From: an uncultured Bacilli bacterium
GTDB taxonomy: Bacteria; Bacillota_I; Bacilli_A; RF39; UBA660
Reading direction: 5' to 3'
Length of the DNA stretch: 42,290 bases
NCBI GenBank assembly: GCA_947629025.1
Contig: CANRCC010000014.1
Span: 1-42,290, forward strand
The position numbers were made by a program, and so were the translations under genes. Numbering within the stretch: the stretch's first letter is position 1; each line of letters begins with the position of its first letter. Of the stretch, positions 1-42,290 are shown piece after piece. Under the pieces are notes generated by a model that worked only from the letters and a program-made list of their open reading frames with translations, did not search any database and was not told the origin of the DNA.

Positions 1-91
1 TACTTTAAACCTGAAATAAGTCTAGTAAATAAAACAAATTTTTATAAACCTGCATTTAGTCTAAAAATTTACGTATTTATATTTTTTTCGT

Positions 92-122
92 AAAAAAAAA
101 GAAAAGTGTGTTTTTCTTTTCT
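92..122 (-). terminator. Terminator of the acidic membrane-protein gene
   Basis: The arms AGAAAAG (100-106) and CTTTTCT (116-122) form a 7 bp, AT-only stem. On the minus strand it is followed by a run of T (complement of the A-run at 92-99). It overlaps the stop codon of the gene ending at 121. The stem is weak, so efficiency is uncertain. Confidence 0.5.
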
Positions 123-831
123 AAAATATATTTGTATAATTGTCTTCTTCATCTAAACTTGATACATTTTGTAATTTTTTCATTATATTATCTAGTTCAT
201 CTTCATCAAGTTCAACTTCAACTTTTGGTTCAACATTTTTTGGTTTTATATCACTTGCACTACTTTTATCAGAAAAAATATTGTCTATGTTATCATTATT
301 ATTTACATCGCCAAATAATATTTCTGATAATTTTTTATCATTTTTGTATATTACTTCAGCTTCGTTTTCTACTGTTTCTATATTATCATTTTTTGGTTCT
401 TCTACTGTTTTATCATCAATAACATTAATAATATCATTTATTGTAGTATGTTCTTCTTCTGATTTAGTGGCATCTTCAACATCAGAATTCATTATATTTT
501 CAAATGTAGGTTCTATTACATTATTATTTTCTATATTTGAATCAATTGTTTGTATTTCATCTTCTATTTTCTCGATATTTTGATTTTCTACTGCATTTTC
601 AAAAACACTATTATCTATTTTAATTTCTGATAATGATTCATCATTTGTTTTTTCTAATTCAATATTAACATCTGATTGTGACTTTTTAAAATCTTTTTTT
701 GCTCTTCTTGATTTTATACTATTGTCAATTAAATAACCAATCAAAACAAATATTAAAAATAGACATATACCTATAAGTATATTAGTATTTTCATTAATGA
801 AAATCATAATGTTCTCTAAAACTTTATCCAT
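121..831 (-). CDS. Single-pass membrane-anchored acidic protein of unknown function
   Basis: I do not recognise a family. The chosen start (MDKVLENIMIF) follows an AGAGGG Shine-Dalgarno by five bases; a frame opening 15 codons upstream has no such site. Residues about 15-36 (NILIGICLFLIFVLIGYLI) form one hydrophobic segment, followed by a basic stretch (KSRRAKKDFKK). This predicts an N-terminal anchor with the remainder in the cytoplasm. The remaining ~190 residues are rich in Asp, Glu, Asn and Ser with no Cys, and look disordered, ending in a short predicted helix (ELDEDELDNIMKKLQNV). The architecture (TM, basic stop-transfer, acidic tail) resembles cell-envelope scaffold proteins, but nothing here proves a role. 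It lies downstream of nrdG, separated by that gene's terminator, so it is probably transcribed separately. Confidence 0.7.
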   Translation of the reverse strand: MDKVLENIMIFINENTNILIGICLFLIFVLIGYLIDNSIKSRRAKKDFKKSQSDVNIELEKTNDESLSEIKIDNSVFENAVENQNIEKIEDEIQTIDSNIENNNVIEPTFENIMNSDVEDATKSEEEHTTINDIINVIDDKTVEEPKNDNIETVENEAEVIYKNDKKLSEILFGDVNNNDNIDNIFSDKSSASDIKPKNVEPKVEVELDEDELDNIMKKLQNVSSLDEEDNYTNIF

Positions 832-904
832 ATTATCCCTCTTTACTCTTAACCTATTATAAATACATTCTATCATTAAATATTATTTTTTTCAAGTAGA
901 ATAT

Positions 905-935
905 TAAAAAAGAATTTATTAATTCATAAATTCTT
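905..935 (-). terminator. Terminator of nrdD-nrdG
   Basis: A perfect 10 bp inverted repeat (AAGAATTTAT / ATAAATTCTT, 910-919 and 926-935) with a 6-base loop overlaps the nrdG stop codon. On the minus strand it is followed by TTTTTAAT. It is AT-only, but position and tail fit an intrinsic terminator. Confidence 0.6.
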
Positions 936-1449
936 CTTTTAATATGACTTTATTAGCTTTTAAACTATTTTTTACATCAATTATTCTTTGATTAGATGAG
1001 CCTCTAAATTTAAGTCTTAGATTCTTCTTTTCTAGTTCAAATTTACCATCTACTATTACATCTATATATTTTAATAATTCCTTTGTAGTATCATTACTTT
1101 TTGACATTTTATCAACTATATCTTTATCAAATAGGTACCCCGAAAAAACCCATATTGTTTTATTTGGAAATTCTTTACGAATTCTCTTTAATAAAGGCAA
1201 TATACCTTCTTGATTGACATATTCAAATGGTTCTCCGCCTAAAACTGTTATTCCTGAAACAAAATCATTTTTTAAATATTCAATTATTTCATCTTCTTCA
1301 TTCTTTGTAAATATATTACCATACTTAAAATCCCATGCATCTTGATTAAAACAACCCTTGCAATGATGTGTACATCCACTTACAAATAATGATATTCTAA
1401 CACCAGGTCCATTTGCTACATCATATTTTTTTATATCTGCATAATGCAT
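919..1449 (-). CDS. nrdG: Anaerobic ribonucleotide reductase activating enzyme
   Basis: Radical-SAM activase that installs the glycyl radical on NrdD. The 4Fe-4S motif CTHHCKGC (Cys-X3-Cys-X2-Cys) is at residues about 26-33, preceded by the NGPGVRISLFVSGC stretch typical of NrdG, and the glycine-rich SAM-binding segment TVLGGEPF follows near residue 69. The length of 176 residues is usual for the family. It starts ten bases after the nrdD stop, so the two are co-transcribed. Together they supply deoxyribonucleotides under anoxia. Confidence 0.97.
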   Translation of the reverse strand: MHYADIKKYDVANGPGVRISLFVSGCTHHCKGCFNQDAWDFKYGNIFTKNEEDEIIEYLKNDFVSGITVLGGEPFEYVNQEGILPLLKRIRKEFPNKTIWVFSGYLFDKDIVDKMSKSNDTTKELLKYIDVIVDGKFELEKKNLRLKFRGSSNQRIIDVKNSLKANKVILKEEFMN

Positions 1450-1459
1450 AACTTTATTC

Positions 1460-3586
1460 CTATAAGTGTGTTACTCTTGCTTTTATTTCTTTTGTTTTTC
1501 CAACATTCCAGAAATTTTCTCCAAGATATCCACAAGTTCTTCTTGTTACATTCATTTTAGAATGATCTTTATTTCCGCAATTTGGGCATTCCCATTCATT
1601 GTTTTCATTGATAATTATCTCACCATCATATCCACATTCATGACAATAATCAGATTTTGTATTAAATTCAGCATATTGGATATTCTCATAAATGAATTTT
1701 ACTAATTCTTTTATAGCATCTAAGTTATTAGTCATATTTGGAATTTCAACATATGATATACATCCACCAGATGATATTGGTTGAAATTGACTTTCAAATT
1801 TTAATTTTGTAAATGCATCAATTTTTTCTCTTACATCAACATGATAAGAATTTGTATAATATCCTTTATCTGTTATATCTTTAATGCTACCAAATTTTTC
1901 TTTATCAATTCTTGCAAATCTATAACATAGACTTTCTGCTGGTGTACCATATAATGCAAATCCAAGTCCTGTTTCTTTCTTCCATTTATCACATGCACTT
2001 CTTAAATAATTCATAAGTTTAAGTGCAAATTTTTCACCAACAGGATCTGTATGAGATACACCTGTAATAAGCTTAGTTGTTTCATAAACACCAATATATC
2101 CTAAAGATAAAGTAGAATATCCCCCTTTTAATAATTTATCTATTTTTTCTCCTTTTTTTAATCTTGCAATTGCGCCATATTGCCAATGTACAGGAGATGT
2201 ATCAGAAATTGTTCCAAGAAGTGAATGATGTCTACACATTAATGCTTCTTTACATATTTCTAGTCTTTCATCAAGTATCTCAAAAAATTTCTTTTCATCA
2301 TTTTGTGCTAATATACCAATTTGAGGTAAGTTTATAGACACTACACCTTGATTAAATCTACCTTCAAATTTATAGTTTCCATTTTCATCCTTCCATGGTG
2401 ATAAGAAACTTCTGCATCCCATTGGACTAAATACATTACCTTCATATATTTCTTTCATCTTTTTTGCAGAAATATAATCTGGATACATTCTCTTAGCTGA
2501 ACACTTACAAGCAAGTTCTGTTAAATAATCATATTTTCCACCTTTGAAAGAATTATGTTCATCAAGTACATAAATTAATTTAGGGAAAGCTGGTGTAACA
2601 TAAACACCTTTTTCATTTTTAATTCCTTCATATCTTTGTTTTAATACTTCTTCTATTATCATTGCATTTTCTTCTATATAAGGATCATCTTTTTCTAGAT
2701 GTAAGAATAATGTTACAAAAGGAGATTGACCATTAGTAGTCATTAAAGTATTAATTTGATACTGAATAGTTTGTACTCCAGCAGATAATTCATCTTTTAA
2801 TCTATCCATTGCAATAGATTCAATTGTTTTCTTATCTAATGTACCTTTATATTTCTTATTTAATTTATCTTTAAACTTATCAAAACTCTTTCTTAAGTAT
2901 TTTCCTAAATGCTTCATATCAACAGATTGTCCACCATATTGGTTACTAGCAACTGCTGCTATTATTTGAGTTGTTACAGTACATGCAACTTGAAATGATT
3001 TTGGACTTTCAATTAATTTACCATTCATAACTGTTCCATTATCTAGCATATCAGAAATATTTATCAAGCAACAATTAAATATTGGTTGAATAAAATAATC
3101 TGCATCATGAAAGTGAATCATACCCTCATTATGTGCTTTTGATATTTTTTCTGGTAAAAGAATTCTATTTGTTAAATCTCTTGATACTTCACCAGCAATA
3201 TAATCTCTTTGTGTTGATGCAAGCATTGTATTTTTATTAGAATTTTCTTCTGCTAATTCTTTATTTTCATTTCTTATTAGTCTAAGTATTGATTCATCTG
3301 TTGTATTTGCTTTTCTTACTAATGCTCTATTATATCTATATACTATGTATTCTTTAGCTAATATGAATTTTTTATATTCCATTAATTTTTTTTCTATTTC
3401 ATCTTGTATATCTTCAACAAGCATTCTTTTCTTTTTTAAATCTTCTATGTATTTAATAATATTATCTATTTGTTTGCTTGTTGCTTTTTCCTTTTTTTCA
3501 ACGTCTTCATTAGCTTTTTCTATTGCTATTCTTATCTTACTTCTATCATAATCAACTATTTTTCCATCTCTTTTAATTACTTTCAT
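1460..3586 (-). CDS. nrdD: Anaerobic ribonucleoside-triphosphate reductase, class III
   Basis: Catalytic subunit reducing ribonucleoside triphosphates with a glycyl radical, formate being the usual reductant. The N-terminal ~95 residues form an ATP-cone (KVIKRDGKIVDYDRSKI...), the allosteric regulatory domain. The C-terminus has a four-cysteine zinc site (CHECGYDG...ECPNCGN) and the glycyl-radical loop RRTCGYLGENFW, with the radical Gly following Cys. The length of 708 residues is normal. It is first in an operon with nrdG and divergent from a Crp/Fnr-family regulator. The shared 130-base intergenic region holds a perfect palindrome that probably controls both directions. Confidence 0.98.
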   Translation of the reverse strand: MKVIKRDGKIVDYDRSKIRIAIEKANEDVEKKEKATSKQIDNIIKYIEDLKKKRMLVEDIQDEIEKKLMEYKKFILAKEYIVYRYNRALVRKANTTDESILRLIRNENKELAEENSNKNTMLASTQRDYIAGEVSRDLTNRILLPEKISKAHNEGMIHFHDADYFIQPIFNCCLINISDMLDNGTVMNGKLIESPKSFQVACTVTTQIIAAVASNQYGGQSVDMKHLGKYLRKSFDKFKDKLNKKYKGTLDKKTIESIAMDRLKDELSAGVQTIQYQINTLMTTNGQSPFVTLFLHLEKDDPYIEENAMIIEEVLKQRYEGIKNEKGVYVTPAFPKLIYVLDEHNSFKGGKYDYLTELACKCSAKRMYPDYISAKKMKEIYEGNVFSPMGCRSFLSPWKDENGNYKFEGRFNQGVVSINLPQIGILAQNDEKKFFEILDERLEICKEALMCRHHSLLGTISDTSPVHWQYGAIARLKKGEKIDKLLKGGYSTLSLGYIGVYETTKLITGVSHTDPVGEKFALKLMNYLRSACDKWKKETGLGFALYGTPAESLCYRFARIDKEKFGSIKDITDKGYYTNSYHVDVREKIDAFTKLKFESQFQPISSGGCISYVEIPNMTNNLDAIKELVKFIYENIQYAEFNTKSDYCHECGYDGEIIINENNEWECPNCGNKDHSKMNVTRRTCGYLGENFWNVGKTKEIKARVTHL

Positions 3587-3614
3587 ACTACTTCTTCTCC
3601 TATTCTATGACAAA

Positions 3615-3620
3615 ATTATA
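3615..3620 (-). promoter_or_regulatory. Extended -10 promoter of nrdDG
   Basis: On the minus strand TGATATAAT is an extended -10 (TGnTATAAT) ahead of nrdD. No good -35 is present, as expected for an activator-dependent or extended -10 promoter. The TTGTTGCA palindrome at 3642-3659 would be centred about 42 bases upstream of the predicted transcription start. Confidence 0.55.
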
Positions 3621-3641
3621 TCAAAAATTTTTTCTTATATA

Positions 3642-3659
3642 TTGTTGCATTTGCAACAA
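3642..3659. promoter_or_regulatory. Perfect palindrome, probable Crp/Fnr-family operator
   Basis: TTGTTGCATTTGCAACAA is an 18 bp perfect inverted repeat (8 bp arms, TT centre) between nrdD and a divergent Crp/Fnr-type gene. It overlaps the -35 of the regulator's own promoter and sits near -42 for nrdDG. Its symmetry and place suggest the binding site of the neighbouring regulator. That it binds this protein is inference. Confidence 0.6.
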
Positions 3660-3673
3660 AAATGAAATATAAT
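3645..3673 (+). promoter_or_regulatory. Promoter of the Crp/Fnr-type regulator
   Basis: TTGCAT (3645-3650), a 17-base spacer and TATAAT (3668-3673) form a near-consensus vegetative promoter. The -35 lies inside the palindrome at 3642-3659, so binding there should repress the promoter (autoregulation). Confidence 0.7.
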
Positions 3674-3712
3674 TAAATTAAGAATTATTAAAATTATTGG
3701 GAGGCCTTATAA

Positions 3713-4345
3713 ATGAACGAAATTAGTATATTTTATGGTATAGAAAATAATGATGTAAAAAAAATGTTAAATTGTTTTCAATCAAAAAGAATATCTTATA
3801 AAAAAGATACGACAATCATTTCAAATTTAGCAAATACAAATGTTGTAGGAATAATTTTAAATGGATCTGCTAATCTTATTCGTAATGATTACAATGGAAA
3901 TAGAACTATTATTGAAAAATTAGATGAAGGATCTATTTTTGGTGAAGTATTTTCTTCATATAGTGATGAATTATCTGTAATCGCAACTAGTGATTGTGAA
4001 GTAATAACTTTTGATTATGATCATGTAATAAAAAGATGTAAAAAATCTTGCCCATATCATAATACTTTAATTGATAATATGCTTCAATTACTTGCTAAAA
4101 AAATTGTTATAATGAATAATAGAATTGATGTTCTTACAAAAAAAACAATTAGAGAAAAACTACTTGAATATTTTTCAATTTTAGAAAAAGAAAACCTAGC
4201 AAAAAAATTTGAATTAGATTTAAACTATACTGAACTTGCTGATTACTTTGGTGTTGATAGAAGTGCTCTTATGAGGGAAATAAAAAACCTTAAAGAAGAA
4301 GGTTTTATTGAAGCAAAAGGAAAAAATATAACTTTATTATTCTAA
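3713..4345 (+). CDS. Crp/Fnr-family transcriptional regulator
   Basis: The N-terminal ~120 residues form a cyclic-nucleotide-binding-like beta-barrel (GIILNGSANLIRNDYNGN..., EGSIFGEVFS). A long dimer helix follows, then a C-terminal winged helix-turn-helix (ELADYFGVDRSALMREIKNLKEEGFI, residues about 173-200). Length is 210 residues, normal for the family. An AGGCCT-type ribosome site precedes ATG. Two cysteines lie in KRCKKSCPYH near residues 106-111, but the N-terminal Fnr iron-sulfur cysteine cluster is absent, so the sensed signal is unknown. Divergence from nrdDG with a shared palindrome suggests it controls anaerobic ribonucleotide reduction and itself. Its 3' end overlaps the end of the convergent gene at 4342 by four bases. 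Confidence 0.88.
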   Translation: MNEISIFYGIENNDVKKMLNCFQSKRISYKKDTTIISNLANTNVVGIILNGSANLIRNDYNGNRTIIEKLDEGSIFGEVFSSYSDELSVIATSDCEVITFDYDHVIKRCKKSCPYHNTLIDNMLQLLAKKIVIMNNRIDVLTKKTIREKLLEYFSILEKENLAKKFELDLNYTELADYFGVDRSALMREIKNLKEEGFIEAKGKNITLLF

Positions 4346-4848
4346 TAAATAGCTTTAAATATTAAAGTAAATACTAAGTCAGTTATAAACAAAAATATAA
4401 ATATATAAGTTACCCAATTTGGAATTTTTCTAACTATCTTATCCATCCAAGGTTTTATTAGATATAAAAATATAATTGAGCATATACCCCATAAAAATGC
4501 TATATCTAATGCAATATATTTTCCAAAATGATATTTATGATCAGAATAGTTCCAAAATTCTCTTTTGAATATTAATTCGAGTAAATTACCACCTAAAAAT
4601 TCTATAAATGTTAATATAATGGTTATAATAATAGAAAATATTATTACCTCAATAAATTTATTTAATTTTAATTTTTTAAATAAATAGTTAGAAATTATAA
4701 TTATTAAAACAACGCCCACTCCATAAACAGGAGTCCAATAACCATACAAAAAACCACTTTCTAAATTCCAGTCAAAGAATTTAAATATTATAGTTTCTAT
4801 TAGATGCCCTAATATAGAGAAAATAAAAAAATAATTTAAATAATACAT
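4342..4848 (-). CDS. Integral membrane protein, putative ABC-transporter-type (CmpB-like) family
   Basis: A protein of about 168 residues with five predicted membrane segments (LNYFFIFSILGHLIET; YGVGVVLIIIISNYLF; VIIFSIIITIILTFIEF; ALDIAFLWGICSIIFLYLI; VTYIFIFLFITDLVFTL). The motifs GHLIET, SGFLYGYWTPVYGVG and FLGGNLLE...WNYSDHKYHFGKYI match the widespread Firmicutes family annotated as putative ABC transporter type IV (PF06541-like). The transport role of that family is not established. The ATG three codons inside the frame is chosen because AGGTGG lies just upstream. The protein-level match is from memory of the family. Confidence 0.75.
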   Translation of the reverse strand: MYYLNYFFIFSILGHLIETIIFKFFDWNLESGFLYGYWTPVYGVGVVLIIIISNYLFKKLKLNKFIEVIIFSIIITIILTFIEFLGGNLLELIFKREFWNYSDHKYHFGKYIALDIAFLWGICSIIFLYLIKPWMDKIVRKIPNWVTYIFIFLFITDLVFTLIFKAIY

Positions 4849-4876
4849 ATAAACCACCTGATAGTATTATTTACAA

Positions 4877-6070
4877 TTATCTTTTTTTTATTACAATAGT
4901 AGCTACAAATAATATTATAACTAAACAAAATAATGATACTAGAGCAATATTTTGTTTTACAAAAAATAATAAATCAAATTTAACCGTAACTGGTGAAACA
5001 ATACTTTTTGTATATAATATCTTATCTTTATATTTTATATAATAATTTCCTATTTTGTCATTTTTTTTAACATTTTTATTTAATGTAGATTTTCCTTTAT
5101 ATTCATATGTCAAATCATCTTTAGTAATATTTTTATTCAAATAACTTTTATAAGTTTCATCTGATTTAATTTGATATTCTTTTCCATATACAGTTTTTAA
5201 TTTTACTATATTATCACCTTTAGAAATTATTTTTTTATATCCATAGTTATCAAAAAAATATTCATATATTTTTTTTGAATCTTCAAAATGTTGTACTTTG
5301 TTATCATAATCTGCACCAATTGTTACTAAAAGATAATTTACATCATTATATGTTGCTATACTTGCTAGACATAATCCTGCTTTGCTAGTATATCCTGTTT
5401 TAGCACCTTTTACATATTGCATATTCATTTTTTCAGGATCTGTTATATAATTAATTGGTCCATTCATTTTATGTTTATCATTTGTAGATGTATATTCTTT
5501 TGTAGAAAATATTTTAAAAAAAGTTTCATTTTTTATTGCATATTTAAGTAATAAAGCTACATCTCTTGCACTTGAATAATGATTATTTCCCTCAATACCA
5601 ATAGTATTTTCAAAATTACTATTTTTCATTCCTAATGATTTTGCTTTTTCATTCATAAGTTTTACAAACTCATCTACACTACCACTAATACTAATAGCAG
5701 TTATATCTGTAGCATCCGCTCCTGACTTTAATAATATTCCGTGAAGTAAATCTCTATATGTAACTACTTCACCTTGACTAAATCCAGCTTTAGATAGGTC
5801 ATTAGCAAGATTATCTATCATACTACCTGTTATTAGTACTTTTTGATCTAAATCATCAATGTTTTCGATTGCAACTATCGCAGTCATAATTTTAGTTAAA
5901 CTCGCTATATATACTTGATCATCTGGATTTTTCTCATATAATATAGAATCATCATTCATATTATACAAAATAATATTTTTAGATGATACATCTATTTCAT
6001 CTGCATATGCAATAATTGAACCGAAAAAAAATACAAAAACGCTTATTAATAAATATTTTAAATACTTCAT
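4877..6070 (-). CDS. D-alanyl-D-alanine carboxypeptidase (PBP5/DacA-DacF type)
   Basis: Penicillin-binding serine peptidase that trims the terminal D-Ala of peptidoglycan stem peptides outside the membrane. A signal peptide occupies residues 1-24 (…FGSIIAYADE). The catalytic SxxK is S57-L-T-K60 (ASLTKIM). The third motif is KTG in VKGAKTGYTSKAG near residue 222. The second motif reads SGADA (S116), so Ala replaces the usual Asn of SxN. A C-terminal beta domain is followed by a final membrane helix (LLFFVKQNIALVSLFCLVIILFV) with a basic end (IKKR), a true transmembrane anchor rather than the usual amphipathic helix. Length is 397 residues. It shows that the organism makes a peptidoglycan wall. 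Confidence 0.93.
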   Translation of the reverse strand: MKYLKYLLISVFVFFFGSIIAYADEIDVSSKNIILYNMNDDSILYEKNPDDQVYIASLTKIMTAIVAIENIDDLDQKVLITGSMIDNLANDLSKAGFSQGEVVTYRDLLHGILLKSGADATDITAISISGSVDEFVKLMNEKAKSLGMKNSNFENTIGIEGNNHYSSARDVALLLKYAIKNETFFKIFSTKEYTSTNDKHKMNGPINYITDPEKMNMQYVKGAKTGYTSKAGLCLASIATYNDVNYLLVTIGADYDNKVQHFEDSKKIYEYFFDNYGYKKIISKGDNIVKLKTVYGKEYQIKSDETYKSYLNKNITKDDLTYEYKGKSTLNKNVKKNDKIGNYYIKYKDKILYTKSIVSPVTVKFDLLFFVKQNIALVSLFCLVIILFVATIVIKKR

Positions 6071-6142
6071 AAAAAACTCTCCTAGTTATATTATATCAAA
6101 TCTAATGATATTTTTTTACTAAAAGTTATAAATTAAAAATTA

Positions 6143-6454
6143 TTACGCAAATTCTTTACCATCAATTAATTTATAATATTTTTGTGCTTGTCTATTTATT
6201 TGTCTTTCTGAAACATCTGTCTTTTTTGATTTTATTCTAAAAATAGATAATGTTTTTAAAATTACATCGTCTTTCTCTGTATAATATTCTCCAGTGTTTA
6301 AATCAAAAAAACTATTTGCATTAACTTTAAGAAATACTGAAAAATACATATTTTTATAGATAAAACCGTCTTTTATATTAAATTTTCTATTTGGATAATC
6401 TGAATAATTTTTAATATAGCATAAATATAAATTATTTCTATCATATTTTCTCAT
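6143..6454 (-). CDS. Small hypothetical protein
   Basis: About 103 residues, unrecognised. The ATG at 6452-6454 (MRKYDRNNLYL) is chosen because a strong AGGAGG stands nine bases upstream; the earlier GTG overlaps that site. The protein is basic and aromatic with no membrane segment. The C-terminal part (KTDVSERQINRQAQKYYKLIDGKEF) looks helical and could be a small DNA- or RNA-contacting helix pair, but that is a guess. It is transcribed in the same direction as dac, which follows after about 70 bases. Confidence 0.6.
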   Translation of the reverse strand: MRKYDRNNLYLCYIKNYSDYPNRKFNIKDGFIYKNMYFSVFLKVNANSFFDLNTGEYYTEKDDVILKTLSIFRIKSKKTDVSERQINRQAQKYYKLIDGKEFA

Positions 6455-6517
6455 GCAAAACACCTCCTATATAATTATAATATCACTATTATAAATTTTT
6501 TGTAAAAATTTGTAGTA

Positions 6518-7461
6518 TTATATTTCAAATGTACTTTCATCTATAAATTTATAATCTTTCATATATTTTAATTGTCTAACTAATCTATATAATGCATCAT
6601 CTTTTGCTTTTGCTTCAATCATTATATCAGCTCTTTTTGTATATTTTTTTAAAATTTCTATAAAGTCAATAAAATCATTTACATCAATATAATCATGGTG
6701 ACTTCTAAATTCTTTTTTGTTTTATTTTTTGGACTTGAAAAATGAAATTTAGGGATATTATTCTTCCAAGTATTAATTATATTAGGTAAATAATTTTCAA
6801 TAAAAATTCCATTATTATTACACACATAATGATGATAATCAAGTACAAATGGAATAGACAAATCTTCACATAATTTTAAAACATCCAAAACATTATATAT
6901 TTTATCATCATTTTCTAATGCAATGCAATCTTGAATTTTTTTAGGTAATTTTAAAAAATTATTTTTGAATCTTTTAATTGATTTTTCTTTTCCAAATACG
7001 CTACTACCTACGTGTAAAATTATAACTGGATTTTTAATATTTAGAGCCTTTAATATATTGTAATGATAATTTAATATTCTAAATGAATTTTCTACTACTT
7101 CTTTATTTGTACTATTAAGTACACAAAACTGATCCGGGTGTACATCAACCCTAATATTATTATTTTTTATAATATTTCCTATTTCATCATAATAATCTTT
7201 ATATTTTTTTATATATTCAAAATCTACTTCATTATGAGTTGCAAGTGGTATCAATTTTGATGTTAATCTATAAAAATGTAAATTATTTTTTACATTATAA
7301 TTTAATATCTTAATTAAATCTTCTAAGTTTGATTTTATAATACTGTCTAACTTTTCTTCTTTATTTTCTATTTTTTGATAATTAGTATATGTAACTGTAC
7401 TTGATGAAGTAATATTTTCTAATGCTTTACTTATTGCAACGTAACCAAGTCTTATAATCAT
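6518..7461 (-). pseudogene. uvsE: UV-damage endonuclease (UvsE/UvdE), frameshifted near the C-terminus
   Basis: UvdE-type TIM-barrel endonucleases nick 5' of UV photoproducts. The first 250 codons show family motifs in order: MIIRLGYVAI at the start, LTSKLIPLATH, RVDVHPDQFCVLNS, ILHVGSSVFGKEKSI, IALENDDKIYN, FVLDYHHYVCNN and PKFHFSSPK. After SSPKNKTKKN (about 6720-6711) the frame runs into a stop at 6679. The missing C-terminus continues in another frame down to TAA at 6518: KEFRSHHDYIDVNDFIDFIE, then a MIEAKAKDDALYRL segment that is typical of the family. So one base has been gained or lost in the A-rich tract AAAACAAAAAAGAA. Everything else looks intact, which suggests a recent mutation or a homopolymer sequencing error. 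AGGTGA precedes the ATG at 7461. Confidence 0.9.
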
Positions 7462-7544
7462 AGTTAATCACCTAGTATTATTGTTACCAAAAAGAAAAAA
7501 GATATTTTATAAATTATTTATTTAATAAAAAAATAATAAACTCT

Positions 7545-8209
7545 TTAAGAAATCGTATTATTATTTTCTATTTTATATAAATTATTATAATCTTTACATT
7601 TTGTCATTAAATCATCATGAGTACCAGTACATTTAACTTCATGATTTTTAATAAATATTATATTATCTGCATTTTTAATAGTACTTAATCTATGTGCAAC
7701 TATTATTATTGTATGATCTTGTGATAAATTTTCTATAACTTTTTGAATTTTATTTTGACTTTCATTATCTAAAGATGAAGTACTCTCGTCAAACATTATT
7801 ATATTTGCATTATTTAAAAGTGCCTTGCTATTGCCAATCTTTGTTTTTGTCCTCCTGATATAGTAATTCCATTTTCACCTATTATCGTATCAAATCCATT
7901 AGTTGTTGAACTAATAAAATCATAAATTTCACTTTTTTTACAAACATCTATAAGTTCATTTTCTGTTGCATCTGGTTTTATCAATAAAAGATTTTCTCTA
8001 AACGTCATATTGAATATGTATGGAGATTGCTGTATGTACGCAATATTATTTCTTAGTGTACTTTCATCATAATCATTAATATCCACTTCATCAATAAATA
8101 TTTTATTATCTTCAACTTTATAAAATTTATTAATTAGAGAGAGAATTGTTGTTTTCCCTTCTCCACTTCTTCCAACAATAGCAGTAATCTCATTTTTCTT
8201 TATTTCCAA
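7545..8209 (-). pseudogene. ABC transporter ATPase remnant (truncated and frameshifted)
   Basis: Two abutting frames make one nucleotide-binding domain. The first (8209-7814) has Walker A GRSGEGKTT, a Q-loop (IQQSPYIFN) and the signature ISGGQKQRLAIAR. The second (7796-7545) has Walker B IIMFDES, SSLDNESQ and the H-loop IIVAHRLSTI. A one-base loss after the signature (AG where AGA of the usual ARAL is expected) breaks the frame. The protein begins only a few residues before Walker A, so the start of the domain and the whole membrane domain of what looks like an exporter half-transporter are missing. The truncation lies about 50 bases from the end of the HD gene, at the left edge of the accessory region, and may mark a rearrangement breakpoint. 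Confidence 0.9.
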
Positions 8210-8259
8210 GTTTAAATTTTTAAATATTATAAGAAAACTATAAAAATAAATTTACTTTT

Positions 8260-8886
8260 TTATTTTTTTGAATTTTCATATTTTTGCAAAAATATAATGC
8301 TATCATTATATATTTTTTTTGCTTCATTAGTCCTTAAATAATTAGGGTTACATTGAGCAAATCTAAACATTTTAATTCTATTTCTATCAAGTGCATCAGC
8401 ATCTTTTAGAATATTTGATAATATTTGAATATTTTCTTTTTCCTTTTTGTTAAATTTATAATTTTTAAAATCAACAATATCATCTGATTTAGCATGGGTT
8501 TCAATTAATAATTCTACCATTTCTAAATCTTTATCATAAAGAACATTTTTTAATCTTTGTTTAGCAATTTTTGCCCCAACAATTCCATGCTTTTTATTAG
8601 AAACAAATAAATTTCTACCACAATCATGATATAAAGCAGAATATAGTAAAACTTCTATATTTTTTAAGTTTTCCCCTTTACTATTTTTCATATTTAATAT
8701 CCAAAAACAATAACATAAAACTCTCTCAATATGCTCCAAATTATGATATGGAAAATGAATTTTAGTATATAATTGTTCTTTAATACCTCTATTAACTAAA
8801 TCATAGATTTGATTAATTTGTTTAGTTTTAAAACCAATACTATTTAAATAATTAGTATCAATATTTTTAATATTGCTCTTTTCCAT
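8260..8886 (-). CDS. HD-domain metal-dependent phosphohydrolase
   Basis: A protein of about 208 residues of the HD superfamily. The metal-ligand pattern is visible: HNLEHIERV (first His), LYHDCGR (the HD pair), KHGIVGAKIA, ETHAKSDD, and ILKDADALDRNRI for the final Asp. Members hydrolyse phosphate esters of nucleotides or act on other phosphorylated small molecules; the substrate cannot be read here. The ATG at 8886 (MEKSNIKN) is chosen because GAGGAGG lies six bases upstream, while the first in-frame ATG sits directly against it. It is transcribed after the HAD gene, from which it is separated by a degenerate copy of the array spacer at 8921-8960. Confidence 0.85.
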   Translation of the reverse strand: MEKSNIKNIDTNYLNSIGFKTKQINQIYDLVNRGIKEQLYTKIHFPYHNLEHIERVLCYCFWILNMKNSKGENLKNIEVLLYSALYHDCGRNLFVSNKKHGIVGAKIAKQRLKNVLYDKDLEMVELLIETHAKSDDIVDFKNYKFNKKEKENIQILSNILKDADALDRNRIKMFRFAQCNPNYLRTNEAKKIYNDSIIFLQKYENSKK

Positions 8887-8920
8887 TTCATGCCTCCTCA
8901 TTGTTTTAGAAAATCATTTC

Positions 8921-8960
8921 ATATCAATTTGATATCCTAAAGAAAAAATCATGACAATTA
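8921..8960 (-). repeat. Degenerate array spacer (copy 0)
   Basis: The plus strand reads TATCAATTTGATATCCTAAAG followed by an A-rich tract, matching the TATCAATCTGGTGCCCTAAAG core of the spacers near 14430, 16415 and 17555. It lies just after the HAD gene stop and before the HD gene, the same position as the other copies. Promoter modules are not recognisable. It marks the left-most detectable trace of the array. Confidence 0.5.
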
Positions 8961-9590
8961 TAATACTTCTCTCAGTTCTTTAATATTTTGAATTTTTATG
9001 GTATCCATTAATATGTTTTCATTATCAGTAACTAAAATAGTTTTAAATCCAAGTTTTGAAGGCTTTTTAATATCTAATTCTAAATCATCACCAATTATTA
9101 TACATTCAGATGGCTTAAATATTCCTTTAGCCTGCAAATAAGCTTCAGCATATGGTTTTATCTTATTTTCACCATAATATTTTTTGAAATACTTATTTAT
9201 TCCCATTGCTTCTAATCTATTTCTTTGAGATTTTTCAAAATAGTTAGATAATAAAACTAATTCATATTTTTTACTTAAATATTGCAAAGTTTGTTGTATT
9301 TCTTGTATTTCATCAAAACTATCAGGAATTGCAGTTTTTAAATGTTTAAAAAATATTTCAAGAAAATTACTATCTAAATTTATACCTAATTGATTACCAA
9401 AAAAATTTAAATAATCAGTTGAATTATAATTGTCATAATGCTTTTCATAATCTTTAATAGAATTTAAAAATATTTCTAAATTCTTATCTGAATATATTCC
9501 AGTTTCTTTTAATGTTTCTGTTATAGTATCCTTAAATTGAACATTTCTAATAAGAGTACCATCTATATCAAAAATTAGCCTTTTTATCAT
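8958..9590 (-). CDS. HAD-superfamily hydrolase
   Basis: Haloacid-dehalogenase-type phosphatase of about 210 residues. Motif I is FDIDGTLI at the N-terminus (nucleophile and acid Asp pair), motif II is LLSNYFEKS near residue 110, and motif IV is IIGDDLELDI near residue 165. A helical cap lies between motifs I and II (subfamily IA-like, of the phosphoglycolate phosphatase and YjjG-like type). The start at 9590 (MIKRLIFDIDGT) is preceded by AAGGAG nine bases upstream; the frame extends ten codons further without a ribosome site. The substrate is unknown. The gene sits directly downstream of a C-type promoter module (9633-9720). Confidence 0.85.
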   Translation of the reverse strand: MIKRLIFDIDGTLIRNVQFKDTITETLKETGIYSDKNLEIFLNSIKDYEKHYDNYNSTDYLNFFGNQLGINLDSNFLEIFFKHLKTAIPDSFDEIQEIQQTLQYLSKKYELVLLSNYFEKSQRNRLEAMGINKYFKKYYGENKIKPYAEAYLQAKGIFKPSECIIIGDDLELDIKKPSKLGFKTILVTDNENILMDTIKIQNIKELREVL

Positions 9591-9632
9591 ACTATTATAC
9601 TCCTTAATAAATATTGTCATATCAATATATGA

Positions 9633-9772
9633 GCATATTTTCTAAATTGACATATATGTCAATTTCAATCTTTAAATAATTTAACAAAGTTTATACATTT
9701 TAAAACTCAAACTTTTACAATCCGAGTTTTATATTAATCTGATTCAAATATAAAGGTTATTTACAACTTTTT
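9633..9772 (-). repeat. Array spacer copy 1 (tmRNA-end-like module plus C-type promoter module)
   Basis: Read on the minus strand from the end of the gene at 9757: AAAGTTGTAAATAACCTTT, then a diverged TCAGATTAATAT trailer, hairpin AAACTCGGATTGTAAAAG with its partner TTTGAGTTTT, a weak promoter, and a 22 bp perfect palindrome (9644-9665, core TTGACATATATGTCAA). It then runs into the HAD gene. The stop codon of the upstream gene lies inside the first module. This copy is the most diverged of the four C-type copies, yet it has the most symmetric palindrome. Confidence 0.8.
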
Positions 9773-10326
9773 AATAATTGAAGATTTTTATCTTGGTTTA
9801 TGTCCTCTGTAATAATCATATCTTCAGTCTTTAATAAAGACAATTTTTCAAATAATTGACAGATAGATAATTGCTCTTCAAATTTATGCTTATAATTAGA
9901 TAATGTTTGTATAAATCTAGGGTCTGATATACTAAAGCAAACTTCAGAAGCAATATGACCTTTTAGTTCTTTATTTTTTTCTTCTGACATTGTTTTAGCA
10001 TCCTCATAAGAATCAAACAGTTCTGAAACAACATCAACTGGATAAGGATTATAATTGAAATCATAATTTATGGTAACTCTTTCTCCTATATATTGATCAT
10101 CATTACGTAATGATGTTTTTAAAGTATCTAAATCCTTATAAGGAAATATGACATTATGAAAAATTTTACTACTTCCATCTGGAAAATATTTGATAGAAGA
10201 TTCAACTACCCAACATTTTGAAACAATATATCCTCTAACAATATCTTTATAATTAGTAATATAGCCACCCTCTTCTTTTAATTCTAATACAGCATATTTT
10301 ATTGGAAAATTATTTTCTCTACTCAT
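9757..10326 (-). CDS. Conserved-looking hypothetical protein of the cassette array
   Basis: A protein of 189 residues, unrecognised. The ATG at 10326 (MSRENNFPIKYAVLELKEEG) follows GGGTGAT. The N-terminal half is predicted beta-rich (GYIVSKCWVVESSIKYFPDG, KIFHNVIFPY), followed by an acidic helical segment (DSYEDAKTMSEEKNKELKGHIA). No catalytic motif, signal peptide or membrane helix is seen. The last codons (AAA AGT TGT AAA TAA) lie inside the array spacer, so the C-terminus could be extended or replaced by recombination. The first 16 codons and the leader of a close paralogue survive as a fragment at 17308-17358, showing that this gene type has been present at least twice in the array. Confidence 0.7.
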   Translation of the reverse strand: MSRENNFPIKYAVLELKEEGGYITNYKDIVRGYIVSKCWVVESSIKYFPDGSSKIFHNVIFPYKDLDTLKTSLRNDDQYIGERVTINYDFNYNPYPVDVVSELFDSYEDAKTMSEEKNKELKGHIASEVCFSISDPRFIQTLSNYKHKFEEQLSICQLFEKLSLLKTEDMIITEDINQDKNLQLLKSCK

Positions 10327-10367
10327 AAAATCACCCATTAGCATTATAACATAATTTTATATTAACT

Positions 10368-10405
10368 AAAAAAATTGTACTCAATCTACAATAGATTAAG
10401 TACAA
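10368..10405 (-). terminator. Strong terminator of the 422-residue gene and end of a solitary array RNA
   Basis: A 14 bp stem (TTGTACTTAATCTA / TAGATTGAGTACAA on the minus strand, one GU pair) with a 3-base loop is followed by seven T. It is the clearest intrinsic terminator in the accessory region. It lies between the gene ending at 10476 and the gene starting at 10326, and is homologous to the hairpins at 12421-12449 and 18788-18816. Confidence 0.85.
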
Positions 10406-10478
10406 ACTGTTATTAGGGTAAATACTTAACATGCGAGAGTTAAATTTTACTCGAAAGTCCGAGTTTACTATCTATCTA
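10368..10478 (-). repeat. Array spacer copy 5, with RNA-like module but no promoter
   Basis: On the minus strand: TACTAGATAGATAG (trailer-like, holding the TAG stop of the upstream gene), hairpin ACTCGGACTTTCGAGT, a second hairpin (ATTTAAC / GTTAAGT, 10424-10445), then the 14 bp terminator hairpin. The last ~80 bases align with the candidate antisense RNAs at 12411-12524 and 18779-18890. The shared promoter and GAAA-loop block is missing and no hydrophobic peptide frame faces it. It probably works only as a terminator, or is a relic. Confidence 0.65.
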
Positions 10479-11744
10479 GTACACTAAAATCTTTCCTTTT
10501 TCTTCATATTTAGCTAGCTCGCTATCTAAATGCTTGTTAACAAAATAAGAATTAAAATCCATCTGTGATAATTCATCATTATATTTATCATATATAATTC
10601 TAGGAACAATGTGCAAATTCCATCCTCTTTTTAAATATTCAGAAAATTCTGTTATTCCATTTAATGAACTTGTTGTTATCGTATGATCAACTGTTGATTC
10701 AATTTTATGAAAACCACAAAATCTTACAAATACATCCCTAATATCATTTGCAGTTAAATATTGTAATTTTTCGATTATTTCCTTTTTATGACATGATTCA
10801 TTTATTCTACTAAATGATGAATATAACGAAGATTCTGCAGCTAAATGGCCAATGATTAATGTGATAAGATTTTTTTGATAACTTCTTTCAGGATGAGGCC
10901 AGTTTATTTTAGAAGAATGTATTAGTTTTTCTATTTCTTCTTCAGACAATTTTAACACACTTTTATAGAATTCTCTATCATGTTCTACTTCAGCAGTGAT
11001 AATGGTAGGAAGTTTATACATTAAATGTGAATAATGTTCAAATTCATTATAAGTAATATAACCTCGTTTTAATATATCGATAATGTGTTGATAATGATTT
11101 ATATTAGGCACTTTTTTGTTTTGTTTTAAGTGATCATATATTACCATATTAATTTGATATGTTAAATTTCCTTGTGCATGTCCAAAACCAGTATTATATA
11201 GATAACCATTAGGAGTTATATACCAAGAGTTTGGCCAAATAAGCATTTTTTCATCACTTTTAGGTGGGATTTTGATTGTTGATTTAAAATCCAATGTAAT
11301 TAAAATTTCTTGTATTTCTTTTTGGGTATTTAATAAAAATTCTTGATAATCTGGATAAAAACTAGTTAAATAAGGTATATATAAAAGCATCTCATTTAAC
11401 AATAAATATAAATTCCAAGATGTTAATTTTATATTTTTCTTTAAATCATAATGTGTCTCATAATAATCTTCTTTTTTCTTTTGAAAAAAAGGCCCACTAT
11501 CTAATAAAGATTCATAGGATAACAAATTATAATTAGGTATATTTAAAAAAAGATTTTCATCAAGAGCAATTATCAATTTATCTATTTTATTCAATTTTGG
11601 AAATAAGGTTTTTAATTGTTTTAAAAGTTCTGTAGAAAAAGGTATCTCTCTTATAAAACAATCTTGATTTTTACCAGAAGTTTCTCTAAGTAAAGAAGTT
11701 CTAAAATCACTTGCTTTCTCTAATTCTGAAAAATACTTATACAT
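10476..11744 (-). CDS. Hypothetical protein, 422 residues
   Basis: I do not recognise the family. The ATG at 11744 (MYKYFSELEKASDF) follows TAGGAAG; an upstream GTG overlaps the probable -10 (GATATAAT) and is less likely. The protein is mostly helical with many aromatic residues, without membrane segments. Visible stretches include LIWPNSWYITPNGYLYNTGFG and VEHDREFYKSVLKLSEEEIE. A segment near residue 275 (NWPHPERSYQKNLITLIIGH) and VRFCGFHKIESTVDHTI near residue 340 hold several His and Cys residues that might bind metal. It follows the small membrane-protein gene by about 50 bases and may be co-transcribed with it. Its TAG stop lies inside an array spacer. Confidence 0.65.
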   Translation of the reverse strand: MYKYFSELEKASDFRTSLLRETSGKNQDCFIREIPFSTELLKQLKTLFPKLNKIDKLIIALDENLFLNIPNYNLLSYESLLDSGPFFQKKKEDYYETHYDLKKNIKLTSWNLYLLLNEMLLYIPYLTSFYPDYQEFLLNTQKEIQEILITLDFKSTIKIPPKSDEKMLIWPNSWYITPNGYLYNTGFGHAQGNLTYQINMVIYDHLKQNKKVPNINHYQHIIDILKRGYITYNEFEHYSHLMYKLPTIITAEVEHDREFYKSVLKLSEEEIEKLIHSSKINWPHPERSYQKNLITLIIGHLAAESSLYSSFSRINESCHKKEIIEKLQYLTANDIRDVFVRFCGFHKIESTVDHTITTSSLNGITEFSEYLKRGWNLHIVPRIIYDKYNDELSQMDFNSYFVNKHLDSELAKYEEKGKILVY

Positions 11745-11795
11745 AGAATCACTTCCTATAATTTTTATCACTTATTATATCACTTTTTATAATAA

Positions 11796-12143
11796 TTAAA
11801 AATAAAAATTTATAATTTTTTCTCTAAATATAAATAAAATAATTATAAATAATAATAATATTAAAAAAGATTTAGGACTATAATTATCTTCATGTGTTTT
11901 ACCATTAATGATAATAAATCCTATTTCATCTAAAAATAAGCCAACACTAATTGATAACAAATATAAATTCGTATAAATATTAGATATGCAAAAAAGTATT
12001 ATTGTAAACAGTAAGCCATACATCCAATGATGAGTTCTAAATTGTTTTATAGTTGGGCTAGGTTTGGGAAATAAATAAACCCACACTCTAATTAATAAAA
12101 TAGATATTGTAGTAAATAAAAAGAATTGATCATATAAATTCAT
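11796..12143 (-). CDS. Small integral membrane protein (HHWMYG / GKTHEDNYS family)
   Basis: A protein of 115 residues with four predicted membrane helices: FFLFTTISILLIRVWVYLF; WMYGLLFTIILFCI; LYLLSISVGLFLDEIGFIII; FLILLLFIIILFIF. The conserved-looking polar signatures RTHHWMYG, GLFLDEIG and GKTHEDNYSPKS lie at the membrane faces and would fit a metal- or substrate-contacting site. I recall such signatures in uncharacterised bacterial membrane proteins, so no function is assigned. It is expressed from a near-perfect block-A promoter (TTGTCA, 17 bases, TATAAT), with GGTGAT upstream of ATG. Confidence 0.7.
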   Translation of the reverse strand: MNLYDQFFLFTTISILLIRVWVYLFPKPSPTIKQFRTHHWMYGLLFTIILFCISNIYTNLYLLSISVGLFLDEIGFIIINGKTHEDNYSPKSFLILLLFIIILFIFREKIINFYF

Positions 12144-12158
12144 ATTATCACCACTTAA

Positions 12159-12200
12159 ATTATAACATGATATTTTGTTTATGACAAAATAATTAATCCT
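12159..12200 (-). promoter_or_regulatory. Block-A promoter with palindrome, ahead of the 115-residue membrane protein
   Basis: The minus strand has TTGTCA (complement of 12182-12187), a 17-base spacer and TATAAT (complement of 12159-12164). The -35 lies in the inverted repeat ATTTTGT-cataa-ACAAAAT (12172-12190). The GGATTAATTATTTTGTCAT stretch recurs with small changes near 13310, 16340, 17455 and 18645, so this is a repeated promoter module with a likely operator. Confidence 0.75.
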
Positions 12201-12328
12201 CTTTCCTAGCTATAATTACATAGAATAAAAAATTACAAAATTTACTATATTTTAGATGAAATGTTAAATAAATCAAAAAGTGTTGTAACAAATAAATTAT
12301 TAGGGTATTTCATAATTTTTTTGATAGT

Positions 12329-12412
12329 ATGAATAAGAAGGATTTTTTAATTTTATCTTTAATCATTCTTATCTTGCTATTAGTATTATTACTATTTATA
12401 GTTCTAATATAA
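12329..12412 (+). CDS. Candidate type I toxin: 27-residue hydrophobic peptide
   Basis: ATG to TAA encodes a peptide starting MNKKDFLILSLIILILLLVL, a basic N-terminus followed by one uninterrupted hydrophobic helix that reaches the C-terminus. This is the form of membrane-active type I toxins, though it matches no family I can name. It is the only plus-strand frame in the accessory region that looks real. It converges on a structured minus-strand RNA gene (12411-12524) whose terminator hairpin begins eight bases after the stop, so a toxin mRNA running to the hairpin at 12541-12567 would be fully antisense to that RNA. A homologous frame without a start codon lies in the same position next to the second RNA copy (18709-18789). 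Weak points: no clear Shine-Dalgarno is visible, and a short hydrophobic frame could arise by chance in AT-rich DNA. Confidence 0.5.
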   Translation: MNKKDFLILSLIILILLLVLLLFIVLI

Positions 12413-12524
12413 AATAAAATCACCTAACTCAACTGCTTTGAATTAGGTGAAACCAATCTTTTGGCAACACTCAACACTAGCATATTGAATGTTTCCTTTT
12501 TATTTTATGCAAGTTTCCTTGACA
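12411..12524 (-). ncRNA. Candidate antitoxin RNA, about 113 nt
   Basis: The promoter on the minus strand is TTGATA, 17 bases, TATTAT (12530-12558). The predicted RNA starts with a CAAG-GAAA-CUUG hairpin, then an A-rich linker with AAAAAGG, an 8 bp hairpin (CATTCAAT / GTTGAGTG), and a 12 bp terminator hairpin (12421-12449) followed by ATTTTATTTT. The first ~52 bases are almost identical to the copy at 18779-18890, while both later stems differ in sequence but keep pairing. It lies head-to-head with the hydrophobic peptide frame, the layout of 3'-overlapping type I antitoxins. Confidence 0.55.
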
Positions 12525-12637
12525 AATACATAATAATATAAAAACGTACTTTTATCAAGTACGTTTTCTATCTTTGCGTGTATTTTTCCAAGTTTCTTAT
12601 CAATCTAGTATAGTTGAGAAAGTTATCTACAACTTTT
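12421..12637 (-). repeat. Array spacer copy 6 (tmRNA-end-like module plus RNA module)
   Basis: From the end of the gene at 12658, minus strand: AAAGTTGTAGATAACTTT hairpin, CTCAACTATACTAGATTGATA (17 of 21 bases match the ssrA end and trailer), a degenerate CTTGG/CACG hairpin, an 11 bp terminator hairpin at 12541-12567, then the promoter and structured RNA. It uses the same downstream module as the spacer at ssrA, but with the T-arm-like upstream module of copy 4. Confidence 0.8.
12541..12567. terminator. Bidirectional hairpin terminator
   Basis: Perfect 11 bp arms AAAACGTACTT and AAGTACGTTTT with a 5-base loop, with T-rich sequence on both sides. On the minus strand it would end transcription from the gene at 12658-13239, and on the plus strand it would end the candidate toxin mRNA. 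It overlaps the -35 of the RNA promoter. Confidence 0.7.
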
Positions 12638-12657
12638 TACTTTCTGATATTATAATT

Positions 12658-13239
12658 TTAATAAATTTTAAAAGAATCGTTTTTTTTGATAATTTTCACT
12701 AACTCTTTATCTTTACTTAGTCCAATTCCTACAGTAGTATTTTTTTCAATTTGATATACACCAGGTGCAAAATAACGTGTCGTCATTGGATTATTATAAT
12801 GATATCCGCAAATATTCCCATTTTCTAGTGCTTCACGTGGCATATTATTTTTTACATATATATTTGTTCCCCATTCCTTATCTTCATATGATAATTTAAG
12901 ATACCCAGCACTTGGAATACTTCCATCAAAAACTACCTTTGAATCATCTAAATGGATACCAATAACGTTTGTTTTTAATTCACATTTATCCTGTGGCTCA
13001 ATAACTTGATTCTCTAAACAAATTATTGAAAAACAAGTTTCACTTTTTTTAACATAAGAGTCAATTAATTGATTTAAGTTTTCTAATCTAGTTTTTAATT
13101 TTATAAATGCTTTAACATCTATACCTTTTGCAAACCTCATTTCATCATAAATATGCATTAATTCATCTTTTAAATATAAAATAGATATTAATTGACTATC
13201 ATCATATATTTCAAAAAAACTTTTTTCTTCGCTATCCAT
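12658..13239 (-). CDS. Hypothetical protein of the cassette array, 193 residues
   Basis: Unrecognised. The ATG at 13239 (MDSEEKSFFEIYDDSQLIS) has GTGAGG six bases upstream; a GTG four codons earlier is part of that site. The N-terminal ~85 residues are predicted as a helical coiled segment (LYLKDELMHIYDEMRFAKG..., LKTRLENLNQLIDSYVKKSE). The C-terminal ~100 residues are predicted beta (VVFDGSIPSAGYLKLSYEDKEW, TRYFAPGVYQIEKNTTVGIGL), ending with FKIY. No membrane segment or catalytic motif is seen. It is preceded by a block-A promoter and followed by array spacer copy 6. Confidence 0.7.
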   Translation of the reverse strand: MDSEEKSFFEIYDDSQLISILYLKDELMHIYDEMRFAKGIDVKAFIKLKTRLENLNQLIDSYVKKSETCFSIICLENQVIEPQDKCELKTNVIGIHLDDSKVVFDGSIPSAGYLKLSYEDKEWGTNIYVKNNMPREALENGNICGYHYNNPMTTRYFAPGVYQIEKNTTVGIGLSKDKELVKIIKKNDSFKIY

Positions 13240-13270
13240 AGTAAACCTCACTCCCTTTTCAATATTATAA

Positions 13271-13325
13271 ATATATTATAAAAAAATTACAACATTTTAT
13301 TTTGTTTTTGATAAAATAATTAACC
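13271..13325 (-). promoter_or_regulatory. Block-A promoter ahead of the 193-residue gene, fused to the end of the DHH gene
   Basis: On the minus strand GGTTAATTATTTTATCAAAAACAAAAT (13299-13325) is a block-A copy: -35 TTATCA, 17 bases, TGTAAT. Here no tmRNA-end-like module precedes it; the stop codon of the DHH gene (GTTGGTTAA) is contributed by the block itself. Confidence 0.6.
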
Positions 13326-14276
13326 AACATTATATTTTTTATTTTCTGTTAATACCTTTATTAAAGTATTTTTCTTTTCTTCAGAAATAGGACTTGATGC
13401 TGCTGTATCATGCCCTTTACCTCCCATAGCTTCTGCAACTAATCTAACATTTACATTATCTCTAATATTTCGATAAGAAATAGTACCATAATCTAGTGCT
13501 ATAAGCATTGCAAAATCCATATCAAAATTATTTTGTCTAAAAAATTCTGCTAAATCATTCCTATATTCATAATCAATAAAAACAATACCAGCTTTTAATC
13601 CAAATATTTCTTTATAATAAACTTTATTAGCATAATTAGAAAGTTTTTCTTCAACTTGCTGTATTTTATTATTAATTAACATATTTTCTAAATCATTAAA
13701 TGAAAATCTTTTTCCATCCACAATACTTAACTTATCATACATTAATTTTATGTATCCATTACATCCAACAGAATCAAATAATAAAGTTAATTCATGGGGC
13801 ATTTCATCGTTATATTTTGTTTTCCATTCCCAAGTATCATATTTTCTTGTTAGTTCAGAAAAATCTTCAATCTTTTGATTATCTTTATCTATAAAGCCAT
13901 TATTTACAAGCCATTCATAAAATAAACTGGTACCACTGCAAAGGCCTTTTTCATCAGATATTCTTATTGTAGCAAAATCATACTTATTATAATTACCTTC
14001 TATCGCTGATTTATGATGATCAAATATTAGAAACTTATCTCTTAATTTACTATCATTTGCTACTCTAGATAACATTGGTTCTTCTAGCCACAAATCTGTT
14101 ACAAAAATCATATCATAATTATAGATTCTTTCATCATCATAGTATTTTTTAATCTCATTTTGAAGATTGAATGTCTCACATAATACATATTCAACTCCAT
14201 CAAAGGCTAATTTAGCTAAAATAGCATTCCCCATTCCATCTATGTCACTTTTATGAGTAAATAATAAAATTTTCAC
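13320..14276 (-). CDS. DHH-superfamily phosphoesterase (NrnB-like)
   Basis: A protein of 318 residues of the DHH/DHHA1 superfamily. Motif I is THKSDIDGMGNAIL near residue 8, a metal-ligand DLWL follows near residue 67, and the name-giving motif is FDHHKSA near residue 86. The C-terminal substrate domain has the GG-x-GH signature in GGKGHDTAASSP near residue 286. Such enzymes are Mn-dependent and degrade short oligonucleotides or cyclic (di)nucleotides, or act on related phosphoesters. GTG is the start, six bases after AGGAGA. Expression is from C-type promoter module copy 2, with an ideal extended -10. The stop codon falls in a block-A promoter that serves the next gene. Confidence 0.9.
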   Translation of the reverse strand: MKILLFTHKSDIDGMGNAILAKLAFDGVEYVLCETFNLQNEIKKYYDDERIYNYDMIFVTDLWLEEPMLSRVANDSKLRDKFLIFDHHKSAIEGNYNKYDFATIRISDEKGLCSGTSLFYEWLVNNGFIDKDNQKIEDFSELTRKYDTWEWKTKYNDEMPHELTLLFDSVGCNGYIKLMYDKLSIVDGKRFSFNDLENMLINNKIQQVEEKLSNYANKVYYKEIFGLKAGIVFIDYEYRNDLAEFFRQNNFDMDFAMLIALDYGTISYRNIRDNVNVRLVAEAMGGKGHDTAASSPISEEKKNTLIKVLTENKKYNVG

Positions 14277-14330
14277 TATAGCATCTCCTATCTTATTAAG
14301 ACTTTTTATATTGAGTTTGTCAGTTTAAAA

Positions 14331-14468
14331 GTGCGTTTTCTAAATTGACAGATATATCAATTAAAATCTACAAAAATTATAACATAAATTTGAACGTTTT
14401 AAAACTCGAACTATTAAAGTCCGAGTATCGATTAATCTGGTGCTTTAAAGAAAGAAGTACAACAACTT
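14331..14468 (-). repeat. Array spacer copy 2 (e1 end plus C-type promoter module)
   Basis: Minus strand, after the deformylase gene: AAGTTGTTGTACTTCTTTC, TTTAAAGCACCAGATTAATC (the CACCAG and trailer shared with the ssrA end), hairpin ACTCGGACT / AGTTCGAGT with TTTTAAAA, an extended -10 TATGTTATAAT (14376-14381), and the palindrome AAATTGA / TCAATTA (14342-14363). It drives the DHH gene. Confidence 0.85.
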
Positions 14469-14475
14469 ATAATTA

Positions 14476-15105
14476 TTACTTTTTTAATTTTTTTTCAAAA
14501 CTATTTTGTTTCATTAAATCTTCGTATTTACCAACTTTAGATATAATATTATAAGGATGTGATTGTCTAAAAAGTTTACGCTCTTCTCCTGGCATTTCTA
14601 ATACTTCATCTGCTATATCCATATGTAATATTCCATCTAAATGATCCATTTCATGTGATAAAACAGTAGATTCAAATTCCTCAAAAATCTCTCTATGTTT
14701 TTCTCCATCAATATCAAAATACTCAACTAATATTTTATATGGTCTTTTTACATGCCCCATAAAGTTCATACAACTTGTACAAGCCTCCCAGTACTCTGTA
14801 AGACCATATCTTTCAATAATCACTGGATTTATTAATACTCTTGCTTCATTATAATTTTCTTCTTTTTCTGTAGTTTCATTTTTTTGCATTTTATTAATAA
14901 TGTCCAAATTTGTATTTTTTATATATACAAGTCTTTTTGGAATTCCAAGTTGTACAGCAGCCATTGCCATTACTCTATTTTCCTTACAAAATTCTGCTAA
15001 CACATTAATATCATTCTTCAAATTCTTGTCATTTAAATTAACCTTAACAGAAACTTGTCTCAAATACTTTTCATTATCTTCTATTGTAATTGCTTTTATT
15101 TTCAT
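14476..15105 (-). CDS. Divergent peptide deformylase
   Basis: Metallo-hydrolase fold removing N-formyl groups from nascent peptides. All catalytic residues are present: Gln52 in AMAAVQLG (motif 1), Cys109 in EACTS (motif 2), and His151, Glu152 and His155 in SHEMDHLDG (motif 3). The motifs are off-consensus: the usual GxGLAAPQ has Met in place of Gly, and EGCLS reads EACTS. Length is 209 residues with an acidic insert (QKNETTEKEENYNE, 74-87). It lies alone in the cassette array rather than with fmt, so it is probably a second, specialised or resistant deformylase rather than the housekeeping copy. Some insensitivity to actinonin-type inhibitors would be plausible, but that is inference. The start has TAAAAGGAG upstream. 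Confidence 0.9.
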   Translation of the reverse strand: MKIKAITIEDNEKYLRQVSVKVNLNDKNLKNDINVLAEFCKENRVMAMAAVQLGIPKRLVYIKNTNLDIINKMQKNETTEKEENYNEARVLINPVIIERYGLTEYWEACTSCMNFMGHVKRPYKILVEYFDIDGEKHREIFEEFESTVLSHEMDHLDGILHMDIADEVLEMPGEERKLFRQSHPYNIISKVGKYEDLMKQNSFEKKLKK

Positions 15106-15150
15106 ATTTAATTTCTCCTTTTAAAATATTGATCATTTCAATATGCAAAT

Positions 15151-15287
15151 GTGTTTTCTAAATTAACAGATATATCAATTTCAATCTATAAATATTTTAG
15201 CATAAATTTAAACATTTTAAAACTCGAACTATTAAAGTCCAAGTTTGGTATCACTATGGTACGAGCGACATAGTAATCTACAACTTA
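15151..15287 (-). repeat. Array spacer copy 3 (C-type promoter module)
   Basis: The C half (15151-15226) matches copy 4 with one difference in 76 bases. The palindrome is at 15160-15181. The upstream half differs from the other copies: TAAGTTGTAGATTAC (holding the stop codon of the upstream gene), then ACTATG / CATAGT arms flanking GTACCATAGTGATACC, before the AAACTTGGACT / AGTTCGAGTTT hairpin. The extended -10 is TATGCTAAAAT. It drives the deformylase gene. Confidence 0.85.
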
Positions 15288-16259
15288 TTTAATTAATTGT
15301 TCAATAGTTTGTATTACTGAGTTAGTTATAGGTTTATGTTTTATATCAAAGTTGTTTTTTCTTTCCTCATCAAGTTTGTAATCAATCGTCATATCTACAT
15401 TATCCTTTATTGTTTGTGCATCATATCTATCCTTTGGTCTAGAATTTTTCTTTGAATTGTAAATACTCTCTAAACTCATCATTCTATATGGTATGCCTAT
15501 ATGTTCTCTTATCTGGCTAGAAAAAGACATTTCTGTATATTTTTTAGAAAAATGGTGTTCATCAACAAATAATTGGCTATTACTACTTTGATTTTCAAAA
15601 TAATATTCCTTAGTAGTTATACTGTTATCAGGTTGTCTTTCAAATAAGAATAATCCAATACTCATAGGAGTATCTTTATATACGATTTTATATTCATGAC
15701 CATTCATTTCTTTATGTTCCATATTACTAACAAAATTAAAATCTGGACTAGAATCAACAAGTTCTTTTAAAGCAACCAATTGGTGTTCATTGATAAATAA
15801 ATCTAAGTCTCCATGGTATCTTTTTAGTTCATGTCCAGTTGCTAAATATCCCATAAGACCACCAGTATAATAACAATCAAAATTGTTATTTAATAATTCG
15901 TTAAATTTATCAAAAACTTCAATGACTAATTGATGATTTTCATTTAAAGACATACTAGGATATTCCATATTCATGTTTTTAATCCAGTTGAGTCTTTCGA
16001 TTAGATTACTAGCAGATGTGTATTTTTCAGGATTTAAACTTATAATGGCATCAACATTTGAAAAAATATCCTCCGTAGTTATCTTTTTTCTATTTAATAA
16101 ATCATTTAATGAAACTAGAATAGCGTCAATAGCATCATTTATGTTCATTGAACATAATCTATTAATGGTGTAAATAATTTCTTCTTTGTTAGTTATGTTT
16201 GCTTTATGAGCAAATGTATAAACTAGTTGAATAATTGCTTGTTTTTGATTTTCGTCCAT
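15285..16259 (-). CDS. Nucleotidyltransferase-fold protein (AbiEii / aminoglycoside-nucleotidyltransferase-like)
   Basis: A protein of 324 residues. The central segment GGLMGYLATG...KRYHGDLDLFINEHQL near residue 140 is a Pol-beta-type nucleotidyltransferase signature: glycine-rich helix, then RYHGDLDLF with the two metal-binding Asp. The N-terminal ~110 residues are helical (ANITNKEEIIYTINRLCSMN), and the C-terminal part has a basic KKNSRPKDRYDAQTI stretch typical of the MNT/AbiEii-like group. Members include defence toxins and antibiotic-modifying enzymes, and the target cannot be told from sequence. The ATG at 16259 is preferred because the earlier ATG overlaps a TGATATAAT promoter element. 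The stop codon lies inside array spacer copy 3. Confidence 0.75.
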   Translation of the reverse strand: MDENQKQAIIQLVYTFAHKANITNKEEIIYTINRLCSMNINDAIDAILVSLNDLLNRKKITTEDIFSNVDAIISLNPEKYTSASNLIERLNWIKNMNMEYPSMSLNENHQLVIEVFDKFNELLNNNFDCYYTGGLMGYLATGHELKRYHGDLDLFINEHQLVALKELVDSSPDFNFVSNMEHKEMNGHEYKIVYKDTPMSIGLFLFERQPDNSITTKEYYFENQSSNSQLFVDEHHFSKKYTEMSFSSQIREHIGIPYRMMSLESIYNSKKNSRPKDRYDAQTIKDNVDMTIDYKLDEERKNNFDIKHKPITNSVIQTIEQLIK

Positions 16260-16329
16260 GTTATGTAACCTACTTTCTTTCATTATTATATCACATTAGC
16301 AAATTATACTTCTAAAATTTATTTATCTA

Positions 16330-16454
16330 TTTTGTTTATGACAAAATAATTAACCCCTTCTAGGCTTTTTTACAAGTCGTTTTCTATCTTTGCTCGTATT
16401 TCTCCGAGTTTACTATCAATCTGTGCCCTAAAGGAAGATGTACAACAACTTTTT
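16330..16454 (-). repeat. Array spacer copy 7 (e1 end plus block-A promoter)
   Basis: Minus strand: AAAGTTGTTGTACATCTTCC, TTTAGGGCACAGATTGATAG (CACCAG has lost one C), hairpin ACTCGGAGAAATACGAGC, a linker AAAGATAGAAAACGACTTG, then GCCTAGAAGGGGTTAATTAT and the block-A palindrome ATTTTGTcataaACAAAAT with its -35 TTGTCA. The linker also occurs in copy 6 and beside ssrA. It drives the nucleotidyltransferase-like gene. Confidence 0.85.
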
Positions 16455-16660
16455 ATTTATTTTCAACAACTATTTGATAATCATCGGAATATATAATATT
16501 TTTAACTTTTTCTAAAGGGTTATTGATTTATGAATCAATCATTATATACATTTTACTAAATTATTAAAAAGTAGTAATAGATTATGCCATTTTATATACT
16601 ATCTTACCTTTTTTATATTTCATTTTCTAATAGTTACATAATTTATTTCATGTACATTAA
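16455..16660 (-). pseudogene. Remnant of a decayed cassette gene
   Basis: No intact gene lies between the kinase stop (16704) and spacer copy 7. On the minus strand a short frame starts MKYKKGKIVYKMA and stops. Near the spacer a coding-like tail reads EKVKNIIYSDDYQIVVENK, ending in TAA directly before AAAGTTGTTG. The position of this tail relative to the spacer is exactly that of intact cassette genes. The middle is AT-rich with stops in all frames. It probably represents a degraded cassette; its family is not identifiable. Confidence 0.4.
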
Positions 16661-16703
16661 TGTTATGTTCTTATAGTATGAAAATTTCTTTACAACAACA
16701 ATA

Positions 16704-17291
16704 TTATTTTAAATTTTTACTTAATACCCAAGACAGATAATTGTTTTCGTTATCTAGTATGTATTTATAATCTAATAATGGCTTAAATTTTTTTATTTTT
16801 TGTATTGCTTCATTTAAAATCTCATCTTTGCTTTTATTATATACATCAATTATAACTTCATTTGGTAATAAATGTCTATTTTTTATTTTTTCATTTGAAT
16901 TTACAACATTATCTAGTTTAAATAATCCTCCTTCATTATTATTTCTATGTATCATTTGCTTTTTTATTTGTTCTGAATTACTTGATATAAGCCTTAAAAT
17001 AATAAAATTATATCCCTTAAATATTTTAGGTATTTCTCTTGCTCTTACATCATCAAAATCTAATGCTACAATATTTTTAAAACCTTTTTTGTAAAAGTAA
17101 TCTAATTGTAATAAAAAGTTGTCCCAACATATTTTCTCTTCAAATATTCCTTCATCTTTACAATTTTCAGGAATACAAAATTCCGGAACCATATTTTGTT
17201 CAAAATATACCCCATTAAAATATTTATATAGTTTTTGAGCTAAAGTAGTTTTCCCTACTGCACTTGGTCCAATTATAAATATAAAATCCAT
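16704..17291 (-). CDS. P-loop nucleotide kinase-like protein
   Basis: A protein of 195 residues. Walker A is GPSAVGKTTLAQKL near residue 8. Downstream LDFDDVRAREIPKIFKGYNFIIL resembles the second acidic strand of small AAA/kinase families, and an arginine-rich LIDs-like stretch (QMIHRNNNEGG) follows. This is the pattern of shikimate/gluconate kinase-like or zeta-toxin-like phosphotransferases; the substrate is unknown. ATG at 17291 has AGAGGATG upstream. The start is nested directly behind a 16-codon fragment of another gene (17308-17358), whose own leader and a block-A promoter lie further upstream. Confidence 0.8.
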   Translation of the reverse strand: MDFIFIIGPSAVGKTTLAQKLYKYFNGVYFEQNMVPEFCIPENCKDEGIFEEKICWDNFLLQLDYFYKKGFKNIVALDFDDVRAREIPKIFKGYNFIILRLISSNSEQIKKQMIHRNNNEGGLFKLDNVVNSNEKIKNRHLLPNEVIIDVYNKSKDEILNEAIQKIKKFKPLLDYKYILDNENNYLSWVLSKNLK

Positions 17292-17307
17292 AGTTATCAT
17301 CCTCTTT

Positions 17308-17358
17308 TTATAAATCCATTATAGCATATTTTATTGTAAAATAATTATCACTAATCAT
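17308..17358 (-). pseudogene. 5' fragment of a paralogue of the 189-residue cassette gene
   Basis: A 16-codon frame MISDNYFTIKYAIMDL then TAA corresponds to MSRENNFPIKYAVLEL of the gene at 9757-10326. The leaders also match: GTACAATTCTAATTGGTGAT here against GTTATAATGCTAATGGGTGAT there. So the promoter-proximal part of a second copy remains and the rest was replaced by the kinase gene, whose ribosome site begins just past the stop. It might still be translated as a leader peptide. Confidence 0.65.
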
Positions 17359-17439
17359 AAAAATCACCAATTAGAATTGTACAAATTTAATATTACTAAG
17401 AAGATTTTTGCATAATAATTAATATATTATTTAAACTAT

Positions 17440-17587
17440 ATTTTATTTATGACAAAATAATTAACCCCCTAGGTATTTTGACAAGTATATCAAAATGACT
17501 TAAGGGGGTACTCTTTTATATAAATGTTCGAAAAAGTTCGAACAGAAACGTCACTGGTGCCCTAAAGGAAGAAGTACAACAACTTTT
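17440..17587 (-). repeat. Array spacer copy 8 (e1 end plus long hairpin and block-A promoter)
   Basis: Minus strand: AAAGTTGTTGTACTTCTTCC, TTTAGGGCACCAG, after which the shared trailer is replaced by TGACGTTTC. An 8 bp perfect hairpin follows (TGTTCGAA / TTCGAACA, 17525-17544). Next comes a long imperfect stem: ACCCCCT...TTTTGA with TCAAAA...GGGGGT, about 17471-17518. Last is block A with the ATTTTGT / ATAAAAT arms. The change of sequence exactly after CACCAG suggests a recombination joint there. Confidence 0.8.
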
Positions 17588-17662
17588 ATATATATATTTG
17601 TTTAAATAATTTTATAAATTTCTTGCCTAAATATCATGTTTTTTTATTTTTAATCAACTTTC

Positions 17663-18088
17663 TTATTCAGCCATATAATTTTTTATTTCGTTTAACTTTT
17701 CTTCGGTAAGTTCAATGCCGCCTTTAAAGTTTATTGCTCCAGGCCAATCATTATCTTTCCATTCCATATTGAATAAACTTACATCTTTGTCATATCTGGG
17801 GAATGCATGATAATGAACAAAATAATCTCTCATCATCATTATAAGATAATTAAACTTTATTGCACCAAATTTCTTAGTACATACTTCTTCATACCATTTA
17901 ATAACTTTAGGAAATTCTGCTGCTTCTTCTGGAAGCATATCAGCAACAGATGGTGTCTCTCTTTTTAGAAGGATTACAGCGTCTCCTAATGTTGCTTGTT
18001 TTTCTCTAATACAAACTATCCAATATTCAAATTCTTTAATACATCTTGCTTCTGGTTTGAATTTACTCATAAAATCTAAATTACTCAT
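17663..18088 (-). CDS. HIT-like protein
   Basis: A protein of 141 residues. The motif VHYHAFPRYDK near residue 95 matches the HxHxxPR core of HIT-like nucleotide hydrolases/transferases. LGDAVILLKRETPSVADMLPEEAAEF earlier is the usual HIT strand-helix segment preceding the helix with KFNYLIMMM. The family cleaves dinucleoside polyphosphates or nucleoside-phosphate adducts, and the substrate here is unknown. ATG at 18088 (MSNLDFMSKF) has GAGGAGGATG upstream; the frame opens 12 codons earlier without a ribosome site. It is expressed from C-type promoter copy 4 and followed by spacer copy 8. Confidence 0.8.
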   Translation of the reverse strand: MSNLDFMSKFKPEARCIKEFEYWIVCIREKQATLGDAVILLKRETPSVADMLPEEAAEFPKVIKWYEEVCTKKFGAIKFNYLIMMMRDYFVHYHAFPRYDKDVSLFNMEWKDNDWPGAINFKGGIELTEEKLNEIKNYMAE

Positions 18089-18132
18089 AACCATCCTCCT
18101 CATTATGCATATTGCTTTTGACAATATGCAAG

Positions 18133-18271
18133 TGTGTTTTCTAAATTGACAGATATATCAATTTCAATCTATAAATATTTTAGCATAAATTTAAACATTT
18201 TAAAACTCGGACTTTTACAGTTCGAGTTTGGTATCAATTTGATGCAGTTGAGAAAGTTATTTACAACTTTT
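18133..18271 (-). repeat. Array spacer copy 4 (e2 end plus C-type promoter module)
   Basis: The best copy for reading the module. Minus strand: hairpin AAAGTT-GTAAAT-AACTTT, CTCAACTGCATCAAATTGATAC (17 of 22 bases match the ssrA acceptor strand and trailer), then hairpin AAACTCGAACT / AGTCCGAGTTT with TTTTAAAAT (18203-18229) as a weak terminator. An extended -10 TATGCTAAAAT follows, then the palindrome AAATTGA / TCAATTT (18143-18164) just downstream of the predicted start. It drives the HIT-like gene. Confidence 0.85.
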
Positions 18272-18370
18272 CAAAAAAAACATATTTAAACATTGATTGA
18301 AGAATAATTACTCTGTTTATCATTATATAACTAACTTTATTGAAGCTTATCACGATAATAGAGTGCTATA

Positions 18371-18595
18371 TTAACAATCTTTACTCCAATCCTCATAAGG
18401 ATCATATCCATTTTCTTTTTCCCACAAAATATGATTATCTCTAGCATTTTTTATAGCAGGACAGCCATTATTAGACACGGCACTAGCTCCATCTGTTACA
18501 ACAAAGAATGGTAAATTATAATTTTGAGCAAGCTTTTTTACCTCTTGGCAAAATTGCCTTGCTTTTTGTATTTGCATGTTACTTTTATAGTTCAT
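18371..18595 (-). CDS. Small hypothetical protein (NGCPAIKNARDNHI...EDW type)
   Basis: A protein of 74 residues. The N-terminal half is a basic helix (IQKARQFCQEVKKLAQNY), then a strand (LPFFVVTDGASAV), then the dense motif NGCPAIKNARDNHILWEKEN ending in DPYEDWSKD. I recall similar short proteins in gut bacteria and phages but know of no function. GGAGG precedes ATG. It is the first cassette downstream of ssrA, about 370 bases from the tmRNA end. About 90 bases after the stop hold nothing recognisable before spacer copy 4. Confidence 0.7.
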   Translation of the reverse strand: MNYKSNMQIQKARQFCQEVKKLAQNYNLPFFVVTDGASAVSNNGCPAIKNARDNHILWEKENGYDPYEDWSKDC

Positions 18596-18636
18596 ACAGC
18601 TACCTCCAATAATTAATATTATATCATACTCCTACA

Positions 18637-18660
18637 AAATATTTAACCACCTAGGTATTT
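18637..18660 (-). promoter_or_regulatory. Degenerate block-A copy ahead of the 74-residue gene
   Basis: Minus strand ACCTAGGTGGTTAAATATTT then TGTAGG matches the block-A core (CCTAGGGGGTTAATTATTT). The distal palindrome arm has been replaced. A TGATATAAT extended -10 lies about ten bases downstream and probably drives the gene. Confidence 0.5.
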
Positions 18661-18708
18661 GCAAAATATATTAAATTAACTTTGTAGATTATCCTAATTT
18701 CTTTATAA

Positions 18709-18789
18709 AAAGATTTATTAATCTCATTTCTAATACTAATTATCATTTTATTAATAGTCTGTTTAATAATTCTATGTATAAAGAAATAG
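18709..18789 (+). pseudogene. Dead second copy of the hydrophobic peptide gene
   Basis: This open frame of 26 codons reads KDLLISFLILIIILLIVCLI then ILCIKK and a stop. It aligns with KDFLILSLIILILLLVL of the peptide at 12329-12412 (11 of 24 positions identical, the rest hydrophobic). Where the ATG should be there is TTA TAA, so no start remains. Its stop overlaps the terminator hairpin of the RNA copy at 18779-18890, the same arrangement as in the intact locus. Confidence 0.5.
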
Positions 18790-18890
18790 CACTCAATCTA
18801 GCATAGATTAAGTGCTTACCACTTAAGGACAAGTACTCAACTCGGCAAAGTTAAGTCTTCCCTTTTTATTTTATGCAAGTTTCCTTGACA
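18779..18890 (-). ncRNA. Second copy of the candidate antitoxin RNA, directly after ssrA
   Basis: The promoter on the minus strand is TTGTAA (18919-18924), 17 bases, TATTAT (18896-18901). It is followed by the same CAAG-GAAA-CUUG hairpin and A-rich linker as the RNA at 12411-12524 (about 52 bases nearly identical). An ACTTAACT / AGTTGAGT stem and a 13 bp terminator stem (18788-18816) follow, then ATTTCTTTAT. The stems differ from the other copies by paired changes. The last hairpin may also terminate readthrough from ssrA. Confidence 0.55.
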
Positions 18891-18971
18891 AATACATAAT
18901 AATATAAAAACGGCTTTTTTACAAGTTGCTTTCTATTTTTACTCGAATTTTCCGAGTTTCTATCAATCTGG
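18781..18971 (-). repeat. Array spacer copy 9, fused to the ssrA 3' end
   Basis: Directly after the encoded CCA of tmRNA the minus strand continues GATTGATAG, hairpin AAACTCGGAAAATTCGAGT, AAAAATAGAAAGCAACTTG, and then the RNA module shared with copy 6. The trailer and hairpin are the same as those following CACCAG in the array spacers. This ties the array to the ssrA end. Confidence 0.85.
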
Positions 18972-19346
18972 TGGAGCTGAGGAGATTCGAACTCCTGTCC
19001 AAAAATATATCACAATAAGTATCTACAAGTTTAGTTAGTTAATAAATTTCCTAATTTATATAAGTAACTAACAACCTACAAATTAGTAAGCTTATTATTA
19101 TTCGTTATTACTACTAAGCAAAGTAATAATATATCTTGCTATTTGTGAATCCCCTATAATCTACGCAAGAAAAGAAAATAGAGAATTGCATTTCTGACTT
19201 AAGCAGCTACGGCAACACTATTACTTCTGAATAATGAAGCAAATGCATTTTTAATTTTGTTTCCAATTATTTTTATTTGCACGTAACGAGTGCCTTCGAC
19301 TTGCAACTTAGAGCTAAATATTCCTGTCGAAACCAAATGCAGCCCC
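18969..19346 (-). ncRNA. ssrA: Transfer-messenger RNA (tmRNA)
   Basis: The 5' end GGGGCUGCAUUUGGUUUCGACAGG and the 3' end with T-arm GGAGUUCGAAUCUCC, acceptor AGCUCC and encoded CCA are diagnostic. The acceptor strands pair (GGGGCU with AGCUCC, one GU). It is a one-piece tmRNA of about 378 bases. The tag frame ends ...NAFASLFRSNSVAVAA then TAA, so the proteolysis signal is AVAA rather than the common ALAA, and the tag appears long for a bacillus. The resume codon is uncertain; GGA in GGAAACAAAATT is the best in-frame candidate after the first pseudoknot. smpB and rnr lie immediately upstream on the same strand. The 3' end borders the accessory array. Confidence 0.97.
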
Positions 19347-19387
19347 ATGCTTGTAAATTATAGTACAAAAGAAAGAAAAAGTCAAAA

Positions 19388-19828
19388 TTAATATTTTCCT
19401 TTTAATGACTTTTTCATTTCTCTATCTATATCTCTTTGTTTAATAGTTTCTTTTTTATCATAAGTATGTTTACCTCTAGCAACTGCTATTTCTATTTTGG
19501 CTCTTCCTCTAACAAAATATAGTCTTATCGGTACTATAGTTAATCCTTTTATAGATACTCTATCTCTTATTTTATTTATTTCATTTTTATGAAGTAATAA
19601 TTTTCTTGTTCTAGTTTCATCATGATTAAATATATTACCCTCTTTATATTCTGCAATAAACATGTTAAGTAAGTATATTTCTCCATTTTTTATAACTGCA
19701 TAACTATCTTTTAAATTTGCATTTCCTTTTTTAATAGATTTTATTTCGGTTCCAGTTAAAACTATACCTGCTTCGTATTTATCTAATATATCATATTCGT
19801 ATCTTGCTTTTCTATTTAGTATTTCCAT
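19388..19828 (-). CDS. smpB: SsrA-binding protein SmpB
   Basis: Binds tmRNA and enters stalled ribosomes with it. Family motifs: NRKARYEYDILDKYEAGIVL, TGTEIKSIKKGNANLKDSY, the YKEGNIFNHDETRTRKLLLHK central stretch, and the basic C-terminal tail KHTYDKKETIKQRDIDREMK. The length of about 147 residues is normal. Two adjacent ATG codons follow AAGGTGA; the second gives better spacing and is chosen. The gene overlaps the 3' end of rnr, so translation is probably coupled. Confidence 0.96.
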   Translation of the reverse strand: MEILNRKARYEYDILDKYEAGIVLTGTEIKSIKKGNANLKDSYAVIKNGEIYLLNMFIAEYKEGNIFNHDETRTRKLLLHKNEINKIRDRVSIKGLTIVPIRLYFVRGRAKIEIAVARGKHTYDKKETIKQRDIDREMKKSLKGKY

Positions 19829-21944
19829 CATCTTCACCTTTTTTTGTGTCCACTAGATTAAAATCAATTATACTATTTTCTTTCGATGCATTTGTTACTA
19901 CTACTCTAACTTTTTGTCCTAGTTTATATATAACTCCCTTTCGCTCTCCTCTAAGAGTCTTAGTTACATCATCAAAATTATAATAATCACCTTTCATTTC
20001 AGAAATATGTACTAATCCTTCTACCATATTATCTAATCTTATAAACATACCAAAATTCATAATTGATGATATTACTCCATCATATTCTTCTCCTATATGA
20101 TTTTCCATATATTCTGCCATTTTCATTGATTCTACATCTCTTTCACAATCTGCAGCTTCTCTTTCTTTTTCTGATGCATGTTCACAAAGTGCAGGTAAAT
20201 TTTCTTTCCAATATGATATTAATTTTGATAATTCTTTTTCATTTGGTTTATTAAAAATATACTTTCTAAGTAAATTATGAACTGTTGTATCAGGAAATCT
20301 TCTAATTGGTGATGTAAAATGTGTATAACATTTTGAAGCAAGTCCATAATGTCCAACATTTTCTTCTTTATAAACAGCTTTTTTCATACATCTAAGAAGT
20401 AGTGATGATAAAATTTCAAATCCTTCTTTATCTCTTAATTGGTCTAATAAGTCTTTCATTGATTTTGGATATGAAAAATTCCTACTTCCTTTAACTTGAT
20501 AACCAAGTAAACTTATTGAATTTAAAAAGTCCTCTATTTTTTCATCATCTGGTACCTCATGAATACGATATACAAAAGGAAGTTCAAGGTAAAAAATATG
20601 ACTTGCGACTGTTTCATTAGCTGCTATCATAAAATCTTCAATTAAATTTTCTCCTTTTCCTCTTTCTCTTATTGTAATATCATATGGTTTACAATTTTCA
20701 TCTACTAATATTTTTGCTTCATCTACATCAAAATCTAAATATCCTCTAGATAATTTTTCTTTTCTTAATATTTCAGCAAGTTCTTGCATTGTTTTTAAAT
20801 CTGATGCATAATCCTCATATCCTTCAGGTATTTCAATATCATCTAATATTTTATTAACATTTTTATATGTCATTTGAATTTTAGATCTAATTACGCTTTC
20901 AAATATATCATATGATATAACTTTACCTTTATCTGATATTTCCATAACACATGATATAGCAAGTCTATCTTCATTTGGATTAAGAGAACATATACCATTA
21001 GAAAGTTTATGTGGAAGCATTGGTATAACTCTATCTACTAAGTACACACTTGTTCCTCTATCATAAGCTTCATTATATAATTTTGTACCCTCTTTTACAT
21101 AATATGATACATCTGCAATATGAACACCAAGTGTATAACTATTTTCATTTTTCTTTATTGATATAGCATCATCTATATCTTTTGTATCATCACCATCAAT
21201 AGTAAATATTACCTCATCTCTTAAATCTCTTCTTCCAACTAAGTCACTATCTAATACTTCATTTGGAAGATTATTTACTTCTTCCATCACATCATCACTA
21301 AATACATCACTTATTCCATGATCATATACTATTGATAATATATCAACACCTGGATCATTTTTATGTCCAATTATTTTAACAACTTCTGCTAAATATTTAT
21401 ATTTTCCTATTTCTTTTACTAAACTAACTTGAATCTTATGTCCAGGAACTAAATCATCTAAATTTTTATTATCAAGTATAACCTCTATTTTTAATTTTTT
21501 ATCATCTGGTATAAAATGTGGATTCCCATCAAAAACCTCATATAAACCTACAATTAAATTATTTTCTTTCTTTAATACTTTTACAACACGTCCTTCTGTT
21601 TTCTTGCCATTACCTTTTATTTCTTCAACAACAACTATATCATTATTAAGGGCACCATTCATATTTTTTTCATCAACATAAATATCTTCTTGACCGTCTA
21701 TTATGACAAATCCAAATCCTCTTTTATTAACAGAAAGTCTCCCTTTTTTTAAATGACTATTTTCAAATAACATATATTTACCTTTATTTGATTTATATAC
21801 AATTAATTCTTTCTCCAATTTATCTAATATATCCATTATATTTTTTAAATCTTCTACTGACTTTTGATTTAGTTTTTCGCTAATTTTAATTGGAGTAATA
21901 GCATTATCTTCTTTTTTTAATATATCTAATATATCTTCTCTCAT
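19812..21944 (-). CDS. rnr: Ribonuclease R
   Basis: Processive 3'-5' exoribonuclease that degrades structured RNA and, with SmpB-tmRNA, faulty mRNAs. The order is a winged-helix-like N-terminus (residues 1-60), cold-shock OB domains (KGRLSVNKRGFGFVI...), an RNB catalytic domain with the Asp-rich site FTIDGDDTKDIDDAIS near residue 260, the substrate-clamp region HFTSPIRRFPD, and a C-terminal S1 domain (YDGVISSIMNFGMFIRLDNM). Length is 710 residues. GGAGG precedes ATG at 21944. It overlaps smpB by several codons. Confidence 0.97.
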   Translation of the reverse strand: MREDILDILKKEDNAITPIKISEKLNQKSVEDLKNIMDILDKLEKELIVYKSNKGKYMLFENSHLKKGRLSVNKRGFGFVIIDGQEDIYVDEKNMNGALNNDIVVVEEIKGNGKKTEGRVVKVLKKENNLIVGLYEVFDGNPHFIPDDKKLKIEVILDNKNLDDLVPGHKIQVSLVKEIGKYKYLAEVVKIIGHKNDPGVDILSIVYDHGISDVFSDDVMEEVNNLPNEVLDSDLVGRRDLRDEVIFTIDGDDTKDIDDAISIKKNENSYTLGVHIADVSYYVKEGTKLYNEAYDRGTSVYLVDRVIPMLPHKLSNGICSLNPNEDRLAISCVMEISDKGKVISYDIFESVIRSKIQMTYKNVNKILDDIEIPEGYEDYASDLKTMQELAEILRKEKLSRGYLDFDVDEAKILVDENCKPYDITIRERGKGENLIEDFMIAANETVASHIFYLELPFVYRIHEVPDDEKIEDFLNSISLLGYQVKGSRNFSYPKSMKDLLDQLRDKEGFEILSSLLLRCMKKAVYKEENVGHYGLASKCYTHFTSPIRRFPDTTVHNLLRKYIFNKPNEKELSKLISYWKENLPALCEHASEKEREAADCERDVESMKMAEYMENHIGEEYDGVISSIMNFGMFIRLDNMVEGLVHISEMKGDYYNFDDVTKTLRGERKGVIYKLGQKVRVVVTNASKENSIIDFNLVDTKKGEDDGNTK

Positions 21945-21972
21945 AGTTACCTCCTAATATTATTATAAAATA

Positions 21973-21996
21973 AAAAGACTATTTTGTAAGCCTTTT
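21973..21996 (-). terminator. Weak hairpin between secG and rnr
   Basis: On the minus strand AAAAGGCT and AGTCTTTT pair over 8 bp (one GU) with an 8-base loop, followed by TATTTTATAAT. It may attenuate transcription from secG into rnr. The T-run is interrupted. Confidence 0.4.
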
Positions 21997-21998
21997 TT

Positions 21999-22214
21999 TT
22001 ACATAAATGATGAAACTAGACATATTATAAAAAATAAAATTCCTAATAATAATGTAAATCTACTTAAAAATAATTCTGCTCCTCTTTCTTTTCTTTGAGC
22101 AAATAATTCTGCATTTCCGCCCATCATTATATTTTCAGCACTTTCTGCTTTTCCACTTTGAAGTAGAACAACAGCAATTAATAATATTGATATTACAATT
22201 AAAGCTACTTCCAT
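21999..22214 (-). CDS. secG: Preprotein translocase subunit SecG
   Basis: A protein of 71 residues with two membrane helices (EVALIVISILLIAVVLLQSGK and LFLSRFTLLLGILFFIICLV). Between them lies the SAENIMMGGNAELFAQRKERG loop, close to the family's GG.AE.LF..R.RG pattern. It is part of the SecYEG channel. The ATG at 22214 follows GGAGG by six bases; the longer frame has no ribosome site. The secG-rnr-smpB-ssrA order is a classic Firmicutes arrangement. Confidence 0.93.
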   Translation of the reverse strand: MEVALIVISILLIAVVLLQSGKAESAENIMMGGNAELFAQRKERGAELFLSRFTLLLGILFFIICLVSSFM

Positions 22215-22252
22215 AGTAATCCTCCATTCAATAATATATATTTTATCATAAT

Positions 22253-23185
22253 TTAGACAAATTGCAAATACCAAACTCTAAAATATATTAATATCATTAC
22301 AGTAGATATTAATATATAGTAAAATTTTGAATTAAATTTTTTAACTAGTGTTAACATAAATAATATTGTTATTATTAGTCCTCCATATAAATACATACTA
22401 CTATATGAATCTGAATATTGATAAATATATGAATTTTTTGCAATTATGTCTGCAAATCCAAGTACTAAGAAGTTAAATATATTACTACCTAACATATTTG
22501 ATATTGCCATATCAAAATTATTTAATTTTAGTAGTTCAAATGTAGTAACTACTTCAGGAAGACTTGTAGTTATACCAAGTAAAATTGCTCCAATTGAACT
22601 AGATGAGAATTTTGGATATAAATGTGATATTTTATCTGCTTGATATGTTAAAAATACACTTAAAATAATCATCATTATTGCTGTTGTAGTAAATTTTAAA
22701 ACAATAAACTTTTCTTTTTTAGTATCTTCTTCTTCATCTTTTGTCTTAATTAATATTACAGATAACATATATATCATATATGCAAAAAATAATATTATTG
22801 TTGTAATATTAATAAAGATATTATTAGTTCCAAGTGAAATAAATATATAATCAGTTATTAAAATAATACATTCTAGTATATATCTTTTTGAGGTATTCTT
22901 AAATACATCTGACTTAAAAAAATATATATTGTATACCGCTAATACAAAAATATTAAACATATCGCTTCCAACTATATCTCCAAATGATAATTCTAGATTA
23001 TCAAATGCTACCGCAGATATGCATGTTACTAACTCTGGAAGACTAGTTATTGAGGCTATTAATAATCCTCCAACAAATGCAGATCCAACTTTTGTTTGTT
23101 TACCAAGTACATCACCATAATAAGATAATTTTATACTCATGAAAATTGTAAAAAATGCTAGAACTAAAAAAAATATTCCGTCCAT
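22253..23185 (-). CDS. Sodium/calcium exchanger family protein (CaCA, YrbG-like)
   Basis: A protein of 310 residues with about ten membrane helices. Two inverted alpha-repeats carry the ion-binding motifs: GGLLIASITSLPELVT...FGDIVGSDMFNI near residue 40, and GAILLGITTSLPEVVT...AISNMLGSNIFNFL near residue 205. The acidic residue of each ITSLPE/ITTSLPE repeat and the GS-N/D-IF pairs are intact, so it should transport a cation (Ca2+ or similar) against H+ or Na+. GGAG precedes ATG. Confidence 0.92.
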   Translation of the reverse strand: MDGIFFLVLAFFTIFMSIKLSYYGDVLGKQTKVGSAFVGGLLIASITSLPELVTCISAVAFDNLELSFGDIVGSDMFNIFVLAVYNIYFFKSDVFKNTSKRYILECIILITDYIFISLGTNNIFINITTIILFFAYMIYMLSVILIKTKDEEEDTKKEKFIVLKFTTTAIMMIILSVFLTYQADKISHLYPKFSSSSIGAILLGITTSLPEVVTTFELLKLNNFDMAISNMLGSNIFNFLVLGFADIIAKNSYIYQYSDSYSSMYLYGGLIITILFMLTLVKKFNSKFYYILISTVMILIYFRVWYLQFV

Positions 23186-23239
23186 AATTTCACTCCTTGA
23201 AATATTATATTATTGAATTGGACAAAATATTTATAATTA

Positions 23240-24472
23240 TTATTTATTAATTAAATTTTCACTAATTCTAAGTAATCTATTATATTTACATATTCTATCT
23301 GTTCTAGAAAGAGAACCTGTTTTTATTTGACCTAATCCTAATCCAACAGCAATATCTGATATATATGTATCTTCTGTTTCACCACTTCTATGAGATATTA
23401 TTGTATTATAATTATTTTGTTTTGCAATATTGATAGTTTGTAATGTTTCTGTTACTGTTCCAATTTGATTTAATTTTATTAAAATAGCATTCCCTGAATG
23501 CTTTTTTATTCCTTTTTCTAAATACTCTTTATTGGTAACAAAAAAGTCATCTCCTACTATTTGAACTTTATTTCCTATTTTTTTAGTAAGTTTTGCTAAA
23601 CTATCAAAATCATTTTGTTCAAAAGGATCCTCTATAGATATTATTTTATACTTATCTATTAGTTTAATATAATAATCTATTAATTCGTTACTATTCATTT
23701 TTGTATTATTAAAATAATATAAATCATCATCTTCATTATAGAATTCTGAAGCAGCTACATCAAGTGCTAATTTTACATCTTTTTCAAAAATATATCCAGA
23801 TTTTTTTATTGCTTCAACTATAAAATCTAATGCTTCTTCATTTGATGATAAATTAGGTGCAAATCCTCCCTCATCTCCTACTGATGTACTATATCCTTTT
23901 TCATCTAATAATTGTTTTAATGTATGAAAAATTTCAGATCCACATCTTATTCTTTCTTTAATATCTTTGTTTTGTGGAATAATCATAAACTCTTGAAAAT
24001 CTAGTTTATTATTTGTATGAGCTCCTCCATTTAAAATATTCATCATTGGATATGGCATTTGTTTTTTATCACCAATATATTCATATAATTCCATATCTTT
24101 CTCATTAGCAGCTGCTTTAATGCAAGCTAATGATACAGAAAGTATAGCATTTGCTCCTAAATTACTTTTTGTTTGAGTTCCATCAAGTATTATCATTCTA
24201 TTATCTATTTCTTCTTGATTAAATATATCTACTCCTAAAAGTTCTTCTTTTATTTTGTTATTAACATTATTAACTGCTTTAAGAACTCCTTTCCCTAAAT
24301 ATCTATTATCGTTATCTCTTAGTTCTAATGCTTCATTTTCTCCTGTAGAAGCACCAGATGGTACACTTGCTCTACCAAATCCACCATTTTCTGTTAAAAC
24401 ATCTGTTTCAATTGTAGGATTTCCTCTTGAGTCTAATATTTCTCTAGCTTTAATATCTATTATCTTACTCAT
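23240..24472 (-). CDS. eno: Enolase
   Basis: Glycolytic 2-phosphoglycerate dehydratase. Visible motifs: [23 protein letters not shown] (mobile loop 1), [11 protein letters not shown], the Mg ligands in [22 protein letters not shown] and [10 protein letters not shown], the catalytic Lys in [10 protein letters not shown], and [10 protein letters not shown]. The start at 24472 ([15 protein letters not shown]) follows GGAGG; a longer frame begins without a ribosome site. About 410 residues, slightly shorter than usual at the C-terminus (ends [11 protein letters not shown]). It is not grouped with other glycolytic genes here. Confidence 0.98.
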
Positions 24473-24583
24473 ATATTTAACCTCCATAGTATAATTATAT
24501 ATCATTTTTTAATTATAAACTAAATATTAATAAAAAAATTGTAAAATAAAAGTATAATATTTTATATTATTTATTTAATATGT

Positions 24584-24589
24584 TATAAT
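24584..24589 (+). promoter_or_regulatory. Extended -10 promoter of the FemAB-type gene
   Basis: TATGTTATAAT on the plus strand is a consensus extended -10 about 20 bases before AAGGAG and the ATG at 24615. The region between eno and this gene is divergent and short, so the two promoters are close together. Confidence 0.6.
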
Positions 24590-24614
24590 TGATAATAGAT
24601 AAGGAGCTACTAAT

Positions 24615-25877
24615 ATGGAAATTATTCAATTAACTAAAGAACAATTTGATGAATATGCTAAGAATTGTCCATATAAAAATTTCTATCAAACATCTGAATA
24701 TGGTAGATTAATGGATAGACATTCTTTTGATGATTATTATTTAGCAATGAAAGATGATATGGGTAATATTAAAGCTGCTACATTAATTCTAATTGAAAAA
24801 GTTTTTATAGGATATAAATGGGGATATTGTCCAAGAGGTTTCTTAATAGATTTTTCTGATTTTGAATTATTAAAAAATTTTACAACTCTACTAACAGAAT
24901 TTTTAAACAAGAGAAATTTTATGTTTGTTAGAATAGATCCATATATTATTAATAAGTCAAGGGACAAAAATGGTAAAGAAATTCCAGGAATTGATAATTC
25001 TACAATTATAAATAATCTTATTAGTTTAGGTTATGAACATAGTGGATTTAATTTAAATTTTGAAAATCTTAAACCTAGATGGAATGCAGTTATAACTACT
25101 AATAAAGAAGATAATTTATTTTTAAACTATTCTAAAGAAATTAGAAATAAAATAAGAAAAGCTGAAAAATTAGGAGTTGAAGTAGTACAAGGTGGTCCAG
25201 ATAGTATAAAACAATTTTATAACTTTATAGATAAAAAACATTCTAGAAGATTAAATTATTATCTAGATATGTACGAAATTCTTGGTAAGAGTGATATGTT
25301 TGAAATATATTTTGCAGTTATTAATACTCCAAAATACATAGAAAAAAGTAAAGAATTATATGAGCAAGAAGAAAGAAATAATAATTTAATAAATCAAGAA
25401 CTTGAAGAAAACATAAATACACCTAATGCAACAGCTATAATAAGAAAAAAGATGGAATCTGATAGATTATTAAATAATTATAAGCAAAATATAATAAATG
25501 CTACTAATTTATATAAAGAATATCCTGGAGGAATCGTAATTGGTACTAATGCAATAATTAAATATAATAATGAAATATTCTTTTTAATAAATGGATATGA
25601 TCAAAAATATAAAAATTATTGTCCAAACCATTATCTAAAGTTTCAAATTATAGAAAAATATAAAAAATTAGGATACACAAGAATACATTTAAATGGTATA
25701 TCTGGTGACTTTAATAAAACAAGTCCATATTATGGCTTAACTAGATTCAAATTAGGATTTAATGCGAATATAGAAGAATATATAGGAGAATTTACGCTAG
25801 TTATAAATAAAAGAAAATACAAAAGTTTTAATAAAATTAATCCTGTTAGAGAATGGCTAAATAAACCTGTATTTTAA
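24615..25877 (+). CDS. FemAB/MurM-type peptidoglycan bridge aminoacyltransferase
   Basis: Uses aminoacyl-tRNA to add amino acids to the stem-peptide side chain of lipid II on the cytoplasmic face. Two GNAT-like halves are visible: FYQTSEYGRLM...GYCPRGFLIDFSD near residues 22-85, and the YPGGIVIGTNAIIKYNNEIFFLINGYD half near residue 300. Between them is a two-helix coiled arm (residues about 235-295, KELYEQEERNNNLINQELEE), the FemA tRNA-synthetase-like arm. YGLTRFKLGFNA...EYIGEFTL near the end is a family signature. Length is 420 residues. It is plus-strand, with its own promoter and terminator. The amino acid added cannot be inferred. Confidence 0.93.
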   Translation: MEIIQLTKEQFDEYAKNCPYKNFYQTSEYGRLMDRHSFDDYYLAMKDDMGNIKAATLILIEKVFIGYKWGYCPRGFLIDFSDFELLKNFTTLLTEFLNKRNFMFVRIDPYIINKSRDKNGKEIPGIDNSTIINNLISLGYEHSGFNLNFENLKPRWNAVITTNKEDNLFLNYSKEIRNKIRKAEKLGVEVVQGGPDSIKQFYNFIDKKHSRRLNYYLDMYEILGKSDMFEIYFAVINTPKYIEKSKELYEQEERNNNLINQELEENINTPNATAIIRKKMESDRLLNNYKQNIINATNLYKEYPGGIVIGTNAIIKYNNEIFFLINGYDQKYKNYCPNHYLKFQIIEKYKKLGYTRIHLNGISGDFNKTSPYYGLTRFKLGFNANIEEYIGEFTLVINKRKYKSFNKINPVREWLNKPVF

Positions 25878-25907
25878 AATAAGAGTTACATAACTCTTAT
25901 TTTTTTA
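25876..25907. terminator. Bidirectional terminator between convergent genes
   Basis: A nearly perfect palindrome AAAATAAGAGTTA / TAACTCTTATTTT is followed by TTTTATA on the plus strand, with an A/T-rich tail on the minus strand. It overlaps the stop codons of both the FemAB-type gene and the convergent kinase gene, so it serves both. Confidence 0.85.
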
Positions 25908-26514
25908 TATTCGATTCTATTTCATCGACTACTACTGAAATATCATCCTTGTCATTAATTACATAATCAGCATATGAATCATCAAGTGATATAGGAATTC
26001 TTTCTTTAATATTATAGTAATCTTCCTTAGAAAAAGAACTTAAATATTCTACATTATCACCTATTACACCTTCATAAATTTTAGTATAATCCATTTTTGT
26101 ATTAATTATATTATTTATATTATCTTCATCCTTTGAATTTATTTTTATCTTTATAACTTGATAATTATTATCTAATAATTCATTTAATTTATCATAATCT
26201 TCTTTTTTATTAAAACACTTATCGAATACAAATGATACTTTATTATCTATTATTTTTTTTAATCTTTCTTTATTAATTTTTTCAACTTTATCTTGTATTT
26301 CTAAACGTTTTTCTTCACTATAATCTTGAGTTAACTGATAATAATAATTTCTAATATAATCATTACTTAATAAGAAGATTTTTAATTTCTTAGATAATAT
26401 CCTAGCTAATTGAGTTTTGCCGCATCCAGGTAATCCTATAAATGTAATAATAAAAGGTTTACTATACTTATTTAATAAATCAAAATTCATTTCATTAACA
26501 AAATCTTTTTCCAT
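25897..26514 (-). CDS. P-loop kinase (AAA_33-like)
   Basis: A protein of 205 residues with Walker A GLPGCGKTQLARIL near residue 27 and the following LLSNDYIRNYYYQ, as in zeta-toxin/polynucleotide-kinase-like small-molecule kinases. SFVFDKCFNKKEDYDKL forms the second acidic strand. The lid region is Lys-rich. The acceptor is unknown. ATG follows AAAGGA. It sits after tuf as a single gene and converges on the FemAB-type gene. Confidence 0.8.
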   Translation of the reverse strand: MEKDFVNEMNFDLLNKYSKPFIITFIGLPGCGKTQLARILSKKLKIFLLSNDYIRNYYYQLTQDYSEEKRLEIQDKVEKINKERLKKIIDNKVSFVFDKCFNKKEDYDKLNELLDNNYQVIKIKINSKDEDNINNIINTKMDYTKIYEGVIGDNVEYLSSFSKEDYYNIKERIPISLDDSYADYVINDKDDISVVVDEIESNIKK

Positions 26515-26563
26515 ATTATAATCCTTTCTTTTATATATTATATATACTTAATAATTAAATGTC

Positions 26564-26589
26564 AAAAAAAAGAAAGTATTTCTACTTCC
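26564..26589 (-). terminator. Terminator of tuf
   Basis: Minus strand GGAAGTA-gaaa-TACTTTC stem (7 bp, one GU) followed by eight T. It lies immediately after the tuf stop and ends the str operon and tuf transcripts. Confidence 0.85.
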
Positions 26590-26596
26590 TTAATTT

Positions 26597-27781
26597 TTAT
26601 TTATCAATTTTAGTTACAATACCAGCACCAACTGTTCTACCACCTTCACGAATTGAGAACTTAGTTCCTTCTTCTAGAGCGATAGGAGCAATTAATTCAA
26701 CATGTAACTTAACATTATCTCCTGGCATAACCATTTCAGTTCCTTCTGGTAATGTTACAACACCTGTAACGTCTGTAGTTCTGAAATAGAATTGTGGACG
26801 ATAATTTGTGAAGAATGGAGTATGTCTTCCGCCTTCATCTTTACTTAATACATATACTTCACATTCAAATGTAGTATGTGGAGTAACTGTACCTGGTTTT
26901 GCAAGTACTTGACCACGTTGTACTTCTTCTCTTGAAATACCACGAAGTAATGCACCAGCATTATCTCCAGCTTCTGCATAGTCTAATTGCTTACGGAACA
27001 TTTCAATTCCTGTAACAACTGTTTTCTTAGTATCATGTAAACCAACTATTTCAACTTCGTCGTTAAGATTTAATCTACCTCTTTCAACACGACCTGTAAC
27101 AACTGTTCCACGTCCTGTGATTGTAAATACATCTTCAATACTCATTAGGAATGGTTTATCAGTATCTCTTTCAGGAGTTGGAATCCATTCATCAACTGCT
27201 TTTAATAATTCATCAATCTTTGCTTCGTATTCTGAATCTCCTTCTAGAGCTTTTAATGCTGAACCAAATATGAATGGTGTATTATCTCCATCAAATCCAT
27301 ATTGATTTAATAGATCTCTAACATCCATTTCAACTAATTCTAACATTTCTGGATCATCAACCATATCACATTTGTTAATGAATACAACCATTCTTGGTAC
27401 ACCAACTTGACCTGCAAGTAAGATATGTTCTCTTGTTTGAGCCATTGCACCATCAGTTGCAGCTATAACAAGTATTGCACCATCCATTTGAGCAGCACCT
27501 GTGATCATGTTTTTAACATAGTCAGCGTGTCCTGGACAGTCAACGTGTGCATAGTGACGAGTATCTGTTTCATATTCAACGTGTGCAGTATTGATTGTTA
27601 TACCACGTTCTCTTTCTTCTGGTGCTTTATCAATATCAGCATAGTCTTCGAATTTTGCTAAACCTTTAGACGCTTGTCTTTTAGTAATAGCAGCTGTTAA
27701 TGTTGTTTTACCATGGTCTACGTGACCAATTGTTCCAATATTAACATGTGGTTTTCCACGATTAAATTTTTCTTTTGCCAT
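26597..27781 (-). CDS. tuf: Elongation factor Tu
   Basis: GTPase delivering aminoacyl-tRNA to the ribosome. G-domain motifs: [22 protein letters not shown]; then domains 2 and 3 ([50 protein letters not shown]). The length of 394 residues is normal. AGGAGG precedes ATG. It has its own promoter after fusA, in addition to readthrough from the str operon. Codon use is biased compared with the accessory genes, as expected for a highly expressed gene. Confidence 0.99.
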
Positions 27782-27814
27782 TTTATTTTCCTCCTTTTTT
27801 TAATGTACAAACTT

Positions 27815-27843
27815 ATTTTATCTAATTCTTGATAAAATATCAA
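27815..27843 (-). promoter_or_regulatory. Promoter of tuf
   Basis: Minus strand TTGATA (complement of 27838-27843), a 17-base spacer and TAAAAT (complement of 27815-27820). It lies in the 82-base gap between fusA and tuf, so tuf can be transcribed independently. Confidence 0.75.
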
Positions 27844-27863
27844 GTATTATTCATATTAATATT

Positions 27864-29936
27864 TTAATTTTTACCAGATTTTTTTACAATTTCTTCAGTT
27901 ATGTTCTTTGGAACCTCTTCATAATGGTCTGGTAACATTTGGAATGTTGCACGTCCTTGAGAATTACTTCTTAAGCTTGTTGCATAACCAAACATTTCTG
28001 AAAGTGGTACCATAGCAGTTAATACTACTGCATTACCTCTATTTTCTTGTCCTAATGGACGACCTCTTCTAGATGTTATATCACCCATTATATTTCCAAA
28101 ATATTCTTCTGGAGTTGTTACGTCTACTTTCATAACTGGTTCAAGTAATACTGGTTTACATTTATTTTTAGCTTCTTTAAGTGCTAATGAAGCTGCAATC
28201 TTAAATGCCATTTCTGATGAGTCAACATCATGATAAGAACCATCATAAAGTGTTGCTTTTATATCAACCATTGGATATCCAGCAAGAATACCAGATTCCA
28301 TAGCTTCTTGAAGTCCTTTATCTGTTACTGGTATATATTCTCTTGGAACTACACCACCAACGATTTGATCAACAAATTCATAACCTTTTTCTGGATTTGG
28401 TTCAAACTTAATCCATACATGACCATATTGACCACGTCCACCAGATTGTTTAATATATTTACCTTCACATTCACCTGCTTGAGTGATTGTTTCACGATAT
28501 GCAACTTGTGGTTTACCAACTGTTGCTTCTACATTAAATTCTCTTTTCATACGGTCTACTATTATTTCTAGATGAAGTTCTCCCATACCTGCTATTTCAA
28601 CTTGACCTGTTTCTTGATTAGTTGTTTGACGGAATGTTGGATCTTCTTCTGCAAGTTTTTGAAGAGCAATTCCCATCTTTTCTTGATCTGCTTTTGATTT
28701 TGGTTCTATTGCTACTGAAATAACTGGATCTGGAAATTCCATTGGATCTAATATAACTGGTTTTTTCTCATCACATAATGTTTCACCAGTAGTAGTATTT
28801 TTAAGTCCTACTGCTGCAGCTATATCACCTGTATATACATCTGTAATTTCAGTTCTGTTATTTGCTTGCATTTGAAGTATACGTCCAATTCTTTCTTTAA
28901 CATTCTTATTTGAATTTAGTACATATGAACCACTTGATAAATGACCAGAATATACTCTAAAGAATGAAAGTCTACCTACAAATGGATCAGTTGCTATTTT
29001 AAATGCTAATGCTGAGAATGGTTCACTATCACTTGGATGTCTTTCAGTAGGATTTCCATCTAAATCAGTACATTTAAATGCTTCTATATCTGTTGGTGCT
29101 GGTAAATAATCATTAATAGCATCAAGCGCTAACTTAACACCTATGTTACCTAAAGCAGTACCACACATAACTGGGAAGAAATCAACTGCAAGAACACCTT
29201 TACGAATTGCTGCTTTAAGCATTTCAACTGGTATTTCTTCTCCCTCAAGATATTTTTCCATCATTGCTTCATCATACATTGATGCTGCTTCTATAAGTTC
29301 AGCTCTCATTGTATCTGCTTTATCTTTCATATCAGCAGGAATTTCTATTTCTACTGGTTCTTCTGCTTGTTGTCCATCATATTTATATGCTTTCATTGTA
29401 ACTAAATCAATAATTGCATTAAATTCATTTTCTGCTCCAATTGGACATTGAATTGGATATGCTTTTACACCTAGACGTTCAGAAATACTATCAACACTCT
29501 TGAAGAAGTCTGCTCCAAGTTTATCCATTTTATTAACAAATACCATTCTTGGAACTTTCATTTCTGTTGCTTGTCTCCAAACGTTTTCAGTTTGTGGTTC
29601 TACACCTGCATTTGCATCTAAAAGAGCAATTGCGCCATCTAATACACGAAGAGATCTTGTAACTTCAATTGTAAAGTCTACGTGACCTGGTGTATCTATA
29701 ACGTTAAATCTATGACCTTTCCAAAATGCTGTAACAGCTGCAGAAGTAATTGTTATACCACGTTCTTTTTCTTGTTCCATCCAGTCAGTTGTTGATTCAC
29801 CATCATGTGTTTCACCAATCTTATGGATTTTACCTGTATGGAATAATAAACGTTCAGTAAATGTTGTTTTACCAGCATCTATGTGAGCCATTATTCCAAT
29901 ATTTCTTGTTTTTTCTAACGAATGTTCACGAGCCAT
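27864..29936 (-). CDS. fusA: Elongation factor G
   Basis: Translocase GTPase. G-domain motifs [23 protein letters not shown] and [10 protein letters not shown]; then the G' insertion, domain II, domain III ([34 protein letters not shown]), domain IV ([18 protein letters not shown]) and domain V ([17 protein letters not shown]). Length is 690 residues. It follows rpsG by about 18 bases in the str operon order. Confidence 0.99.
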
Positions 29937-29953
29937 AATTTATTATTCCTTTC

Positions 29954-30852
<899 letters not shown>

Positions 30853-30950
30853 TATTCCGACTCCTTTCTTTACACACAACCTGGTGTTTCAATTTTGACA
30901 TAAATTAAAGTTTTGCAAAAAAATACAAAACTTAATTAATCAGCAATAAT

Positions 30951-30979
30951 AATATAACATTTTTAACCTTTTACGTCAA
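30951..30979 (-). promoter_or_regulatory. str operon promoter
   Basis: Minus strand TTGACG (complement of 30974-30979), 17 bases, TATATT (complement of 30951-30956). The leader then holds an 8 bp hairpin (AAGTTTTG / CAAAACTT, about 30908-30933) before the rpsL ribosome site. The rest of the 220-base gap up to ftsH shows nothing else clear. Confidence 0.8.
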
Positions 30980-31072
30980 TGGTTTTTATGCTATTTTTTT
31001 AAATACCTTATTATACTGATACCATAATTATATTATATACAACTTTATTTAAGAACATACAAAAAAGGAAAT

Positions 31073-33043
31073 TTATTCAGTTTCCTCTTTTTGTTTATTA
31101 ATAGCTTCTTCTAATTCTTCTTTATTCATTTTAGAATATCCTTTTATTCCTAGTTCTTTTGCTTCTTCTTTTAGTTCTTGTACTGTTTCTTTTTGATTAT
31201 CATCTTTCATATGACCATTTTCTACTAAATAATCTATTTGTTCTTTAGTTAATGTTTCATATTCAATTAATGAATTTGCTATTAAATCAAGTAAATCTTT
31301 ATTTTCTTTTAATATTTTTTTTGTAACTTCATATTGTTCTGATATTATTTTTCTTACCTCTTCATCTATTTCAAGTGCAACTGCATCAGAGAAATTCTTA
31401 CTCTTATTATAATCTCTTCCTAAGAATACACTAGATTCTTGATGTTCAAATTGTACTGGGCCAAGAGAACTCATACCATATTCAGTTACCATTGATCTTG
31501 CTATTTTTGTTGCTTTTTCAAAATCATTATGTGCTCCTGTAGTTATTTCATTAAATATTAATTCTTCTGCTACTCTACCACCTAATAATCCACTTATTGT
31601 TTCTAGCAATTCTTTCTTTGTAGACATATAAGTTTCTTCTTTTGGTAGCATTAAATTATAACCACCAGCAACTCCCCTTGGTACAATTGTAATCTTTTGT
31701 ACATCATTTGCACCATCTAATTTTATACCAATAACTGCATGACCTGCTTCGTGATAAGCAACTACTTTTTTCTCATGCTCAGTATATTTACGAGACTTTT
31801 TAGCTGGACCTGCAATTACTCTATCGTATGCTTCATCAAGTTCTGACATAGTTATTTCTTGCTTATTTCTTCTAACTGCTAATAATGCAGATTCATTAAG
31901 TAAATTTTCAAGATCTGCTCCACTAAAACCTACAGTTCTTTTTGCTAAATATTTGAAATTAACATCTTTTGCAAATTTCTTATCTTTTCCATGTACTTCT
32001 AATATTTCTTCTCTTCCTTTAATATCTGGAAGTGAAACTGTTATTTGTCTATCAAATCTTCCAGGTCTTAATAATGCTGGATCAAGAACATCTGGTCTAT
32101 TTGTAGCGGCAATAATTATTATACCTTCATTTCTACCAAATCCATCCATTTCAGTAAGTAATTGGTTTAATGTTTGTTCCCTTTCATCATGTCCTCCACC
32201 AACTCCTGCTCCTCTTTGTCTACCAACAGCATCTATTTCATCAATAAATATTAAACATGGCGCAGTTTGTTTTGCTTGTCTAAACATATCTCTAACACGA
32301 GATGCACCAATACCAACGTATAATTCTACAAAGTCTGAACCACTTATGAAATAAAATGGTGCATTTGCTTCTCCTGCTACTGCTTTTGCAAGTAATGTTT
32401 TACCTGTTCCTGGTTGACCTACAAGAAGTACTCCTTTTGGAATTCTTGCTCCCATTTGTGTAAATTTCTTAGGATTTTTTAAAAATTCTATTAATTCTTC
32501 TAATTCTTCTTTTTCTTCAGATAAACCTGCTACATCTTTAAATGTAACTTTATCCTTATCTTCTTGTAATTGTGCTCTACTCTTACCAAAATCTAATGAT
32601 TTATTATTACTACTTAATTGTTTACTTAAAATCCAAATTAAGCCTCCACCTATAATTAAATATGGTAATACAGTTACTATAAATGTTACAAATGTACCAG
32701 ATGATGGATCAGCTTTAAATGAATATTTGAATTTATCGTCACCTTTTAATTTTTCATTTGCTTCTTTTATTGTAGCTATTGTTTCATCACTTAATGGTGC
32801 GACTACATAATAGCTTTCTTTTTTACTATATCCTTCTAATCTACCTATAATATCATACGTATATCCTTTTGAATTAGGAGATACTTCTACTGTTTCTACT
32901 TTTTTCTGTTTTAAGGCAGTTTGGAATTCAGAATATGTTAATTTATGAACTTTACTTCCTGGTCCTACTAATAAACATACTACTAAAATAATAAATAATA
33001 GCGCTATATATGGACTAATATTTCTTTTCATATTTTTACTCAT
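31073..33043 (-). CDS. ftsH: ATP-dependent zinc metalloprotease FtsH
   Basis: Membrane-bound AAA+ protease. Membrane helices at about 7-25 (ISPYIALLFIILVVCLLVGPG) and 107-130 (FVTFIVTVLPYLIIGGGLIWIL). Walker A is GQPGTGKTLLAKA, Walker B is LIFIDEIDAVGRQRG, the second region of homology is TNRPDVLDPALLRPGRFDR, and the zinc motif is HEAGH. The acidic C-terminal tail (KEEAKELGIKGYSKMNKEEL) resembles a small SAP/Rho-N-like helical pair. ATG at 33043 follows GAGGAGG and overlaps the end of tilS by eight bases, so translation is coupled. Confidence 0.98.
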   Translation of the reverse strand: MSKNMKRNISPYIALLFIILVVCLLVGPGSKVHKLTYSEFQTALKQKKVETVEVSPNSKGYTYDIIGRLEGYSKKESYYVVAPLSDETIATIKEANEKLKGDDKFKYSFKADPSSGTFVTFIVTVLPYLIIGGGLIWILSKQLSSNNKSLDFGKSRAQLQEDKDKVTFKDVAGLSEEKEELEELIEFLKNPKKFTQMGARIPKGVLLVGQPGTGKTLLAKAVAGEANAPFYFISGSDFVELYVGIGASRVRDMFRQAKQTAPCLIFIDEIDAVGRQRGAGVGGGHDEREQTLNQLLTEMDGFGRNEGIIIIAATNRPDVLDPALLRPGRFDRQITVSLPDIKGREEILEVHGKDKKFAKDVNFKYLAKRTVGFSGADLENLLNESALLAVRRNKQEITMSELDEAYDRVIAGPAKKSRKYTEHEKKVVAYHEAGHAVIGIKLDGANDVQKITIVPRGVAGGYNLMLPKEETYMSTKKELLETISGLLGGRVAEELIFNEITTGAHNDFEKATKIARSMVTEYGMSSLGPVQFEHQESSVFLGRDYNKSKNFSDAVALEIDEEVRKIISEQYEVTKKILKENKDLLDLIANSLIEYETLTKEQIDYLVENGHMKDDNQKETVQELKEEAKELGIKGYSKMNKEELEEAINKQKEETE

Positions 33044-34373
33044 TGTTTTCCTCCTCATCAATATACCATAATATTATATCATAGTTTTTTGTTTTTAAAC
33101 TATCATATTTTGATTTTTTTACACCTGGTATCCATAATACTGTATCATTACTGTCAACAACTATTGGATAATTATCTCTTTTTCCCTTATTAATCTTTTC
33201 ATTTATAAAAATATCTTTTATTTTCTTTTTACCATTTAGTCCTAAAACTTCAATTGTATCTCCATTATTTCTATTTCTAACATATAAAGGTAACTTAATA
33301 GTAGAACTATCTAAATGACAAATATAATTGTTAGTTAGATTAGTATTATCTACTTTTTTTAATATACCATTTGGTAATATTATTTCATCATCTTTAATTT
33401 CTATTTTATAATTATCAATGCTTTTATTTTTTCCTATTTTCAAATAATTATAATCTTTAACTGCGCTTATATCTAATGGCAAATTAATTAATGAATTTGG
33501 TTTTTTACTGTTAATTAATTTTATTATTGATTCTATGTGTGAATCATTTATATAAACTATATCATTAGAATATATATCTTTTAATATCTTTTCTATTACT
33601 TTTTTTAATATAAAAATATCTGTTTTTTTTGCTAAAATAATATCTATCTTATCATTTTTATATAAATTATTATATGCTTTTATAACGCTATCATTTATAA
33701 AATTACAAACTTCATTTATATTATTACTAAATTTAATAAATTTATGATGTACATTTTTATTTTCCTTTTTAAGTAATGGTAACATTTGCAATCTATATCT
33801 ATTTCTTGTATACGCTATATCATAATTTGTTTTATCATCTCTATATTCAATATTATTATTTTTAGCATAATCAAGTATATCTGACTTTGATAAATATATA
33901 AGTGGTCTAAGTATTTTATAGTTATCTCTATTAGATATTAAACTAAATCCTTTATAACCCTCAAATGTTGACCCTCTTACTAATCTCATAAGTATTGTTT
34001 CTATTAAATCATCTCCATGATGGGCAGTTAATAAATACTGCGCATTATATTTATTTATTATACTTTCAAAATAACTATATCTTTTTTTTCTTGCTTCTGA
34101 TTCAAAATTTCCTGATTTATGTTTTTCAAAAATTGTACCTTCAAAAATAACATTATTATTTTTACAATAATTTTTTACAAAATCGTATTCTTCTATACTT
34201 TCTTCTCTAAAATTATGATTTATATGAGCACAAATTATTTTTATATCATGATTATTTCTATAATTAATTAGTAAATTTAATAAAGTCATTGAATCTACTC
34301 CACCTGATGTAGCACATACAATAGTATCACCTTTATTAAATTCTTTATCAAATATTTCAAATATTTCTTTCAT
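33036..34373 (-). CDS. tilS: tRNA(Ile)-lysidine synthetase
   Basis: Modifies C34 of tRNA-Ile(CAU) to lysidine so that it reads AUA, essential in an AT-rich genome. The PP-loop is ATSGGVDSMTLLN near residue 25; AHINHNFREESIEEYDFV and LLTAHHGDDLIETILMRL follow, then the C-terminal TilS domains (RNRNNGDTIEV, KKIKDIFINEKI). About 445 residues. The ATG nearest a well-spaced GAGGGA is chosen. tilS-ftsH coupling is common in Firmicutes. Confidence 0.97.
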   Translation of the reverse strand: MKEIFEIFDKEFNKGDTIVCATSGGVDSMTLLNLLINYRNNHDIKIICAHINHNFREESIEEYDFVKNYCKNNNVIFEGTIFEKHKSGNFESEARKKRYSYFESIINKYNAQYLLTAHHGDDLIETILMRLVRGSTFEGYKGFSLISNRDNYKILRPLIYLSKSDILDYAKNNNIEYRDDKTNYDIAYTRNRYRLQMLPLLKKENKNVHHKFIKFSNNINEVCNFINDSVIKAYNNLYKNDKIDIILAKKTDIFILKKVIEKILKDIYSNDIVYINDSHIESIIKLINSKKPNSLINLPLDISAVKDYNYLKIGKNKSIDNYKIEIKDDEIILPNGILKKVDNTNLTNNYICHLDSSTIKLPLYVRNRNNGDTIEVLGLNGKKKIKDIFINEKINKGKRDNYPIVVDSNDTVLWIPGVKKSKYDSLKTKNYDIILWYIDEEENNE

Positions 34374-34424
34374 ATAAATCATTCCCTCGGCACATATTAT
34401 ATCACAAACATTTATATATATAAA

Positions 34425-34452
34425 TAAAAAAAGAAAACTTAAACAGTTTTCT
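34425..34452 (-). terminator. Terminator of the zinc-ribbon membrane protein
   Basis: Minus strand AGAAAAC-tgtttaa-GTTTTCT followed by seven T. It lies just after the stop at 34458 and before tilS. Confidence 0.8.
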
Positions 34453-34457
34453 AATAA

Positions 34458-34763
34458 TTATATTGTTGATGCTAATGCTGCAAAAAATATAAAGAAGAAA
34501 AATACAACACTTAATATTCCTAGTATTACACTAGCTAATGCACCTATTCCTGCAGCCTTTGAATCTTTTGGTCTATCTGTCTTCCATACTAAGTATAAAA
34601 TAAGTCCTACCATTGGAATAAAAAATCCAAGTATTCCCCAACCAATTGATGTTCCTGAATCTTCTTGCATTTCAACTGTTGATACCTCTTTTATAGAATT
34701 ACCACATTCTGGACAAAATTCTGAATTTTTAGGTATTTTAGCACCACATTTTGAACAAAACAT
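34458..34763 (-). CDS. Zinc-ribbon membrane protein
   Basis: A protein of 101 residues. The N-terminal zinc ribbon is CSKCGAKIPKNSEFCPECG (two CxxC pairs). A short linker and two membrane helices follow (GWGILGFFIPMVGLILYLVW and IGALASVILGILSVVFFFFIFF). Such proteins are widespread and uncharacterised. It has its own ribosome site (GGAGG) and terminator, between rpoC and tilS. Confidence 0.85.
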   Translation of the reverse strand: MFCSKCGAKIPKNSEFCPECGNSIKEVSTVEMQEDSGTSIGWGILGFFIPMVGLILYLVWKTDRPKDSKAAGIGALASVILGILSVVFFFFIFFAALASTI

Positions 34764-34828
34764 ATTAATACCTCCTTGTTAAGTATATTATATCATCTGA
34801 ATTTTTATATTTCAATATATTTTTAAGT

Positions 34829-34855
34829 TAAAAACGATACACTAAAATGTATCGT
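34829..34855 (-). terminator. Terminator of rpoBC
   Basis: Minus strand ACGATACA-ttttag-TGTATCGT, a perfect 8 bp stem, followed by TTTTTAAC. It lies directly after the rpoC stop. Confidence 0.85.
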
Positions 34856-34860
34856 CTTTA

Positions 34861-37800
34861 TTATAGAAATTCTTCTTCTAATATATCTAATGGTTGTTCA
34901 TCAAAGAATTCTTTTTCTAAAGTAAATTCTGTTCTAGCATATTTTCTAACACCAGTTCCTGCAGGTATTAATTTACCAATAATAACGTTTTCTTTTAATC
35001 CTTCAAGTTTATCTACTTTACCCTTAATTGCTGCATCAGTAAGAATTCTTGTAGTTTCTTGGAATGATGCGGCTGATAAGAATGAGTCAGTTTCAAGAGA
35101 AGCCTTTGTAATACCAAGCATAAGTGGTCTTGCAGTTGCAGGTTTCTTTCCTTGAAGAATAACTTTTTTATTTTCTTCAGTAAATTTATGTAATGATACT
35201 ACTTTACCAACAAGTAAATTAGTATCTCCAGCATCTACTATTCTCATTCGTGCGATCATCTTACGAACAATTATTTCAATATGTTTATCAGCTATATCAA
35301 CACCTTGAGAACGATATACTTTTTGAACTTCTTCTACTATATAATTTTGAACTGTTATTGGATCTGTTACAGCAAGTAATTCTTTTGGATTTATAGAACC
35401 CTCATTTAATTTATCTCCTGCTTTTACTTCATCTCCAACTTCAACTCTTAATTTTACACCATAGTTAGTAGTTTGTTCTCTAGTTTCCTTATCGTTAGTT
35501 ATACTAATCTTATATTTACCATTTTGATTTTCTATATTTGTTATTTTACCATTAATTTCAGCAACACTAGCTTTAACTTTTGGATTTCTTGCCTCAAATA
35601 ATTCTTCAACACGAGGAAGACCTTGAGTTATATCATCTCCACCAGCAACTCCACCTGTATGGAATGTACGCATTGTTAATTGTGTACCAGGTTCACCAAT
35701 TGATTGTGCAGCCATAATACCAACTGCTTCACCAATTTCTGTTGGATTAGATGTTGCAAGATTACGTCCATAACATTTTTGACATACACCATTTTCTGTT
35801 TTACAAGTAAGTGTTGTTCTAATTTCAACAGCAGTTATTCCTGCTTTTTCTATTTTATCTGCAATTTGTTCAGTAATTAATTCATTTTTATCAACTATAA
35901 CTTCTTTTGTTTCTGGATTAATAACTTTCTTATTTGTATATCTTCCAATTATTCTTTCAGATAATGATTCAATTATACTTCCATCTTTTTCATTTACAAA
36001 TGCTTCTACTAATACACCTTGTATTGTACCACAATCTTCTTCTTTAACAATTACATCTTGAACTACGTCAACAAGACGTCTTGTTAAGTAACCAGAGTTT
36101 GCAGTTTTAAGTGCTGTATCTGCACTACCTTTACGTGCACTATGTGTAGATAAGAAGTATTCAGACACAGAAAGACCTTCTTTAAAGTTAGAGAATATAG
36201 GAATTTCAATAGTTTGACCATTTGGTCTTGCCATTAATCCACGCATACCTGCTAACTGTCTAAATTGTTCAATACTACCACGAGCACCTGAATTCATCAT
36301 TATAAATATTGGATTTTCTTTATTTTCTTTAGATATTTCATTTAGTTCTTTCTTTATTTGATCAGTAGCATTACTCCATACTTCAAGAACTTTTTCATAT
36401 CTTTCTTCTTCAGTTATTAAACCTCTGTTATATTGTTTACCAATTTTTTCTACTTTTTGTCTTCCTTCTGCAATTATTGCTTCTTTATTGTCACTTGTTA
36501 CAACATCAAATGCTGACATTGTTATACCTGATTGTGTTGAATATTTAAATCCTAAATCTTTTAGTTTATCAAGCATTATTGATGTTTCTGATGTTTTATA
36601 TCTTTTAAATACTTGTGCAATTATATTTTGAAGACCTTTTTTACCAATTGGTTCATTTAATGGTAATTTGCTTATAAATTCTGGAATATTTTCTCCTCTT
36701 GGTATAAAGAACTTACTAGGAGTTATTCTATCAATATTTTCTTTACTACCCTCATTAATATATTGATAAGCATCTGGTAATACTTCATTAAATTTAATTT
36801 TACCAACAGTAGTAACTAAATATTTATCTTTTTGAGAATCCATAAATACTTTATACTTAAATGAATTAACTGGTATTGCAATTCTTGTATGTAAATCTAT
36901 TTCACGTCTTTCATAAGCCATTAATGCTTCATTAGTATTTTTAAATACTCTTCCCTCTTCATCTGATTGTTTTTCCATTGTTAGGTAATAATTACCAAGT
37001 ACCATATCTTGTGATGGTGTAACGATTGGTTTTCCATCAGATGGTTTAAGTATGTTATTTGCACCTAACATTAGAATTTTTGCTTCTGCTTGTGCTTCTT
37101 CTGAAAGTGGAACATGCACAGCCATTTGGTCACCATCAAAGTCTGCATTAAATGCTGGACATACTAGAGGGTGAAGTCTAATAGCTTTTCCATCTATTAA
37201 TTTAGGTTCAAATGCTTGAATACCAAGTCTATGAAGAGTTGGTGCACGGTTTAATAATACTGGATGTTCTTTAATAACTTCTTCTACAATATCCCATACT
37301 CTATCATCTTGATTTTCAATCATTTTTTTAGCAGATTTAATATTGTGAACTATTTCTTTTTCAACAAGACCACGTATAACATGTGGTTTAAATAGTTCTA
37401 ATGCCATTTCTTTTGGTATACCACATTGATACATTTTAAGTGATGGTCCAACTACTATAACTGAACGACCAGAATAATCAACACGTTTACCTAATAAGTT
37501 TTGTCTAAATCTACCTTGCTTACCCTTAAGCATACTACTTAATGATTTTAATGCTCTATTTGATGGTCCTGTTACGTTTCTACCACGACGACCATTATCA
37601 AATAATGCATCAACTGCTTCTTGAAGCATACGTTTTTCATTTTGAACTATTATTGATGGAGCACCTAACTCAAGTAATTTTTTCAAACGGTTATTACGAT
37701 TAATAACACGTCTATATAAATCATTTAAGTCAGATGTTGCAAATCTTCCACCATCTAATTGAATCATTGGTCTAAGATCTGGTGGTATTACAGGAATACA

Positions 37801-38484
37801 ATCAAGTATCATCCACTCTGGTCTATTACCTGATTCTCTAAATGAATCTAATATTTCAAGTCTCTTTAGTAATCTTACTCTCTTTTGTTCTTGAGCACCT
37901 TCTAATTCTTTTTGAATTTCTTCTATTTCTTTATCTAGGTCAACTTCTTGAAGTAGTTTTTTAATTGCTTCTGCACCCATTCCTACTTCAAATCCATCTC
38001 CATATTTTTCATAGTATATTCTGTATTCTTTATCAGATAATGTTTGCTTTTTCTCTAAAGGAGCATTACCTGGATTAATAACTACATAACTTACGAAATA
38101 TAATACTTCTTCTAGATCTCTTGGAGACATATCAAGTGTAAGTCCTATACGAGATGGAACCCCTTTAAAGAACCATATATGAGATACTGGAGTAGCAAGT
38201 TCTATATGTCCCATACGTTCACGACGTACTTTTGACTTAGTAACTTCAACACCACATCTATCACATATTATATCTTTGTATCTTAATCTTTTATATTTAC
38301 CGCATGAACATTCATAATCTCTTGTTGGTCCAAATATTTTTTCGCAAAATAATCCATCTCTTTCAGGTTTTAATGTACGATAATTTATTGTTTCTGGTTT
38401 TTTTACTTCACCATATGACCATTCACGAATCTTTTCAGGAGAAGCTATAGATATTTTTAATCCATCAAATCTACTTGCATCCAT
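34861..38484 (-). CDS. rpoC: DNA-directed RNA polymerase subunit beta'
   Basis: Catalytic subunit. N-terminal zinc site [20 protein letters not shown], active-site Mg motif NADFDGDQM near residue 450, bridge helix and trigger loop ([36 protein letters not shown]), and a second zinc cluster ([16 protein letters not shown]). 1207 residues. The start overlaps the rpoB stop (TAATG). Confidence 0.99.
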
Positions 38485-41400
38485 TATTCTTCATCCCCCT
38501 CTTCATCAGATTCTTCTATATCAGAATTAAATTCTTCTTTTTCTTCTTCACTTTCTTCTGGTGCTTCTAATACATCATCTAAATTAGTTTTCTTTATATC
38601 TTTTATTTCTATTTCATCTATAGATAAAGCATTATTTTCTCTTGTCTCTTCTAGCTCTAGTTCCGTTATTCCTATTTCTTTTCCATCTTCATCAATCATA
38701 GAAACATCTAATCCTAATGCTTGGAATTCTTTAACTAATACTCTAAAGCTTTCTGGAACTCCTATTTGATCAATTCTATTTCCTTTTACTATTGCTTCAT
38801 ATACTTTAACTCTTCCTATAACATCATCAGATTTTACAGTTAAGATTTCTTGTAAGATATTTGCTGCACCATAAGCTTCTAGTGCCCAAACTTCCATTTC
38901 ACCAAATCTTTGTCCACCAAATTGAGCTTTACCACCAAGTGGTTGTTGTGTAACTAATGAATATGGTCCTGTTGATCTTGCATGTAATTTATCATCAACC
39001 ATGTGATCTAGTTTAATCATATACATTACACCAACACTGACTCTATTATCAAATGGTTCTCCAGTTCTACCATCATATAAAACAGTTTTACCATCAGGAT
39101 CCATCCCTGCTTCTTTCATAAGCTCTTCTATATCGCTCATCTTAGCACCATCAAATACTGGTGTTGCACAATATAAACCTAATTTCTTAGCAGCCATACC
39201 TAAATGAAGTTCTAGTACTTGACCTAAATTCATACGAGATGGAACACCAAGTGGGTTAAGCATTATATCAACTGGTCTACCATCTGGTAAATAAGGCATA
39301 TCTTCTTGTGGTAATACTAATGATACAACACCTTTATTTCCATGACGACCTGCCATCTTATCTCCTACTTGTATTTTTCTCTTTTGAACTATATATACTC
39401 TTATTTCTTTTGATACTCCGCTTGCTAACTCATCATTGTCTTTCTTTGTATAAACTTTTATATCATGAACAATACCATCTCCACCATGTGGAACACGAAG
39501 AGATGTGTCACGAACTTCTCTTGTTTTTTCACCAAAGATAGCATGTAATAATTTTTCTTCAGATGTAAGTTCTACCATTCCTTTTGGAGTAACTTTTCCA
39601 ACTAATATATCATTTTCATGTACTTCTGTACCTATTCTTACAATACCATCAGCATCTAGATTTTTTCTTGCTTCTTCTGATACGTTAGGAATATCACGAG
39701 TTATTTCTTCAGGTCCAAGTTTTGTATCTCTACATTGAATTGAATAACTTTCTATATGTACTGATGTGTATACATCTTCTTTAACTAATCTCTCATTTAA
39801 TATAACAGCATCTTCATAGTTATATCCATTATATGTCATGAATGCAACTACTAAATTCTTACCAAGTGCAAGTTCTCCTTTATCAGTACTTGGTCCATCT
39901 GCTATTATCATATCTTTTTTAACTTTATCTCCAGCTTTTACAATTGGTCTTTGATGATAACAAGTTGCACCATTTGATCCTTCAAAATTCATTAATGTAT
40001 ATACATCTTGTCCACCTTTAGTTTTAACAATTATTTTCTTACCATCTGCATAGTCTACTACACCATCAGCTTTAGCAACAACTGTTGCACCACTATCTCT
40101 TGCAGCTACGTATTCTACACCTGTACCAACATATGGAGCTTCTGTTTTTAAAAGTGGTAATGCTTGACGTTGCATGTTTGCACCCATTAGTGCACGAGTT
40201 GCATCATCATGGTCAAGGAAAGGAATACAAGATGCAGTAACTGATATTATTTGTTGTGGTGATACATCTATATAATTAACCTCATTTGTTTTAGCTAAAA
40301 TATTTTCACCACGGAATCTTGCTGGTACTTCTTCATCTGTAATTTTATTTTTTTCCATTCCAACTGTTGCTTGAGCAATTACATAATCAAGCTCTTCATC
40401 TGCTGTTAAATAATCTACTTGGTCTAATAATTTACCATCTTTTACTTGTCTATATGGAGTCATTATAAATCCATATTCATTTACTTTTGCATAACTTGCT
40501 AATGATGTTATAAGTCCTATATTTGCACCTTCTGGTGATTCAATTGGACATATTCTACCATAGTGTGATTCATTAACATCACGAACTTCCATAGCAGCTC
40601 TATCACGTGAAAGACCACCTGGTCCAAGAGCAGATAAACGTCTTTTATTTGTAAGTTCAGATACTGGATTAATTTGATCCATAAATTGTGATAACTGACT
40701 GCTACCAAAGAATTCTTTTATAACAGCTGTTATTGGTCTTATATTAATTAAGGCTTTTGGAGTTGCTTCTGTCTCATCTAATGTTGTCATTCTTTCTCTT
40801 ATAACTTTCTCCATTCTAGTTACACCTATTCTAAATTGATTTTGAATAAGTTCACCAACTTGTTTAACACGACGATTTGATAAATGATCTATTTCATCAA
40901 TGCTACCAATACCTTGTAATAAATTTAAGTAATAAGAAACTGATGCATAAATATCAGATATTGTTAATCTTTTAGCATCTATCGATGGATCATTACCTAT
41001 TATATTTATTATTTTATCTTGATTATTAGGTGCATATACTTTAATAATTTGAACCTTATCATATGTATCAAGATCTTCATTAATTAATACTTGTTTTAAA
41101 TTTAAACCATTCTTAAGTAGAGGTTTTAATTCATTTAATACCTCTCTTGTAACAACAGTTCCTTTTTTATATTTAATTTTATTATCTACTTTTATATCTT
41201 CAGCAAGTGTTTGTCCAAATATACGATCACAAACATCTAGTTTTTTATTGAATTTATATCTACCTACTTTAGATAAATCATATCTAAATGCATCAAAAAA
41301 TCTAGTGATTAATTGATTTTTCGCACTATCAAGTGTTGCTGGTTCACCTGGTTTTAATTTTTCATATATTTCTATTAATGCTTCATCTGTATTTGATGTT

Positions 41401-42074
41401 GAATCTTTTTCTATAGTATTTAAAAGATATTCATCTTCACCAAATAAGTTTGTCATATCTTCATTACTTGATAATCCAAATGCACGTAAAAACGTAGCCA
41501 TAGTTACTTTTCTATTTCTATCAATTCTTACGTCTACACAATCTTTGCTATTTAACTTATATTCAAGCCAAGTTCCTCTATTAGGTATTATTTGTGATGT
41601 AAAAATATTTCTTCCATTTTTATCCATTTCTACACCATAATAAACACTAGGAGAACGAACTAATTGAGATACAATAACTCTTTCAGCACCATTTATTATA
41701 AATGTACCACTATCAGTCATAAGTGGCATATCACCGAAAAATAACTCTTGTTCTTTTACTTCACCTGTCTCATTATTAAATAGACGAGCTTGAACTTTTA
41801 AAGGAGCAGCATAAGTAGTTTTTCTTTCTTTGCATTCTTTAATAGTTAGTCTTGGTTCATCAAATGAATAATCATCTATAGTTATTGATAACGTACCAGC
41901 AGGATTATCAACAGGAAATAATTCATCGATAACCTCTCTTATCCCTTCCGTAATAAATTTTTGATAAGAATCTTTTTGTATTTCTAATAATCCCTTTAAT
42001 TCTAAAGAATTATCAACTCTTGAGAAGTCTATTCTTTCACGATCTTTACATACTTTTTTGATCTTATAAGCCAC
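38484..42074 (-). CDS. rpoB: DNA-directed RNA polymerase subunit beta
   Basis: The GTG at 42074 ([17 protein letters not shown]) is preferred because AGGGGTG stands six bases upstream. The rifampicin region near residues 460-500 reads [18 protein letters not shown] then [19 protein letters not shown]. Ser531 and Asp516 equivalents are present, but the His526 equivalent is Asn, as in naturally resistant Mollicutes. The catalytic C-terminal part ([18 protein letters not shown]-like [18 protein letters not shown]) is normal. The tail is very acidic ([13 protein letters not shown]...). About 1196 residues. It is co-transcribed with rpoC. Confidence 0.99.
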
Positions 42075-42092
42075 GCGCTTCACCCCTAACAA

Positions 42093-42149
42093 TAATATTC
42101 AAAGAACATGTTTCAATATCTAAAAAAAGAAACATAGTACCAATTTAAA
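42093..42149 (-). promoter_or_regulatory. rpoB leader with hairpin
   Basis: Between promoter and rpoB the leader contains ATGTTTC and GAAACAT arms (7 bp, 14-base loop, about 42108-42135). It might affect rpoBC expression, but no known leader motif is recognised. Confidence 0.3.
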
Positions 42150-42178
42150 ATGTTAGCAGAAAATAATTTAATTGTCAA
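42150..42178 (-). promoter_or_regulatory. rpoBC promoter
   Basis: Minus strand TTGACA (complement of 42173-42178), a 17-base spacer and TAACAT (complement of 42150-42155). It has a consensus -35 and lies about 80 bases before the rpoB start. Confidence 0.85.
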
Positions 42179-42221
42179 TGATTTTTACAAAAAAAACCAA
42201 AATATTTATTTTGTGTAATTT

Positions 42222-42250
42222 AAAAAATGAAGTGCACAGAAGTTGTGCAG
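42222..42250 (-). terminator. Terminator of an upstream gene beyond the window
   Basis: Minus strand TGCACA-acttc-TGTGCA stem followed by CTTCATTTTTT. In most bacteria rplL precedes rpoB, so this is probably the end of rplJL, but that gene is outside the window. Confidence 0.65.
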
Positions 42251-42290
42251 TAAATTTTATAATCATATATAATATCTTTTAAGCAATTTA

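Follow-up and report, generated by a model that had tools for sequence, protein, structure and literature searches.

The window, by which we mean the whole stretch of 42,290 nucleotides analysed here, belongs to the genome of an uncultured Bacilli bacterium that was assembled in 36 contigs (1.12 Mb, 91% complete). The closest named relatives of this genome were 'uncultured Bacilli' MAGs, several of whose record names pointed to the gut of rabbit ('Lapin') and deer. In the window, nrdDG and a gene for a Crp/Fnr-type regulator are divergent, lying head-to-head with the palindrome TTGTTGCATTTGCAACAA between them (3642–3659). The features of the locus are listed below in window coordinates, followed by the evidence on which each was assigned.

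919–1449, minus strand: nrdG, radical-SAM activase of NrdD, 176 aa (ORF and domain/family searches)
1460–3586, minus strand: nrdD, anaerobic (class III) ribonucleoside-triphosphate reductase with ATP-cone, 708 aa (ORF and domain/family searches)
3615–3623, minus strand: TGaTATAAT, extended -10 of the nrdDG promoter, 21 bases beyond the palindrome (sequence, spacing)
3642–3659, no strand: operator palindrome TTGTTGCA-TT-TGCAACAA with perfect 8-base arms (sequence, conservation)
3645–3650, plus strand: TTGCAT, likely -35 hexamer of the regulator promoter, within the palindrome (17-bp spacing)
3668–3673, plus strand: TATAAT, -10 of the regulator promoter, 17 bases from TTGCAT (sequence, spacing)
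3713–4345, plus strand: Crp/Fnr-family regulator, 210 aa, with a cNMP-binding-type sensor fold and HTH_Crp_2 (domains, fold)
3773–3775, plus strand: codon of C21, the first of a Cys-Cys-Cys-His set (alignment)
4037–4060, plus strand: codons of C109-x3-C113-x2-H116, the remainder of the Cys-Cys-Cys-His set (alignment)
4256–4279, plus strand: recognition-helix residues DRSALMRE (alignment of 76 members)

Judged from the spacing, transcription of nrdDG is predicted to start near position 3608. The regulator gene is convergent with a PF06541 membrane protein gene (4342–4857, minus strand), and the two ORFs overlap at 4342–4345. Elsewhere in the window, a short ORF (7814–8209, minus strand) resembled part of an ABC transporter ATPase and presumably stops just past the ABC ATPase signature motif; it is perhaps a broken gene or the result of a frameshift.

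A search of the window for TTGTTGCATTTGCAACAA with up to 3 mismatches returned this site alone (two matches, which are its two strands), compared with an average of 0.13 matches in the shuffled window. This confirmed the original prediction that a single palindrome lies between nrdDG and the Crp/Fnr-type gene. The site at 3642–3659 was also the only exact copy in the window's genome, which contained 32 more when up to 3 mismatches were allowed; as 30 of these lie within ORFs of at least 100 aa (2 lie outside), the site looks private to its promoter pair.

Conservation was assessed over a panel of 193 genomes from the family to which the window's genome belongs. The regulator is encoded in 76 of them; a second regulator in one of these 76 (L140, genome G138) was excluded from the 76 loci. 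The panel genomes are related, incomplete drafts and not independent trials, so single gene absences mean little. The palindrome (up to 3 mismatches) was found upstream of the regulator at 76/76 loci, with a divergent nrdD start no more than 200 bases away at 74 of them. A check for loss of the palindrome where the gene pair is kept thus found it retained at every regulator locus of the family, and the 8 nrdD–regulator pairs examined in other families all had the palindrome or a variant of it. The runner-up 18-mer at the regulator loci had 5–7 mismatches, save at L118 (G074:C16) and L138 (G095:C23), where two operator palindromes, not one, were present between nrdD and the regulator. The core GTTGCANNTGCAAC was exact at 69/76 loci and the 8-base arms were perfect at 30/76, while positions T4, T5, G6, C7, G12, C13, A15 and C16 were invariant. 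The consensus over the 76 loci was TGTTGCAnnTGCAACA, not the TTGATnnnnATCAA of FNR, which bore out the claim that the site is unlike Fnr half-sites.

The 18-mer occurred with no more than 1 mismatch anywhere in the genome in 68/193 genomes, and the exact core was present somewhere in 74 of the 76 regulator-bearing genomes. When 80 of the 117 regulator-less genomes were scanned, the exact core was found in 10, in every case within an ORF of at least 150 aa. The upstream regions of four nrdD genes checked in regulator-less genomes were all without the palindrome (best 5–7 mismatches). A reversed-pattern control gave 0 matches in the 76 regulator-bearing genomes and 1 among the 80 regulator-less genomes; this control is weak because its CpG-like letters are rare in these genomes, and the better control for chance is the ORF placement of all 10 core matches in regulator-less genomes. 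That the palindrome is bound by another protein, or is a hairpin and no protein site, is scarcely credible, given that promoter-placed sites co-occur with the regulator, that 4/4 regulator-less nrdD genes checked do not have it and that promoters unlinked to the regulator carry it at a fixed spacing (see below).

Crp/Fnr proteins activate from sites near -41.5, the Class II activator position. The nrdD-side promoters were compared by taking the best -10 box as the top score within 34 bases of the palindrome, using a simple home-made weight table, and the palindrome centre was computed with TATAAT taken as -12 to -7. The best -10 lay 20 bases beyond the 18-mer at 41 loci, 21 at 27 and 22 at 4 (72/76), which corresponds to palindrome centres of -41.5, -42.5 and -43.5; at the other 4/76 loci it was not at the expected distance. 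With shuffled flanks, the best -10 fell at 20–22 bases in 9.5% of cases (360/3800). In the window the -10 is 21 bases past the palindrome and the centre is at approximately -42.5, in agreement with the distance of about 42 bases from the nrdD start that had been claimed. The best -10 was preceded by TG at 53/76 loci. The hexamer 17 bases before it had 0–2 of 6 matches to TTGACA at 64/72 loci and 3–4 at 8, so most nrdD promoters look weak unaided; allowing a spacing of 16–18 bp, 20/72 had a hexamer with 3–4 matches. The extended -10 that was predicted for nrdD was found in the window as TGaTATAAT, and a good -35 was mostly absent in the family. By its spacing, the regulator site would sit at the Class II activator position of the target promoters.

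On the regulator side, the -10 was at offset 14 in 45 loci, at offset 8 in 19 and elsewhere in 12 (n = 76). The -35 at 17 bp was TTGCAA in 45/45 of the promoters with offset 14, and TTGCAA (12), TTGCAT (6) or TTGCAC (1) in those with offset 8. Because the half-site hardly varies, TTGCAA at 17 bp is obtained almost by construction for offset 14, and what is informative is that offsets 8 and 14 are used, not the letters. One half of the palindrome could act as the regulator's -35 at a 17-bp spacing at 64/76 loci, and the operator appears to hold this -35 in either of two registers. The predicted overlap of the palindrome with the regulator's -35 was likewise seen in the window, where TTGCAT (3645–3650) has 3/6 matches to TTGACA. 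As the -35 is inside the palindrome, binding should shut the regulator promoter. The layout of the two promoters has the look that would be expected of activation on one side and occlusion on the other.

Outside the regulator locus itself, the 76 regulator-bearing genomes contained 29 exact copies of the core. Twenty were promoter-placed, 8 were in ORFs and the remaining one (L180) adjoined a transposase fragment. The sites L178, L179 and L151 were kept as promoter sites, as their flag of being inside an ORF reflected a start-codon extension or an antisense ORF. In 18/20 unlinked promoters the best -10 lay 20 or 21 bases beyond the 18-mer (centre -41.5/-42.5), the exceptions being a pflB in G034 (15 bases) and an nrdG2 in G038 (16 bases, although a weaker box lay at 21). 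The target genes were identified by family searches, and several were cut by the end of their stretch and so scored under full-length cut-offs. They comprised five further nrdD copies, three nrdG2 genes, one of them with another nrdD-type gene after it, five pflB genes, two genes for MFS transporters that were nearest to the L-lactate or oxalate/formate type but under curated cut-offs, two unlike thymidylate synthases from different genomes (L149 and L013) that share the operator and its spacing, and ligA, which encodes the NAD-dependent DNA ligase and had the site in two species from a single genus (L151 and L152, g52). The thymidylate synthase gene of L149 is followed by a DHFR gene, and the thymidylate synthase of the other genome was methanogen-type. 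The target at L148 was also an nrdD, nearest to PRK07111; a class I nrdA was considered for this gene and rejected. The promoter-placed sites suggest that the regulator has further targets in some relatives.

We consider it very probable that the regulator is a Class II activator of nrdDG and a repressor of itself, acting through one palindrome. The regulator (3713–4345) would bind the single palindrome as a dimer, and the dimer, at about -41.5/-42.5, would activate nrdDG as a Class II activator, with RNA polymerase using the extended -10 of nrdDG and the regulator replacing the missing -35. The bound dimer would also cover the -35 of its own divergent promoter, which falls within the palindrome, and would in this way limit its own synthesis. 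Binding, activation and autorepression are our inference; what the sequences show is that the site, the gene pair and the spacing are conserved, that the site and spacing are repeated before other genes, that the site contains a -35-like hexamer, that the promoter site co-occurs with the regulator and that the regulator probably shares its stock with hcp/ferredoxin-linked regulators. It is improbable that the regulator represses nrdDG too, with the palindrome as an ordinary operator between divergent promoters and its release turning nrdDG on. The palindrome is near both promoters, the 20/72 nrdD promoters with 3–4 matches to TTGACA at 16–18 bp fit such an arrangement and Crp/Fnr proteins are able to repress (excerpts of PMC545781); however, repression does not account well for a centre at -41.5 to -43.5 in 72/76 nrdD promoters and at -41.5/-42.5 in 18/20 unlinked promoters, for the poor hexamer at 17 bp (0–2/6 in 64/72) or for the different spacing of the regulator side from the nrdD side.

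The reductase content of the panel bears on the role of such an activator. NrdD-type matches (E ≤ 0.001) were present in 181/193 genomes, and a class I/II reductase large subunit was over cut-off in 1/193, the regulator-bearing G027; the window's genome was among those in which none was found. The family therefore seems to live almost wholly on class III reductase. The original prediction of a simple two-way switch for anaerobic nucleotide reduction stood in part: the geometry of the promoters is consistent with the switch, but it does not decide between an aerobic and an anaerobic reductase, because class I/II enzymes were over cut-off in only that one genome, and the switch would have more targets in some relatives. 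NrdR was over cut-off in 1/193 genomes (G130); the regulator is absent there, and NrdR was rejected as the controller. A further 16 genomes had weak, sub-cut-off NrdR matches, mostly on nrdD ATP-cones, and the NrdR model had no match in the window's genome. Because NrdD appears to be the sole reductase and NrdR is nearly absent, the regulator probably does part of NrdR's job, although it is one solution and not a requirement, as 117/193 family genomes are without it. As a separate observation, a partial NrdR-like match with six stops (L171, G072:C106:15555–15713) shared its contig and strand with an nrdD; this is perhaps a decaying nrdR.

The regulator matched PF00027 and PF13545 over cut-off (cNMP_binding and HTH_Crp_2). 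Its predicted model had a mean pLDDT of 84.8, and a fold search gave 50 listed matches (Z 13.8–16.3) that were all Crp/Fnr-type by title and singled out no subfamily. The HcpR of Porphyromonas gingivalis (9DAY) was the third-best PDB sequence match (E 1.8e-8, over residues 109–209); by fold it ranked 13, with Z 15.2 compared to a best of 16.3, and many Crp/Fnr structures scored alike. In the recognition helix, R183, R188 and E189 were kept in 75, 75 and 74 of the 76 members. Position 180 of CRP has been tied to site base G3 and position 181 to A6 (Rodionov et al. 2005; excerpts of PMC1274295). In our own alignment the equivalents of these positions were R183 (75/76) and S184 (64/76), in keeping with an operator in which G3 is retained and position 6 is G in place of A.

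A class-wide search of 395 genomes gave a match at E ≤ 1e-15 in 127, and 14 of the best loci outside the family were examined. Pairing with nrdD was found at 8 loci in other families (f18, f19 and f21), together with the palindrome or the variants TGTTGTATTTACAACA, TGTTGCAATAGCAACA and, by eye, AAGTCGCACTTGCAACTT. At one f18 locus (L249, G272:C19) the interval separating nrdD from the regulator contained two palindromes of the form TGTTGC..GCAACA. The neighbours of other related regulators were hcp (L245, L246 and L251), genes for 4Fe-4S proteins (L245, L250, L253 and L221) and hemerythrin (L247), and these regulators carried palindromes such as TGTTGAATTTTCAACA. A quick tree of 93 regulators, with L222 left out, was rooted on the branch parting the two kinds; this branch (support 99) placed 8 relatives opposite 85 nrdD-linked regulators, the separation of the hcp-side relatives being the very branch used as root and the tree holding no proven HcpR. 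Six of the 8 are beside an hcp or 4Fe-4S gene, one is beside hemerythrin and one beside recombinase-like genes. As the relatives across the branch are mostly beside hcp/ferredoxin genes, it was probably an HcpR-like lineage that was recruited to nrdD. The second regulator of G138 (L140 / L193, G138:C66) is divergent in sequence (27% identity), groups with the hcp-side relatives and has its own palindrome, CGGTTGTATTTACAACGG; two of its neighbours, which we take to be recombinase-like genes, adjoin it, so it is perhaps on a mobile element.

An alignment of the 76 family members showed that C21, C109, C113 and H116 were all present in 27, all absent in 45 and represented by one residue alone in 4. 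The hcp-side relatives had all four residues in 7/8 cases and three in the eighth, while the 85 nrdD-linked regulators had all four in 29, none in 51, one in 5, and two or three never. The state of the Cys-Cys-Cys-His set changes at least 11 times on the 93-regulator tree; tests for linked loss on independent branches had only 3–5 pairs, which put significance out of reach. From this distribution, the set looks like one cofactor site that was lost as a unit.

Two readings of the signal were weighed. It is quite conceivable, if short of an even chance, that the Cys-Cys-Cys-His set holds a metal or Fe-S centre sensing O2, redox state or NO. Such a centre would be expected from the hcp/ferredoxin-linked relatives, and the full set was found in 7/8 hcp-side and 29/85 nrdD-linked regulators. 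A common switch for NrdD, NrdG and PflB makes sense, as all three are radical enzymes sensitive to oxygen, and pflB and nrdG2 are among the targets. On the other hand, 51/85 nrdD-linked regulators have none of the four residues and the family members among these keep the operator and the spacing, so a metal or Fe-S centre cannot be needed for the core function in these set-less regulators; the linked-loss tests had few pairs, and the P. gingivalis HcpR uses haem with Met68 rather than such a set (excerpts of PMC12750200). It seems rather unlikely that the sensor domain instead reads a DNA-precursor or formate metabolite (a nucleotide, formate or folate) and that the regulator is a stand-in for NrdR, though this would fit a target list with several NrdD subtypes, NrdG2, two unlike thymidylate synthases (one with DHFR) and ligA, the presence of NrdR over cut-off in a single genome, from which the regulator is absent, and the many members without the set. 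The thymidylate synthase sites, however, came from just 2 genomes, as did the ligA sites; pflB and the MFS transporter would equally fit an anaerobic or fermentation regulon, and the window's own genome yielded no second promoter site.

Control of nrdDG by Crp/Fnr-family proteins is already known: Dnr induces P. aeruginosa nrdD via a 14-bp box (excerpts of PMC5645315) and Fnr controls the class III reductase (excerpts of PMC4009431). E. coli Fnr and P. aeruginosa Dnr likewise provide Crp/Fnr-family control of a class III reductase operon, but they control many genes through TTGAT/TTGAC-type boxes in hosts with other reductase classes, whereas the regulator described here is divergently paired with nrdDG, has a different site (TGTTGCAnnTGCAACA) and occurs in the window in a genome where no class I/II reductase was found. 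The N-terminal cysteine cluster of FNR consists of three N-terminal Cys plus one; in contrast, the present family has one recurrent N-terminal Cys column (C21, 28/76 members), and its operator is not that of FNR. A divergent gene arrangement is common to the present regulators and HcpR / HcpR2 (Rodionov 2004, 2005; C. difficile HcpR), although HcpR / HcpR2 control hcp and/or frdX, whereas the partner here was nrdD at 74/76 loci and hcp was found in 0/193 family genomes. The operator is also unlike the published HcpR/HcpR2 motifs GTAACnnnnGTTAC, TTGACnnnnGTCAA and TGTGAnnnnnnTCACA, while C. thermocellum and C. difficile have other HcpR motifs (excerpts of PMC1274295). The P. gingivalis HcpR is reported to bind haem and respond to NO (excerpts of PMC12750200). 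NrdR, like the regulator proposed here, gives dedicated control of ribonucleotide reductase genes; it is a zinc ribbon plus ATP-cone protein that usually has two boxes, and was described as almost universal in bacteria in a 2014 review (excerpts of PMC4009431). The present regulator belongs to another protein family (PF00027 and PF13545) and is a predicted one-palindrome activator. Among the titles and passages covered in the open-licence PMC literature by searches on HcpR with nrdD, on the operator half-sites (the titles of 15 of 2,317 papers) and on Crp/Fnr with class III or anaerobic reductase, there was no report of this regulator; the nrdD passages of HcpR papers concerned a B12 element and an iron response in Prevotella. 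What look new are the dedicated local regulator of probable HcpR-like stock, its operator, the embedded -35 and the setting in a nearly NrdR-less family.

We tentatively suggest, as a history that is possible but on balance doubtful, that in gut Bacilli with small genomes, a large clade that has nearly lost NrdR and all oxygen-tolerant reductases, an HcpR-type stress regulator outlived its hcp gene and came to activate the supply of DNA precursors (nrdDG, nrdG2, thymidylate synthase and DNA ligase, plus a formate branch). Many lineages would then have shed the ancestral four-residue cofactor site as a unit, and would respond to a different signal or to none.

Ribonucleotide reductase must match DNA replication, and here a family of uncultured gut bacteria seems to rely on a class III reductase with hardly any NrdR. 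The candidate circuit is small, comprising one gene, one 18-bp site and two promoters. Its palindrome may double as the regulator's -35, in two registers, so that one element would do two jobs. The joint loss of the likely sensor site would be a natural experiment in which the signal changed and the operator was kept.

Follow-up and report, generated by a model that had tools for sequence, protein, structure and literature searches.

The capture of genes as cassettes is familiar mainly from integrons, which use tyrosine integrases, and rows in which recombinase-free relatives stand in tandem are known for the SCC/ECC elements. In SCC/ECC, the large serine recombinases CcrA/B/C insert the element in the 3' region of rlmH, and the att sites are dyad-symmetric, dyad symmetry being an expected feature of serine-recombinase sites (PMC6222049). 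CIMEs have kept their attachment sites, have lost integrase and transfer genes and are stacked with functional relatives (PMC5704250). The site-specific serine-recombinase IMEs (integrative mobilizable elements) of the Firmicutes, Tn4451-like and others, carry a serine recombinase and a relaxase, have short direct repeats and disrupt dispensable genes, the ends of tRNA genes being targets of tyrosine integrases (PMC5704250).

The window studied here, a 42,290-nucleotide stretch of DNA from an uncultured Bacilli bacterium, makes up the whole of contig G000:C14; the assembly to which it belongs measures 1.12 Mb and is 91% complete. Like an integron, it holds short same-strand cassettes in tandem, with a shared site between them, diverse accessory genes and a fixed attachment site at the head; however, no intI-type gene was found in this 91% complete genome, the attC boxes RYYYAAC and GTTRRRY were present in 0 of 85 cassette sites, the serine recombinase is encoded by elements of its own, and the role of head falls to many tRNA and tmRNA genes. 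With SCC/ECC the system as a whole has in common a large serine recombinase (LSR), insertion at the 3' region of a gene and dyad-symmetric att sites, but the LSR reaches 140 bits where the CcrB cut-off is 900 and 95 where that of CcrA is 700, several tRNA/tmRNA targets are used per genome instead of rlmH, and the cassettes measure 0.5-5 kb as against tens of kb. The window cassettes have kept sites at both sides, recombinase and relaxase models gave no match among the cassette proteins scanned, which is a CIME-type trait, and their arms are common to the LSR elements of relatives; unlike CIMEs, these units are very small, stand up to nine in a row and recur at several tRNA genes per genome. 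The LSR elements themselves resemble Firmicutes serine-recombinase IMEs in their serine recombinase, relaxase and short direct repeats, but they sit behind the CCA of tRNA/tmRNA genes, leave the target intact and carry a companion protein of about 90 aa between the right arm of the site (P') and the LSR. In the searched portion of the text of a large LSR survey the word tRNA is absent (PMC10083194), and the open-licence papers searched yielded no description of such elements. From comparative evidence we consider it very probable that at least nine movable cassettes are lined up at the 3' end of ssrA, with joints that would be attP-like sites for the LSRs of integrative mobilizable elements, by which the cassettes would be moved in trans.

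A tandem array of cassettes behind ssrA

All the evidence below is comparative sequence from MAGs, the contigs of which often break within such arrays. Upstream of ssrA, the window carries genes reading as smpB and RNase R. Away from ssrA, mostly uncharacterised genes follow on a single strand (minus), and between them lie spacers with a common core. Each spacer has three parts: a variable left arm P (for example AAAAGTTGTAGAT... and AAAGTTGTTGTACTTCTTCCTTTAGGG), CACCA as the core, and P', the right arm, which reads GATTGATAnnAAACTCGRACTTTT, usually with a terminator-like hairpin and then a promoter-like stretch. A cassette starts directly past one CACCA, with P' first, and runs to the next CACCA, with P last; most cassettes contain one or two genes. 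In the first site of the window the left side is supplied by ssrA itself. Core boundaries were located at 18969, 18240, 17555, 16422, 15257, 14438, 12606, 10477 and 9740. A further boundary, at 8930, is degenerate, and nine cassettes of 685-2129 bp are thus delimited in the window. Across the genomes examined, 32 cassettes had both ends delimited. The features are as follows.

18969 to 19346, minus strand: ssrA (tmRNA), target gene heading the array (ARAGORN; Rfam RF00023, 156.6 bits)
18935 to 18973, minus strand: attL-like site, ssrA end CACCA and then P' arm GATTGATAGAAACTCGGAAAATTCGAG
18240 to 18968, minus strand: cassette 1, 729 bp, single gene for a 74-aa protein, 18371-18595 (no assigned function)
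18206 to 18271, minus strand: site A1, P-core-P', boundary 18240/18239
17555 to 18239, minus strand: cassette 2, 685 bp, one gene 17663-18088
17521 to 17586, minus strand: site B1, boundary 17555/17554, second P' type GTGACGTTTCTGTTCGAACTTTT
16422 to 17554, minus strand: cassette 3, 1133 bp, P-loop-like gene 16704-17300 (weak match)
16388 to 16453, minus strand: site B2, boundary 16422/16421, core short of one C
15257 to 16421, minus strand: cassette 4, 1165 bp, gene 15285-16283
15223 to 15288, minus strand: site C1, boundary 15257/15256
14438 to 15256, minus strand: cassette 5, 819 bp, gene 14476-15105 for a peptide deformylase homologue
14404 to 14469, minus strand: site B3, boundary 14438/14437
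12606 to 14437, minus strand: cassette 6, 1832 bp, genes 13320-14276 and 12658-13251
12572 to 12637, minus strand: site A2, boundary 12606/12605
10477 to 12605, minus strand: cassette 7, 2129 bp, genes 11796-12143 and 10476-11771
10443 to 10508, minus strand: site D1, boundary 10477/10476
9740 to 10476, minus strand: cassette 8, 737 bp, gene 9757-10344
9706 to 9771, minus strand: site E1, boundary 9740/9739
8930 to 9739, minus strand: cassette 9, 810 bp, gene 8958-9620 for a HAD-type hydrolase, with the degenerate site as its end (boundary 8930/8929)
8260 to 8929, minus strand: possible old cassette 10, gene 8260-8901 with an HD domain, no right end identified
18634-18660, 17425-17478, 16314-16367, 13284-13337 and 12157-12196, minus strand: copies of a second repeat

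A 30-nt profile built from the window copies gave nine matches in the window and none in a shuffle, which bears out the cassette-end repeats reported in a first-pass annotation of this DNA. P and P' form an imperfect dyad, scored at 0.417 against 0.281 +/- 0.010 for shuffled sequences, a statistic that overstates significance because the arms are related sequences; the centre that fits best falls between positions -5 and -4 of the core. Several sites of the window are degenerate and the core of B2 has lost a base, so part of the array may be fixed.

The gene 13320-14276 of cassette 6 is DHH-like, slightly below the Pfam cut-off, and this cassette possibly represents two cassettes with a decayed middle site. 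Defence-protein models found no convincing match among the window cassette proteins. The second repeat, GGTTAATTATTTTGTCATAAACAAAATA, contains the dyad TATTTTGT-CATAA-ACAAAATA, imperfect in some copies, and lies upstream of several cassette genes; it may serve as an operator or promoter. An ABC-transporter ATPase at 7545-8209, where the array has its far end, is split into two ORFs of 83 and 131 aa and appears to be a decayed gene.

Targets and distribution of the sites

A pattern search detected 16 sites in the genome of the window and sites in 67 of 141 genomes of the family, while a reversed control pattern, run over the same genomes, gave zero matches. In the genome of the window, sites also stand at genes for tRNA-Ala, Glu, Arg, Leu (two) and Met. 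For 133 of the 219 distinct sites the preceding gene is that of a tRNA or tmRNA, with an offset of zero in 132 of these 133 and the ending CACCA in 128, a preference that is partly ascertained since most loci were fetched with a pattern containing CACCA. The dominant targets are Leu-CAA, Thr-GGT, tmRNA, Thr-CGT, Leu-TAG and Arg-CCT. The first-pass view of the spacers as attachment sites, with the ssrA 3' end as insertion target, is in agreement with these data but was too narrow, ssrA being one of about 18 targets. The rule that the cores of a cassette match is broken in at least one case (L177), where the head is CACCA and the tail CTCCA.

Class-wide, the site was detected in 26 of 54 sampled genomes of the same family versus 1 of 341 others. 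Named matches come from MAGs titled Bacilli, Tenericutes, Erysipelotrichaceae, Bacillales and similar, many of them from rabbit gut, and an RF39-like lineage is likely. A viral origin was rejected, the exact pattern having no match in 2.9 million viral contigs, as was an origin from a known phage or plasmid, where no record covers the site and partial AT-rich stretches alone were matched.

Two arrays of the genome of the window (L102, L103 / L035; G000:C6 and C8) have sites 1-3 kb behind tRNA-Arg(TCT) and tRNA-Thr(CGT), with no recognisable GATTGATA site at the tRNA itself; they are perhaps headed by other P' types, or decayed. Among the first genes behind the sites, a KilA-N-like gene ranks second in frequency, with 7 cases (L106, L128, L177, L195, L197, L219 and L274), and several of these cases show a P' variant with a longer hairpin loop.

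Recurrence of cassettes as units

Cassette 2, a unit of 685 bp, has a counterpart of equal size on another contig of this genome, 93% identical and placed behind tRNA-Ala (L033, 1851-2535). The homology starts right past CACCA and stops with CACCA, and the 60-nt flanks are unrelated (18/60 and 19/60 identical positions). The protein of cassette 2 has a 93% identical copy behind tRNA-Thr in another genus, and other window cassette proteins show 83-88% identity to proteins of other arrays: the cassette 1 gene is 88% identical to a copy in G109, behind a cassette-type site, the gene of cassette 5 recurs at 87% identity in the same-genus species G105, within a different array, and the cassette 7 gene 10476-11771 has an 83% identical copy behind tRNA-Thr in G004. 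Whole cassettes with intact ends recur at different targets and in other genera with 83-94% protein identity; for comparison, SmpB is 82% identical to that of a same-genus species and about 65% to those of the two other genera measured. At the two orthologous loci checked, Leu-CAA and Arg-CCT, the first cassettes of the genome of the window and of G105 are unrelated.

Large serine recombinases linked to the same arms in relatives

In relatives, the same P' arm stands behind tRNA/tmRNA genes; next come the protein of about 90 aa, an LSR (domains PF00239, PF07508 and PF13408), a relaxase of the Mob_Pre type and cargo. Behind the ends of Leu, Gly, Thr, Phe and Cys tRNA genes or tmRNA, thirty different LSRs, all from a single clade, were located at a distance of 405-690 bp (1990 bp in one case). 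Having their own integrase and, in several cases, a Mob_Pre relaxase (PF01076) adjoining the LSR, these elements would match the IME concept. The identity of the LSRs is correlated with that of the P' arms (Mantel r 0.72, 0 of 2000 permutations): LSR pairs at least 80% identical have 23 of 26 P' positions in common, and pairs at 45-50% have 7.7. The P' arm of site B1 is identical over 23 nt to that of an element in G032 whose LSR is of a different subfamily. The right ends of LSR elements carry the same P arms as the cassettes, as in the same-genus genome G105, where an LSR element ends with AAAAGTTGTCGTACTTCTTCCTTTAGGGCTCCA, 31 of 33 nt being those of the B-type arm of the window.

Of the 11 genomes whose LSR shares 60% identity or more with that of L278, 10 had sites, versus 57 of the 130 others (Fisher p = 0.003). 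For the whole LSR clade, no association with GATTGATA sites was seen (28/55 vs 39/86, p = 0.60), which is attributed to other LSR subfamilies with other P' arms. Generic counts of serine recombinases (PF00239) were uninformative, since G136 has sites and zero PF00239. Neither an LSR of the clade nor a copy of the 90-aa protein was detected in the 91% complete genome of the window, where an LSR could be missed, and no LSR of the clade was found at E <= 1e-60 in 39 of the 67 site-bearing genomes, so the cassettes look non-autonomous. The link with LSRs came to light only through gene order behind tRNA-borne sites.

In most of the elements seen, the conserved protein of about 90 aa is encoded between P' and the LSR (L193 3524-3790, L037 14329-14601, L337 3641-3925 and others). 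Its AlphaFold2 model has a pLDDT of 87.5; no Pfam or NCBIfam match and no significant PDB fold match were obtained, and the protein is a candidate directionality factor or regulator. In one genome (G107:C14), two LSR elements (L305 / L334) with the same LSR match, of equal score and with one stop each, stand behind tmRNA and tRNA-Leu, which is consistent with a recent multi-target insertion.

Likeness of the cassette ends to ssrA

The first-pass annotation had proposed that the ssrA attachment site, with its T-arm, acceptor strand and trailer, was the ancestor of the spacers or the model that they evolved to match. The minus-strand end of ssrA reads GGAGTTCGAATCTCCTCAGCTCCACCA, the boundary, and then GATTGATAGAAACTCGG...CGAG. 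The 17 of 22 agreements counted by eye between CTCAGCTCCACCAGATTGATAG and CTCAACTGCATCAAATTGATAC (copy A1) were recovered, but 9 of the 22 positions lie past the end of ssrA. What had been called the trailer, GATTGATAG and the CTCG hairpin, is not ssrA sequence but belongs to the first inserted cassette, as its P' end; in many relatives without the site, CCA (query position 378) is exactly where homology to ssrA ends. Over the 19 nt upstream of the core, the 81 cassette arms show on average 4.83 matches to ssrA against 4.90 after shuffling, and for most window copies the closest gene 3' end is that of a tRNA, rather than ssrA; on average the class closest to the cassette arms is tRNA-Gly, not tmRNA. 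Once composition is controlled, the similarity is thus lost for everything upstream of the core. The pairing of the left arms is a weak signal: their folding is slightly above that of shuffles (mean z -0.84) and a dyad occurs in 42 of 81 arms against 25 expected, counts that are inflated because the arms are related to one another, with centres mostly 18-22 nt from the boundary, roughly in the T-arm register.

Apart from this weak hairpin excess and the A1 agreement, descent from ssrA is favoured by the 6 of 8 nt that A1 and A2 share with ssrA just upstream of the core (2 of 8 in the other window arms) and by an arm at L202 that carries the ssrA ending CCTCAGCTCCACCA. However, the conserved GATTGATA... 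stretch lies outside ssrA and is present behind many other tRNA genes, and the cassette arms match instead the P arms at the right ends of LSR elements. As likeness beyond CACCA is at chance level, descent of the arms from ssrA is unsupported and we hold it to be very unlikely; on these alignments, the dependable likeness to ssrA is confined to the core, the putative shared recombination sequence. A further idea, in which the tails of the cassettes would be copies of tRNA acceptor strands or would stem from duplication of the target site, was suggested by exact 6-mers in 15 of 81 cases against about 1 expected, and was dropped because the arms are mutually related and, by inspection, the tails are unlike the head tRNA of their own array.

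Which enzyme, and whether the cassettes still move

A tyrosine recombinase, whether an integron IntI, a phage integrase or the host XerC/XerD, is a natural candidate for moving the cassettes, tRNA/tmRNA 3' ends being its classic targets and XerC and XerD being present in the genome of the window. Tyrosine recombinases were searched in this genome, in 12 site-bearing genomes and in the 141 family genomes. The genome of the window encodes two PF00589 proteins only, which from their sequences were judged to be XerC and XerD; neither in it nor in 14 other site-bearing genomes were there more than two tyrosine recombinases per genome, those inspected looking like XerC/XerD, and no site was seen in the fetched flanks of the tyrosine-recombinase loci inspected. 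With integron R boxes in none of the 85 sites, and LSRs rather than tyrosine recombinases inside the elements that have these ends, there is little chance that an enzyme of this family is responsible. The hairpin-like arms flanking a short conserved core could also recall single-strand transposition by a HUH enzyme (IS200/IS605-like Y1) guided by hairpins at both ends, but 8 of 12 site-bearing genomes, that of the window included, are without Y1 transposases and the linked enzyme is a serine recombinase, and this explanation is hardly credible.

More weight should be given to the view that the array is a series of decayed LSR-element remnants stacked by repeated insertion, with no movement of units today. 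Tandem CIME-IME accretion of this classical kind is known (PMC5704250), and it would be compatible with the degenerate window sites, with the core lacking a base and with the LSR missing from most site-bearing genomes. Nevertheless, intact-ended cassettes recur across targets and genera at 83-94% protein identity, to be compared with 82% and about 65% for SmpB, and the cassettes are short, with mostly one or two same-strand genes, a control region of their own and no recognisable LSR remnants. Simple accretion without mobility is therefore judged rather unlikely.

Proposed mobility of the cassettes

In the reading that we prefer, movement in trans by LSRs, the cassettes are best seen as probably non-autonomous units, mostly of one or two genes, stacked in integron-like arrays. 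LSR elements would insert directly behind the CCA of tRNA/tmRNA genes and leave the gene intact, and the LSR of a visiting element would excise and insert cassettes in trans; alternatively, in LSR-less genomes, cassettes may have been left behind once the LSR element was lost. Insertion at an empty tRNA end would give tRNA-P'...P-downstream. The array could then grow into a tandem when a circular cassette (P-P') recombines with the resident tRNA-P' site, although insertion of an attP into an existing attL is non-standard for serine integrases and counts against this step. Strand exchange might take place at the central dinucleotide corresponding to tRNA positions 72-73, CA in most cases and CT for tRNA-Gly and tRNA-Cys, as suggested by the dyad centre between -5 and -4 and by L340, which also ends with CTCCA and is the only LSR element at a CT target whose right end is visible.

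A broader proposal is put forward tentatively, and we rate it a little below even: that this is a gene capture analogous to that of integrons but built on LSRs, in which cassettes would be exchanged among many tRNA/tmRNA genes and between genera, every suitable tRNA gene being a potential array head and dinucleotide 72-73 the point of exchange. Several of the statistics are inflated by correlated, related sequences; a plausible case can be made, on sequence grounds, for a distinct gene-capture system. If it is right, the reaction of attP with a tRNA-bearing attL is specific and directly testable, and serine integrases accepting many tRNA ends might become tools for multi-site integration. It would also explain the gene variation seen behind tRNA genes in this uncultured lineage of gut Bacilli. 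These uncultured gut bacteria with reduced genomes appear to keep integron-like stores of cassettes, for which tRNA and tmRNA genes would be the docking points.
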